A stretch of DNA of 64,000 nucleotides from Candidatus Kirkpatrickella diaphorinae (lineage in GTDB: Bacteria; Pseudomonadota; Alphaproteobacteria; Acetobacterales; Acetobacteraceae), in contig NZ_CP107052.1 in the NCBI RefSeq assembly GCF_025736875.1, positions 670,001-734,000 of the forward strand, in the 5' to 3' direction. This document shows, piece by piece, positions 1 to 64,000 of the stretch. Both the position numbers and the translations under genes were made by a program. The first letter of the stretch is position 1. Every line of letters begins with the position of its first letter. The notes beneath the pieces are model-generated. The model did no database searches. It had not been told where the DNA came from and saw only the letters and a list, made by a program, of their open reading frames with translations.

Positions 1-1357
1 CCAGATAAATCGCGATGAACATGACCGCCCCCACGATCGAGGCGGCCATGTGCAGCCCCCAGAAGGGGATGCTGCCCATGGTGCCCAGAAGTGAGGCGAG
101 GCGCCCTGCGAGAAGCTGGCTGAGGAAAGAGCTGAAAGGGTAGAAGGAGATCACGCTTGTCCTGATGGGGCCGGGTGCAAGTTTGGCGACAAGCGCCATG
201 CCGGTCGCCTGAGAGAGGCCGAACCCGAAATCATTAAGGAAATGAAATGCAATCGCCCACCAGAGATTGACCTCATGCAGGCCTGGCCCGAAATAAGCGC
301 CGGCCGTGAGGGCGAGGGGCCCCAGAGGCGTGATGATGCCGCCAATAACGACTTTCGCCATCTCCTCCGGCACGCGTCGATAACGCCCCCAGACGCGCCA
401 GAGCCACAGGATCATGAACCCGGTCGCGACACTCGCAATACCGTCAAGTGAGATGAGAGACGAGACGGGGAGGGCGTAACCGAATAGTGAGAGGGCAAAA
501 TGTTGGCCGCCCCATAATTCATAGGCGCTCATCATCTGGCTGTTCGGCACACTGCTCACGGCGAGCGCTGGCAGGAACAGCGCGATCACCAGAAGCGCCC
601 GCCTGTCATCCCGCGACAGAGCAATGCGGACACCTTTCCGGTGACGGGATGAGGCTTTTGGGAGGTGCTTCCAGCCAAGCCAGTAAAACAGCGCACCGAG
701 CGGCGCGCCGAGGCTCAAAACAAGGAAGGCGGGGCCCCAACCGTAATATTTCTCCGTCAGCCCGCCCGCGAGCGGGGCGATAATGCCGGTAAATTGCAGG
801 CCGAGGCAGAAGATCTGATAGCCATCCGCCCGACGTGGATCATCATGTTCATAAAGCTGGCCGAGCTGCGCGGGAAGCATGGCCCTGATCAGCCCGAAGC
901 CGAGTATCAAAGACAGCAGCGCGAACAGAAAAGTCGCACTCGACGCCAGAAAAAGAAACCCGGCGCAGATCAGCACCATGCCGATGATGAAGGCATTTCG
1001 AAAGCCGAGAAGCAGGTCAATGATGATCCCGGCCGCGATGGGCCATAAAAAGGCGCACATCAGATAGGCGCTGGAAATCTCCGCCGCGAGTCCTGACATG
1101 GTCGTTGTGCCGAAAATCCATTGCAAAAGCTGGGAGAAAGGCCCCAGCCCGATCACGGTTGGCGCGATATCGGGACGTAGGATGTAATCGGCAGCGTAAA
1201 GCACAAGGAGGGCGCCGAAACCATAGAGGCAATAGGCAATCCAGGCCTCGCACAATGTGATGGCCATAAGGCCGCGAGGCTGTTTGGCAGGGGTGTGTTT
1301 TTCCGGAAGGGAGGGGGAGAAGATTTCGACGGGCTCGTCCGGAAAATTTTCGGTCAC
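1..1357 (-). CDS. POT-like MFS transporter (3' end outside window)
   Basis: About 452 residues are visible; the C-terminus lies beyond the left edge. GTG at 1357 is chosen because AGGGAAG lies just upstream and no in-frame ATG precedes it. The protein is a chain of hydrophobic segments. The first reads CEAWIAYCLYGFGALLVLY, matching helix 1 of proton-coupled oligopeptide transporters, and the next region (PIAAGIIDLLLGFRNAFIIG) matches the PLLGGxxADxxLG signature. Role by family: inner-membrane peptide or small-solute uptake driven by protons. Odd: the ExxER motif of helix 1 is reduced to EAWIA, so canonical proton-coupled peptide transport is doubtful. It stands alone, about 400 bases from the next gene. 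Family fairly sure, substrate unknown. Confidence 0.75.
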   Translation of the reverse strand, partial: MTENFPDEPVEIFSPSLPEKHTPAKQPRGLMAITLCEAWIAYCLYGFGALLVLYAADYILRPDIAPTVIGLGPFSQLLQWIFGTTTMSGLAAEISSAYLMCAFLWPIAAGIIIDLLLGFRNAFIIGMVLICAGFLFLASSATFLFALLSLILGFGLIRAMLPAQLGQLYEHDDPRRADGYQIFCLGLQFTGIIAPLAGGLTEKYYGWGPAFLVLSLGAPLGALFYWLGWKHLPKASSRHRKGVRIALSRDDRRALLVIALFLPALAVSSVPNSQMMSAYELWGGQHFALSLFGYALPVSSLISLDGIASVATGFMILWLWRVWGRYRRVPEEMAKVVIGGIITPLGPLALTAGAYFGPGLHEVNLWWAIAFHFLNDFGFGLSQATGMALVAKLAPGPIRTSVISFYPFSSFLSQLLAGRLASLLGTMGSIPFWGLHMAASIVGAVMFIAIYL

Positions 1358-1756
1358 GAAGGCTTCCCTGTGTCTGATGAAGTCGTTTCGGATACGTTAT
1401 GCGTTTTTTAAACCGAATCGCGCGGGAAGGGAAGGCAGGAGGCACCGCGCCTTGTTGCACGAAGGCGACATAAGGATGATTCGCGCGTCTCCAGCCCCAC
1501 GCCATGACATGCGCGGATAACAGCCCGATAAGATATATTATGCCAACTGGATCAGGTTGCGGAGATGGATAGCTGGTCGCGATAAACCTCATCTAATGGT
1601 TTAAGTTCAGCATGTTGCGGACGTCTGATCACAAAAATCGCCCACCGTTAAAAATGTTCCAAATCGGAACTTCTCCTCCCCGCTCTTCGAGGCTTAGAGA
1701 AACCTTAGTTTCCGCCCCTCGCCTGATCCCCCATTTTGCGCGGCCACCCCGGGGGG
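1358..1756. other. Intergenic region upstream of the POT-like gene
   Basis: There is no credible coding sequence here. It holds the leader of the POT-like gene and the region downstream of the MBL-fold gene. The only distinct element is the short inverted repeat at 1656-1670, listed separately. I see no T-tailed hairpin. Confidence 0.5.
1656..1670. repeat. Inverted repeat GTTCC-N5-GGAAC
   Basis: Five-base arms GTTCC and GGAAC are separated by AAATC, about 300 bases upstream of the POT-like start. It could be an operator, but such short arms also occur by chance. It resembles, without matching, the direct-repeat LexA box of alphaproteobacteria (GTTC-N7-GTTC), because the second half is inverted. 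Confidence 0.2.
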
Positions 1757-2542
1757 TCAGACGTCGAACGTCATTGAATCGTAAGCGGGTTCCGTGCCGG
1801 GGGGCAGTTCCTGCGCGAGCGGGCCATAACTCAGGCCCGGGCCCATATGGGTCAGGATCACCCGTGACGGCTTAATTTCCGCACGCCATCTCAGCACGTC
1901 GTCAAGACAGGCATGCGCAACGTGCGGGTCACGCTGAAGGCACCCGACAACCCAGGTTTCAACGCCGCGTAAAGCCTCGATCGCGTCTTCAGAAAGATGC
2001 TCCACATCCGTGCTGTAAGCGAAATTCCCGATGCGCAGCCCTAATGTCGCCACCTTATAATGACGCTGCGCGAAAAAAGTGACGTCAGTCCCGTTAATGG
2101 CAATCGTTTCAGGCGCTGAAACAGGGTGTGGCGCCGGCACAGGGCGGAAAAATTCGCCGCCAGACCACGGCTGAAAGGCATAAGGAAAGCGCATTTGCAT
2201 CGATTTAATGACGTCTGGCGACGCATAAAGCGGCAATGGGCGCTGAATGACGCGGTTGATCCCGCGAATATCGTCGAAGCCGCCAATATGGTCAGCATGT
2301 TCATGCGTGACAATCAGGGCGTCAATATGGGCGATTTGGTTACGCAGCAATTGCGCACGCAAATCCGGGCCGCAATCAACAAGCAGCCGTGTCCCCTCAT
2401 CCGTTTCAATGACGATAGAAGATCGCGAGCGCGTATCTCGCGGATCCTGCGGGTTACATGCGCCCCATATGCCGCCCTCTCCCGCTCCGCCGATCATGGG
2501 GACGCCGCCGGAAGGACCACATCCAAGAATGGTGATCTTCAT
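1757..2542 (-). CDS. MBL-fold metallo-hydrolase, PhnP-like
   Basis: 261 residues. The metal-binding motif HxHxDH is seen as THEHADH (H80, H82, D84, H85), after an N-terminal strand MKITILGCGPSGGVP typical of PhnP and related metallo-beta-lactamase-fold phosphodiesterases. Further histidines follow in TDVEHL and ILTHMGPG. Probably a cytoplasmic dinuclear-metal phosphodiesterase; the substrate cannot be read from sequence. Its ATG overlaps the tatD stop by four bases (ATGA), and this tatD-MBL pairing after metG is common in alphaproteobacteria. It is the last gene of the mltB-to-MBL run. Fold certain, function open. Confidence 0.85.
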   Translation of the reverse strand: MKITILGCGPSGGVPMIGGAGEGGIWGACNPQDPRDTRSRSSIVIETDEGTRLLVDCGPDLRAQLLRNQIAHIDALIVTHEHADHIGGFDDIRGINRVIQRPLPLYASPDVIKSMQMRFPYAFQPWSGGEFFRPVPAPHPVSAPETIAINGTDVTFFAQRHYKVATLGLRIGNFAYSTDVEHLSEDAIEALRGVETWVVGCLQRDPHVAHACLDDVLRWRAEIKPSRVILTHMGPGLSYGPLAQELPPGTEPAYDSMTFDV

Positions 2543-3336
2543 GCCGCTTTTTTAAACAAACGACAGAAGTTCGCGGTCGTGCTGGCCGCGAGTTGCTCTG
2601 GCGCGATACCCCGCAATTCCGCCAGACGCGACGCTGTATGGGTGACATAGGCTGGGGTGTTCGGCTTACCGCGTTTCGGGACGGGGGCCAGATAGGGGCT
2701 GTCCGTCTCCACGAGAAGCCGGTCTTCCGGGATGGACCGGGCAATCTCCTGCAAGGCTTCCGTCTTACGGAAAGTGATGATGCCGGAAAAACTGACATAC
2801 CCACCCAGCTTGAGCGCCGTATCAGCCAGCTTCATGCCCGAGGCGAAGCAATGCAGCAGAAATGGGAAGGCCCCATTGCGGCTTGTCTCATCTTCCAGAA
2901 TGCGCGCCACGTCATGATCAGCATCGCGCGCGTGGATAATCAGCGGCAAACCTGTCATGCGGGCGGCGGCAATATGGGTGCGGAAAAACGTCTCCTGAAG
3001 TGCGCGCACAGATACATCGCCGTGGAAAAAATCAAGCCCGGTCTCACCAATCCCGATGACGGCCGGGTGATCGCAACGTTCGGCGATCTCTTCAGCGGTA
3101 GCAAAGGGCGCGTCCTGCACGGCGTCAGGGTGCGTGCCCAGACTGCACCAAATTTTAAGGTCCGGCTGACTATGGCGCGTCAGGTCAATTTGCGTTTGCG
3201 CCTTGGAAAACTCGGTGCCAATTGTCACCATGCCCGAAAGCTGTTCGGCCCGCGCCTGGTCAAGCGCTTCCGTGAGATTCTCAACACGATCAAGATGGCA
3301 ATGAGAGTCAATGAGCCCGGGAACCATCAGCGTCAC
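2539..3336 (-). CDS. tatD: TatD family metal-dependent deoxyribonuclease
   Basis: 265 residues, normal for the family. Metal ligands are visible in order: the HxH pair in DSHCHLD (H12, H14), E98 in GIGETGLDFFH, H135 in IIHARDAD, H162 in LLHCF and D212 in ETDSPYLAP. TatD/YcfH proteins are cytoplasmic TIM-barrel 3'-5' exonucleases linked to DNA repair or turnover. The start overlaps the metG stop by four bases and the stop overlaps the MBL start by four, so translation is coupled. An alternative ATG three codons in (MVPGLID) is possible. Confidence 0.93.
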   Translation of the reverse strand: MTLMVPGLIDSHCHLDRVENLTEALDQARAEQLSGMVTIGTEFSKAQTQIDLTRHSQPDLKIWCSLGTHPDAVQDAPFATAEEIAERCDHPAVIGIGETGLDFFHGDVSVRALQETFFRTHIAAARMTGLPLIIHARDADHDVARILEDETSRNGAFPFLLHCFASGMKLADTALKLGGYVSFSGIITFRKTEALQEIARSIPEDRLLVETDSPYLAPVPKRGKPNTPAYVTHTASRLAELRGIAPEQLAASTTANFCRLFKKAA

Positions 3337-4865
3337 GCCCCCTCTTCCACAAATCTCGGGAAGAGGCCCTGGGGCGCGGGCAATTCTGCTTCAATGTCAC
3401 CCTGTGCAAGGTCAGCTAACTGACGCGCATTTTGAGAGATGCCGAGTTGCGTCAGCAATTTATCCATCGTCCCCGGCATGTATGGTTGCAGGACGATGGC
3501 GATATGACGCAAAGCCTCATGAAGCGTGCGCAGAACCGTGCCCATTCGGGCAGGATCTGTCTTTTTAAGAACCCAGGGCGCCTGGTGATCAATATAGGCA
3601 TTGCACGCGCGCACCACTTTCCAGACGGCCTCCAGCCCATCCGTTAGGGCGAAGCGGGCAACATGTTGCCGCAGGAGGTCCGGCAGAAGTGAGGATTGCG
3701 CCAGTAAATCGCGATCATCCTTCTGCGTTTCGCCCCACTCCGGCAATTTGCCGTCGAAATGGCGGTTGATCTGCGTCAGGGTCCGCTGCGCCAGATTGCC
3801 GAGCCCGTTGGCGAGTTCCACATTGACGCGGTTGATCAGGGATTTGCGGCTTAGATCCGAGTCACCTCCGAAAGGCACTTCCCGCATCATGAAAAAGCGC
3901 ACCGCATCGACGCCGAATTCTGAAGCAAGGTCCCGGGGGTCAATGACATTGCCCAAAGATTTGCTCATCTTCTGACCCTCAATCGTCCACCAGCCATTGG
4001 CGAAAATGGCGTCCGGCAGGTCCAGCCCTGCGGCCATCAGGAAAGCAGGCCAGAAAACCGCATGGAAGCGGATAATGTCCTTACCCACAATATGCGCATT
4101 GGCGGGCCAGAACCGCACCCCCTCACTCTGCATATCGGGATAGCCGAGGGCGGAAAGGTAATTTGCCAGCGCGTCAAACCAGACATACATGACATGCTTC
4201 GGGTCACCCGGGACGGGGATACCCCAGGAAAAGCTTGTCCGGCTGATGGAGAGGTCCCGCAGGCCCGATTTGACGAAACTGATGATTTCCTTCCGCCGTC
4301 CTGCAGGCCCGAGGAAATGTGGTTTCGCCTCATAGAGGGCGAGTAACTGGTCCTGAAAAGCGGAAAGGCGGAAGAAATAAGATTCTTCCTTCACCCACGT
4401 GACCGGTGCGCCGCTGGGGGCAATATGGGTGCCATCCTCCAGCAGGGTAATCTCATCCTCGCTGTAAAAACATTCATCTCTCAGCGCGTACCAGCCCTCA
4501 TAGGCGCCAAGGTAAATATGATCATTCTCCGCAACCTGACGCCAAAGAGCCTGCGCCGCGTCTTTATGCCGTGCCTCCGTCGTGCGGATGAAACGGTCAT
4601 AGGAAATGCCCATGGCATCCGCCATGTCCTTGAAATTGCGGGAAATACCGTCGACAAATTCCAGAGTGGATTGACCTGCCTGGGCGGCGGCCTGTTCAAC
4701 TTTCTGACCGTGCTCATCCGTGCCGGTCAGGAAAAACACCTCCCGCCCGTCGAGACGGTGAAAGCGCGCGATGATATCGGCCGCGACAGATGTATAAGCG
4801 TGCCCAATATGAGGCGCGCCATTTACGTAATAAATCGGCGTGGTAACATAATATCGCGACGTCAT
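3333..4865 (-). CDS. metG: Methionyl-tRNA synthetase
   Basis: 510 residues. Class I signatures are both present: HIGH at 19-22 (APHIGHAYTS) and KMSKS at 299-303 (GQKMSKSLGNV). It charges initiator and elongator tRNA-Met in the cytoplasm. This is the short form: the cysteine-rich zinc knuckle and the C-terminal EMAP-like tRNA-binding domain are both absent, as in many alphaproteobacteria. The ATG overlaps the holB stop by four bases and the stop overlaps tatD, inside the tmk-holB-metG-tatD run. Identification certain. Confidence 0.97.
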   Translation of the reverse strand: MTSRYYVTTPIYYVNGAPHIGHAYTSVAADIIARFHRLDGREVFFLTGTDEHGQKVEQAAAQAGQSTLEFVDGISRNFKDMADAMGISYDRFIRTTEARHKDAAQALWRQVAENDHIYLGAYEGWYALRDECFYSEDEITLLEDGTHIAPSGAPVTWVKEESYFFRLSAFQDQLLALYEAKPHFLGPAGRRKEIISFVKSGLRDLSISRTSFSWGIPVPGDPKHVMYVWFDALANYLSALGYPDMQSEGVRFWPANAHIVGKDIIRFHAVFWPAFLMAAGLDLPDAIFANGWWTIEGQKMSKSLGNVIDPRDLASEFGVDAVRFFMMREVPFGGDSDLSRKSLINRVNVELANGLGNLAQRTLTQINRHFDGKLPEWGETQKDDRDLLAQSSLLPDLLRQHVARFALTDGLEAVWKVVRACNAYIDHQAPWVLKKTDPARMGTVLRTLHEALRHIAIVLQPYMPGTMDKLLTQLGISQNARQLADLAQGDIEAELPAPQGLFPRFVEEGA

Positions 4866-5800
4866 AATCTGCCTATCATCGCAGCGGCTTTAAGAGCTGC
4901 CAGTGTCCTGTCGAGATTGAAGCGGTCGGTCTCATGCCGCAAATATATCAACTTCTGATAGATTTCCGCTGCCCGGTTTGCCGCGCTTTGATCTCCTTTG
5001 TGACTGGAAGTCAGCGCCGCATCCCGAATGTGCTCCTGTAGCAAATCGCAGAAGGTTGAAAAACCCCTCTCCTCTTTTGCGATACGCTCCGCCTGGGCAG
5101 GCGATAAAGCGTGAGATGCGCCGGAAGCGAGCTCTTCCACGATCTGCGTCAGATCTTCATAATGGCGGGAGGCCAGTTCCAGCGCATATCCCGGTCGGCC
5201 CTTCGCCTGGGAGATCAGGCGCTGATTCATATCCGGGTCTGTCAATTGATGTCGAGCGAGAAAAACCTGCATATCTGCATCCTGTAAGGGATGGAGGAAG
5301 AGCTTGTGGCAGCGACTCCGGATAGTGGGGATGACGGCCGCCGCATTATCGGCGGTGATGAAGAATACCGTTTTTTCAGGCGGTTCTTCCAGAAGCTTCA
5401 GTAAAGCATTGGCGGCGAAATTATTGAGTAGATCACCCCCCGCGACGATGACGACCCGCCAGCCACCCTCCGCAGCGGTGTGATGCAGAAGCTGTTGTAT
5501 AGGCTTGATGTCTGCGGCGACGATCGTCTGGCTTTCCCCCCCCTTCCCGGTGCTTGCCCCGCGCGTAATCACCAGAAGGTCGCCATGCGTACCCGCTTCA
5601 AAACGGTGGGAGATCGGACTTTTTGGGTCCGTCGCGTTCAAAAGGATTCTGGCAAAAAACAGGGCCAGCGTGGTTTTGCCGATCTGGGGCGTCCCTGTGA
5701 TCAGCCATGCATGATGGAGCCTGCCAGATTGTCGGGCGGCCTCAAATTGCTGGATTGCGGCATCATGCCCGATAATATCGCGCGCCCGGTTTTTGATCAT
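4862..5800 (-). CDS. holB: DNA polymerase III subunit delta'
   Basis: 312 residues. The AAA+ P-loop reads ITGTPQIGKTTL (around 34-45), followed by a sensor-type stretch LLKLLEEPPEKTVFFITADN and SRCHKLFLHPL, standard for clamp-loader delta'. It would work with tau/gamma and delta to load the beta clamp at the replication fork. Delta' usually has a degenerate P-loop; this one looks close to canonical (GxxxxGKT). The start overlaps tmk and the stop overlaps metG by four bases each; tmk-holB is a widespread pair. Confidence 0.93.
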   Translation of the reverse strand: MIKNRARDIIGHDAAIQQFEAARQSGRLHHAWLITGTPQIGKTTLALFFARILLNATDPKSPISHRFEAGTHGDLLVITRGASTGKGGESQTIVAADIKPIQQLLHHTAAEGGWRVVIVAGGDLLNNFAANALLKLLEEPPEKTVFFITADNAAAVIPTIRSRCHKLFLHPLQDADMQVFLARHQLTDPDMNQRLISQAKGRPGYALELASRHYEDLTQIVEELASGASHALSPAQAERIAKEERGFSTFCDLLQEHIRDAALTSSHKGDQSAANRAAEIYQKLIYLRHETDRFNLDRTLAALKAAAMIGRL

Positions 5801-6441
5801 TCCACCGCGCCCTCGCGTAACGCCATGATTTTGCGAAATAAAATATGGCTCAACGCGTCCGCATCGCCGCCTGCATTGATGCGTTCAATCCGCTCGGGCT
5901 CCTGCTCCTGAATTTTGTCAAAGCCTTGTCGAACGCGATCATGGAACGCGGCGCCGCGCGCCTCATAACGATCCGTGCGGCCCTTCCGCTTTGCAAGACG
6001 CTGCGTCGCGACCTGCAGCGGAACATCAAGAAGGAACGTCTTATCCGGCTCGAAAGCGATGAGGCGCCGCGCATCCTCAATGAATTTCAGGAGGTCAGCC
6101 GCGCCTTCACCCGCACCGTAACCCTGATAGGCGATGGTGGAGTGATGATAGCGATCACAGAGGACGAGTTTTCCGGCTTCACAGGCGGGCCGGATGGTCT
6201 GATCCACATGGTCGGCCCGTGCCGCCATATGGAGGAGGACTTCCGACCGCGCGGAAAAGGCGACGTCGCTGAATAAGATGGTGTCGCGCAGCAACTCCGC
6301 CCCTTGGCTGCCCCCTGGCTCCCGCGTGGCGATAAAGGGAACGCCTTGTTTTTCAAGCAATTTTGCGAGGAGGTTGAGCTGCGTCGACTTGCCGCACCCC
6401 TCCCCGCCTTCCAGGGTGATGAAAACCCCGCGCCGCCTCAC
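5797..6441 (-). CDS. tmk: Thymidylate kinase
   Basis: 214 residues. P-loop GGEGCGKST at about 12-20, the DR(Y/H) motif in CDRYHHSTIAYQG, and a LID region RKGRTDRYEARG are visible. It phosphorylates dTMP to dTDP, needed for DNA synthesis. The ATG overlaps the dac stop by four bases and the stop overlaps holB by four, linking cell-wall and replication genes on one message. Confidence 0.96.
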   Translation of the reverse strand: MRRRGVFITLEGGEGCGKSTQLNLLAKLLEKQGVPFIATREPGGSQGAELLRDTILFSDVAFSARSEVLLHMAARADHVDQTIRPACEAGKLVLCDRYHHSTIAYQGYGAGEGAADLLKFIEDARRLIAFEPDKTFLLDVPLQVATQRLAKRKGRTDRYEARGAAFHDRVRQGFDKIQEQEPERIERINAGGDADALSHILFRKIMALREGAVE

Positions 6442-7664
6442 TGCGTAATGCCGTTTGCGAAGCCAAGGCGCCGCGAGGCACGCCCGAGCAGGCCAAGGCG
6501 TGCCACAGCGTGGTCAGCCAACAGGGGGAGGCGTATTTCCTTCATGCCCGGGGCTGTAAAGACGAGTGCGCCGCAGCTTTGTCCCGCCGATATCGGCGCG
6601 ATCAGCGGCGACGCGTAGGTGATGGAAAGGTGATCATGCGCGCGCCAATTGCGTGGCAGCGTCAGGCGAATATCGGAGGGGGCGACGAGGGGCAGATTAT
6701 CCTCGACCCCCATCCAGACAGGCGCATGATCCACCACGTCACCCTTGCTGAAAATCGTCACCGTCTCAAACTCAGCAAAGGCCCAATCCAACACGCGCGC
6801 CGTCTCACGTGCGCGTACATTCATGGATGTCATGCCATTGAGGGTGACGACGACACGCCGTCCGTGCCGGTCTGAACTGACGCACATGCCAAAGCCGCCT
6901 GCATCTGTGTGTCCCGTTTTCAGCCCGTCTGCGAGGCCCTTATCAACGAGCGTATTGCGATTTCCCTGCTTAATATGATTGAAGGCGAATTCCTTTTCAG
7001 AGAAAAAATGATAATATTCCGGGTAATCCCGAATAAGATGCATGGCGAGGATCGTTGTATCACGCGCGGACATATAATGGTCAGGGTCAGGCCACCCGGT
7101 GCAGTTGGTGAAATGTGTGTTCTCCATTTTCATCCGGCTGGCCATCTGATTCATTAAAGTGACGAACTGCTCTTCAGACGCCGCGATACCCTCCGCCAGC
7201 ACAATGCACGCATCATTGCCGGACTGGATCAACATACCCTGGATCAGTTTGCCAACCTCAACCGTCTCACCCAGCGGCACAAACATTTTGGAGCCCTGCA
7301 TACGCCAGGCTTTTTCACTCACCGGAAGATGTTGAGCGAGAGTCAAACGGCCGGATTTCAGCATCCCGAACACGATGTAAGCCGTCATCATTTTCGTGAG
7401 GGAGGATGGCGGCATATGTTCATCGGCTGATTTGGACATTAATGTCGCGCCCGTCTCAAAATCCATCACGCAGGCCCATCGTGCATTGACATTGACCGGC
7501 CCGACCGGTGACTCCGCTGGGGTGGTGAGCGCCGGGTCCGGCACGATTTCCTTGGCCGGCAAGGGGGCCTTCAGGGCCTGGCGCTTCCGGGCCATTGCGG
7601 GGCGCGCGATCAAGAGGGCAACTGCGGCAGCCGAACTGCCGAGAAGAAAACGTCGAGTGGGCAC
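6438..7664 (-). CDS. Serine-type D-Ala-D-Ala carboxypeptidase (PBP5/6 type)
   Basis: 408 residues from a GTG start at 7664 preceded by AGGAAG. An N-terminal signal (RRFLLGSSAAAVALLIARPAMA) is followed by an acyl-serine transferase domain with all three motifs: SLTK (nucleophile S88, K91), SGN (148-150) and KTG (249-251). A PBP5-type C-terminal region follows. It trims the terminal D-Ala from peptidoglycan stem peptides in the periplasm. The start lies eight bases after rlpA and the stop overlaps tmk. DacA/C/D sub-type cannot be separated by eye. Confidence 0.93.
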   Translation of the reverse strand: MPTRRFLLGSSAAAVALLIARPAMARKRQALKAPLPAKEIVPDPALTTPAESPVGPVNVNARWACVMDFETGATLMSKSADEHMPPSSLTKMMTAYIVFGMLKSGRLTLAQHLPVSEKAWRMQGSKMFVPLGETVEVGKLIQGMLIQSGNDACIVLAEGIAASEEQFVTLMNQMASRMKMENTHFTNCTGWPDPDHYMSARDTTILAMHLIRDYPEYYHFFSEKEFAFNHIKQGNRNTLVDKGLADGLKTGHTDAGGFGMCVSSDRHGRRVVVTLNGMTSMNVRARETARVLDWAFAEFETVTIFSKGDVVDHAPVWMGVEDNLPLVAPSDIRLTLPRNWRAHDHLSITYASPLIAPISAGQSCGALVFTAPGMKEIRLPLLADHAVARLGLLGRASRRLGFANGITQ

Positions 7665-7672
7665 GTGACTTC

Positions 7673-8536
7673 CTATCTAACCAAGAGGCGTGGATTACTG
7701 ATGCCACATTTCTGGGCACGACTCTGCGCGTCGTCAGTTTTCTCTACCGTGAGGAATGGCCCGTAAACAACCTGCCATGCGGGATTACTGCCGTCTCCGG
7801 CATCCCGTGTAACAAGGGCCTGGCAGCGTGTCGCGACGCGCGCAGCGACACGATGCTGGTAGAAAGATCCAAGAACAACATAATAATCAATTGGATAAAC
7901 AGGATTCTGAATGTAAGTCTGCGGCAGAGCTTCGGCCATGCTCAGCGCCTTCCTTGACTTGCTGCGCCCCGCATCCGCGTCGAAAACCTGCTTGTCCCGC
8001 CCATCCAGCGATTGCGCCGTCACCGTGCCACGCCCGGGTGACGCGATACCGAGATCGGGCATAGCCGCCGAATCATAACCCAAAGCGGCATTCTGCTGAC
8101 GGTCCAGCGTGATCCGCACGGGCGTCGGGTTTTTTTCCATACCTAATATGCGCGCCACAGTCGGCGTGACGGCAAGAATGCGCCGCCCATCCATAGGGCC
8201 ACGATCATTGAGGCGGATTTTGACAGCCCGCCCATTGGATAAATTCTCCACCCAGACCAAGGCCGGAAGCTGCAATGTCTGATGCGCGCCCGTCATGGCG
8301 GCGGCGGACCAGATCTCCCCATCCGGCAATGAGGTATCTGCTGGCCGCGTGTAGGTCTGGGCGAGGCCCGTCTCGCGATATTCCGTTTTGGCTTCGGGGT
8401 AGAACCAGCGATCAAGCCCCTTCCACGGTTTGCCGAGTGCCGGGTGCAAATTTGCTGGAGGGGGTGCCCCCGCATCGTGGCAGCCCGTCAGGATAATCAG
8501 CGTGATCAGCGCAGCCTTATGTTCGCGAAGCTTCAT
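7673..8536 (-). CDS. rlpA: RlpA-like septal lytic transglycosylase with SPOR domain
   Basis: 287 residues from ATG 8536; a TTG two codons earlier is also possible. A lipoprotein signal ends in LTGC. The double-psi beta-barrel core includes SNGRAVKIRLNDRGPMDGR, with the Asp of NDRGP, typical of RlpA. The C-terminus (YYVVLGSFYQHR...VVYGPF) is a SPOR domain, which binds denuded glycan at the septum. The likely role is outer-membrane-anchored trimming of glycan strands at division. It overlaps the mltB 3' end by about 20 bases and is followed after eight bases by the carboxypeptidase gene. Confidence 0.87.
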   Translation of the reverse strand: MKLREHKAALITLIILTGCHDAGAPPPANLHPALGKPWKGLDRWFYPEAKTEYRETGLAQTYTRPADTSLPDGEIWSAAAMTGAHQTLQLPALVWVENLSNGRAVKIRLNDRGPMDGRRILAVTPTVARILGMEKNPTPVRITLDRQQNAALGYDSAAMPDLGIASPGRGTVTAQSLDGRDKQVFDADAGRSKSRKALSMAEALPQTYIQNPVYPIDYYVVLGSFYQHRVAARVATRCQALVTRDAGDGSNPAWQVVYGPFLTVEKTDDAQSRAQKCGISNPRLLVR

Positions 8537-9518
8537 CAGCAATCAGACCCACCGCAAGCGCATAGAAATCCGCCGGGTTATAATGACGGAGTGTCATGAA
8601 ATTATTATAGACCAAAAAACCGGATGGGAAGCCGGAAACGGTCACCTCCCCCGTCGGAATGATTGCGCCTATCTGCGAATCTGCGGGCAGGGCCGCACCA
8701 TGCGCGCCGGTGACGCCAGCTTGTGACCATTGCTGATGGGTGGCGCGATGCCGTCGCCCCAATTGGCCCACCGGCAATGGCTTTGTCATCGTCACTTCGC
8801 AACCCCAGCGTTGGCCTCGCTGCCAGCCATAATGATGCAGAAAATTCGCGATGGAAGCGAAGACATCCGCCCGGCTGTGCCAGATATCAGGGACGCCATC
8901 CCCGTCACCATCCGCGGCAAATCTGAGATAGGCGCTCGGCATGAATTGCGGCTGCCCCATCGCCCCGGCATAGGAGCCTGTCATGTCAGCAGCACGGAGC
9001 CCCTTCCGGTCGAGAATATGCAGGGCCTGGATGAGTTCGGTGCGGAAGAAGTGCCGCCGCCGCCCTTCATAAGCCAATGTCGCCAAGGCATCGAAAATAT
9101 TAAATTTTCCCATCTTCCTGCGGAAGGAAGATTCAAGCCCCCAGATCGCGATGATGACTTCAGGATCAACGTCATATTTGTCGGAAACAGGTTTAAGGAC
9201 ATCGCGCTGCGTCGACATATTGATGCGCGCTTGCTCGAATGTGTCTTTCGTCAGCACGAGCTTTTGATAAGCGTGCCATGTCAGCGTGCCCTCCGGCTGA
9301 TGATGGTCACGGGCGATGACGTCGCGGTTGGGCGTTTTGAGGCTGGAGAACGCATCATCAATCACGACATCGCCTATGCCGTCCGCGCGTGCGGCGTTTC
9401 TGACATTATCCAGAAACGCCTGATAGGCGGTTGATGCGCGGCCCGTAACATTGGTGGCATGGGCGCGCGTGCCTAGGGCAGCGAGGCTTCCGGCAAGCAT
9501 CAGGCGACGATTGAGCAT
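8517..9518 (-). CDS. mltB: Lytic murein transglycosylase, MltB family
   Basis: 333 residues from ATG 9518, chosen because GAAGGAAATTC precedes it and it begins a clean signal peptide (MLNRRLMLAGSLAALGTRAHA). An upstream start at 9554 would add 12 unsupported residues. The catalytic Glu is E129 in IWGLESSFRRKMG. The following regions GSYAGAMGQPQFMPSAY and DGDGDGVPDIW are hallmarks of the SLT_2/MltB fold. It cleaves peptidoglycan glycan strands to 1,6-anhydro products in the periplasm. No lipobox, so it is likely soluble. First gene of the envelope/replication run. Confidence 0.92.
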   Translation of the reverse strand: MLNRRLMLAGSLAALGTRAHATNVTGRASTAYQAFLDNVRNAARADGIGDVVIDDAFSSLKTPNRDVIARDHHQPEGTLTWHAYQKLVLTKDTFEQARINMSTQRDVLKPVSDKYDVDPEVIIAIWGLESSFRRKMGKFNIFDALATLAYEGRRRHFFRTELIQALHILDRKGLRAADMTGSYAGAMGQPQFMPSAYLRFAADGDGDGVPDIWHSRADVFASIANFLHHYGWQRGQRWGCEVTMTKPLPVGQLGRRHRATHQQWSQAGVTGAHGAALPADSQIGAIIPTGEVTVSGFPSGFLVYNNFMTLRHYNPADFYALAVGLIADEASRT

Positions 9519-9600
9519 TGAATTTCCTTCTTTTTCTCCGGGCGTATCGGACAATGCTCACATCATCCTGAAGCGCGCCGTTTGAGGCGGCCCTCAACGC

Positions 9601-10065
9601 TTATTGGAGATGGCCGCCAAAAATATAGTCACTCACCTGCTGTTCCAGCGATAATTGGTCCGTGGTTGACGTGATCATCTCCGCCGGGTTCAACCGCGTT
9701 GCAGCATGACCGGGATTGACCATCAAAGCATCATCGGACGTCATGTCCGGCGCGACGATCGCGACAGCGGCATCGACGGTTAAAGGCAGGTTTTTGTCGA
9801 TGCTGAAAACGACCTTGGCGAGGTCCGTATCCTTGTCGATGGTGATCATATTGACCTGACCTACCGTGACGCCGGAGACCATCACCTCCGCACCCGGACG
9901 CAGGCCGTTCGCGGAATTGAACAACGCGGTATATTGAAGCGTCGCGCCGCTGAATACATGGCGATGCGCCCCGATATAAGCGGTAAAGCCCAAGGCGACG
10001 ATCAGCACGGCGAGGCTGGCAAGGGCGGCGCCCCCGCGGGATTTCTGAGACAATAATGACCTCAT
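9601..10065 (-). CDS. MlaD-like (MCE domain) lipid-transport protein
   Basis: 154 residues from ATG 10065; ATG 10080 would add five. One N-terminal membrane segment (GGAALASLAVLIVALGFTAY) is followed by an MCE domain with the typical FNSANGLRPGAEVMVSGVTVG. MlaD forms a periplasmic hexamer on the MlaEF transporter, moving phospholipids between the membranes. Here it stands alone: no MlaE, MlaF or MlaC gene is near. It is divergent from uppP, with about 117 bases between. Longer upstream starts would run into the uppP leader and are not supported. Confidence 0.82.
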   Translation of the reverse strand: MRSLLSQKSRGGAALASLAVLIVALGFTAYIGAHRHVFSGATLQYTALFNSANGLRPGAEVMVSGVTVGQVNMITIDKDTDLAKVVFSIDKNLPLTVDAAVAIVAPDMTSDDALMVNPGHAATRLNPAEMITSTTDQLSLEQQVSDYIFGGHLQ

Positions 10066-10182
10066 GACCAGTAAATTCATGCAGTAGCGGCATAAAAGCT
10101 CACGTGCACGCGGCGTCAGGGTTGCCTTGATGCCGGGCTTGCGGCATTGATTTTGCACGCAAACAATTATTTTGGGAAGACC

Positions 10183-11025
10183 ATGAACGTCATCCACGCG
10201 TTGGCCTATGCTGTCCTTCAAGGTGTGACAGAACTTTTCCCCGTGAGCAGCCTGGGGCATGGGGTGGTGGTGCCCGCGCTTTTCGGTTGGGGGTTTGACC
10301 GTCATGACCCCTATTTCCTGCCTTTTCTCACTTTTCTGCATTTCGGAACGCTGATTGCGCTGCTTGCCGTTTTCTGGCGGGATTGGTGGTCGTTGCTTCA
10401 TGGCGCTTCAGGGCGGGATGGTGCGCAGCGTCAGATTGAGTCGCTACGCATCCTCTTCCTGCTGGTGGTGGCGACGATCCCGGCCGTCATCATTGGCGGG
10501 CTCTTCGAGCATTATTTCCGGCGCATCTTCGCAGATCCGCGTCTCGTCTCCCTGCTGCTGATCGGGAATGGCATCCTCCTTCTGGCGATGGAGGGGCTGC
10601 GCGCCCGGCAGCGCCCGCAAAAAAGGGAAGTCATTTCAGCTCTCGGGGTGAAAGACGCAGTTTTTATCGGCGTCTGGCAGTGCCTCGCATTATTGCCGGG
10701 ACTTTCGCGATCAGGGTCGACAATTATTGGCGGCCTTCTGCGCGGGTTGAATCATGAGGTCGCAACCCGATTCTCGCTTCTCATGGCACAACCCGTCGTA
10801 TTCGCGGCGACGGTTAAGGAAGGCTTCGCACTGCGCCACATTAAAGTGACCCGTGAAATGGCCGAACTTTCGGTCATTGCGGCGGTTGCGGCAGGCGTTA
10901 CAGCGCTTTTAAGCACGCTTTTCCTTTTACGTTATTTTCGCAAGCATGATGGCTGGGCGCTCGCGCCTTTCGCTTATTACTGTATCATTTTTGGCAGTGT
11001 CGCTTATTTTACGCTGGCACGATGA
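10183..11025 (+). CDS. uppP: Undecaprenyl-diphosphatase (BacA/UppP)
   Basis: 280 residues from ATG 10183, preceded by GGGAAG; an earlier ATG at 10147 adds 12 unlike residues. The two conserved BacA motifs are present: GVTELFPVSSLGHG (14-27, family consensus GxTEFLPISSxGH) and PGLSRSG (172-178). It is a polytopic inner-membrane phosphatase that recycles undecaprenyl pyrophosphate for peptidoglycan and polysaccharide assembly and can give bacitracin tolerance. It seems to be monocistronic. Confidence 0.94.
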   Translation: MNVIHALAYAVLQGVTELFPVSSLGHGVVVPALFGWGFDRHDPYFLPFLTFLHFGTLIALLAVFWRDWWSLLHGASGRDGAQRQIESLRILFLLVVATIPAVIIGGLFEHYFRRIFADPRLVSLLLIGNGILLLAMEGLRARQRPQKREVISALGVKDAVFIGVWQCLALLPGLSRSGSTIIGGLLRGLNHEVATRFSLLMAQPVVFAATVKEGFALRHIKVTREMAELSVIAAVAAGVTALLSTLFLLRYFRKHDGWALAPFAYYCIIFGSVAYFTLAR

Positions 11026-11107
11026 CGATTTTTCCGCCATCAAAACGTTTCGGCCCTCTCTAAAATTTAATTTTTCTTAAGGTGCCGCCGATTCCTGCCT
11101 TTGAGTG

Positions 11108-12640
11108 ATGAGTATGCCATCCCGCCGCAAAACGCTTGTGCAGATAGAGCGTGACTTCAAGGATCGATCCCTGAAGCAGACACTCTCCGCGACGCAACTG
11201 ACACTGCTCGGTGTCGGTTCGACCGTGGGTGCGGGGATTTATGTCATGACCGGCATGGCGGCATCGCAATATGCCGGGCCTGCTGTGCTGATCTCCTTCA
11301 TCATCGCGGCGGTCGCGTGCCTCTTCACGGCGCTTTGTTATGGTGAGTTGGCGGCGAGCATGCCGGTTTCCGGCTCCGCCTATTCCTACGCCTATGTCTC
11401 AATGGGGGAGCGCGCGGCCTGGGTCACGGGCTGGTTGCTGCTGCTTGAATATGGCATCTCCTGTATCGCGGTGGCGTCGGGTCTGTCCGGATATGCGTCC
11501 AGCCTGGCCGGGGCCTTCCATATCCATGTGCCCGCATGGTTCTACACCTCCACTCTCATCACAAATGTCACTGCGGAGGCGACCCGCATCGGTTTTGACT
11601 GGCGTATCAATGGCGTCGGCGCGCTCGCTGTGTGCCTCATCACTTTCTTCCTCGTTATCGGGGTGCAGGAGACGGCGCGGCTCAACGCCATTGTGGTGTG
11701 CATTAAAGTGGGTGTGCTCCTGCTGTTTATCGGGTTTGGGGTGTTCGCCATCTCGCCGCATAACTGGGTGCCATTCATGCCGCATAATGAAGGCGGATTT
11801 CGCTATGGCTGGGGCGGTGTGTTCCGCGCGGCGTCGGTAATTTTTTTCGCTTATGTCGGGTTTGAGGCCGTTTCAACCGCAGCGACGGAAGCGCGGAACC
11901 CGCGGCGTGATGTGCCGATCGGCATTATTGGCAGCCTCGCGATCTGCACCATCATCTATCTGGGTGTAGCGGTGGTTCTGCTCGGTATCGTGCCCTATCG
12001 TCAACTCGATGTGGCCGACCCGCTCGCGATTGCGGTTTCGAAGATGCATGCGCCTTTTCTGACTTTATGCGTCAATATCGGCGCCACGGTGGGGCTGTGC
12101 TCCGTCCTGCTCGGCTTGCTATACGGGCAATCGCGCATTCTCTACGCCATGAGCCGGGACGGGCTGATTTCGCCGTTATTCTCCCATGTTCACCCGCGCT
12201 TCCGTACACCCTGGACGGGGACGATCATCCTCGGGATATGCGTTGCCGTCGGCACGGCCACTTTGCCGATTGATGTTATCAGCGAAATCGTAAGTATCGG
12301 CACGGCTTTAGCCTTCGCCATGGTGTGCTTTACAGTCATCTGGCAACGCAATCACGCGCCGGACGCGCCACGCCCGTTTGAAGTGCCGCTCGGTGGGGTG
12401 GTGATACGCGGTTATTGGCTGGGCGTGACACCCATGCTCGGAATCGCGCTGTCCGGTGTGATGATGATCCCGCTGGTGGTGGATGTTGGGCGGGATGCGC
12501 TTGTGGGCAATCCGCTACCCGTTATTCTGCTTTTCGCTTATGCCATGCTCGGCGCTCTAATCTATATGGTCTATTCCCGCCAGCATTCCCGTTTCCATCC
12601 CACGACAGTAAATGCCGAAGTCGATGGAAATGAGGCGTAG
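11108..12640 (+). CDS. APC-family amino-acid permease (first copy)
   Basis: About 510 residues with roughly twelve membrane segments. The helix 1 signature GVGSTVGAGIYVMTGMAA and the following YGELAASMPVSGSAYSY are diagnostic of APC/CAT-type permeases related to YfnA. Probable role: proton-coupled amino-acid uptake across the inner membrane; substrate not readable. The start is uncertain (GTG 11105, ATG 11108, ATG 11114), none with a strong ribosome site. A related permease lies at 18983-20449, sharing the helix 1 and GSAYSY regions, so these are paralogues. Confidence 0.88.
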   Translation: MSMPSRRKTLVQIERDFKDRSLKQTLSATQLTLLGVGSTVGAGIYVMTGMAASQYAGPAVLISFIIAAVACLFTALCYGELAASMPVSGSAYSYAYVSMGERAAWVTGWLLLLEYGISCIAVASGLSGYASSLAGAFHIHVPAWFYTSTLITNVTAEATRIGFDWRINGVGALAVCLITFFLVIGVQETARLNAIVVCIKVGVLLLFIGFGVFAISPHNWVPFMPHNEGGFRYGWGGVFRAASVIFFAYVGFEAVSTAATEARNPRRDVPIGIIGSLAICTIIYLGVAVVLLGIVPYRQLDVADPLAIAVSKMHAPFLTLCVNIGATVGLCSVLLGLLYGQSRILYAMSRDGLISPLFSHVHPRFRTPWTGTIILGICVAVGTATLPIDVISEIVSIGTALAFAMVCFTVIWQRNHAPDAPRPFEVPLGGVVIRGYWLGVTPMLGIALSGVMMIPLVVDVGRDALVGNPLPVILLFAYAMLGALIYMVYSRQHSRFHPTTVNAEVDGNEA

Positions 12641-12667
12641 AGCCAGCTTGTTTCAGGCGTAAGGGCG

Positions 12668-13174
12668 TTACCTTGGCTGGCAGATTCCGGTCGTGCGTAA
12701 GACGTCGATGGCGGCCGGGTCACCATTGAGGGCTCTTTTGATCGTCAGGCTACATGCTTTGCGGGGCTGATCCATGTAGCTGGAAGCCGCATTACCCGCA
12801 TTTGCATAATCGAGCCCGGCATCGACGAGCTTGTTCATGATCGACTGATACAGAATCTCGTGTGCATTTTCAGGCGTGTCTTTGAGGATGAGGTCAAAAT
12901 AAGGCTCAGCGCTTATTCTACGCAGCGTGCAATTCAGGATTTTAACGTGATCGGCCGGATAAATTCCGCCCCCATGCCCGCCATAAGTCAAGGGGGTGCC
13001 GTTCGGCTTGCCCTCATAAGCGTGGATCAATTCGAGCACCGTGCCTTTCTTCCCGTCAAAATCGTTGCCGGGGATGGTTTTGATGACGACTCCCCGGCAC
13101 TCATCTGCCCAGGCGTTGTGGGCGGTGAGGGAGATGGCGATGGTGATTCAGATTAGTTTAAGAGATCGTCTCAT
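12668..13174 (-). pseudogene. Small secreted Cys-containing protein, stop codon in signal peptide
   Basis: Read from ATG 13174, the frame gives MRRSLKLI, then TGA (13148-13150), then ITIAISLTAHNAWA and DEC..., open to the stop at 12668 (169 codons). The parts on both sides of the TGA join into one signal peptide with a basic start, a hydrophobic core and an AWA cleavage site. The predicted mature protein has four cysteines (DEC, LNC, KAC, GIC), fitting two disulfides in the periplasm. No family recognised. Without readthrough the only downstream start is GTG 13039, which loses the export signal. Likely a recent nonsense mutation; a sequencing error is not excluded. Confidence 0.6.
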
Positions 13175-13331
13175 GACATGGATTTCCCGATCACACTTGG
13201 CGAAGGGGGAAGCATCTCAGCCTTGCAAATCAGTTTCCATTAAAACTTTTTCGGGCGAATGCCTGTCCGACCATGACGCGCGCGCGGGACGCCATTCCGG
13301 CTTCATGCAAAGACCGGGAGATTGATCGAAC

Positions 13332-13406
13332 TGGTGGGTGCGACAGGGATTGAACCTGTGACCCCTGCCGTGTGAAGGCAGTGCTCTACCGCTGAGCTAC
13401 GCACCC
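13332..13406 (-). tRNA. tRNA-Val (anticodon CAC)
   Basis: On the minus strand the acceptor stem GGGTGCG pairs with CGCACCC, followed by A and an encoded CCA. The D-arm TAGCTCAGCGGTAGAGCA, the anticodon stem CTGCC/GGCAG with loop TTCACAC (anticodon CAC), and the T-arm ACAGGTTCAATCCCTGT are all intact. It reads the valine codon GUG. It stands alone between the broken small secreted gene and the 628-residue protein gene. Confidence 0.96.
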
Positions 13407-13470
13407 CAATTGCGATGCCGGGATCACTACCAAACTCGGCACCGCGTGACAAGCCACTTACGGGAAAATC

Positions 13471-15357
13471 TCAGAACCCGAACATGTGATCGAGTGAAAA
13501 TCCGGCCTTCCCATTCATCTGGCCATGATAGCCGAACAGGCGGCATGTCATGTCGCGGATGAGGACATAGCCCCCCTCCCCGGCTTTCCCGATCAATTCC
13601 GAACCGAAGATTTCATCCGGCCAGATGATTGCTGAGCCCGACGGCGCAATATGGATCGCTTCCTGCGCGATTTCCGTGCCGTCCCGCGCCATGAGATGCA
13701 GGATCGTTTCGGAGGGCGTCCCCCCTTCAAGAGATGTCGGGTAAATGAGATGGCTGAAACTGCGCATCCCCGCCTGGCCTAATTTAAGGAAGAGTCGTGT
13801 CGTCAAACCTGGTGGCGGCCCGGTATAGGATTGCGGCTCATTGCGCCACGTCATGAGCGTGTTGAAGATGTGTGCGCCAAAGCTTGTTTCCGCCGCATGT
13901 CCATTGGTGCGGTCTCGATAGCGCAACATGGCGTGGAGCCAACCATCGGCCGCGCCACCATCACGGAAGTCATAAACAAGCTCCCCATGCCCCTCATGCG
14001 GCGTGAGATCATGCATCGCAAAAGCCGCCGCGTGATGGCGCGGGAGATTCCCGAGAAATTCCTGCCCGACTTGCCTCCCTTGCCGATCAAATAAATCCAC
14101 CCGCACGGGGAGATGTGTCACTTCTTCTGACATGGGGTTAGGCTGAAGGAAGGTCGTGTATCTCGCGGGGTCCAGCACGGGGAACGGCATGATAAACCCG
14201 CGCCCCATCCATGAAGGCATTTTCGCGATCGTGGGGTCGGGCTTAAGGTCCTGGCGCTCGATATTAAGGTGCGCGATGCGCGTCAGGCCACGTTGCACAA
14301 CCTCATAACGCGGACGCACAATGTGATTGCCCGCGCGCAATTCAAGTTGTACGGGCCATTTGACGTCCGGCATCAGCTCCCCCACATCCAGCCGATATGT
14401 CCCGAAAGCCGGGATTTCGACGGTGACAGGGTATTCGCGCGTCTCACCCATACGATTCAAGGTGATCTCACCCACGCTGATGGGAGAAGCGTGACTGTTC
14501 TGAACCCAGAGGATGATCTGCTCATCATCATCCGGCGCAGGCAAGGTCGCGAAACGGGGTGACGGCCATGCATTGGCGTCATGTGTGACGGAAAGACTCG
14601 CATCTCGCCCCCGCCCGTAAATATCGAGGGCATATTTGACGGTGTCATGCCCCCGTGCGCCCAGGATATGCAGAAATAACTGCCCGCAGAAAGCCGGGAG
14701 GGCGAAGCGTTTTCTGACGTCCTGACTGTCGATAATGATGCCCGCACCGGGGGAACCGATATGCTCTTCCCATTCGGCGATGACTCGCCCGACCCCGTCA
14801 TAAAGCCGAGACCAGTATCGCACATTTGTCGCACCGTAATGGCCCCAGTAATTTGCGGCGACAAGACGCGTGGACAATTGATCATCATCGCGAAAGAAGG
14901 CGAAATTTGTCGCGAAATTGAGTTTATCGAGATAATTCCGCTTATTGCTGAGCATGGCCTCCGGCAAACGGGCCCCGCCGAGCGTGATGATCTGCTGATC
15001 TCCGCGCGTCACGCGGGAGAGGCGGGAGCGCGTTTTGGCGTCATCAAATGAGAGGGCGAGAATATGGGTGGCGTCGCTCTGCGCAATTTCGACCACAGGC
15101 TGCATCACGCCGCCTCTGCCATCATCCTTTCCGACTTCTTCAGACCGATGGGTGAAGAAACCGTAAGTTGGCTGGAAGGCCGGGTAGAGCGCGAAAAAAT
15201 TCGAAGCCTCATGATCAGGGTCATAAACTGCGAGGCGCGCATCGCCGCCGAGGTCAGAAGCTAACTTTTCAATACGGGACGCGGCAAGAGGATGGGCGAT
15301 GGCCTTGTAAAAAACATTACCGCCGCGCTGAGGCGTGAAGGTGCTGATATCGAGCAT
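13471..15357 (-). CDS. Unrecognised 628-residue protein
   Basis: ATG 15357 is preceded by GAGGAT. I do not recognise this family. The sequence looks soluble: no signal peptide, no membrane segment, and little low complexity. It is rich in aromatic residues (for example ANYWGHYGATNVRYWSRLYD), with a middle region of alternating beta-like stretches (EYPVTVEIPAFGTYRLDVGE) and a C-terminus ending GFSLDHMFGF. It follows the ELM1-like gene by 35 bases on the same strand, suggesting co-transcription and perhaps a shared role in surface carbohydrate or envelope assembly; that is a guess from context only. Confidence 0.8.
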   Translation of the reverse strand: MLDISTFTPQRGGNVFYKAIAHPLAASRIEKLASDLGGDARLAVYDPDHEASNFFALYPAFQPTYGFFTHRSEEVGKDDGRGGVMQPVVEIAQSDATHILALSFDDAKTRSRLSRVTRGDQQIITLGGARLPEAMLSNKRNYLDKLNFATNFAFFRDDDQLSTRLVAANYWGHYGATNVRYWSRLYDGVGRVIAEWEEHIGSPGAGIIIDSQDVRKRFALPAFCGQLFLHILGARGHDTVKYALDIYGRGRDASLSVTHDANAWPSPRFATLPAPDDDEQIILWVQNSHASPISVGEITLNRMGETREYPVTVEIPAFGTYRLDVGELMPDVKWPVQLELRAGNHIVRPRYEVVQRGLTRIAHLNIERQDLKPDPTIAKMPSWMGRGFIMPFPVLDPARYTTFLQPNPMSEEVTHLPVRVDLFDRQGRQVGQEFLGNLPRHHAAAFAMHDLTPHEGHGELVYDFRDGGAADGWLHAMLRYRDRTNGHAAETSFGAHIFNTLMTWRNEPQSYTGPPPGLTTRLFLKLGQAGMRSFSHLIYPTSLEGGTPSETILHLMARDGTEIAQEAIHIAPSGSAIIWPDEIFGSELIGKAGEGGYVLIRDMTCRLFGYHGQMNGKAGFSLDHMFGF

Positions 15358-15392
15358 ATCATCCTCAAATCCGTGTCAAACCGGCGGGGACG

Positions 15393-16322
15393 CTAGCCCG
15401 GCAGGCGCTTTCTCACTTCTTCGACCGCAATTTGCGTGTCGTCAAGCGGGGAAACGCCCCAGGGGCACCAATCCGGCGTAAAGGGGCGGACGCGATCCAA
15501 CGCCGTCAGGCCCTGCACAAAAGCCGTAATCCGTCGGGACCGTCCGGGCAGGGGGATGATCTGCACAGGCGCTTTCGTGGCCACTGCTTCCGAAATCATG
15601 GACACGCTGTCCGTCGTGACCGCGATCATATCCGCCGTTGCCAGCATGCCGAGATAAGGGTTGTCGCCCGCGCCATGCCAGATATAGGCATCAAAACCCT
15701 TAAGCTCGGCCTCTAAAGCGGCAAGAGCCTGTTTGTCGGTGCGCCGTGAAGGCGTGATGGCGAGCGCGATATTCTGTTGCCGCAGCAACTGTGCCAGGCT
15801 TCGGCCAATCAGGCGGCCCTCTTCACGCCCAAGGCGGAAGCGCCCGTTTGATCCGCCAAGCATGACGCAGAGGAGGGGCCGACCCGCCCGCTGCAAACGC
15901 GCCGCCCATTCAGCCCGCGCCGCGGCGAGGCGGTCGGAGGTGACATTATGCAGGGCGGTGCGGATGGAGATGACGTTGGGGCCTGCGATATCGTCGTGAT
16001 GATTGGCGATGATGAGGTCAAATTGACTAAAGTCCATGCGCGGATTTTGCACTTGGACGAGTTTCAGCCCCGTCTTCCGGCGAAGGGCCGCGCCCACCGC
16101 GCCGCCGCGCCCTCCGACACTTAGGAGCCATTGCGTGTCCGGTGCAAGCTGGATCGGCGCGGCCGCTTTGAGGGGGTCGGGGCAGAAACGCGTTGGCAGA
16201 TGGCGCCACATGCCTTTGAGCTTGACGGTGTGGAAACGAGGTTCAACATCCAGCCGGTGCAGCAGGCCTTCAGCCTGCGCACGCATCCCGGCAAAATTTT
16301 CACTTATAACCGCGACTGACAT
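15393..16322 (-). CDS. ELM1-like (mitochondrial fission ELM1 family) protein
   Basis: 309 residues from ATG 16322 (MSVAVISENFAGMRAQAEGL), chosen over a longer frame whose upstream part would leave almost no spacer to the divergent helicase gene. Family features include LLSVGGRGGAVGAALRRKTG, VQNPRMDFSQFDLIIANHHD, MLGGSNGRFRLG and TTDSVSMISEA, the glycosyltransferase-B-like pattern of DUF1022/ELM1 proteins. Bacterial members have no settled function; the fold suggests nucleotide-sugar chemistry near the envelope. The 628-residue gene lies directly downstream and the DEAD helicase is divergent, 44 bases away. Confidence 0.8.
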   Translation of the reverse strand: MSVAVISENFAGMRAQAEGLLHRLDVEPRFHTVKLKGMWRHLPTRFCPDPLKAAAPIQLAPDTQWLLSVGGRGGAVGAALRRKTGLKLVQVQNPRMDFSQFDLIIANHHDDIAGPNVISIRTALHNVTSDRLAAARAEWAARLQRAGRPLLCVMLGGSNGRFRLGREEGRLIGRSLAQLLRQQNIALAITPSRRTDKQALAALEAELKGFDAYIWHGAGDNPYLGMLATADMIAVTTDSVSMISEAVATKAPVQIIPLPGRSRRITAFVQGLTALDRVRPFTPDWCPWGVSPLDDTQIAVEEVRKRLPG

Positions 16323-16366
16323 GTTCGCTCTTTGCGCCAGACGCTCATTTTTGGCAAGAAAGGAAT

Positions 16367-17494
16367 ATGACGCCCGACACAAACATTGCAGATTTCGGTT
16401 TCGATGCCCGACTTTGCGCCGCTATGGCGCGTGAGGGTGTCACGCATCCGAATGAGGTGCAGCTCAAAGCATGGCCGCATGTCCTTTCCGGGCGGGATGT
16501 TATTCTGACGGCCCAGACAGGCTCGGGGAAGACCATCACCTACCTCGCCACCTTATTGCAAAGGCTCGTGACGCAAAGCGCCGCCACCCCCTCCCCGGCA
16601 CCTCAGGCGCTGATCCTGTCCCCCACAAGGGAGCTGGCGATGCAGATCGCCGGCATTTTGCGCAGTCTGGCCCGCCCTTTCGGGATCTCATCCGTCATTG
16701 TGATGGGCGGTGACGACCGCGCGCGACAGGTCAGGAAGTTGGAAGGCGGGGCGCAGATCATGGTCGCCACACCGGGGCGGCTGCGCGACCTGTTGCAGGA
16801 TGGCGTTGTCACGTTGTCTCAGGTCAGGACGCTGATTATTGACGAGGTCGATCGCCTTCTGGATGAGGGTTTCGCGGCGGACGTGTTACACATCGCGTCC
16901 GGCTGCGCCGATGGGGCGCAACTTATCCTGTGTTCCGCAACGTTACCGGCGGCACTGAGAGATCTGACTCAGCAAATACGCCCGAAAGGCTTCATTCGGG
17001 TCGAGGTCAAGCCTGAAGCCGCCATGCCGCGTCAGATGCACCATCAACTCGCCTTTATCACCGGTCAGGCAAAATGCGATATGCTTCTGGCACGTCTTGA
17101 AGCGCGGCGCGGGCGGGCCATCATTTTTGTCAATGTCAAAGCCGAGATCGATGCGGTGATGCGTTTCTTGCGTCAGGCGGGCGTTATGGCCGATATTCTG
17201 CATGGGGATATGCGCCAGGCGGCGCGCACAAAATCATTACGCCATTTCAGTGAGGGGCGTGATCATATCCTCGTCACAACTGACGTCGCGGCACGCGGAC
17301 TGGATATTGATGATGTCGGACTCGTGGTGAATTACGATTTTCCGCCCAATGTCGAAACTTACATCCACCGCGCGGGCCGCACGGCCCGGGCCGGGTCGCG
17401 CGGTCTCGCCATCAGTTTCTGCGGGCCGGAAAAGCGCCACCTTGTGCGCGAAGTGGAAAAAGCAACGAAAATCCGGCTCAAAGTCATCGCCTGA
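16367..17494 (+). CDS. DEAD-box-type ATP-dependent RNA helicase (DEVD variant)
   Basis: 375 residues; ATG 16367 follows AAAGGAAT. All core motifs are present: Walker A AQTGSGKT (49-56), PTRELA, TPGR, motif II DEVD (159-162), SAT (190-192), TTDVAARGLDID and HRAGRTARAG. It is a cytoplasmic RNA-unwinding ATPase, likely in ribosome assembly or RNA turnover. Motif II is DEVD where most family members have DEAD; the Mg-contacting D and E are kept, so activity is expected. There is almost no C-terminal tail, so it is a minimal helicase core. Confidence 0.92.
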   Translation: MTPDTNIADFGFDARLCAAMAREGVTHPNEVQLKAWPHVLSGRDVILTAQTGSGKTITYLATLLQRLVTQSAATPSPAPQALILSPTRELAMQIAGILRSLARPFGISSVIVMGGDDRARQVRKLEGGAQIMVATPGRLRDLLQDGVVTLSQVRTLIIDEVDRLLDEGFAADVLHIASGCADGAQLILCSATLPAALRDLTQQIRPKGFIRVEVKPEAAMPRQMHHQLAFITGQAKCDMLLARLEARRGRAIIFVNVKAEIDAVMRFLRQAGVMADILHGDMRQAARTKSLRHFSEGRDHILVTTDVAARGLDIDDVGLVVNYDFPPNVETYIHRAGRTARAGSRGLAISFCGPEKRHLVREVEKATKIRLKVIA

Positions 17495-17523
17495 AAAGGC
17501 ATGATCTCAATGTGACCTCAGCT

Positions 17524-17546
17524 CGGGCGGCGGGGCACGCCGCCCG
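17524..17546. terminator. GC-rich hairpin between convergent genes
   Basis: Perfect nine-base arms CGGGCGGCG and CGCCGCCCG flank a five-base loop, between the stops of the helicase and glyA genes. No T-tract follows on either strand, so it is a probable but weak terminator or RNA 3'-end stabiliser serving both genes. Confidence 0.45.
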
Positions 17547-17556
17547 GATGCGCGCC

Positions 17557-18861
17557 TCAGGCGGAGGGGTAGGCACCTTTATAAATCGGGAAACGACGGC
17601 ACAGCGCCTTGACCTCTTCTTGCACGCGGGCCTCGACAGCATCCTGCGACGCACTGCCATGTGCGGAGAGCACCTCGTCAATCATGCGTCCAATGTCACG
17701 GAATTCCGCGACGCCAAACCCGCGTGAGGTTGCGGCCGGGCTGCCGAGGCGAATGCCGGAAGTGACGAAGGGTTTTTCAGGGTCAAAAGGCACGGCGTTT
17801 TTATTGGCCGTCATGCCTGCCCTCTCTAAAGCCGCTTCCGCCACTTTGCCGGTGACTTTCTTCGGGCGTAGATCCACGAGGGCGAGGTGACAATCCGTGC
17901 CACCCGTCACAATATCGAAACCGCGCGTTTTCAGCTCATCCGCGAGCGCCTGCGCATTGGCCAGAACCGCCTGCTGGTAGGACTTGAAGGCGGGTTGCAA
18001 CGCCTCACCAAATGCGACGGCCTTGGCGGCGATGACATGCATCAGCGGACCACCCTGAAGCCCGGGAAACACAGCGGAATTGATTTTTTTGGCGAGGTCC
18101 TCGTCATTTGTCAGCACGACGCCGCCGCGCGGGCCGCGTAACGTTTTATGTGTTGTGCTGGTCACGATATGCGCATGGGGCACCGGGTTGGGGAACAGCC
18201 CAGCCGCAACCAGCCCTGCAAAATGTGCCATATCGACCATGAGGTAAGCGCCGACCTCATCCGCGATCTGACGGAAATGCGCGAAGTCAATAACCCGCGG
18301 ATAGGCGGAGCCCCCGGCAATGATGATTTTGGGCTTGTGCTGACGCGCGAGACGCGCCACCTCCTCCATATCGATCCGCCCATCTTCAGCCCGCACGCCA
18401 TATTGCACGGGCTTGAACCATTTGCCTGAATAGTTCGGCGCGGCGCCATGCGTCAGATGCCCCCCGGTGGCCAGGCTCATCCCCATGATGGTGTCACCGG
18501 GTGTGGCCATGGCCATGAAGGCGGCCATATTGGCATTCGCGCCGGAATGCGGCTGCACATTGGCGAATTTTGCACCGAATATCCGGGTCAGCCGGTCAAT
18601 CGCGAGCGTCTCGACCTTATCAACCTCGACGCAGCCACCATAATAGCGTTTCCCCGGCAGGCCCTCCGCATATTTATTGGTGAGGACGGAGCCCTGACTC
18701 TCCAGCACGGCGAGGGACACAATGTTTTCCGATGCGATCAGCTCAATCCCGTCCTGCTGACGCACAAGCTCCTGATGCAGGATATCCGCGACTTCTTTGT
18801 CGGATTGAGCAAGATTGCCTAAATAAAATTTCGAAAGATCAGCGTGCGCGGCGGAACACAT
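17557..18861 (-). CDS. glyA: Serine hydroxymethyltransferase
   Basis: 434 residues; ATG 18861 follows GAGGGAAAA. The pyridoxal-phosphate lysine is K239 in [15 protein letters not shown]. Also diagnostic are [25 protein letters not shown] and [11 protein letters not shown]. It interconverts serine and glycine with transfer of a one-carbon unit to tetrahydrofolate, feeding the purine synthesis encoded further along the window. Single gene, divergent from the second APC permease. I see no glycine riboswitch upstream. Confidence 0.98.
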
Positions 18862-18982
18862 AAGAATTTTCCCTCATCAGAGCGCTTGAAAATGATGGCG
18901 TTATGGACTTTGACTTCATATCCCATATTATCAGTCATCGCCATCCTGACGAGACGGGATGGTGTTCGTTAAGGATAGTTTT

Positions 18983-21815
<2,833 letters not shown>

Positions 21816-21876
21816 TGATTGTGTGCGTGCGACGTGTCTCCGGCGCCCGCATATCGAGGCCGGGCGCCGTCAACGT

Positions 21877-22203
21877 TTAGCCGCGATGGCGCGTATGGCG
21901 CGATTTCACCGTGCGGGATTTAACGTGCCGGTAGGAAGCCTTGCGGATAAAGCGCGCTTTTACGCCATTCTTCGTTGCTTTATGGCGATAGCTTGCCGTG
22001 ACGACCATTTTGCGGCCGTAACCACGCTTGCGATGCCGCGTCGTGTGCACGACAGGGCGTGGGGGGGCGGTAAGCGCTGCAAGTGTCAGGCGACTGGCTT
22101 CAACGTTTGAAATCGTCCGGCCGGAAGCTTTTGACGTCGAAGGGGAAAGCACAAGCCCGACAGCAAAAAATCCCGTCGATAAGATTGAAGCGAAACGTCG
22201 CAT
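21877..22203 (-). CDS. Small secreted highly basic protein
   Basis: 108 residues from ATG 22203, which follows GGGGAAAGAC; an ATG four codons earlier is possible. A clear signal peptide (RRFASILSTGFFAVGLVLSPSTSKA) is followed by a mature part very rich in Lys, Arg and His, with SYRH occurring twice and a tail of HxR/KSR units (VKSRTVKSRHTRHRG). No family recognised. Such a charged periplasmic protein might bind polyanions such as nucleic acid, LPS or teichoic-like glycans; this is inference from charge. Convergent with yraN, downstream of nothing on its strand. Confidence 0.7.
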   Translation of the reverse strand: MRRFASILSTGFFAVGLVLSPSTSKASGRTISNVEASRLTLAALTAPPRPVVHTTRHRKRGYGRKMVVTASYRHKATKNGVKARFIRKASYRHVKSRTVKSRHTRHRG

Positions 22204-22350
22204 GTCTTTCCCCATCCGATGAAACTGGAAGCTTTACGCTAAATCACGGCATTAAGTTCAGTTTGGCAAGTAAAAACCTGCTTCATCGAAGGCGTTTTTT
22301 TCGCGCGGCGGTGCGCCCGGTTTGTCGCCGGGGCACGCCGTCACGGATGC

Positions 22351-22686
22351 TCAAGCCTTCGCGCGTTCGATTTTTTTCTCGTCCAGCAGGGAGTCAAGCT
22401 CACCATTTTGATACATATCGACGACGATATCGCATCCGCCAACAAACTCGCCCTTAATGTAAAGTTGCGGAATTGTCGGCCATTGGGAAAAGGCTTTAAT
22501 GCCTTCACGGATTTCAGCATCCTCAAGGACGTTGACCGTCTGATATTCAACACCCATACGGTTCAATACTTGCACAACGCGCGCCGAAAACCCGCATTGA
22601 GGAAATAACTTCTCCCCTTTCATGAATAACATGACGGGATGCGTGTCGATTTCGCGCTGGATGCGCTGAAAAATGTCCTGAGACAT
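22351..22686 (-). CDS. grxD: Monothiol glutaredoxin, Grx4/GrxD type
   Basis: 111 residues from ATG 22686 with AAGGAG upstream; the open frame extends to 22803 but the extension has no support. The CGFS motif is at 31-34 in FPQCGFSARV, with WPTIPQLYIKGEFVGGCDI for glutathione binding. CGFS glutaredoxins bind and pass on [2Fe-2S] clusters and pair with BolA proteins, and a BolA gene lies 43 bases upstream here. It closes the purine gene run. Confidence 0.95.
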   Translation of the reverse strand: MSQDIFQRIQREIDTHPVMLFMKGEKLFPQCGFSARVVQVLNRMGVEYQTVNVLEDAEIREGIKAFSQWPTIPQLYIKGEFVGGCDIVVDMYQNGELDSLLDEKKIERAKA

Positions 22687-22729
22687 AGCGGATTTCTCCT
22701 TAAATAAGGGTCTTGCGCGACGACGCGCG

Positions 22730-22969
22730 TCAAGGCGTTTCAGTTTTGAGTGCAAGTGCGTGAAGGGTTGACCCCATTTTCCCGCCGAGAGCCTCGTAGA
22801 CAAGTTGGTGCTGTCGCACGCGATTCAAGCCCTCGAACGCTTTACTGACGACGCGACAGGCATAATGGTCGCCATCCCCGGCGAGATCGGTGATTTCCAC
22901 CACCGCATCGGGGAGCGCTTCCAGGATATGCGCGCGGATTTCTTCCTCCTGCATGGCCATCTGCGTCAT
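22730..22969 (-). CDS. BolA family protein
   Basis: 79 residues. The class II KH-like fold is apparent, with the conserved [18 protein letters not shown] including the RVxRHQxVY-type signature. BolA proteins form cluster-bridging complexes with CGFS glutaredoxins; the neighbouring grxD supports that job. The start overlaps the purL stop by four bases (ATGA), so it is translationally tied to purine synthesis. It most resembles the short BolA2/IbaG-like class. Confidence 0.92.
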
Positions 22970-25164
22970 TGCTCCATCAATTTGGGGAAGAACGCGGCGT
23001 TGACTTCCCGCAGGCGATCGGCTGAAAGCGAGATGCCCTCAGCCAGAGTGAGATGCGTGCCGCCACTGCGCCCAAGGCGGCGCACGGGGACATGGGCGGC
23101 TTCAGCGCGGGCGATAAACGCGACCGCATCAGGGACCGCAACAATGTAGGCGGCTTGATCCTCCCCGAAATAGAAAGCGTGCGGCGCCATATTTGATGGC
23201 GGATGCTCCACGACGCAACCAACGCCGCTCGCCATCACCATTTCCGCCAGTGCAATCAGAAGGCCACCATCTGAGACATCGTGGCAAGCAGAAATTTCCC
23301 CGGACAAAATCCTTTCACGGACGAAATCACCATTGCGACGCTCGGCCACGAGGTCAATAACCGGCGGCGCACCGTCCTCGCGTCCGCATATCTCCCGCAG
23401 CCAGAGTGACTGGCCGAGATCGCCCCGGCTTTCACCGACGAGGACAAGCTCCATTCCATCAGGCATCGCGTACCCGACGGACCGATCAATATCCGCAATG
23501 ACGCCAATCGCCCCGATCGCCGGTGTTGGCAGGATCGGCACGCGCAGTCCGCTCGGGTGCGTCGTCTGATTATAAAGCGAGACATTGCCACTGACGACGG
23601 GGAAATCCAGCGCGGTGCAGGCTTCCCGGATACCGGCAACGGCATCCGCAAATTGCCCCATGATTTCCGGCACTTCAGGATTGCCGAAATTGAGATTATC
23701 CGTCACCGCAAGGGGTTGCGCCCCGGTTGCAGTGATGTTGCGCCACGCTTCAATCACGGCCTGCGCGCCGCCCGCTTTGGCATCGGCCTGGCAGTAACGC
23801 GGCGTGCAATCCGTCGTCATAGCGAGTCCTTTGGACGTGCCTTCAATCCGGATCACCGCGGCATCGGCGGTGCCGGGGCGTCGCTTCGTCTGGCCGCCAA
23901 CGCCACTATCATATTGGTTCCAGATCCACGCGCGGGAGGCCAGGTCCGGGCAGGCCAGGAGATGCAGCAGGGCGTGCTCCACCCCTTCCGGGTCTCTCAC
24001 CCCGCCGAGACGCGCTGGCGGTTTGCCGTTAATGAGGGGGCGATGATAGAGAGGTGCTCCATCCGCAAGGGGCGCCAGCGGGATATCCGCCTCGACCTGT
24101 CCCTTATGCCGGATGGTAATGCGTCCCGTATCTGTCAGCACACCGATAATTGAAAAATCAAGCTCCCATTTTTCAAAAATCGCGCGGGCAACATCCGTTC
24201 GCTCCGGCTTGAGGACCATCAACATGCGCTCCTGACTTTCGGAGAGCATCATTTCATAGGCCGTCATGCCGGTCTCACGCTGCGGCACCTGGTCGAGATC
24301 CAGCTCAATCCCGACACGTCCTTTCCCCGCCATCTCCACGGCGGAAGATGTCAGTCCCGCAGCCCCCATATCCTGGATGGCCACAATGGCATCTGTTTCC
24401 ATAAGTTCGAGGCAGGCTTCAATCAGCAGCTTCTCGGTAAAAGGGTCCCCAACCTGCACTGTTGGGCGCTTATTGAGGGCGTGCTCATCAAATTCGGCTG
24501 ACGACATGGTCGCGCCATGGATGCCGTCCCGCCCCGTTTTGGAGCCGACATAAACGACCGGGTTCCCAACCCCGGCTGCCGCGGAAAGGAAGATCCGATC
24601 CTGCGCCGCGATGCCCACCGTCATCGCATTGACGAGCGGATTACTATTATAGGAAGGATGGAAATTGACTTCCCCACCCACTGTCGCGACACCGACGCAA
24701 TTTCCGTAACCCCCGATGCCGCGCACGACACCATCAATCACATGGCGTGTGACAGGCAGGGATGGATCACCGAAGCGCAAGGCGTTGAGGTTAGCGACCG
24801 GGCGCGCGCCCATCGTGAAAACGTCGCGCAATATACCACCGACCCCGGTGGCCGCGCCTTGATAAGGCTCAATGAATGAGGGGTGGTTGTGGCTTTCCAT
24901 CTTGAAAACCGCGGCCATCCCATCCCCGATATCGACGACACCCGCATTTTCCCCCGGGCCGTGAATGACCCAGGGCGCCTTCGTCGGAAGTGTCTTCAGA
25001 TGGGCGAGAGACGATTTATAGGAGCAATGCTCTGACCACATGACAGAAAAAATGCCGAGTTCGGTCAGGCTGGGCGTCCGCCCCATAATATCGAGGAGTT
25101 TTTGATATTCGACATCTGTCAAGCCAAAACGCTGCGCGAGTGCAGCGTCAACGTTAGCGGTCAT
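22966..25164 (-). CDS. purL: Phosphoribosylformylglycinamidine synthase subunit II
   Basis: 732 residues, the normal length of the small-PurL type that works with separate PurQ and PurS. Seen: the active-site region [11 protein letters not shown], the ATP/Mg segments [20 protein letters not shown] and [14 protein letters not shown], and the C-terminal [12 protein letters not shown]. It uses ammonia from PurQ and ATP to make FGAM in purine synthesis. Its ATG overlaps the purQ stop by four bases and its stop overlaps the BolA start by four. Confidence 0.98.
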
Positions 25165-25862
25165 TTAACCAAGCTTTCAACGAGACTGGTAAAAAGCGGA
25201 GCCCCATCTGTCGGGCCAAGCTGCGGGTCAACCATATTTTCCGGATGCGGCATCAAACCGCAGACCCGGCTATTCTCACTTAAAATCCCCGCAATTGCGT
25301 GTGCGCTGCCATTCGGGTTCGCGCTGGGGCACGTCTCATCGAGGGTGCCATCTGCCTTTACATATCGGAACGCGACCCGCCCCTCGCCTTCAAGCGCGTC
25401 AAGCTCAGCGGGTGACGCGGTGTAATTGCCATCCCCATGCGCGAGCGGGGCGCGGAAGACGTCGCCGCTCTTCCAACCTGACGTGAAAGCCGACTGATCA
25501 TTCTCAACACGAAGATAGGCATCCTGCGAGAGGAAGCGCATCCCGGCATTGCGCAGCAGCGCACCGGGCAGAATATGCGCCTCCGTCAGAATTTGAAAAC
25601 CATTGCACACGCCAAGCACATACCCGCCCCGTGCCGCGAACTCCCGCACCTCACGCATAATGGGTGCATGAGCCCCCATCGCGCCGGAGCGAAGATAATC
25701 TCCGAAGCTGAAACCACCGGGGATGACGATGAGGTCCAAAGAGGGCAGCTTCGTGTCACGATGCCACAAAATCTGCGGCGCCTGTCCCGAGACGATTTGC
25801 AGCGCCTGGGCCATGTCCCGCTCCCGGTTCGTGCCGGGGAAAAGAACAATACCTGCCTTCAT
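25161..25862 (-). CDS. purQ: Phosphoribosylformylglycinamidine synthase subunit I (glutaminase)
   Basis: 233 residues. Class I glutamine amidotransferase: nucleophile Cys in [16 protein letters not shown], and the His-Glu pair in LMPHPENMV. It supplies ammonia to PurL in the PurQSL complex. Its ATG shares one base with the stop of the Rap1a-like gene (TAATG), showing tight coupling to that unusual neighbour. Confidence 0.97.
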
Positions 25863-26260
25863 TACGGCGCTGCCCCGTTACGGACGTCATTGCAGGGATA
25901 AGCACCATGCAGGGCCGCGACGACGGTCTTGCCCACCGGGCCGGACAGGTTGGATTTCTGGCGCTGCTGATTCAGAATCCAGCGCACGACCTTGCTGCGC
26001 ATCGCGCTCGTTTTCTCATCGGAAGGGATGCAGAAAGCGGCTTCACCCTCACCTGTTCTGTTGATGGAACTCAGATAGGTCAGTGCGCCACCATCCGCAA
26101 CACCGGCAAGATAAGCATCGCACAGGGCGCTCTTGCCCGAATCATTACAGATGCGGAGAAATCCCCCGACGCTCATTTTTGAGAGTCGGTGCTCAGACGC
26201 GAAAGCCGGATGGGCGGCGAAGCACCCCATGGCGAAAAAGGTCAGCAGTGCTTTGCGCAT
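25862..26260 (-). CDS. Rap1a/Tai-like secreted protein inside the pur operon
   Basis: 132 residues with a signal peptide ([21 protein letters not shown]). The mature part carries [38 protein letters not shown] and [12 protein letters not shown], a cysteine pattern I recognise from the Rap1a immunity / Ssp-toxin-binding family. Family members are periplasmic, some neutralising type VI amidase toxins, but many stand far from any toxin. Here no effector is near: the gene lies between purS and purQ, sharing one base with each (TAATG at both ends). Its role is unknown; family call is moderately sure. Confidence 0.72.
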
Positions 26261-26502
26261 TATTTCATAACCTCCACCGTGTAATCCTCAATGACGAGAT
26301 TGGCGAGCAACGCCTCCGCCATTTTACGGCCCTGATCGGCCGCGGATTTCGTGTCATGGCAATCCACGTCCAGCAAAATCGTTTTGCCAACGCGCACGTC
26401 GCTCACATTTTTGAAGTCGAGCGTTTCGAGGGCGTGACCAATCGCTTTGCCCTGAGGGTCGAGGACGCCTTCCCGTAACACAACATCTACGCGGATTTTC
26501 AT
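26260..26502 (-). CDS. purS: Phosphoribosylformylglycinamidine synthase subunit PurS
   Basis: 80 residues: KIRVDVVLREGVLDPQGKAI, then ALETLDFKNVSDVRVGKTI, the typical PurS start and core. PurS is the structural subunit that docks PurQ onto PurL and channels ammonia. It begins three bases after purC, and its TAA shares a base with the ATG of the Rap1a-like gene. Confidence 0.96.
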   Translation of the reverse strand: MKIRVDVVLREGVLDPQGKAIGHALETLDFKNVSDVRVGKTILLDVDCHDTKSAADQGRKMAEALLANLVIEDYTVEVMK

Positions 26503-26505
26503 CGA

Positions 26506-27267
26506 TTAACCCTCTGACCCTTTAATTTCGTGATTTCCTGATTCCGGAAGGATGCCGAGCCGTCGCGCGACCTCCTGATAGGCTTCCTCGACGCGGCCGA
26601 GATCCCGGCGGAAGCGGTCCTTATCCAGTTTCTCACTGGTGTTCATGTCCCAGAGGCGGCAATTATCGGGAGAGATCTCATCCGCCAGCACGACGCGCAT
26701 CTCGTCCTGCTCCCAGAGACGCCCGAATTCAAGTTTGAAATCCACAAGCTGGATGCCGATGGCCTGGAATGTCCCACAGAGGAAATCATTGATGCGCAGG
26801 GCGTGGCTGTTGATCTCCTCCATATCCTGAGCGGTGGCCCATTCAAAGGCGGCAATATGCTCCTCTGATACCATCGGGTCGTTGAGCGTATCGTTTTTCA
26901 GGTAATATTCGATGATGGTGCGCGGCAGGCGCGTCCCTTCCTCAAGCCCGAGGCGACTCGCGATTGACCCCGCCGCAACATTACGAACAACGATTTCAAG
27001 CGGGATGATCTCGACCTCACGAACCAGTTGCTCGCGCATATTGATGCGCTTCATGAAGTGGGTCGGGATGCCGATCGCCTGCAAGCGCAGCATGAGATGC
27101 TCACTGATGCGGTTATTCAGCACGCCCTTGCCGGTGATAATGCCTTTTTTGGCGCCATTTCCGGCGGTGGCGTCATCCTTGAAATACTGGACGATTGATC
27201 CGGGCTCCGGACCTTCGAAAAGGATTTTGGCTTTACCCTCATAGAGTTGTCGGCGGCGGGCCATCAT
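26506..27267 (-). CDS. purC: SAICAR synthase
   Basis: 253 residues; ATG at 27267 or 27264. Signatures are [12 protein letters not shown] near the start, [14 protein letters not shown], and DFKLEFGRL...[15 protein letters not shown]. It ligates aspartate to CAIR in purine synthesis. First gene of purC-purS-X-purQ-purL-bolA-grxD; a promoter is expected in the 110 bases upstream, but I cannot pick one with confidence. Confidence 0.97.
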
Positions 27268-27377
27268 AGACTTTCAGCAAAAGCAAGGTGAGAAAACAGA
27301 CATATAGCAGTGCGCAGGGCGACGCGACAGACCTAAAAGACCCCCCGTCCTGAAGGACATCACGTCGCCATCCCGCT

Positions 27378-28748
27378 TCAGTTACGGGAAGCTGGCAGGA
27401 ATGTGCCGTCCCGAAGCGATTTTTCAAGGGCTTCGAGGCTCTGCCCCTTTGTTTCCGGGACATAGCGCATCACGAAAATAAAGGAAAATGCATTAACCGC
27501 CGCGAAAAGCCAGAAGGTCGCCCCCGGCCCAAGGAGGGTGACGAGGCTCAATGTCGTCAGGGAAATCACCAGGTCCGCGCCCCAATGACTGGCGGCCACC
27601 ACGCTCATGCCGCTCCCCCGGCAGGAAAGGGGAAACACTTCGGCCCCCACAAGCCATACTGCGACGGACAGACTGCCGACATTGAAAATGACATAGCCGA
27701 TGAGGGAAAGAAGCGTAATCCACGCGCCGACGCCACCGGTCAGGTGCAGGGAGAACATCGCGCCGAGGATGATGAGGGAAATGACCGCGCCGGGAAGCAT
27801 ACGCAGCATCAGGGTGCGACGCCCCCAGTGATCAACGGCCCAGCCGCCGAACACGGTGGCCAATGTCATGGCCACACCCACCGCAACCGACATAAGCAAC
27901 GCATATTGATGACCAAACCCGGCTTCAGAGAAGATCGTCGGTGCGTAATACATGACGGCATTCGTGCCGGTAAGCTGACAGAGCAGCCCGATCCCGACAG
28001 AGGCCAGAAGCGCAGGGCGCACCCAAGGCTCAAAAATCTGGCGGAAGGGCGCTTTCTGGTCATGCGCGTCAATGATTTCCGCAAGCTCCTGATCGGCCTG
28101 CGCGTCGGTCGGGCGGACACGGCGCAGAACTTCTCGCGCGCGCTCCGTCTCCCCTTTCATGGCAAGCCAACGCGGGCTGTTCGGTACAAACAACATGCCG
28201 ATAAAGAGGATGGAGGCTGGGACAAAGCCGAGGCCGAACATAAGGCGCCAGCTTTCCTCACGCAGCAAATAGCCGGTAATGAATGAGATGGTCATGCCGG
28301 ACACAACCGCGAGCTGAAAGGCCACGACAAGCGCGCCGCGTCGCTCCGGCGGTGAGATTTCAGCGATATAGATCGGCACAATCTGGGAGGCCGCGCCAAT
28401 GGCAAGGCCGAGGATCAGGCGCGAAGCGACCAGCAAAGCTGTTGAATGCGCGAATGTGACGATTACCGTGCCGATCAGGAACAGGATCGACGCCGCCATG
28501 ATGGTGCGCCGTCGGCCCATTCGGTCCGATAAAGGTCCGGCCGTGATACAACCCACCAGCGCGCCGGCAATAATGGCGGAGGTCACAACCTCCTGCGCGA
28601 AGGTTGAGAGGTGAAAGTCCGTCTTAAGTTGAAGCAACGCACCGGAAATGATGCCGGTATCATAGCCGAAGAGCAATCCGCCCGTTGCGGCAATGATCGC
28701 GATGAAGTTTGTGAGGGCTCGTCCTCTGACAGGTTTTTGCGCGTCCAT
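27378..28748 (-). CDS. Sugar porter (MFS, GalP/XylE type)
   Basis: 456 residues from ATG 28748 (MDAQKPVRGRAL), preceded by AAAGGT; the longer frame to 28790 lacks support. Sugar-porter signatures: GYDTGIISGA in helix 1, DRMGRRRTI between helices 2 and 3, SPRWLAMKGE after helix 6, DHWGRRTL and PETKGQSLE near the C-terminus. About twelve membrane segments. It is a proton-coupled hexose or pentose importer of the inner membrane. It sits between purB and purC but with gaps both sides, so it is probably transcribed alone. Confidence 0.92.
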   Translation of the reverse strand: MDAQKPVRGRALTNFIAIIAATGGLLFGYDTGIISGALLQLKTDFHLSTFAQEVVTSAIIAGALVGCITAGPLSDRMGRRRTIMAASILFLIGTVIVTFAHSTALLVASRLILGLAIGAASQIVPIYIAEISPPERRGALVVAFQLAVVSGMTISFITGYLLREESWRLMFGLGFVPASILFIGMLFVPNSPRWLAMKGETERAREVLRRVRPTDAQADQELAEIIDAHDQKAPFRQIFEPWVRPALLASVGIGLLCQLTGTNAVMYYAPTIFSEAGFGHQYALLMSVAVGVAMTLATVFGGWAVDHWGRRTLMLRMLPGAVISLIILGAMFSLHLTGGVGAWITLLSLIGYVIFNVGSLSVAVWLVGAEVFPLSCRGSGMSVVAASHWGADLVISLTTLSLVTLLGPGATFWLFAAVNAFSFIFVMRYVPETKGQSLEALEKSLRDGTFLPASRN

Positions 28749-28820
28749 AACGGCTGACCTTTCTTTGAACTCAGCGCGGGAAATCAACATAATGATGCCC
28801 CGCGCTGATCATGATTTTCT

Positions 28821-28835
28821 GCCGGATGATCCGGC
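28821..28835. repeat. Perfect inverted repeat GCCGGAT-G-ATCCGGC
   Basis: Seven-base arms with a one-base centre, between the purB stop (28854) and the sugar porter start (28748). It could be an operator for the sugar porter or a hairpin ending purB transcription. No T-tract follows on the minus strand, so a classic terminator is unlikely. Confidence 0.35.
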
Positions 28836-28853
28836 GAATTTGCAAAAAAGTCC

Positions 28854-30188
28854 TTACGCGCCGAAAACTTTTTTGAAGATGTCGTCCACGGCGACGAGGT
28901 GATTTTCGCTTCGCATCGCCGCGTCAAGGGCTGAGGGGGTAATGTGCTGCGTCACTTCCGGGTCGGAGAGGAGATTTTCACGGAAGCTTCGTCCCTCCGG
29001 TTTGCCGAGCAGAGTCCATGTCGCCATCGCATGTTTCTGCACGAGGCGATAAGCATCCTCCCGAGAAAAGCCTGCTTTGGCCAGCGCCAGAAGAACCTCA
29101 CCGGAATGCACCACCCCGCCAAGCGCATTGAGATTGGCCTCCATACGCTCCGGGTAGATAAGAAGCTTGTCCATCATACCGGCAAGCCGCATCAGCGCAA
29201 AATCAAGGCCGATTGTGGCGTCAGGGGCGATATTCCGCTCCACGGAGGAATGGCTGATATCCCGCTCATGCCACAAAGCCACGTTCTCAAGCGCCGGAAC
29301 GGCCGCGCTGCGGACGAGGCGGGCGAGGCCGGTCAGATTTTCCGACAGAACCGGATTGCGCTTATGCGGCATCGCGGAGCTGCCTTTCTGCCCCGGATGG
29401 AAGAACTCCTCAGCTTCCCGCAATTCCGAACGTTGCAAGTGGCGCACTTCGGTCGCCAGGCGCTCAATGGCGCTGGCTGTCACGGCGAGGGCGCAGAAAT
29501 AAGCCGCATGACGGTCACGCGGGATGACCTGGGTGGAAACATCCTCACAGGCCAGACCCAGTTTTTCGGCAACAAAGGCTTCAATGGCTGGGTCGAGATG
29601 CGCAAAAGTGCCGACCGCGCCGGAGATGGCGCAGACGGCGATTTCTGAGCGCGCCGTCTCGAGTCGCTTCCGGTTGCGCGCAAATTCAGCGTAATGCCCG
29701 GCCAGTTTGAGGCCGAAACTCGTCGGCTCCGCATGGATGCCGTGACTGCGGCCGATCGTGACCGTGTTTCTGTGCGCGAAAGCCTGTTTCCTGAGCGCTG
29801 CGAGGACCGCATCCATATCCTGTAACAGGAGATCAGTCGCCTGCTGAAGCTGCACGGAGAGGCAGGTATCCAGCACATCGGAAGATGTCATGCCGAGATG
29901 CACAAAACGGCTGTCAGGGCCGATTTTTTCAGCCAGCCAGGTCAGAAAGGCGATGACATCATGGCGTGTCTCCGCTTCAATCTCATCAATGCGGGCGAGA
30001 TCCGCCTCGGAAAACGCCGCCATGGCCTCATCACCGCGCCTGCGAATGGTTTCGGCGGCTTCACGCGGGATCGTGCCCAGATTCGCCATGGCCTCACAGG
30101 CGAGCGCCTCGATCTCGAACCAGATTTTATACCGGTTCTCGGCAGACCAGATGGCTGTCATGGCCGGACGGCTGTAACGGGGCACCAT
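28854..30188 (-). CDS. purB: Adenylosuccinate lyase
   Basis: 444 residues; ATG 30188 follows AGGAGCG. The fumarase-superfamily signature is GSSAMPHKRNP, and GRSHGIHAEPTSFG and TSSDVLDTCLSVQL are two further conserved regions. It splits SAICAR and adenylosuccinate, releasing fumarate, in purine synthesis. It is separate from the main purine run, with the sugar porter between. Confidence 0.97.
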   Translation of the reverse strand: MVPRYSRPAMTAIWSAENRYKIWFEIEALACEAMANLGTIPREAAETIRRRGDEAMAAFSEADLARIDEIEAETRHDVIAFLTWLAEKIGPDSRFVHLGMTSSDVLDTCLSVQLQQATDLLLQDMDAVLAALRKQAFAHRNTVTIGRSHGIHAEPTSFGLKLAGHYAEFARNRKRLETARSEIAVCAISGAVGTFAHLDPAIEAFVAEKLGLACEDVSTQVIPRDRHAAYFCALAVTASAIERLATEVRHLQRSELREAEEFFHPGQKGSSAMPHKRNPVLSENLTGLARLVRSAAVPALENVALWHERDISHSSVERNIAPDATIGLDFALMRLAGMMDKLLIYPERMEANLNALGGVVHSGEVLLALAKAGFSREDAYRLVQKHAMATWTLLGKPEGRSFRENLLSDPEVTQHITPSALDAAMRSENHLVAVDDIFKKVFGA

Positions 30189-30376
30189 AAATTTCGCTCC
30201 TTGACTTTAATCGTGCCCTACATAGCGGATTTACCAGCATTCGAACATAGGTCCGGTCAAATAACGTTACAAATATCATAAGTCGCGTTCAAAACCGCCA
30301 GGGGCTTGATCCTTTTCAGATAACAGCGAACAAATGCCCGATCAGCGCGGGTTCATGGTGGGACAAGGAGCATCTC

Positions 30377-30979
30377 ATGGCAGTGACGTGGGCAGAGGTG
30401 GTGTCCCTCATTCAAATTCTTTTGATTGATGTCTCACTGGCGGGTGACAATGCCATTGTCATTGGTCTCGCCGTGCAGGGCCTCGCGGCAGGCCAGAAGA
30501 GACGGGCCATTGCTGTCGGGGTGGGGCTGGCCGCGCTCATCCGCATTATTCTGGCGCTGGTGGCGACGAAACTCCTGACCGTGATCGGGCTGACGCTGGC
30601 GGGTGGGCTCCTTCTGCTCTGGGTCTGCTGGAAAATGTTCCGGGAGTTGCAGGTTTCTGAGTCGGAAGTGGGGACAATTGTCCCGTCCAAAAAACTTTCA
30701 TCCGTCATCCTGAAAATCGTCATCGCCGATCTCTCAATGAGCCTCGATAATGTGCTTGCCGTCGCCGGGGCCGCGATCGGGCATCCTTATCTTCTGGCTC
30801 TGGGCCTGCTTTTATCCATTCTGCTCATGGGATTCTGCGCGGCGGCGATGGCGAAGTTGCTTGAGCGTCATCGATGGATTGCCTGGGTCGGGCTCATCGT
30901 GGTTTTCTATGTCGCGATCAGGCTGATCATCATTGGCGGCTTTGAAGTCAGCAAGGTTATCGGGCAGTTTATGAGCTGA
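30377..30979 (+). CDS. TerC/YjbE family membrane protein
   Basis: 200 residues; ATG 30377 follows AAGGAG. About six to seven membrane segments. Both conserved acidic motifs of TerC proteins are present: DVSLAGDNAIVIGLA near the start and DLSMSLDNVLAVAGAA in the second half. These proteins are linked to manganese or calcium export and metal loading of exported proteins. I looked for a yybP-ykoY manganese riboswitch in the 188-base leader and did not find it. The lytic transglycosylase gene follows after 24 bases. Confidence 0.88.
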   Translation: MAVTWAEVVSLIQILLIDVSLAGDNAIVIGLAVQGLAAGQKRRAIAVGVGLAALIRIILALVATKLLTVIGLTLAGGLLLLWVCWKMFRELQVSESEVGTIVPSKKLSSVILKIVIADLSMSLDNVLAVAGAAIGHPYLLALGLLLSILLMGFCAAAMAKLLERHRWIAWVGLIVVFYVAIRLIIIGGFEVSKVIGQFMS

Positions 30980-31003
30980 TCATTGTGCGGAAAAGAGGAA
31001 AAT

Positions 31004-32908
31004 ATGAGACGATTTGCCCGGATGCCCACCGCCTGCCGCACTTTGGTGGGCGCCTCACTGGGCGTGACATTATCGCTCTCCCAACCAGCCTCAACGGCCG
31101 CCGCTCAGAATGCGCCGTCCCCAACGATCAAAGCCCGGGTGAATCAATGGGTCGCGTTGACGGACACACGCAACAACCCGACATTGTCAGAATATGCTGA
31201 ATTTCTGAGTAGACGCCCTCTCTGGCCCCGCCGCCCGGTCCTTTTGGCGCGTTTCCAGGCAAAATTATCGGTCACGAGTGGCACAAACAATCTCTCGCAT
31301 TATTGTCCCCTCTTCCCGCTTTCCGACGTGCAGGCGCTGAATCGCTGTGGCCCTTTTCTTTCGGACACGCATGACCAGGCAATCAGGATATGGGAATCCG
31401 GGCGGGAGCATGAGGGTGAGGAGACGATGCTTCTCAACCTCATCGGTTCAATCCCGGATCAGACCGCGCAAGTCAGGCGATTTCATGCGCTGATGTCGCG
31501 CAGTCGCTACGTCGCGGCCCGACGGCAGATTGCGCGTTTATCGGGCGTCAATCGCAGGGCGGCCCCGGTTGAACTGGCTTTCGCGACCAAAGATGCGACG
31601 GCTGAGGCGCAATTTAACGCTCTTCCCCCGGCCCTCCAGCATCGGTCACGTGTGCTTCTTCCCTATCTGCGATGGTTACGCCTGGCGGGGCGACAGGATG
31701 AAGCCGTGCGATTATGGAAAAACACGGCTTTCACCGTGCAGGCGGCCCATCCCTCTCATGGCTGGATGCAGGAGAGGCTGCGCCTGGCCTATGACCTCCT
31801 CGCGGCGCAGGATATACCATCCGCCCTTGTGATGGTGAGTGCCCCCCGGCCGGGCGGCGCGACGACGGCAAATCTGGACGCGCATTTTCTCGCCGGATGG
31901 ATCGCCCTCAAACAAACCCATGATTATGTCAAATCTGAGCATGAGTTCGCCCGCCTCACGCGTCAGACCAATATCATCCAGCGTGCAAGGGGCGATTTCT
32001 GGATGGCGCAGGCCAAGCTGGCGCAAGGCGATAAGGAGGTCGGAACGCAGATGCTGCAGAAGGCGGCGCGCTTCCCGACAACTTATTATGGCCAGTTGGC
32101 GATTGCCGCGCTCAATCATGAGGAAGGTTACTTCCGCCTGACGAAGACATCTTTCCCCGGCCTGCGCAGGGCTTTGAAAGCTCTGCCCCCGGTGGCCGCC
32201 ACGGCCCCTTCCCGACCGGATCTGATCCAGGCGGCACGCTATTTGGCTTCGGAGGGACGCATTGATGATGCGGATGTGTTTCTCCTCGCAGCATGGGTCA
32301 ATGCTGAAAGCCCGGCTGAGATGGCGGCCATTGCCCGCACATCCGTCAGGATGAAGATTTACCGGCCCGCCGTCTTTGCCGCCCGAAGGGCGGGTGCGCA
32401 GGGTGTGGCGCTCTATCCGGAAGGGTGGCAGCATCCTGACGTGACCGTGCCGCCCGGTGCGTTTCCGGCGGCTTTCTCCTGGGCTGTTGCGCGTCAGGAA
32501 AGCAGTTTCGACGCGGATATCATCAGCCCTGCCCAGGCGGTCGGGCTGATGCAGTTGCTACCCGGTACGGCGCGCGACATGGCGCATCAGGTTGGTGTGC
32601 CCAACGCCAGGAAGCTGACGACGGAAGCTCTCAAAAACCCCAGGCTCAATATGCAGCTCGGAACGGCCTATCTCAGTTACCTGCTCGGCCAGTTGAAGGA
32701 AATGCCGCCGATTGTTCTCGCTGCTTATAATGCCGGCCCGACCCGCGCCAAACGCTGGTTGCAGGCCCGGGCGATCAACCCTGAATCGCGCAATGCGGAT
32801 GTGATTGACTGGGTGGAGAACGTGCCTTTCGCGGAAACGCGCGCCTATATTCAACGTGTGATGGAAAACTTCAAAATTCTCGAAGTGGAGGCTGAAAATG
32901 GTCAATGA
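31004..32908 (+). CDS. slt: Soluble lytic murein transglycosylase (Slt70-like)
   Basis: 634 residues from ATG 31004, preceded by GAGGAAAAT; a TTG at 30983 is unlikely. A signal peptide (TLVGASLGVTLSLSQPASTAAA) leads into a long alpha-helical superhelix, then the catalytic SLT domain with WAVARQESSFDADIISPAQA (Glu of QES), GLMQLLPGTA and LAAYNAGPTRAKRW. It cuts glycan strands in the periplasm. Its 3' end overlaps the pncC start by 11 bases. Confidence 0.93.
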   Translation: MRRFARMPTACRTLVGASLGVTLSLSQPASTAAAQNAPSPTIKARVNQWVALTDTRNNPTLSEYAEFLSRRPLWPRRPVLLARFQAKLSVTSGTNNLSHYCPLFPLSDVQALNRCGPFLSDTHDQAIRIWESGREHEGEETMLLNLIGSIPDQTAQVRRFHALMSRSRYVAARRQIARLSGVNRRAAPVELAFATKDATAEAQFNALPPALQHRSRVLLPYLRWLRLAGRQDEAVRLWKNTAFTVQAAHPSHGWMQERLRLAYDLLAAQDIPSALVMVSAPRPGGATTANLDAHFLAGWIALKQTHDYVKSEHEFARLTRQTNIIQRARGDFWMAQAKLAQGDKEVGTQMLQKAARFPTTYYGQLAIAALNHEEGYFRLTKTSFPGLRRALKALPPVAATAPSRPDLIQAARYLASEGRIDDADVFLLAAWVNAESPAEMAAIARTSVRMKIYRPAVFAARRAGAQGVALYPEGWQHPDVTVPPGAFPAAFSWAVARQESSFDADIISPAQAVGLMQLLPGTARDMAHQVGVPNARKLTTEALKNPRLNMQLGTAYLSYLLGQLKEMPPIVLAAYNAGPTRAKRWLQARAINPESRNADVIDWVENVPFAETRAYIQRVMENFKILEVEAENGQ

Positions 32909-33416
32909 TCGCGAACTCCTCAAGCTTGCCGACACGACAATTGAGGCATTGCGAAAAAGGGGTTTGAGGGTCGTGACGGTTGAGAGTTGCACCGGCGGCA
33001 TGGTCGTGTCCCTCCTAACCGCACATGCGGGTGCGTCTGACGTTGTGGAGGGAGGGCTGATCACATACTCCAACACGCTCAAGCAGGATCTCGTCGAAGT
33101 GGATCGTCGCACATTGGACAGGGATGGCGCCGTCAGTGAGACGGTTGTCGTTGAAATGGCCATTGGGGCGCTGGATTGCGCCGTCGAGGCCAATCTCGCG
33201 ATTGCCATCAGCGGCATCGCAGGGCCTGACGGTGGCACGGATGAAAAGCCGGTGGGCACGGTGTGCTTCTGCCTCGCGGATGATGACGGTGCCCGCCCGA
33301 TCTGTGAGACATGTCATTTCGAGGGGGATCGCACGGCCGTCCGTAAGGCGGCCGCCCGACATGCGCTTGAATTGCTGATCCGCGGGGCTGAAGCGCGTGA
33401 TGCGGCATCAGCCTGA
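32898..33416 (+). CDS. pncC: CinA C-terminal domain / nicotinamide-nucleotide amidase
   Basis: 172 residues; ATG 32898 lies inside the slt end with GGAGG upstream. Key motifs are VESCTGGMVVSLLTAHAGAS, GLITYSNTLK, ISGIAGPDGGTDEKPVGTVCF. It deamidates NMN to NaMN, recycling the pyridine nucleotide. It is the stand-alone C-terminal form, without the N-terminal molybdopterin-like domain of full CinA. Convergent with the small secreted gene at 33497, with a shared hairpin between. Confidence 0.93.
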   Translation: MVNDRELLKLADTTIEALRKRGLRVVTVESCTGGMVVSLLTAHAGASDVVEGGLITYSNTLKQDLVEVDRRTLDRDGAVSETVVVEMAIGALDCAVEANLAIAISGIAGPDGGTDEKPVGTVCFCLADDDGARPICETCHFEGDRTAVRKAAARHALELLIRGAEARDAASA

Positions 33417-33431
33417 ATCTCACAGCAAAAA

Positions 33432-33457
33432 AAAGGCGGCCCGTTTGGACCGCCTTT
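33432..33457 (-). terminator. Rho-independent terminator (minus-strand gene at 33497)
   Basis: Eight-base arms AAAGGCGG and CCGCCTTT around a ten-base loop. Read on the minus strand the stem runs into eight consecutive T residues, the classic form, and so ends the 33497-33841 gene. On the plus strand only TTT follows, so it may also serve pncC weakly. Confidence 0.8.
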
Positions 33458-33496
33458 AAAAACAGGGTCAGCAGGCTTGCGCCCGGATCCCGTTAT

Positions 33497-33841
33497 TTAC
33501 CGAGGCACGGAAGCGGAAGGGCCCATGGCTGACGGTGGTGTGCCGTAAGCCGGGTCATTCGTGTTCACGGATGGCAGGGTCGGCTTTGCCATCGGCGCGC
33601 CGGGCGGCGTTTGACTGGCGGGAGCACCCATACGCGCCTGGTCAAGGCTGCGGGCATTGAGGGCTTCAGTGGAGTCACTTCCACGGGTGGCGCCGTGGCG
33701 CGTCATGCAGTGGCGCGCATTGTGCTTGCAGTGATGCGCTGATTTCCAATTACTGTGATGGTTCATATGATGTGCTGCAAAAGCCTGAACCGGTAAGGCT
33801 AAAGCGGCCACAGCCGCGAAGAGAGAGAGGTTTTTCATCAT
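33497..33841 (-). CDS. Small secreted His-rich/Pro-rich protein
   Basis: 114 residues; ATG ATG start with AAGGATTTC upstream. The signal peptide (KNLSLFAAVAALALPVQAFA) is followed by a His-rich stretch (AHHMNHHSNWKSAHHCKHN) with two cysteines and then a Pro/Ala/Ser-rich, probably disordered tail. No family recognised. The histidine cluster could bind metal; this is inference. It has its own terminator and lies 136 bases beyond ratA/coq10, so it is probably an independent gene. Confidence 0.72.
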   Translation of the reverse strand: MMKNLSLFAAVAALALPVQAFAAHHMNHHSNWKSAHHCKHNARHCMTRHGATRGSDSTEALNARSLDQARMGAPASQTPPGAPMAKPTLPSVNTNDPAYGTPPSAMGPSASVPR

Positions 33842-33977
33842 GAAATCCTTTTAAGACTGGATGAGAGGATCGCGGAAGCAAGTTCCGTTCTAATTTAGGT
33901 CGTTGAAGGAAACGTTAAAGTTTCGTGCAAGTTCAAGGCGATGCCCGAAATTGCCGTCATGATGCGTGTGCAACCTG

Positions 33978-34442
33978 TTATTTGGAAACGTCATCCCGCA
34001 CAGGGATCATCGGGGGGCCATAGATCTCCCGCGCCCGGCGAATGAAGGCCGAGACCATCAATCGCACGCCCTCATTGAAAACGACGCCGATGGCATTTTG
34101 CAACAAGCGTGAGCGGAACTCGAAATCCACGAAAAAATCGACGCGTGTCCCCCGCGCATCGGGGATAAACTGCCAGACATTATTAAGATATCGAAACGGC
34201 CCTTTTTCATACCGGACCCGAATGCGGGAGGGGCGGTCCAGCGTGACGCGACTGGTAAATGTCTCCCGAAACGGCCCGAAACCCACAGTGAGATCGGAGA
34301 CAAGCTCCTGCTCCGTTGAAGATTTAACGACCGAACGCAGGCACCATGGCAGGAAGGCCGGATATTTACCGACATCCGCAACAAGGTCAAAAAGCTGTTC
34401 AGGCGTGTAGGCGATGATCCGCTGTTCGGCATGAGTGGGCAT
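33978..34442 (-). CDS. Coq10/RatA family START-domain protein
   Basis: 154 residues. The opening YTPEQLFDLVADVGKYPAFLPWC and the later LDRPSRIRVRYEKGPFRYL and TRVDFFVDFEFRS are standard for the Coq10/RatA polyketide-cyclase-like lipid-binding family. In alphaproteobacteria this gene follows lipA, as here (three bases apart), and is more likely a ubiquinone-binding chaperone than the RatA ribosome-association toxin; no RatB antitoxin gene is beside it. Confidence 0.88.
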   Translation of the reverse strand: MPTHAEQRIIAYTPEQLFDLVADVGKYPAFLPWCLRSVVKSSTEQELVSDLTVGFGPFRETFTSRVTLDRPSRIRVRYEKGPFRYLNNVWQFIPDARGTRVDFFVDFEFRSRLLQNAIGVVFNEGVRLMVSAFIRRAREIYGPPMIPVRDDVSK

Positions 34443-34445
34443 GGA

Positions 34446-35423
34446 TCAGGCTTTCGCGTCACGCTGGAGAGATTGCTGCCGCGCCGTTCTGAGAGCGGCA
34501 AAATCAGAGTCAGCATGGTAGGAGGAACGCGTCAACGGGCTGGCGCTGACCTGCAGAAAGCCCTTGCTGCGTGCGACCGCCGCGTAGGAGTCGAATTCAT
34601 CCGGCGGGATAAAGCGCGCGACAGAAGCATGTTTCGGCGTCGGTTGAAGATATTGCCCAAGTGTCAGGAAATCGACATCAGCGATGCGGAAATCGTCCAT
34701 AACCTGTGACACCTCCATCCTGTCTTCACCCAGCCCCAGCATCAGGCCGGATTTCGTGAAGATTTCCGGATCACGCTGTTTGACACGGTCGAGCAATCTC
34801 AGCGATTGGTAGTAACGCGCGCCGGGACGGATGGACGGATATAGGCGTGGAACAGTCTCGATATTGTGATTGAAAACGTCCGGCTTTGCATCAATAACAA
34901 CGTCCAGAGCATTGTTTTTACGCAAAAAGTCGGGCGTTAAGATTTCGATTGTGGTCGCTGGCGAGGCGGCGCGAATGTGATGGATGGTGGCGGCAAAATG
35001 GGCGGCACCTCCATCTGCAAGATCGTCCCGATCAACGGACGTGATGACGACGTGCCGCAGCGCCAGACTTGCCACAGCATCGGCAACCCGGCGGGGCTCA
35101 TCATCGTCCAGTTCCGCTGGCTGTCCGGTAGCGACATTGCAGAAAGCGCAGGCGCGCGTGCAGATATCGCCCATAATCATCATGGTGGCATGACGTTGCG
35201 ACCAGCATTCACCAATATTGGGGCAAGCCGCCTCCTCGCACACTGTGACAAGTGATTTGTCGCGAATGAGCTTGCGCGTTTCCTGATAAACAGGGCTGTT
35301 CGGCGCACGCACGCGGATCCAGTCCGGTTTGCGCTGCACAGCGTTATCCGGCCGATGCGCTTTCTCTGGATGGCGCGCTGCGGGGGGCCTGCCCTTTCGG
35401 TGGTCAATGACAATGCGTTGCAT
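34446..35423 (-). CDS. lipA: Lipoyl synthase
   Basis: 325 residues from ATG 35423; an ATG at 35474 lies inside lpd and is unlikely. Both iron-sulfur cluster motifs are present: the auxiliary cluster [12 protein letters not shown] and the radical-SAM CTRACAFC. It inserts sulfur into octanoyl groups on lipoyl domains. The domains it serves are encoded just upstream (pdhB, pdhC), so product and target share the run. No strong ribosome site is visible; translation may depend on lpd, which ends seven bases before. Confidence 0.96.
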
Positions 35424-35430
35424 GACGGAG

Positions 35431-36834
35431 TCAGAAATGGAGTGCGCCTCCCCAGGCTGCAAGGACGGCTTCATGCATTGATTCCGAGATGGTTGGATGC
35501 GGGAAGACCGTTTCCTTAAGCTCGGCCTCCGTCAATTCACCGGTTTTGGCGATGACGTAACCCTGAATCATTTCACTGACTTCTGCGCCGATCATATGCG
35601 CGCCGAGGAGTTCACCCGTCTCCGCGTCGAAGATGGTTTTAACGAGTCCCTCCGTCTCCCCCATCGCCAGCGCTTTGCCGTTCCCGATAAAGGGGAAGCG
35701 TCCGACCTTCAGGGTGCGACCCGCCTCTTTCGCTTTCGCCTCCGTCAGGCCCACAGAGGCAATTTGCGGGTAGCTGAAGGTGCAGCCAGGGATATTGAGG
35801 GGATGGAGTTTTTCCGGGTGAAGGCCCGCGATTTTCTCGACAGCGATAATGCCCTCATGAGACGCTTTATGTGCCAGCCAGGGTGCGCCGGCAACATCGC
35901 CAATGGCCCAGATATTCTCTTCAGCCGTCCTGCCAAAGCCATCTGTGACGATGTGCGTCTTCTCGATTTGGACTTTCGTCTTCTCAAGGCCGAGATTCTC
36001 AACATTACCAACAATGCCGACCGCCACGATGACGCGGTCCACCGTGATGTCGGTCGCCTGACCCTTCACTTCAATATGGGCCGTGACATGATCACCCTGC
36101 TGTTTCAACGCACCGACCTGCGCCGAAGTGATGATCTTGATCCCCTGTTTGGTGAAGGCTTTCTCAGCCAGTGCGCTGATTTCCTCATCCTCAACGGGGA
36201 GGATGCGCGAAGCGACGTCAATAAGTGTCACCTCCGCGCCCATCTGACGGTAAAATGACGCGAATTCAACGCCAATCGCACCCGTGCCGATGACAAGAAG
36301 GCGTTTCGGCACCGCATCGGGCACGAGGGCCTCACGATAGGACCAGATTGTTTTGCTGCCCGTCTCCAGCCCCGGGAGCTGCCGCGCGCGCGCACCCGTC
36401 GCGAGGATGACATGGCGGGCAGCGAGTTGACCCGTCACCTTGCCCTGTTGCGTCACCGCGACGATATGGTCGCCAGCCTTTTGACCATCGAGCGCGCCCC
36501 TGCCCTCATAGACGGTGACTTTCGCTTTCTTCAGAAGATGCGCAACACCTTTGGAGAGCTGGCGTGAAACAGAACGAGAGCGCTCAACAATCTTTTTGAT
36601 GTCAAACTGGATGTTATCCGCTGAAAAGCCAAAGCCTGCCAGATTATGAAGCTGATGATGGATTTCGGAAGCGCGGAGCAAAGCTTTTGTGGGGATACAG
36701 CCCCAATTGAGGCAGATGCCGCCGAGATGTGTCTCCTCGACCACCGCCACTTTCAGTTTAAGCTGCGCAGCCCGCAAGGCGGCGACATACCCGCCCGGGC
36801 CGCCGCCGATAATCACAATGTCAAATTTATCCAT
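35431..36834 (-). CDS. lpd: Dihydrolipoyl dehydrogenase (E3)
   Basis: 467 residues from ATG 36834, four bases after the pdhC stop; the frame is open to 36915 but that part lies within pdhC. FAD site [17 protein letters not shown], redox pair C41 and C46 in [16 protein letters not shown] site [15 protein letters not shown], and the C-terminal HPTISE active-site base. It reoxidises dihydrolipoamide of the pyruvate dehydrogenase complex. Confidence 0.97.
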
Positions 36835-36838
36835 AAGC

Positions 36839-38095
36839 CTAGACCACCAGGAGATAAGGATTTTGCACAATATGGCGGAAGGCTTCGAGCCACTCCGCGC
36901 CGAGAATGCCGTCAACGGCGCGGTGATCCACAGATAATGTCACGGTCATGACCGTTGCGATGGCGAGTGCATCATCACGCACGACAGCCCGTTTCTCGCC
37001 GGCGGAAACCGCCAATATCGCGGATTGAGGCGGATTGATGATGGCGGCAAATTCTTTGACGCCACGCATCCCCATATTGGAGATTGAGAAGGTGCCACCC
37101 TGATATTCTTCAGGCTGAAGCTTCGCGCCGCGAGCCTTCTGCGCGAGTTGCTTCATCTCAATGCTGATTTCCCGAAGGCTCAGCCGGTCCGCATCCCTCA
37201 AAATAGGGGTGATCAGCCCACCCGGCACGGACACCGCGACGGAGATGTCGACAACATGATGTTGGATCATCTCATTTTCAGTGAAACTGACATTGACGCC
37301 GGGCACTTTACGGAGCGCCAGGGCCGCGGCCTTGATCACCATATCATTGACGGAAATCTTGACGGTCGCACCTTCTTCATCGGGCATGACGGCGTTGAGT
37401 TCTGTGCGGAGTTTCAACAGCGCATCAAGTTCCACATCCATCGACACGTAAAAATGCGGCACGGATTGTTTGGATTCAGTCAGGCGCTGCGCAATGACCT
37501 TGCGCATACCGGAATGGGGGATCGGCGTGGATGGCTTCCGCTCAAACACGCCTTGTCGGCCCGGCGCGATCGGGTGCTCACCCTGCGGCGTGGCGGCTTG
37601 CGCGTTCCCTGTGTGGCTTTCAACGTCCCGTTTGACGATGCGCCCGTTAGGACCTGTGCCTTTGACGGCGCTGAGATCAATTTGCCCCGCTTTCGCGATG
37701 CGTCGCGCCAATGGGGAGGCTTTGACACGCGGGGCGGTCGCTTCGGCCCGCGACGCCGCAGGTTTTTCCGGCGCTTCAGCGGCAGGTTTATCGGCTTGTT
37801 TTGCCGCTTCCGGGCCGCTGGCTTTCACGTCGGGCGTCGCTGACGGGTCTTCTCCCTCAGCCAGCAGAATGGCGATGGCCGTGTTGACCGCGACATTCTC
37901 CGTCTTTTCCGCAACAAGGATGCGGCCGATAATGCCATCGTCAATGGCCTCGACCTCCATCGTGGCCTTGTCCGTTTCAATTTCAGCAATTAGGTCACCG
38001 CTTTGCACGCGGTCGCCGGTCTTGACGTGCCATTTGGCGAGCGTCCCCTCCGTCATGGTGGGAGAGAGGGCCGGCATCAGGATAGAGGTCGCCAT
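36839..38095 (-). CDS. pdhC: Pyruvate dehydrogenase E2 (dihydrolipoamide acetyltransferase)
   Basis: 418 residues: one lipoyl domain with K43 in [11 protein letters not shown], an Ala/Pro-rich linker, a peripheral subunit-binding domain ([20 protein letters not shown]), and the catalytic domain ending in [15 protein letters not shown], which carries the active-site His and Asp (HRxVDG). It forms the core of the complex and transfers acetyl to CoA. Follows pdhB by 12 bases. Confidence 0.97.
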
Positions 38096-38107
38096 AATTG
38101 AAACGCC

Positions 38108-39448
38108 TTAAAAAAGTTTACGCACGGCTTCAACGACCCAATCCGGTTGGGGAAGCGCCAGCTTCTCCAGATTGCTCGCATATGGCAGCGGGATGTCAAG
38201 CCCGCAAACGCGCGCGGGCGGTGCATCAAGCTCGTCAAACGCCTTTTCACAGATTACAGCGCAGATTTCAGCACTGATACCTGCGACAGGCCAGCCTTCC
38301 TCAACGGAGACAACATGATGGGTTTTGCTGACGCTCTCAATGATTGTCGCTGTATCGAGCGGCCTGAGACTGCGCAGATTGATCACCTCCGCCTCTATGC
38401 CCTGCTCCGCGAGTTTTTCAGCGGCTTCAAGCGCGACGCCCACCATGATTGAATAGGCAACAAGGGTGACATCCTTGCCTTCCCGCTCGATTTTAGCCTT
38501 GCCGATGGGCAGGATGAAATCCTCATTGACGGGGCACGGAAATTTCTGTCCGTAAAGAATCTCGTTCTCAAGAAAAACGACGGGGTTCGGGTCACGTATG
38601 GCGGCGCGCAGAAGCCCTTTTGCATCGGCGGCTGACCATGGTGCCACGACTTTGAGGCCCGGCACATGCGCATACCAGCTTGCGTAACATTGCGAGTGCT
38701 GGGCCGCCACGCGCGACGCCGCGCCATTCGGCCCCCGGAAGACAATCGGGCAATTGAGCTGCCCGCCTGACATGTAAAGTGTTTTGGCGGCTGAATTTAT
38801 AATATGATCAATGGCTTGCATCGAGAAGTTCATCGTCATGAACTCGACGATCGGTTTGAGGCCCGTATAGGCCGCGCCCACCGCCATACCGGTGAAACCA
38901 TGTTCCGTAATCGGGGTGTCGATTACGCGTTTCTCACCGAAGCGCTCAAGCAGCCCTTGAGAGACTTTATAAGCGCCCTGATATTGCGCAACCTCTTCCC
39001 CCATCAGGAAGACATCGTCATCCCGCGCCATCTCCGCCGCCATGGCGTCACGCAAAGCCTCACGCACCGTGATAAGTTCCGTCGCCCCCCAATCCCGGTC
39101 AGCCGCCGCGCCCGGCTGAGAGGTAGGCGGCGCAGGCGGTGCGGAAATGGTCGCGCTTCCTGTGACGGGTGGCGCGCTTGCGGGAAGCGCATCGTCCACA
39201 GATTCGCCATCCTGAGAGAGGATCGCGATCGGGGCGTTGACAGCGACGTTCTCCGTCCCTTCTTTCACCAAAATCCGCGCCAGAATGCCGTCTTCCACGG
39301 CTTCAACTTCCATCGTCGCTTTATCTGTCTCAATTTCAGCAATGACATCGCCGGACTGGACGCGGTCTCCCGATTGCTTGACCCAACGGGCCAGTCTGCC
39401 TTCGGTCATGGTGGGGGAAAGCGCCGGCATGGTAATTGTCGTCGCCAT
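38108..39448 (-). CDS. pdhB: Pyruvate dehydrogenase E1 beta with N-terminal lipoyl domain
   Basis: 446 residues. Residues 1-80 are a lipoyl domain (K43 in [12 protein letters not shown]) very like that of pdhC, then an Ala/Pro linker, then a transketolase-like E1 beta domain ([34 protein letters not shown]). This fusion is typical of alphaproteobacteria. With pdhA it decarboxylates pyruvate and acetylates lipoamide. Three bases separate it from pdhA. Confidence 0.96.
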
Positions 39449-39451
39449 TCT

Positions 39452-40495
39452 TCAGTACTCCACCAACACGTCGGTCCATAATGAGTCAATGCCCGGTTCG
39501 GGGCTTTGCTGCGCAAACTGCGCGGCGTCATTAACCTCCGCCTTGACGTCATCCTCTATCTTTTTAAACACGCTATCCGCCACGCCCTGTTTGGAGAGAT
39601 ATTTCCGAATATGCTCAATCGGGTCACGCGTCTTGCGCATTTCATCCACTTCCGCCCGATCACGGTAACGTGCCGGGTCGGACATGGAATGACCGCGATA
39701 ACGATATGTCTCCATTTCCAGCAGGAAGGGGCCCTTACCGGCGCGGCAATGGGCCATAGCCTCCCCAGCCGCCTGATGGACGGCGAACAGATCCATCCCA
39801 TCCACCTTGAGGCTCGGGATCTGCCACGGGCGACCAAGCTGTGAGAGGTCTTTCGCCGCGGAAGAGCGCTCAACACTGGTGCCCATACCATAGCGATTAT
39901 TTTCGATCACATAGATGCAGGGAAGCTTGTGCAGGGCGGCGAAATTGAAGCTCTCAAAAACCTGTCCCTGCTGCGCCGCGCCCTCACCGAAATAGGCGAT
40001 CCCGACTTCCTGCGTGCCACGATATTTATTGGCGAAGGCCAGCCCGGTGCCGATCGCGACCTGCGCCCCGACAATGCCGTGCCCCCCGTAAAAATGCTTC
40101 TCACGGGAGAACATGTGCATGGAGCCACCCTTCCCGCGGGAATAGCCATCCTGACGCCCTGTAAGCTCCGCCATCACGCCGCGCGCCGTCATCCCGACGG
40201 AGAGCATATGCGCGTGGTCACGATAGGATGTGATGACCTTATCGCCCTCTTTCATGAGAAGGCCGATCCCTGTCACAACGGCCTCCTGCCCGATATAAAG
40301 GTGACAGAAACCGCCAATCAGGCCCATCCCGTAAAGCTGCCCGGCTTTTTCCTCAAACCGTCGCAGAAGCACCATGCGCTGATAGGCTATGATTGTCTCT
40401 TCCTGGCTCAGAGGTGAACCATTGTCATCGGCGCGCAGAACAGGCGTCAATTTCTTTGCAGTTCGGGTCAAGCTGGCCGTCTCCTGAATATGCAT
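39452..40495 (-). CDS. pdhA: Pyruvate dehydrogenase E1 alpha
   Basis: 347 residues. GGFCHLYIGQEAV, VITSYRDHAHML and GKGGSMHMF mark an E1 alpha subunit. The thiamine-diphosphate motif, normally GDG...NN, reads YFGEGAAQQGQ...VIENNRYGMGTS, so the usual Asp is Glu. The Asp coordinates Mg; Glu may do the same. First gene of pdhA-pdhB-pdhC-lpd-lipA-coq10. A start with good ribosome site is not obvious; ATG 40495 kept by length. Confidence 0.95.
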   Translation of the reverse strand: MHIQETASLTRTAKKLTPVLRADDNGSPLSQEETIIAYQRMVLLRRFEEKAGQLYGMGLIGGFCHLYIGQEAVVTGIGLLMKEGDKVITSYRDHAHMLSVGMTARGVMAELTGRQDGYSRGKGGSMHMFSREKHFYGGHGIVGAQVAIGTGLAFANKYRGTQEVGIAYFGEGAAQQGQVFESFNFAALHKLPCIYVIENNRYGMGTSVERSSAAKDLSQLGRPWQIPSLKVDGMDLFAVHQAAGEAMAHCRAGKGPFLLEMETYRYRGHSMSDPARYRDRAEVDEMRKTRDPIEHIRKYLSKQGVADSVFKKIEDDVKAEVNDAAQFAQQSPEPGIDSLWTDVLVEY

Positions 40496-40555
40496 CGGTC
40501 GCTGACATGTCCGATGCCGTTTTGACCAAGTAAAATCATCATGGCGTCGTCAACT

Positions 40556-41485
40556 TTACAACGTGCCCATGAGGCGTCGCGCCGCGAGGCCAGGGTCTTC
40601 CTCCCGGAGGAGACTTTCACCCACCAGCAGGCCGGACGCACCGGCCTCACCGATCCGCAGCACATCCTCATGCGTTTTGATGCCGCTCTCGGAAATCACG
40701 ATACGGTCAGGCGGCACGAGGGGAGCGAGCTCAAACGTCGTGCGGATATCTGTTTTGAGCGTGCGCAGGTTCCGATTATTAATCCCGATCAGAACGGTGT
40801 CCAGAGAGAGGGCGCGGGTAAGTTCCACCTCACTATGAACCTCGCAAAGCACATCCATATCAAGGCCGCGCGCCAAAGCGATCAGGTCTGACGCCTCACT
40901 ATCCGTTAAAGCCGCGAGGATGATCAGGATGCAATCCGCGCCGATAATGCGACTTTCATGGACCTGCCACGGGTCAACGATGAAATCCTTCCGCAGGATG
41001 GGCAGGGTCGATGCCGCCCGCACCTGCTCAAGATCCTCCGTATCACCATGGAAACATGCTGACTCCGTCAGGACGGAAAGACATGTTGCCCCGGCCGCCT
41101 GATAGGATTGCGCGATCATGGCGGGGTCATAATTCGGGCGGATGATACCGGCGGAGGGGGACGCCTTCTTGATCTCCGCAATCAGCCCCACCTGGCAGTT
41201 TGCCGCCATCTGTTTGAGGGCATGCCCGAAGCCGCGCGTTGGCGTGTCAATTTCGCGCGCTCGGGCCGAGATTTCCTTCAGCGGCGTAATCTGGGAGCGT
41301 TGCTCAACATCAATACGCATCCGCGCGCAGATCCGCGCGAGCACATCGGGGATTTCCGCCGGCGCGTCCAGATCAAGCGTGGTATTTGCGGGGTCACCGA
41401 CATCCATCGCGTCCGGCTCATGCGCGTGATGTTGCGACGCCGCGCCCTGCTCCGACTCAGGATGATGGGATGAACTATTCGACAT
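40556..41485 (-). CDS. trpC: Indole-3-glycerol phosphate synthase
   Basis: 309 residues from ATG 41485; ATG 41509 would add eight. The TIM-barrel signatures are LIAEIKKASPSAGIIRPNYDP, LRKDFIVDPWQVHESR, LIGINNRNLRTLKTD and SESGIKTHEDV. It closes the indole ring in tryptophan synthesis. About 45 residues before the core (SNSSSHHPESEQGAASQHHA onward) are polar, His- and Glu-rich, and absent from most family members, so a later start (for example the Met of AMDVGDP) is possible. Last gene of trpE-G-D-C. Confidence 0.93.
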   Translation of the reverse strand: MSNSSSHHPESEQGAASQHHAHEPDAMDVGDPANTTLDLDAPAEIPDVLARICARMRIDVEQRSQITPLKEISARAREIDTPTRGFGHALKQMAANCQVGLIAEIKKASPSAGIIRPNYDPAMIAQSYQAAGATCLSVLTESACFHGDTEDLEQVRAASTLPILRKDFIVDPWQVHESRIIGADCILIILAALTDSEASDLIALARGLDMDVLCEVHSEVELTRALSLDTVLIGINNRNLRTLKTDIRTTFELAPLVPPDRIVISESGIKTHEDVLRIGEAGASGLLVGESLLREEDPGLAARRLMGTL

Positions 41486-41528
41486 TCTCGCTTTAATAAC
41501 CTCTACCATGATGATGAAGCCATCGTGA

Positions 41529-42596
41529 TTACGCTGTTAACATATTTATATCGCGCGCTCGTTCCATAACGGCAAGAGCGTGGCCTTCGTCAATGACTTT
41601 TGCCACACGCGCCATATTTTCAGACAAGGCGTCAAGACAGATGCGCCCCTCTGTAAAGACATCCCCATGGCCTGCAACGTCGAGGGCAATGGCTGCGTTC
41701 AGGCAGACTGTGTCGCGATAGACACCCTTTCTGCCCTCCAGCATCTCCATCAGCGCGCGCGCATTCTGCGCCGGTGTTCCGCCTGCCAGGGTCGCGATCT
41801 TTTGATGGGGGCCGAATAACGCGGCGGGGTCAAGCGTGTATTCCGTGACGCCGCCATCGCGCCAGACAGCCAGATGGGATTTGCCTGAAAGGGTCATCTC
41901 ATCCGAAATGCCGCGATCTGTCTCGCCGTAAATGACGGTGACGCGCGTCCCACCCAAGCGGCCTGTCGTTTCCGCCAGTTTCACCATCCATCGCGGGTCA
42001 CTGACGCCGATCATCTGGCGTTTAACGTTGGCGGGGTTGCAAGCCGGGCCGATCATGTTGAAAATCGTGCGGAAGCCCAGTCTGCGGCGCGTTTCCGCAA
42101 TATCACTCAGGGCCGGAATATGCAGGGGCGCGGCAAGAAAAGCCAGATTCTGCGTTTCTAACCGCTGACGCTGGCGGTCGAGATTGCCATCGGGGTGGAT
42201 GCCGAGTTCCGACAATACATCTGTCGCGCCGGAATTTGATGAGACGGCGCGGTTGCCATGTTTGGCCACCGGTATCTTCATCGCTGCCAGCACGAAGGCA
42301 ACGGCTGTCGACACGTTCAGCGTGTTCAGCCGGTCACCCCCTGTGCCGCATACATCGACGGCGTCCGGCGCGTTATGGCGGAGCGGAATGGCCGCCTCCC
42401 GCATGGCCTGCACCGCGCCAACCAGCTCCTCCGTTGTTTCCTGCCGCAGATGCAGGGCCGTGAGAATGGCGGCGAGTGATGTCGGGTCAACCGCGCCTGA
42501 GAGGATCTGCCGGAAGAGGTCATGGGCCTGATTGGTTGTCAGGGGTGTGCCTTCAGCCAGCTGGATGAGGCAGGTTTGTATGAATCCCGTCATCAT
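41529..42596 (-). CDS. trpD: Anthranilate phosphoribosyltransferase
   Basis: 355 residues. Phosphoribosyl-pyrophosphate binding CGTGGDRLNTLNVST, KHGNRAVSSNSGATDVLSELG, and IFNMIGPACNPANVKRQ are diagnostic. It joins anthranilate and PRPP. It starts three bases after trpG. TrpG and TrpD are separate proteins here, unlike the enterobacterial fusion. Confidence 0.96.
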   Translation of the reverse strand: MMTGFIQTCLIQLAEGTPLTTNQAHDLFRQILSGAVDPTSLAAILTALHLRQETTEELVGAVQAMREAAIPLRHNAPDAVDVCGTGGDRLNTLNVSTAVAFVLAAMKIPVAKHGNRAVSSNSGATDVLSELGIHPDGNLDRQRQRLETQNLAFLAAPLHIPALSDIAETRRRLGFRTIFNMIGPACNPANVKRQMIGVSDPRWMVKLAETTGRLGGTRVTVIYGETDRGISDEMTLSGKSHLAVWRDGGVTEYTLDPAALFGPHQKIATLAGGTPAQNARALMEMLEGRKGVYRDTVCLNAAIALDVAGHGDVFTEGRICLDALSENMARVAKVIDEGHALAVMERARDINMLTA

Positions 42597-42599
42597 CTG

Positions 42600-43190
42600 T
42601 CAGGACCGTGCTTCCCGACCCCGATGCGCCAGGGCCAGAAAATTACCCAACAGGCTTTTCCCCTCTGAAGAGGCGATGCTTTCTGGATGAAACTGCACGC
42701 CATGAATGGGATGATGTCGATGGTGAACACCCATGATGATGCCATCTTTCGTGCGTGCGTTAACGATGAGATCTGCCGGGAGCGTTGCCGGGTCAAGCAC
42801 CAGACTGTGATAACGCGTCGCGCGCGTCGGGTTGGCGAGATCGGTGAAGACGCCCGTGCCGTCATGATGCATCTCATCCACCTTGCCATGCACGGGGTGC
42901 GGCGCGCGGATGACGTGCGCGCCATAGACCTGACCAATGACCTGATGCCCGAGGCACACGCCCAGCACCGGCACTTCAGACCCCAATTCCGCAACGAGCG
43001 CACAACAGATGCCGGAATCATCCGGCGTGCCGGGGCCGGGGGAAATCACGATGGCTTCCGGCGCGAGCGCACGCGCCTCATCGACAGTGATGGCATCATG
43101 CCGCCTGACGTCACATGTCGCGCCCAACTCGCCCAGATAATGGACGAGATTATAGGTAAAGCTGTCGTAATTATCGATGAGGAGAATCAT
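42600..43190 (-). CDS. trpG: Anthranilate synthase glutaminase component
   Basis: 196 residues. MILLIDNYDSFTYNL start, nucleophile Cys in VLGVCLGHQVIGQ, and the His-Glu pair in GVQFHPESIAS. It passes ammonia to TrpE. It could also serve 4-amino-4-deoxychorismate synthesis, as dual-use TrpG/PabA proteins do; position between trpE and trpD argues for tryptophan. Its ATG overlaps the trpE stop by four bases. Confidence 0.95.
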   Translation of the reverse strand: MILLIDNYDSFTYNLVHYLGELGATCDVRRHDAITVDEARALAPEAIVISPGPGTPDDSGICCALVAELGSEVPVLGVCLGHQVIGQVYGAHVIRAPHPVHGKVDEMHHDGTGVFTDLANPTRATRYHSLVLDPATLPADLIVNARTKDGIIMGVHHRHHPIHGVQFHPESIASSEGKSLLGNFLALAHRGREARS

Positions 43191-44701
43191 GACGAGGACA
43201 TGGTGCCTTTATCTCGTGGCGTCAATTGCGAGGATCGGTTCCGTGCCCAGGCATCTTCCATCGCTTTTTCAGCCGCGCGGAACAAGGCGCGGGATTTATG
43301 CCGCGTCTCCTCCTCCTCCAACGCGGGAACACTGTCCGAGACCACACCGCAACCGGCCTGCACATGCAGTTTCCCGTTTTTCATGACCGCCATGCGCAGG
43401 GCGATACACGTGTCCATCTCGCCATTCACGCCGAAATAACCGAGGCATCCGGCATAGGGGCCGCGTCGGGTCGGCTCAAGCGCGTCGATGATCTCCATCG
43501 CGCGGATCTTCGGCGCGCCTGTCAGCGTGCCCGCGGGGAAGGCGGCGCACAGCGCATCCACGGCGTCACATTCAGGGCGGATCATGCCGTGCACGGTGGA
43601 GGAGATATGCATGACGTGACTATAGCGCTCAATGACAAATTGCTGCGGCACCGTCACTGTCCCCATCTGGGAGACACGGGCGACGTCATTCCGCCCGAGG
43701 TCAATCAGCATCAGATGTTCCGCGCGCTCTTTCTCGTCAGCGAGCAGGTCTTTCTCAAGTGCGAGATCTCCCTCCGTCGAGGCGCCGCGGGGGCGCGTGC
43801 CCGCGAGCGGGCGCAACGTGACCTCGCCATCCCGCAATCGCACGAGGATCTCGGGCGATGAACCGACGAGTGCGTAGCCGTCCAGCTCCATCAAAAAGAG
43901 GAATGGCGCCGGGTTGACGCGCCGGAGCGAGCGGTAAAATGTCAGCGGGCTGAGCGGAAAATTGACGGAGAAGCGGCGGCTGGGCACGATCTGGAAGGCA
44001 TCACCGGCGGTGATATGGGTCTGCGCCGTCCGCACCCTGGCCTCAAATTCGGCATCCGGGATGGATGGTTCCGGCTTGAGGGGCAGTGAAGGGGGGGCTT
44101 CAAGATGCTCATCCGCATCATCAAGACCTGTTCGCAGTGCGGCCAGGACTCGCGCCAAAAGCCCCTCAGCCGCTTCCGCCGTTAAACCGCCCTGGCGTGA
44201 AATGACCGTGACAAAAACCTCGTCGCGCAGAGAGTCGAACACGGCAAAAATGGTTGGCCGCATCAAAATACCGTCCGGCACCTGGAGATCATCAAGGCCG
44301 GTATCAGGCACGTCCTCAATCTCACGCACGAAATCATAGCCGAGATAACCGAAGAGACCGGCAATCATGGGCGGAAAATCTTCCGGCAGGGCAAGTTTGG
44401 AATCGCGGATGAGCTGCCGAAGTGACGGCAAAGCTTTTTGCTTCGCGGTTTTGAAAGAGTTCGCGCCGGAAAGAACCGTCTCATTCATCGCGACGACAGT
44501 TTTTTCATATCGCCAGATAAGGTCAGGATGCATGGCGATGACGGAATAGCGCCCACGCGCCTTGCCGCCCTCGACGCTTTCAAAAAGCAGGCGATAAGGC
44601 GCCGCACCCGAGCGCTCGGGAAACAGCCGTCCGAGACGCATATAGGCAGCGACGGGCGTGAGCAGGTCCGCGGAGATCACGGCATGGAAAAGGCGACTCA
44701 T
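43187..44701 (-). CDS. trpE: Anthranilate synthase component I
   Basis: 504 residues. The N-terminal LFESVEGGKARGRYSVI is close to the LLES element that binds feedback tryptophan. The chorismate domain carries LAGTRPRGASTEGD, LMLIDLGRNDVARV and FPAGTLTGAPKIRAMEII. It makes anthranilate from chorismate. I see no leader peptide with a tryptophan run upstream; the gene follows ppiD by 14 bases, so it is probably transcribed with it. Confidence 0.96.
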   Translation of the reverse strand: MSRLFHAVISADLLTPVAAYMRLGRLFPERSGAAPYRLLFESVEGGKARGRYSVIAMHPDLIWRYEKTVVAMNETVLSGANSFKTAKQKALPSLRQLIRDSKLALPEDFPPMIAGLFGYLGYDFVREIEDVPDTGLDDLQVPDGILMRPTIFAVFDSLRDEVFVTVISRQGGLTAEAAEGLLARVLAALRTGLDDADEHLEAPPSLPLKPEPSIPDAEFEARVRTAQTHITAGDAFQIVPSRRFSVNFPLSPLTFYRSLRRVNPAPFLFLMELDGYALVGSSPEILVRLRDGEVTLRPLAGTRPRGASTEGDLALEKDLLADEKERAEHLMLIDLGRNDVARVSQMGTVTVPQQFVIERYSHVMHISSTVHGMIRPECDAVDALCAAFPAGTLTGAPKIRAMEIIDALEPTRRGPYAGCLGYFGVNGEMDTCIALRMAVMKNGKLHVQAGCGVVSDSVPALEEEETRHKSRALFRAAEKAMEDAWARNRSSQLTPRDKGTMSSS

Positions 44702-44715
44702 TTCACCATGATCCG

Positions 44716-46629
44716 TTACGAACCTTCACCGCTCAGAACCTGATTGAGCAGAGGCTGGTTGATGTGCATCTTTGCCTGTTCAGCAGCCCGCTGCCGGAAC
44801 GTATTAACGACGTCCTCCTGCAAACCGCGATCGGCCATCTTCTGCAATGCCTTGCGGGCCTCATGCGCGGCCACCGGGTCGGCGGGGAGTGACGTTACCG
44901 TGAACACTTTATAAGTCCCGTCAACGTCAATCATCGCCGTCTCACCGATTTTGGTCTGGAGGACAGCATAGGGCAACGCTCCGTGACTTTGCTCCGCCGA
45001 TTGAACGGTCTCAAACTGCCCGGCTTCGATCTGCGGGCCGCCCTGTCCCGGCACCGCCACGTGCGACACGCCGCCCTTCTCTTTCGCCTGCGTGAAAAAC
45101 TCTGTGGCCGCGACGTTGAGGGCGCGGTTTGACGCGTCCTCACGATAGGCTTTCAGCACGGTATCGCGCGATTCCTTGAAGGTTAATTGCCGCCCCGGCT
45201 CGACCTGATCGAGCTTGATAACAAACGCGCCGCCATCAGGCAGGGCGACGAAACGCGGCGGGGCATCGACTTTCTGGCTGAAAATCGCGTCGATGATGGC
45301 TTTGCGTTCCGCTTCGGTCCCCGGGATGGGCGCGTCATCACCCGACTTTGTTTTACCTTCCCGCGTCAACGCACCTTCCGCGGGGCGCGCGCCGAGTTCA
45401 GCGGGGATGTGGTCGAGGCTTGTGTCACCCGCGACGATATCCTGAAGCTTCGCCACTTTATCCGGCAGCTGATTAACGGCCTCCTGCGTGCGGATTTCGC
45501 TGGCCAGACCCTCTTTGGCTTCATCAAGGCTGACATGATGTGCGGGCGAGATTTTCGAAACGCGAAACACAATCCAGCCGCCGGGTGAGGAAATCGGGCC
45601 CGTAACGATGTCCGGCGCAGCGGCGAAAGCGGCCTTGGCAAGCTCAGGCGCGGGGATCGCGCTCTGAGGTATCTGAGACAGCACGTCGGCAATGGCGCCT
45701 TTCGCCTGTTTCAGCACGTCCTGCCATGAAGCGCCATCCCGCCAGGCTTTGGCGATGGAGTCAATCTGTGCACGATCTTTCGACATGACATAGGCAATAT
45801 CCCGCCCCTCAGGCCGGTCATACAGCGCCTCCCGACTGTCATAGAGTGCTTTGACCTGCGCATCAGATGCGGTGACGGCGCTTTGCAATGTCGAAGCATT
45901 CAGCAGAATGATCCGTGCATGGCGGAATTCCTGCGTTGTGTAATCCCATGGGTGGTTGTCGTAATATCTCTGCAAAGTCGCTTCATCGACGGCAGGTTGG
46001 GGGCTGCCGCCCGCCGGTTGACGGAAAGTCGCCACGTCATAGACATGACGCTGCGTCATATAATCCGCAAACCGCGCGACGATGGCATGGGGTGCCGTAA
46101 TGTTGCGGGCCATGGCCATGCCCAACGTCAGATTTTCAACTTCCCGGCGGACGATGTCGATAAAAGCGGGCTCCGTCATCTGCGCATTGCGCAGCCAGTT
46201 ACGGAAGCGGTCGGGACTGAAATGATGTTGCTCATCCTGAAAAGCGGGGATGGAAAAAACTTTTTCCCGGATGATCTTATCCGGGACGACCATCCCCTGC
46301 GCGTGCGCCTGGGCCTGCATGGGCAGTTCATTCAGCATGGACTGGAAGACAACCTGCCTCAATTGCCGTTTTTCCGACGTTGAGAGATTATCTCCGGGGT
46401 GGTGGCCCATGGCCTGGGCGATGCGGTCCCCCATCAATCGCACGCGCGCCTCATAATCCTGAAGTGAGATTTTTGATGGGCCCGCCATGGCGAGGACGTT
46501 CGGGTCATCATATGCTGGTTTCAGGAAGACGTCATTGGCGCCCCATCCGATAAATGCGACAAAAATAAGCAGCGCGATGATGCGGCCTATCCATGAGTCA
46601 ACAACGAGGTGTCTGAGCGTGGTGATCAT
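44716..46629 (-). CDS. ppiD: PpiD/SurA-type periplasmic peptidyl-prolyl isomerase
   Basis: 637 residues. One N-terminal membrane segment (WIGRIIALLIFVAFIGWGAND) anchors a periplasmic protein with a SurA-like N-terminal chaperone region (LNELPMQAQAHAQGMVVPD), a central parvulin-like domain and a C-terminal helical part. Family: folding helper at the Sec translocon exit for outer-membrane proteins. It begins the trp run and is divergent from secG, fitting a link to export. In alphaproteobacteria ppiD before trpE is common. Confidence 0.9.
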   Translation of the reverse strand: MITTLRHLVVDSWIGRIIALLIFVAFIGWGANDVFLKPAYDDPNVLAMAGPSKISLQDYEARVRLMGDRIAQAMGHHPGDNLSTSEKRQLRQVVFQSMLNELPMQAQAHAQGMVVPDKIIREKVFSIPAFQDEQHHFSPDRFRNWLRNAQMTEPAFIDIVRREVENLTLGMAMARNITAPHAIVARFADYMTQRHVYDVATFRQPAGGSPQPAVDEATLQRYYDNHPWDYTTQEFRHARIILLNASTLQSAVTASDAQVKALYDSREALYDRPEGRDIAYVMSKDRAQIDSIAKAWRDGASWQDVLKQAKGAIADVLSQIPQSAIPAPELAKAAFAAAPDIVTGPISSPGGWIVFRVSKISPAHHVSLDEAKEGLASEIRTQEAVNQLPDKVAKLQDIVAGDTSLDHIPAELGARPAEGALTREGKTKSGDDAPIPGTEAERKAIIDAIFSQKVDAPPRFVALPDGGAFVIKLDQVEPGRQLTFKESRDTVLKAYREDASNRALNVAATEFFTQAKEKGGVSHVAVPGQGGPQIEAGQFETVQSAEQSHGALPYAVLQTKIGETAMIDVDGTYKVFTVTSLPADPVAAHEARKALQKMADRGLQEDVVNTFRQRAAEQAKMHINQPLLNQVLSGEGS

Positions 46630-46952
46630 TCTGTCGATTATCCCGCTGAAGCTGAAAGCCTTAAGGCGCTCCCTATAAAGGGCGAAAAGATTTTAGACCA
46701 GCCTTAAAGGCCGCAGGGACCCCTTCAGCACCTCACGGTCGCCCGTTATGATACCATATCAACCGTTCACCCTCCTAGCCCGGTGCAGGCGTTGCGTGTG
46801 CAGGCGCAGCCACCTTCCGCCGCGTGGCGGATGACAATATCATGATCTCATCGTATATTACGGGGCAGAGCGTCGGACGGGCGGCGCTTCAGGCGGTGGT
46901 CGCAAGCCTTGCCGAATTCCTGACACTGACATTTAGGTAAAGAAACTTACTG
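46630..46952. other. Divergent intergenic region, possible tpiA remnant
   Basis: No intact gene. It must hold promoters for ppiD-trp (minus) and secG (plus). In 46779-46940 (plus) an open frame ends SVGRAALQAVVASLAEFL..., which weakly resembles the C-terminus of triose-phosphate isomerase (VGRAALxxxxFxxIV). tpiA usually occupies this spot before secG in alphaproteobacteria, so a decayed 3' remnant is possible but unproven. Confidence 0.3.
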
Positions 46953-47288
46953 ATGACGACCATTCTGCTTATCATAAATGTGTTTGTGACCATCGCCCTG
47001 ATCGGGGTGATCCTTATCCAGCGGAGTGAGGGAGGTGGTCTCGGGATCGGGAGTGGTCAGGGTATGGGCTCCTTCATGTCCGGCAGGGGTACGGCCAATC
47101 TTCTGACGCGCGCAACCGCGATTCTCGCCGGTATGTTCATGGTGCTCTGCCTGGCGCTCGCCTACCTCAACCAGGGCGCGGCCGGGCATCATGCGGGCGA
47201 TTCGATTTTGGCGACGCCCCCTTCCGCCTCGACCGCCCTGCCCGAAAATCCCGCGCCGGATTTCCCCGCCGGAAAGCCTTCGAAATAG
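46953..47288 (+). CDS. secG: Preprotein translocase subunit SecG
   Basis: 111 residues with two membrane segments (ILLIINVFVTIALIGVILIQ and TRATAILAGMFMVLCLALAY) around the conserved QRSEGGGLGIGSGQGMGSFMSGRGTAN loop. It stimulates protein export through SecYE. A Pro/Ala-rich C-terminal tail is likely disordered. First gene of secG-pyrG-kdsA; 75 bases separate it from pyrG. Confidence 0.95.
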   Translation: MTTILLIINVFVTIALIGVILIQRSEGGGLGIGSGQGMGSFMSGRGTANLLTRATAILAGMFMVLCLALAYLNQGAAGHHAGDSILATPPSASTALPENPAPDFPAGKPSK

Positions 47289-49842
<2,554 letters not shown>

Positions 49843-50006
49843 AAATTTCGCGCGATGCAGAGCTTTTGGCGCCGAGGAGTGGCGTCGACTTGGTTTGTAA
49901 CGCAATCGTAAAGAGCGCAAATGTCAAGAAACGGCAAGTTGTGGTGATAGTGGTGACGCACCGTATATTTTTCCATGTCATTATTCTCTAAATATCTCTT
50001 AATTGG

Positions 50007-51350
<1,344 letters not shown>

Positions 51351-51358
51351 TGTGAAGA

Positions 51359-51400
51359 GCGCAACTTTGGCCTTATTGTGAAATAACGGCCAGGTTGCGC
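51359..51400 (+). terminator. Hairpin downstream of eno
   Basis: A long stem: GCGCAAC (51359-51365) with GTTGCGC (51394-51400), inner GGCC with GGCC, then TTATT with AATAA around a short loop. It begins eight bases after the eno stop. Only GTTAAAACTTT follows, so termination may be partial, with ftsB read through or from its own promoter. Confidence 0.55.
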
Positions 51401-51458
51401 GTTAAAACTTTGAGCAGCGAAGTATCGGCTTAACGCTGCCTCTCCAACTGGTTAGAAT

Positions 51459-51788
51459 ATGCAGGCGCAACGACACATACGTCGGTTTTTTCGGTTGGTC
51501 ATCCCGCCGACCGTTTTCCTAGGACTTACGGCGTATTTTTGCTGGAATGCGCTGCAGGGCGACCATGGCATGCGCGCTTATGAGGCGCGCCTCGGCCTTA
51601 AGCGGAAAGCCATCGCCTCTCAGAAGGCGGCTGAGGATGAGTATGTTTTGTGGCAGCAGCGCATTAACAGTTTAAGTGAACGCGCCCTGGATGCGGATCT
51701 TCTCGATGAGCGCTCCCGTGCGATGCTGAATCTCACGGAGAAAAACGAACTCGTGATCCCTTACGGCAAAAACGACCGGCTCTATTAA
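51459..51788 (+). CDS. ftsB: FtsB/DivIC-like septum formation initiator
   Basis: 109 residues. One N-terminal membrane helix (LVIPPTVFLGLTAYFCWNAL), then a coiled-coil-like periplasmic part (LKRKAIASQKAAEDEYVLWQ onward), ending ERSRAMLNLTEKNELVIPYG, typical of FtsB. It bridges FtsL and FtsQ in the division complex. eno-ftsB is a common pair in alphaproteobacteria. Convergent with rpmG. Confidence 0.88.
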   Translation: MQAQRHIRRFFRLVIPPTVFLGLTAYFCWNALQGDHGMRAYEARLGLKRKAIASQKAAEDEYVLWQQRINSLSERALDADLLDERSRAMLNLTEKNELVIPYGKNDRLY

Positions 51789-51856
51789 CAGGGCCGGATG
51801 TCAAGCAGCACAGATCCGACCCGAGCGAACCCGGATCGGGCGGTGTGCGAACCCGC

Positions 51857-52024
51857 TTACTTGATTTTTGCTTCCCGGAATGTGACGTGCTTACGGACGA
51901 CCGGGTCATATTTCCGCACTTCCATCTTGCCAACGGCGGAGCGCGCGTTCTTCTTCGTCACGTAGAAATATCCGGTATCCGCTGTCGAAACGAGACGAAT
52001 CTGGATGACGTTTGTCTTAGCCAT
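51857..52024 (-). CDS. rpmG: Ribosomal protein L33
   Basis: 55 residues, the exact family length, from ATG 52024 with GAGGATCAC upstream; the longer open frame to 52186 is spurious. [37 protein letters not shown] and [10 protein letters not shown] match the cysteine-free L33 type, which binds no zinc. Component of the large ribosomal subunit. Divergent from lexA. Confidence 0.97.
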
Positions 52025-52196
52025 GTGATCCTCAACACAGTGTCGGTGTGCCCCACGGTCAAACATGGTGGCATCGTCAGATTGCGTGCATAAATGCTTT
52101 GAAGTGGGCGCGACGTCAAGCTTTAACGTAAGCTTTCGCCTAGAAAACAAAAATATTCCGCGCATGCTTGCGTAATACGGCCACAAATTTTAAAAA

Positions 52197-52211
52197 GAAC
52201 AAAATGGAAAC
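52197..52211 (+). promoter_or_regulatory. Candidate LexA (SOS) box before lexA
   Basis: GAAC-N7-AAAC, one mismatch from the alphaproteobacterial LexA box GAAC-N7-GAAC (GTTC-N7-GTTC on the other strand), 41 bases upstream of the lexA start. lexA is autoregulated in most species, which makes the site plausible, but one such near match in an AT-rich leader may be chance. Confidence 0.35.
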
Positions 52212-52251
52212 AGAAGCGCCGCGTTGCGTTTCCATCCCAGTGAGGACAACG

Positions 52252-52944
52252 ATGCTTACACGGAAACAACACCAGCTTCTTACTTTCATCGATGATTATC
52301 TTCATCGCACGGGATTCTCTCCCTCATTTGATGAGATGAAGGTTGCAATCGGTCTCCATTCCAAATCCGGCATTCATCGCCTTGTGACAGCTCTGGAGGA
52401 GCGCGGTTTCATCAGGCGCCATCATCAACGTGCCCGGGCACTTGAGGTCCTGAAGCCCCCTCCCCGGCCCGCTGATAAGATTGTCCCGTTCTCATCGCAT
52501 GGCCTTCAAGGTAAAGCGAACGTCTCGACGCTTGAAACCTCTAAGAATCCCCCATCAGGCGGGTCCATTGAAATCCCGGTTTACGGGCGGATCGCTGCCG
52601 GTGTCCCGATAGAGGCGGTGAAAGATACGGGCGAGACGGCTATGGTGCCGACCAGCATGCTAGGTCGAGGGCAGTATTACGCCCTCATCGTCGCCGGAGA
52701 TTCGATGGAGGGCGCTGGCATCATGGATGCGGACACGGTGATTATCCAGGAAACGCCGAACGCGGAAAATGGCCAGATCGTTGTCGCGCTGATTGATGGT
52801 GAGGAAGTGACCTTGAAGCGTCTGCGTAAACGCGGCCCGTCCATCGCGCTGGAAGCTGCCAATCCACGTTACGAGACGCGTATTCTTCCGGCGGAGCGGG
52901 TGACGATACAAGGTGTGCTGACATCGCTGCTGCGGAAATATTAA
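52252..52944 (+). CDS. lexA: LexA repressor
   Basis: 230 residues from ATG 52252 with GAGGA upstream; an earlier in-frame ATG at 52168 is not supported. N-terminal winged helix-turn-helix (MLTRKQHQLLTFIDDYLHRT, SKSGIHRLVTALEERGFI). The self-cleavage site Ala116-Gly117 is in GRIAAGVPIEA, with catalytic S151 (AGDSMEGAG) and K189 (EVTLKRL). SOS repressor whose cleavage is stimulated by RecA. Here it stands apart from the trp cluster, unlike its usual place downstream of trpC-moaC-moeA in other alphaproteobacteria. Confidence 0.97.
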   Translation: MLTRKQHQLLTFIDDYLHRTGFSPSFDEMKVAIGLHSKSGIHRLVTALEERGFIRRHHQRARALEVLKPPPRPADKIVPFSSHGLQGKANVSTLETSKNPPSGGSIEIPVYGRIAAGVPIEAVKDTGETAMVPTSMLGRGQYYALIVAGDSMEGAGIMDADTVIIQETPNAENGQIVVALIDGEEVTLKRLRKRGPSIALEAANPRYETRILPAERVTIQGVLTSLLRKY

Positions 52945-52947
52945 TCC

Positions 52948-52966
52948 GCGCAACTGGTGGTTGCGC
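52948..52966 (+). terminator. Hairpin terminator after lexA
   Basis: Perfect seven-base arms GCGCAAC and GTTGCGC around TGGTG, four bases past the lexA stop, followed by TTAATTCTT. It separates lexA from the convergent lipoprotein gene, whose stop begins at the next base. Confidence 0.55.
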
Positions 52967-53512
52967 TTAATTCTTGCCGCTTTTGCGGATTGTCACCGTG
53001 CCGTCCGGCGCAATCAGGGTGGATGTGCCATCCCCGTTCGGGATCTCGACGATACCACTTTCCTGCTCGATATATTTTTTTGACGGATCAATGACAGGCT
53101 GCGTCGTGATGGCTTCCGGCGTGCGCATCACGCCGTGTTTCACCGCAAATTCCTCGCCGATACTGACGCGACTTCCCTCTTCAAACAAAGCCTCATTTTC
53201 CTTGCGCCCCGAGGCCATGCGGCCAAAATAACTGTTCGGGTCATCAAGGGTTTTCGCAATTGACTGGGAGGAGCGCGAGACATCCCGAAGCGAGGGAAGC
53301 GGGTCAGGTGCGCCAGGCCAGATATCGCCCCCTTCCGACATGAGGGGAAGTTCAGAAACCGGTGCCCCGGTCACCTTCGCCATGGTTTCTGATCGGCCAG
53401 CGGGGAGGTTGGGGTTGGCACCCGGAAGAGAGACCGTATCATGAAAAAACGTGCCGAGGCCTGAACAGCCGCTGAGGAAAAGCGGCGTGACGACGAAGAG
53501 CAGTTTTCTCAT
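52967..53512 (-). CDS. Hypothetical lipoprotein
   Basis: 181 residues; ATG 53512 after GAGGATTTC. A lipoprotein signal MRKLLFVVTPLFLSGC is clear. The rest is polar, with SLPGANPNLPAGRSET and a C-terminal beta-hairpin-like end (GIVEIPNGDGTSTLIAPDGT). No family recognised with confidence. It follows pgsA on the same strand by 77 bases, in the position where moaD/moaE often lie after uvrC-pgsA. Outer- or inner-membrane anchored, function unknown. Confidence 0.8.
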   Translation of the reverse strand: MRKLLFVVTPLFLSGCSGLGTFFHDTVSLPGANPNLPAGRSETMAKVTGAPVSELPLMSEGGDIWPGAPDPLPSLRDVSRSSQSIAKTLDDPNSYFGRMASGRKENEALFEEGSRVSIGEEFAVKHGVMRTPEAITTQPVIDPSKKYIEQESGIVEIPNGDGTSTLIAPDGTVTIRKSGKN

Positions 53513-53589
53513 TAACGAAATCCTCGGCCCATCAAGGGAATGATTACTTCAATTCGTTTATCAGATGTCGAATTTTTGTCCAATCACGC

Positions 53590-54186
53590 TCAACGGCTCA
53601 GTCTCTCCCGGTTTGTCACGCCGAGCATATATGTCACACCGGTTGTCAGATAGCGCCACCCGCTGAGCACCGTCGGAATGACGGAGAGCCACAGCATAAG
53701 TGCCCCCAATTGCAGGGCGGAGCCGAATGAAGTGACCTGCCACGCGCCATTGGCGCTTCCGGCCATCAGAAATCCGATCGCGATCATCTGTATGCCGGTT
53801 TTCCATTTCGCGAGGCGGGAGGATGGGAGTGTCTGGTCCTGGCTGGCCATATATTCCCGCAATCCACTGATCAGGATTTCACGTATCAGAATGATAATGG
53901 CCGCAAAGACGGAGCCCTCCACCAACCGGCCATAACCGGCCAGCGCCATCAACAGCGCCCCGACAAGAAGCTTGTCCGCGATCGGGTCCATCATCCGACC
54001 GATCTCGGAATTCTGCTTCCAACGCCGCGCCAGCATCCCGTCAAAGTAATCTGTCACACAGGCGATAATATAGATGACGCATCCGACAGCACTGGCCGCA
54101 TTGTTCTGCAACGCGATGCTGACAACCAGGAAAGGGATTGTCGCGATTCGCGTCAAAGTCAAAATGTTCGGAAGGTCAGTCAGCAT
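53590..54186 (-). CDS. pgsA: CDP-diacylglycerol-glycerol-3-phosphate phosphatidyltransferase
   Basis: 198 residues from ATG 54186 (GAGGG upstream); ATG 54222 would add 12. The CDP-alcohol phosphotransferase motif DG-x2-AR-x8-G-x3-D-x3-D is complete in DYFDGMLARRW...GRMMDPIADK. About five membrane segments. It makes phosphatidylglycerol phosphate. uvrC-pgsA is a long-standing bacterial gene pair. Confidence 0.94.
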   Translation of the reverse strand: MLTDLPNILTLTRIATIPFLVVSIALQNNAASAVGCVIYIIACVTDYFDGMLARRWKQNSEIGRMMDPIADKLLVGALLMALAGYGRLVEGSVFAAIIILIREILISGLREYMASQDQTLPSSRLAKWKTGIQMIAIGFLMAGSANGAWQVTSFGSALQLGALMLWLSVIPTVLSGWRYLTTGVTYMLGVTNRERLSR

Positions 54187-54273
54187 CACAGGCCCTCGAC
54201 GTTGGAGTTTCGCTGATACCATGAAAACGCCGTAAAGCCACCTTGAGACAGGGCCAACGGTACTTTTTTTGCC

Positions 54274-56157
54274 TCATATTTCAGTGTCGGGATGGAAATG
54301 GCTGAAAACCAGGCGCGCCGTCTCCATATTAATGCCCTTGGCCTGAGTCAGTTCCGTCAGACCGGCCTGCTTCACCGCGCGTGCTGAGCCGAAATGCGCC
54401 AGAAGCGCCTTCTTGCGAACGGGTCCGATCCCTTCAATGCGATCCAGCTCAGATTTACGGATCGCGCCGGAACGGCTGGCGCGGTGAGTCGTGATTGCGA
54501 AACGATGCGCTTCATCGCGCAGGCGCTGGAGGTAATAGAGAACCGGGTCCTTTTCCGGAAGCTGGAAGGGGGGCTGGTCATCCGTGAAAAACCATTCGCG
54601 CCCGGCATCCCGATCCGGCCCTTTCGCGATTGAGACGAGTTTGACCCCCTCAACCCCGAGCTCCTCCAGCACTTTTTTGACGATATTATATTGTCCCTGC
54701 CCGCCATCAATCAGCAATATATCCGGCATCCGGGCATATTTGCGACTGGCCTCCGCGTCACTGGTTTTCCGGAAGCGACGCTCCATGACCTCCCGCATCA
54801 TGGCGTAATCATCGCCCGGCGTCAGGACTGATTTGATGGAGAATTTCCGATAATCGCGCCGGTGAAATCCCTCCGGGCCGCCGACGATCATCACCCCGTA
54901 AGCATGGCGGCCGGAAATATGGGAGTTATCATAGACCTCAATCCGTTCAGGCGGCGTCTCCAAATGAAAGACCCGCGCCGTCTCACTTAAAAGATGCTGT
55001 GTGCCCGCACTCTCAGCCAAACGCCGCCCGAGAGCCTCACGCGCATTCTGCTCTGCATGGAGGACGACTGAACGCTTCTCGCCGCGCTGCGGCACCATGA
55101 TCTCCACACGGTGTCCTGCCGCTTTCGACAGGGCACTGGCCACGAGGGCTGGTTCACTGAGTGGTTGGTTCAGAAGGATGAGCTCGGGCGGGGGCTTGCT
55201 GTCGTAAAATTGCAGCAGAAACGCGGAAAGAATGTCTTCCCGGCTTTCCTCATCCGTCTGAACGGGGAAAAGCGCGCGATTGCCATTATTACGTCCGGCC
55301 CGGATGAAGAACACCTCGACGCAGCATTGGCCCGCATCCTGCCAGATCGCGAAAATATCCGCATCATGGAGGGAAGCCGGGTTGATAACGCCTGAATCCT
55401 GTAAGCCGGAAAAGGCCCGGATGCGGTCGCGGATCATCGCCGCGCGCTCATAATCCTGCGCCTCGGCCGCTTCCGCCATGTCCGTCGCAAGGGTCTCACG
55501 CAGATGAGTGCTTTTACCGGACAGAAACTGGCGCACTTCCTCGACCAGGACGCGATAATCATCCTGCTTGATGCGATCGACGCAGGGGGCAGAACAGCGC
55601 TTGATTTGGTAAAGCAGACAGGGGCGCGTCCGCGTCGCCATCTCACTATCGCTACATGAGCGCAGCAGGAAGCTCTTCTGAATCAGGTTCAGAGTTTGAT
55701 TGACGGACCAGGCCGAAGCGAAAGGCCCCCAATAGGTCACGTCCTTTTTGGGCTTGCCCCGCTGCTTGCTGACCTGCGGGAACGGATGATTTTCTGACAG
55801 CATAATCCATGGATAGGATTTATCGTCCCTTAGCAGGATATTGAAGCGCGGCTTCATCCGCTTGATGTAATTCGCCTCAAGCAACAAAGCGTCCGCCTCA
55901 GACGCCGTCGTGACGATTTCCATCTGCCGCGTCATGGAGACCATGCGCGTCAGCCTCTCCGGCAATTGCGTCGCACGCGTGTAGGATGTGACGCGATTTT
56001 TGAGGTTGAGCGCTTTTCCGACGTAGAGGACGGCGCCTTTTGCATCGAGCATGCGATAAACGCCGGGCGATGTCGGGATCGTCTTCAACGCCGCGCGGAT
56101 GGTGGCGACCCCGCTTTCCAGTTCCGCCGCTGTTATTTTGACGCCGCTAATGCTCAT
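54274..56157 (-). CDS. uvrC: Excinuclease ABC subunit C
   Basis: 627 residues. GIY-YIG nuclease at the N-terminus ([20 protein letters not shown]), UVR region around [18 protein letters not shown], the RNase H-like second nuclease ([32 protein letters not shown]) and helix-hairpin-helix end ([17 protein letters not shown]). It makes both incisions in nucleotide excision repair. No LexA box found in its leader. Confidence 0.97.
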
Positions 56158-56700
56158 CGACCTGGCCGGACCCTCAATTGAAGCAAGCGCACGAAGTGCT
56201 GTGAACGTTCCATCGCTCTCTCCAAAACTTCATCCACCGATCCTGTGGAAAACTCTGTGGGATAAAACTTGGTAGATTGACGGAAAGCGCTTCCTAGCAG
56301 GTTTTGCATCGATTTGCCTAAAAATTAATCACACTCCGCTAACATATTGATTTTTAAGCAAAATAGGTAAAGGTAAAAATTCTGCCTTACGTGGAATGAA
56401 CGTTTCGGAACCACTCTCACCATGTTGCGCATCGGGCGTGGACAATTCTTAATAATAATCGCTTTACGTCGTGAGGAAGGGCAATATTCATCCCTCTATA
56501 CATGTGCTTTGCCCTGGCCCGGCCAGGATGCTTCCCGACAAAACGGCCTCATTTATCCTGATTACCGTTATGGCGCACGGTTGAGATCTGGGGGTGCCCT
56601 GTTGCAGGGCCGGGGCGTTCACGTCGCATCCTGCGCAAAGCGACTGCACCCGGCAACTTCCCCCCTTGCGTGAATGGTTTATTTACGCCAATCAGGGCCC
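56158..56700. other. Long divergent intergenic region uvrC / xthA
   Basis: No convincing gene. The part 56290-56400 is AT-rich and probably holds the uvrC promoter(s). The part 56420-56700 is GC-rich and holds stable hairpins: CCTGGCC-C-GGCCAGG (56513-56527) and GCCCTG-TTG-CAGGGC (56596-56610). These could be a structured leader of xthA or a small RNA. An 83-codon frame (56422-56673) has no family features. Confidence 0.4.
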
Positions 56701-57495
56701 ATGCGCATCATGACCTGGAACATCAATTCTCTTCGGCTGAGATTACCGCTCCTCCAACAGATCGTCATGCGCGATCAGCCGGATATTCTCTGCTTGCAGG
56801 AGACGAAAGTCCCTGATGATCTCTTTCCCGCAGAAGCCTTGGCGGCGCTCGGCTTTAAATACCAGCATTTTACCGGGATGAAGAGCTATAATGGCGTTGC
56901 CATTCTTTCCAGGACGCCTTTCATCCGCGCTTTAGAGACGCCGATCTGGTGTGAGAAGTCCGATTGTCGCCATAATGCGGTTGAAATTGGTGACCCTCAA
57001 AAGCCGATCACGATCCATAACTTTTACGTGCCCGCGGGTGGTGATATCCCCGACCCGGTCGAAAACCCCAAATTTGCCCATAAGCTGAGATTTCTCGATG
57101 AAGTCAAAGCGTGGTTTGCTGCCCATCGTCCTGAGCGCGCCATTCTCGTTGGAGACCTAAATACCGCGCCGCTTGAACAAGATGTATGGAGTCACAAGCA
57201 ATTGCTGAATGTGGTCTGCCATACAGAGCCGGAAGTCAGACGCCACGTGGCCTGGCAGAATACTGGTTTCACCGACGTGATGCGCGTCATGGTCCCCGCT
57301 GATCAGAAACTCTACACATGGTGGTCTTACCGCAATCGGGACTGGGCCGCGTCTAACCGTGGTCGTCGCCTCGACCATATTTAGGTTTCTGACGATATCG
57401 CCGCGCAATTTGAGACCATGCGCGTCTTGCGCGATATCAGAGGTGCGGAAGGCCCATCCGACCACGTGCCCGTTTTTGCGGATATCGCCCTGTAA
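56701..57495 (+). pseudogene. xthA: Exodeoxyribonuclease III, interrupted by an in-frame TAG
   Basis: From ATG 56701 (MRIMTWNINSLRLRL) the frame runs 227 codons to TAG (57382-57384) directly after RRLDHI, then continues open for 36 codons (VSDDIAAQFETMRV... to SDHVPVFADIAL) to TAA at 57493-57495. The full 264-codon length fits ExoIII. Catalytic E34 (CLQETKV), the Tyr of HNFYVPAGGD and the DxN of VGDLNTAP are kept, but the essential SDH histidine lies past the stop. Family members have Trp at the stop position (LDHIWVS), so TGG to TAG is likely. The truncated product should be inactive. Confidence 0.85.
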
Positions 57496-57503
57496 AGAAG
57501 GGT

Positions 57504-57529
57504 GCCGCGCCTGTTGCGAAGGGCGCGGC
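57504..57529. terminator. GC-rich hairpin between xthA and the regulator gene
   Basis: Eight-base arms GCCGCGCC and GGCGCGGC with a ten-base loop, between two convergent genes. No T-tract on either side, so termination strength is uncertain. Confidence 0.4.
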
Positions 57530-57558
57530 CGCTCCTTAACCCTCTATCATCTCCAGCA

Positions 57559-58284
57559 TCAGGAGACGCGCAGGGGGCGTGCTGAAGGTGCTGTGACGAG
57601 GCGATACCCACCTGTTTCCGTCACCAGGATCGATGCCTGAGCGGGGTCGGGTTCGATTTTCTGGCGCAGGCGATAGATATGCGTCTCAAGCGTGTGGGTC
57701 GTCACGGCCGCATTATAACCCCACACTTCATTGAGCAGGATCTGCCGCGCGATCGGCCGCGCCCCGGCACGGTAAAGAAATTTGAGAATCGCCGCCTCTT
57801 TTTCAGTCAGGCGGATGCGGCGGCCACTCCGCTCATCATGGAGGAGTTTCGTTGAAGGGCGGAATAAATAGGGCCCGATGCTGAAAACAGCATCTTCACT
57901 GCTTTCAAACAACCGAAGCTGGGCGCGGATTCGTGCGAGGAGTTCCGCCACGCGGAAGGGCTTTGCAATGTAATCATTCGCGCCCGAATCGAGGCCGCGT
58001 ATCACGTCCCCCTCTTCGTCAGAACCTGTCAGCATCAGGATCGGGACTCGAACCCCGTCCTGACGAAGCTGCTTACAGAAGTCACGTCCATCACCGTCCG
58101 GCAATGTGACGTCTAGGAGGATAATCTCGACACGTGCGCTTTCCGATGAGATGAACGCACTTGCCTGAGCAATTGTCGATGCTTGAGAAAATTCGAACTC
58201 CCCTTCCTGCCGAAGCTGTTCGATAAGGAGTGAGCGGAGCGAGTCATCGTCGTCGACAAGCAAAACGGAGCGTAAACCAGGCAT
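57559..58284 (-). CDS. OmpR-family response regulator
   Basis: 241 residues from ATG 58284 (MPGLRSVLLVDDDDSL); the frame is open to 58335 without support. Receiver domain with D11/D12, phospho-acceptor D58 (ILLDVTLPDGDG), T86 and K108 (YIAKPF), then a winged-helix DNA-binding domain (RRIRLTEKEAAILKFLYRAG, LNEVWGYNAAVTTHTLETHI). A transcription regulator; no histidine kinase gene is adjacent, so it is an orphan here. Divergent from an L,D-transpeptidase, which it may control; that is inference. Confidence 0.93.
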   Translation of the reverse strand: MPGLRSVLLVDDDDSLRSLLIEQLRQEGEFEFSQASTIAQASAFISSESARVEIILLDVTLPDGDGRDFCKQLRQDGVRVPILMLTGSDEEGDVIRGLDSGANDYIAKPFRVAELLARIRAQLRLFESSEDAVFSIGPYLFRPSTKLLHDERSGRRIRLTEKEAAILKFLYRAGARPIARQILLNEVWGYNAAVTTHTLETHIYRLRQKIEPDPAQASILVTETGGYRLVTAPSARPLRVS

Positions 58285-58380
58285 TAAAAACCTTCTCAAA
58301 CTTTTCAGGTGGCATAACAAAATGATCAGCGCCACCTTGCACCTTATGTTAACTTCAATAATGAGATTTGACTAGGAAGT

Positions 58381-58395
58381 TTAATATTCTCCTAA
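58381..58395 (+). promoter_or_regulatory. Possible CtrA-like box
   Basis: TTAA-N7-CTAA, one mismatch from TTAA-N7-TTAA, in the AT-rich 160-base gap between the regulator and L,D-transpeptidase genes. CtrA often controls envelope genes in alphaproteobacteria. Such AT-rich matches arise easily by chance. Confidence 0.2.
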
Positions 58396-58446
58396 TGTTA
58401 CATCCTGTTCATGTCCTATCAAGCACATTGCAGATGAGGATAAAAA

Positions 58447-58986
58447 GTGACAACACGACAAAGTTTTCGATTTTTTCACGACAATTACGCGCATTTACGG
58501 ACTCGGTATTGCCGGTCGCGCCTCTTCTATAGAGGGTATGTTTTTCCGGCTTCCATTGGGGAAAATGGTCTGACGTGCTGCAAAGGCGAGGGTGATCTCG
58601 CGACTCCAGTCGGAGTCCTTCCGCTCCGACGCGTATTTTACCGTGCAGATCGGACCCATCCCCCCGAGACGGGTCTGCCCTGCCGCGCCATCAGGCCGGA
58701 TGATGGCTGGTGTGATGACCCTGAAAGCTTAACCTATAACCGCCTCATCCAGCGCCCCCATGCGGCGCGTCATGAGACGCTCATGCGGGATGACCACGCT
58801 TATGACATCGTGGCCGTGCTGGGCTGGAATGACGACCCGCCCAAGCCGGGACAGGGCTCCGCAATATTCCTGCATCAAAAGCCCCAAAGCGGTGTGACAG
58901 CCGGGTGCATCGCCCTTTCGCCACGTGATCTGCGTTATTTCCTCAGTCTCAATCCGAAGGGAATCATCGTCCATCCTTCAGGATGA
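58447..58986 (+). CDS. L,D-transpeptidase (YkuD fold)
   Basis: 179 residues from GTG 58447, with GATGAGGAT upstream. The catalytic block SAIFLHQKPQSGVTAGCIAL has H143 and C154, fitting HxxxxxxxxxxGC of the YkuD family, preceded by GDLATPVGVLPLRRVFYR. No signal peptide is visible, as in a branch of this family whose site of action is unclear. It would form 3-3 cross-links or attach lipoprotein to peptidoglycan if exported. The 3' end overlaps the convergent antiporter gene by nine bases. Confidence 0.88.
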   Translation: MTTRQSFRFFHDNYAHLRTRYCRSRLFYRGYVFPASIGENGLTCCKGEGDLATPVGVLPLRRVFYRADRTHPPETGLPCRAIRPDDGWCDDPESLTYNRLIQRPHAARHETLMRDDHAYDIVAVLGWNDDPPKPGQGSAIFLHQKPQSGVTAGCIALSPRDLRYFLSLNPKGIIVHPSG

Positions 58987-60846
58987 CGCGTCCTTAGTCG
59001 GCGTTTCTGCCGTCGCGGATGGCGGGCCCGCGAATTCCTGTATCGCCGGCAGACTTTGTGGGACAAAACTGAAAAGCAGATCGCCTGTTCCCGGCTTCAG
59101 CTTCGGGCCGTCTTCTGTGGAGTAAATGGTGATCGACACACCCTTTTTGACGTAAAACAGGTCCAGCCGTGCTGTATTGACTCCGATGGAGGGCAGAATT
59201 GCCTCATCCACGGTGAAACATCTGAAGCGCCAGTTCTTCTTATAAAGCGTTTCGAAGAGACTGTAATTCCAAGACGGCTCACCCATCAGGCGTCCCCGCG
59301 CATCGCGGGAGAGGCCGTGATGGAAATCCATGCGCGACACACCCGGACTGATCTGGAAGACACGTTGCCGCCCCATATCGGGGGCGAGATGGGCACAGAT
59401 CAAACCATTATAAATCGCATCCGGCGTGGCGGCGATCAGGTAATCACCGGGCCGCTCCTCCAACGCCTCCTGCCCGAAGGGCGACAGGACTTCGGCCCGC
59501 AATGTGGGCACGCCATTCCTCGCAGCAGGCATCAAGGCGGTTGAGCGGTAATCAACGAGCAGGACGGGGAGTTTTTCCCGGTGCACCGTGGCGGCGAGAT
59601 TACTGACCCAGGGTGAAGCGCCGACCAGCATGAGGACGGGCTCATTTGACAATGTCAGGCCAAGGACACGCGCCAGCGGGCGCAGTGAAAACCCATGGAA
59701 AATCATCGTGCCGCCAATGATCGCAAAAATGGCGGGCATGATCACATCTGCACTGCTATAACCAGAATCCGCAATGCGAAGCCCCGCCGCGCCAGCGACC
59801 GCGGCGGCCACAATGCCGCGTGGTGCGATCCAGGCGACAAAGAGGCGTTCCTGCCAGGTCAGGTCGGAGCGAATGGTTGAAAGCAGAATGGCGACGGGCC
59901 GCACAACAAACAACACCGTTAACATCAGCGCAACGATGGAGAATGACAGGCGCGTCAGCACGTCACGTTGAAGATCCGCCGTCATGAGGATGAACAGCAC
60001 GGCAACGACCAAAGAAACGAGCGCCTCCTTGACCCGCCTTAATTGTGCCATACCCGGCACATGCAGATTGGTCAGCGCCATGCCGAAAACGGTTGCGCCA
60101 ATCAGTCCGGCACCTTCCATGAAAGTTGTGCACAGCGCGAAGATCAGCAATGCCAGCGTCAGGAGGAGCGGGGTTTTAAGTGTCTCCGGCATTAAGTCCC
60201 GCACGAAGAGCGCGCGCACGCCGTAGGCGGGTAGGATCCCGGCCGCGACGGAAAGGGCGGAGGAGGCCAGCAGGTCCGGGAGGGTCAGGCGTAGAAACCC
60301 TTGCGTCCCGATCGGCACGGGGGCGACGACAATCTGCAACACGACGGCGGCAAGGATGGCGCCAATCGGGTCATTGATGATCGCCTCCCATCTGAGGAAA
60401 GCGGCGACGCGGGTGCTGAGCTTGTTGAGGCGTAAAAGCGGCAGCACGACGGTGGGGCCCGTCACGGTGATGATCGCACCGAAAAGAGCGGCCACCTCCC
60501 AATCCATTTTCCCGACTTCGTAAGCGGCAGCCCAGCCAAGGCCCCAACTGAGCGGCAGGGCCAGAAAGATCAGGCGCTTCACGCCGTCACCCGCCTTCTG
60601 CAACTGGCGGAAATCAAGGAGCAGGCCACCCTCGAAAACGATAATGGCGACTAGAGACGAGACGAGTGGCCGGAAGAGCCAACCCAGAGATTCTGACGGA
60701 TGCAATATGCCCAGCCCCGGCCCGAAAGCCAGTCCAAGGCAGAAAAGTATGACAATGGCGGGCAGTTTGAAGCGCCACGCCACCCATTGCGCCGCGACAC
60801 CGGCGCCGAGTGTCAGGCATAGTCCTATCAGAATTGCAGTGGCCAT
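58978..60846 (-). CDS. CPA1-type sodium/proton antiporter with cytoplasmic RCK-like domain
   Basis: 622 residues; ATG 60846 after GGGAG. About twelve membrane segments, with FGAIITVTGPTVVLPLLRLN and the ion-binding pair in EAIINDPIGAILAAV (ND). From about residue 400 a soluble region starts with a Rossmann-like strand (EPVLMLVGASPWVSNLAATV), as in NhaP/KefB-type proteins with a TrkA-N-like domain. It likely exchanges Na or K for protons, useful for an acid-producing bacterium (inference). Confidence 0.9.
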   Translation of the reverse strand: MATAILIGLCLTLGAGVAAQWVAWRFKLPAIVILFCLGLAFGPGLGILHPSESLGWLFRPLVSSLVAIIVFEGGLLLDFRQLQKAGDGVKRLIFLALPLSWGLGWAAAYEVGKMDWEVAALFGAIITVTGPTVVLPLLRLNKLSTRVAAFLRWEAIINDPIGAILAAVVLQIVVAPVPIGTQGFLRLTLPDLLASSALSVAAGILPAYGVRALFVRDLMPETLKTPLLLTLALLIFALCTTFMEGAGLIGATVFGMALTNLHVPGMAQLRRVKEALVSLVVAVLFILMTADLQRDVLTRLSFSIVALMLTVLFVVRPVAILLSTIRSDLTWQERLFVAWIAPRGIVAAAVAGAAGLRIADSGYSSADVIMPAIFAIIGGTMIFHGFSLRPLARVLGLTLSNEPVLMLVGASPWVSNLAATVHREKLPVLLVDYRSTALMPAARNGVPTLRAEVLSPFGQEALEERPGDYLIAATPDAIYNGLICAHLAPDMGRQRVFQISPGVSRMDFHHGLSRDARGRLMGEPSWNYSLFETLYKKNWRFRCFTVDEAILPSIGVNTARLDLFYVKKGVSITIYSTEDGPKLKPGTGDLLFSFVPQSLPAIQEFAGPPSATAETPTKDASS

Positions 60847-60948
60847 GAATTCTCCCGTCCTTCAATGACACGCTAATGGCGTCAAGAGTCTGATTTTAAA
60901 CGTAAAAATCCGTCATCACGGCATTGGCCCCGCATGCCCGCTTCAAAC

Positions 60949-62241
60949 TTACGCGTCTTTCCTTACCAGAGTCGCGGCGAAAAAACCGTCCGTGTGGTTT
61001 GTCGCGGGCGTCAGGCTGAGTTGCTTCTCTCCGCGCAGATGGGGCGGAAGGTGCGCAGAATCCGGCGCGGTCGGTGAAAAGGCGTCATGGCGCTGGCAGA
61101 ATGCAGCAATCTGATCCTCATTCTCCGCCGGAAGGAGGGAGCATGTGGCATAAACAAGCCGCCCACCCGGACGGACGAGCCGCGCAGCCGTGTCGAGGAT
61201 CCGGGCCTGTTTGACGACAAGTTCCTCAATGTCATTTCTGGAAAGGTGAATCCGCGCATCAGGATTACGCCGCCATGTGCCGGAGCCTGAGCAGGGCGCG
61301 TCCACCAGCACGCGATCAAACCGCCCTTCCCGCCTTTTGACCCATTTATCACCGGATGTGAAAATATGGCGCTCGACATTGTGAACGCCTGCCCGCCTCA
61401 GTCTTTTGACCGCACCTTCCAATCGTGGTGCGGAGACATCGCAGGCGGTGATATGACCGCGATTTTCCATGAGCATGGCGAGGGCCAGCGTCTTGCCGCC
61501 TGCCCCGGCGCAGAAATCAACGATCCTCTCTCCCGGCTGCGGGTCGACACAGGCTGCGATGAGCTGGCTGCCCTCATCGTGGATTTCAATCCAACCCTCC
61601 TTGAAGGCAGCCGTACCGGTAACGGACAGGCGCGACGGCGCGCGCAGGCCCCAGGGCGATAAAGGCGTTTCTGTGACGTGGATCTGCTCTTCCGCCAGAT
61701 TTTTCTTTGCTGAAGCACGATCAGATTTCAGGAGGTTCACCCGAAGGTCGAGCGGGGCGGGCGCATCCATGGCGCGCATCTCTTCCTCCAGCCGGTCACC
61801 AAAACGCGCGACCAGCGTCTCTTCCAAGAATTTCGGGTATTCCAGCCGCACGTCCTGCGGCATGGCCGCATCATCCAATGTGCGCCCGGCCAGGGCTTCC
61901 AGCCCTCTCGCCTCCCGCATGGATAAGGGAGATTGCGCGAAGCGATCCCCGTCAAAAAGACGCGCTACATCCGACACCGCCTCACCGGAGAAAATTAGCG
62001 ATGCAGCGCAGAGAAGACGGGGGGACGCGCCGCCATCAATGGGGGTCAGGTGCCAATGCAAGCGCTTCCACTTGCGCAGAACGTCCCACACAATGCCGGA
62101 AATTGCGCGCCGGTCACCGCCACCAATAAAGCGACGGTCACGGAAGAACTGGTTGGCCGTGGCGTCAGCCGGGCGGCGCGGGTGATTTTCGATCGCGCAG
62201 AGGAGATCAATGGCAGAAGATAAACGTGCTTTAGGGGTCAT
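60949..62241 (-). CDS. rsmB: RsmB-like 16S rRNA m5C methyltransferase
   Basis: 430 residues; ATG 62241 after AGGGGT. An N-terminal NusB-like region (CAIENHPRRPADATANQFFR) is followed by the SAM site VDFCAGAGGKTLALAML, then the two cysteines of RNA m5C methyltransferases: catalytic region ATCSLLPAENE and VDAPCSGSGTWRRNP. It methylates 16S rRNA (C967 in E. coli). It follows guaB by 23 bases on the same strand. Confidence 0.91.
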   Translation of the reverse strand: MTPKARLSSAIDLLCAIENHPRRPADATANQFFRDRRFIGGGDRRAISGIVWDVLRKWKRLHWHLTPIDGGASPRLLCAASLIFSGEAVSDVARLFDGDRFAQSPLSMREARGLEALAGRTLDDAAMPQDVRLEYPKFLEETLVARFGDRLEEEMRAMDAPAPLDLRVNLLKSDRASAKKNLAEEQIHVTETPLSPWGLRAPSRLSVTGTAAFKEGWIEIHDEGSQLIAACVDPQPGERIVDFCAGAGGKTLALAMLMENRGHITACDVSAPRLEGAVKRLRRAGVHNVERHIFTSGDKWVKRREGRFDRVLVDAPCSGSGTWRRNPDARIHLSRNDIEELVVKQARILDTAARLVRPGGRLVYATCSLLPAENEDQIAAFCQRHDAFSPTAPDSAHLPPHLRGEKQLSLTPATNHTDGFFAATLVRKDA

Positions 62242-62264
62242 GACGCTACCCCTAACCTTTTTTC

Positions 62265-64000
<1,736 letters not shown>

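Follow-up and report, generated by a model that had tools for sequence, protein, structure and literature searches.

Stochastic loss of redundant DNA-repair genes is described for the Sodalis endosymbionts of lice, where XthA and Nfo show perfect reciprocal loss and MutM and MutY reciprocal retention (PMC11137140), and in the insect symbionts of the genus Asaia, replication, recombination and repair are listed among the pathways richest in pseudogenes (PMC8092202). Two Xth-family genes in one genome have also been described, for example in Caulobacter, where xthA is present twice and nfo is absent (PMC1839093), and in Neisseria, where two Xth-family enzymes share out the work (PMC6294502). Here we describe an exonuclease III gene, xthA, that is interrupted by an in-frame amber codon in the psyllid symbiont Candidatus Kirkpatrickella diaphorinae (genome of 2,176,471 bp). 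The window referred to below is the whole stretch of DNA analyzed, 64,000 nucleotides in length.

Structure and conservation of the interrupted xthA gene

Translation of the frame at 56701-57495 (plus strand) of the window yields 227 exonuclease III-like residues ending in RRLDHI, followed by an amber codon at codon 228 and then, in the same frame, by 36 residues (VSDD...SDHVPVFADIAL) that include SDHVPV and run to a TAA without any further lesion. This confirmed the first-pass annotation, which had placed an in-frame amber in xthA ahead of the SDH motif. The frame is not a chance one, since its first 227 residues match the exodeoxyribonuclease III model TIGR00633 (E 9.8e-44), passing its curated cut-off (149.8 bits against 99.05); against the narrower model TIGR00195 they score 144.8, i.e., below the cut-off of 182.55. 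The gene is flanked by uvrC on one side and by a response-regulator-like gene on the other, both encoded on the opposite strand.

Table 1. Parts of the interrupted xthA gene, in window coordinates
Feature	Coordinates	Strand	Evidence
Truncated xthA, exonuclease III family, 227 codons and amber	56701..57384	+	Translation; TIGR00633; Exo_endo_phos to 200/225; keeps E34, D152, N154, D225
In-frame TAG, codon 228	57382..57384	+	TGG in congener; Trp in 109/109 relative loci examined
Remnant C-terminus, 36 codons with S253-D254-H255, then TAA	57385..57495	+	Translation; alignment to relatives

Our sample of the genus consisted of two genomes, that of Ca. Kirkpatrickella diaphorinae (G000) and that of a congener (G001; 1,966,088 bp), which we infer to be the symbiont, also of the Acetobacteraceae, that lives in the planthopper Trypetimorpha occidentalis; the two are 93% identical in DNA over 3.7 kb around xthA. 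The clade has a third, cultured member, Sorlinia euscelidii (PMC11493185). In the congener xthA is intact, with 264 codons and TGG at codon 228. We also examined 109 relative loci, made up of the best 80 of 360 from one search and 29 from another, with some species perhaps present twice; a motif search read TGG at codon 228 in 108 of these, and the 109th (L099) likewise encodes Trp. The stop is therefore premature relative to the intact orthologs, and both the proposed TGG to TAG change and the statement that Trp is usual after LDHI/L were borne out. After removal of duplicates, 103 of the 109 loci were aligned, 101 of them besides the two congeners, and Trp228, Asp254 and His255 are each present in 101 of 101. 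As far as sampled, these sequences suggest that the Trp to amber change is specific to the Ca. Kirkpatrickella diaphorinae lineage.

The 36-codon tail aligns to that of the congener in frame and without gaps, with synonymous differences in 11 codons and two amino-acid differences. Counted as base differences, the tail (codons 229-264) carries 11 synonymous and 2 amino-acid-changing ones (pN/pS 0.060), against 39 and 7 in the body (codons 1-227; pN/pS 0.050), and the 2 amino-acid-changing differences observed in the tail compare with approximately 33 expected under neutrality over the whole divergence. Relaxed selection thus hardly shows in the tail, as expected for a recent stop; since its pN/pS is low like that of the body, selection would have acted on the tail during most of the period after the two genomes separated. 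This agrees with the first of the two options, a recent or a compensated event, that the first-pass annotation had drawn from the clean tail. At positions 46, 51, 71 and 73 of the protein, Ca. Kirkpatrickella diaphorinae has the commonest residue of the family and the congener a rare one, and positions 177, 219, 241 and 250, where the two also differ, are variable across the family; as a counter-point, at position 53 it is the congener's residue that is the commoner in the family.

Readings of the amber codon

We read xthA as a nonsense pseudogene of very recent origin, in an insect symbiont whose genome is at an early stage of erosion, and give this reading a probability of roughly 0.78. A G-to-A change would have converted the Trp228 codon from TGG to TAG after the split from the congener, as the comparison indicates; the product would stop short of the end of the catalytic domain, so that Asp254-His255 is missing, and would most likely be inactive or unstable; and the loss may have been tolerated because an intact second Xth (Xth2) remains and a host-restricted lifestyle would relax selection. 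The gene would then exemplify the stochastic loss, known in insect symbionts, of repair genes that are redundant. A counter-point is that a constrained tail would equally be left by readthrough or by a sequencing error.

The main rival to a recent nonsense mutation is that the TAG is an error of consensus or assembly, or an allele carried by a minority among the insects sampled, with xthA in fact intact. Such an error would fit the Trp that all 109 relative loci encode, the clean remainder of the frame and the constrained tail. We nevertheless consider it unlikely, given that the genome is a single contig and 99.99% complete, that nonsense changes at TGG are common in the genus (9 TGG-to-stop changes in the congener in the region sampled), and that pseudogenes have already been reported for the Ca. 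Kirkpatrickella diaphorinae genome.

The first-pass annotation had also allowed that the stop is read through. A suppressor or near-cognate tRNA would then decode the amber and some full-length enzyme would be made, for which the 36 clean and constrained codons 3′ of the TAG would speak. Our search for an amber suppressor did not favor this: 45 tRNA genes were found with Rfam, and among the 45 tRNAs read by ARAGORN in the stretches taken there is none with a CTA anticodon, while a pattern search aimed at tRNAs of this kind returned four places, two of which are tRNA-Glu genes and two of which hold no tRNA. For this genome 53 tRNAs and three 16S genes have been published (PMC11493185). Eight tRNAs thus lie outside the suppressor search, and readthrough by a near-cognate tRNA requires no special tRNA. 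Since tRNAs with the anticodons GAT and TGC, which are usual in rRNA operons, are absent from the list of 45, some of these eight may lie in rRNA operons. That these operons are masked in the genome sequence is only a guess, on which our 16S search is silent, since it gave 0 matches here and failed in 5 of 14 control genomes as well.

The use of TAG elsewhere in the genome also argues against readthrough. In 264 kb we sampled 185 coding-like open reading frames, of which 112 end in TGA, 61 in TAA and 11 in TAG, the stop of one being unresolved. Five stops in these 264 kb face a sense codon in the congener (two TGA, two TAA and the xthA TAG), so that the TAG of xthA is the only one among the 11 seen to do so; the other 10 were not seen facing sense, which does not by itself demonstrate that they align to a stop. 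TAG thus behaves like an ordinary stop in this sample, and readthrough, with or without a suppressor, is very improbable. Reassignment of TAG was judged unlikely, with no CTA tRNA among the 45 and no sign of recoding in the 185 frames. A lower probability still attaches to the idea that low-level readthrough yields a little full-length exonuclease III, so that reduced repair would be an initial stage on the way to loss of the gene.

The product that ends at residue 227 lacks the complete catalytic set, which includes the C-terminal Asp-His, and the earlier claim that the stop cuts off the C-terminus with the catalytic-motif histidine proved correct. Because the stop precedes Asp254 and His255, which all 101 aligned relatives share, the truncated XthA is probably inactive, judging from its sequence. 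That it still functions is scarcely credible, since, although it keeps E34, D152, N154 and D225, each likewise invariant in 101 of 101 aligned relatives, it is without that Asp-His pair and without the last 25 of the 225 positions of the Pfam profile Exo_endo_phos, all of which the XthA of the congener covers, and the C-terminal histidine is essential in E. coli ExoIII.

Remaining AP endonucleases

The first-pass annotation described the lesion as loss of the main AP endonuclease. One Xth-family gene does appear to be broken, and the word "main" is doubtful. The second AP endonuclease that it proposed looking for is present, in that we found an intact Xth2 at G000:C1:271491-272258 (minus strand, 256 codons from a TTG), which is intact in the congener too; each of the 23 other family genomes searched (G001-G023) has a match to a close relative of XthA and another to a second Xth that is more distant. 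Xth2 passes TIGR00633 and also TIGR00195 (220.5 against the cut-off of 182.55), whereas the intact XthA of the congener passes TIGR00633 only (174.9 with TIGR00195), and Xth2 therefore fits the ExoIII models better than an intact XthA does. With Xth2 intact and fitting better, the role of XthA as the main AP endonuclease of Ca. Kirkpatrickella diaphorinae is unproven.

A search for endonuclease IV (Nfo, TIGR00587) that was positive in 10 of 14 control genomes gave no match in any of 5 Acetobacteraceae genomes, and this enzyme was rejected as a back-up for xthA on these counts. Since no Nfo was found and Xth2 is intact, Ca. Kirkpatrickella diaphorinae keeps one recognizable AP endonuclease of these two families. 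In the PDB, 2jc4 and the NExo-labelled 6fk4/6fk5 rank among the top matches of XthA as well as of Xth2. XthA may be NExo-like, which would mean that it has no AP endonuclease activity; the alignments disagree on its residue in the column of NExo H167, which is Cys173 in one and His174 in another, with these columns read by eye.

Repair-gene loss in the genus and comparison with known systems

The genomes of Ca. Kirkpatrickella diaphorinae and the Trypetimorpha occidentalis symbiont are described as co-linear, with 70 and 831 pseudogenes, respectively (PMC11264691). In our own comparison, 62 of 184 coding-like open reading frames of Ca. Kirkpatrickella diaphorinae are lesioned in the congener and 37 of 207 coding-like frames of the congener are lesioned in Ca. 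Kirkpatrickella diaphorinae, figures that are not pseudogene counts (we use the published ones instead) and of which the second is inflated, because many of the congener's frames are probably fragments of genes already broken there and some apparent lesions precede the recognized domain. Individual frames differ in both directions. A potassium/proton antiporter-like gene (window 58978-60846) and the neighboring 430-codon gene (window 60949-62241) are open in Ca. Kirkpatrickella diaphorinae, whereas their matches in the congener are spread over several frames, which would fit frameshifts in that genome. Conversely, the congener has open frames for an HlyD-like adaptor (L113:16725-17618) and an outer-membrane efflux protein (L167:8085-9518), whose counterparts in Ca. 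Kirkpatrickella diaphorinae show single-base frame differences near the 5′ end, possibly before the true starts.

Among other repair genes, mutM (TIGR00577) is intact in Ca. Kirkpatrickella diaphorinae and lies in three pieces in the congener, one of them with an internal TGA (G001:C1:600823-601654). The mutS gene, complete in Ca. Kirkpatrickella diaphorinae, is split over two frames in the congener and scores below the cut-off (G001:C1:936318-938938), and is therefore probably broken there, as judged from its sequence. Two HhH-GPD glycosylases are open in both genomes, and two other Acetobacteraceae searched have three each; the uracil glycosylase model TIGR00628 was found in 0 of 4 genomes, in a search with 6 of 14 controls positive and Caulobacter not among these. 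The repair genes that are broken thus differ between the two relatives, and xthA does not belong to the genes lost first in the genus, since the congener, although far more eroded, has it intact. A broken xthA in one genome, with a broken mutM and a split mutS in the other, fits a largely chance order of loss among redundant repair genes.

We found no literature titles on xthA in Ca. Kirkpatrickella diaphorinae, the genome paper (doi 10.1099/ijsem.0.006111) being outside the scope of this search, and "xth" has 0 occurrences in the available text of two papers that mention Kirkpatrickella (PMC11264691, PMC11493185) and in the main text of the Asaia erosion paper (PMC8092202). The xthA gene described here cleanly illustrates how a repair gene is lost at an early stage of symbiont genome erosion, and taken alone it is one data point.

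Set beside the described systems, the xthA lesion is nothing unusual for an insect symbiont whose genome has begun to erode, and is one more instance of a known process. Asaia belongs to the same family, Acetobacteraceae, as Ca. Kirkpatrickella diaphorinae, and repair genes are described as eroding there too (PMC8092202). The presence of two Xth-family enzymes in one genome is likewise described for NExo and NApe of Neisseria meningitidis (PMC6294502), whereas XthA and Xth2 are known here from sequence. A parallel in outcome is that in louse Sodalis (PMC11137140), where one of two AP endonucleases is likewise inactivated and the other kept; the pair described there is XthA and Nfo, whereas in Ca. 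Kirkpatrickella diaphorinae, a member of the Acetobacteraceae in which no Nfo was found, it consists of two Xth paralogs, one of which carries a single recent nonsense change.
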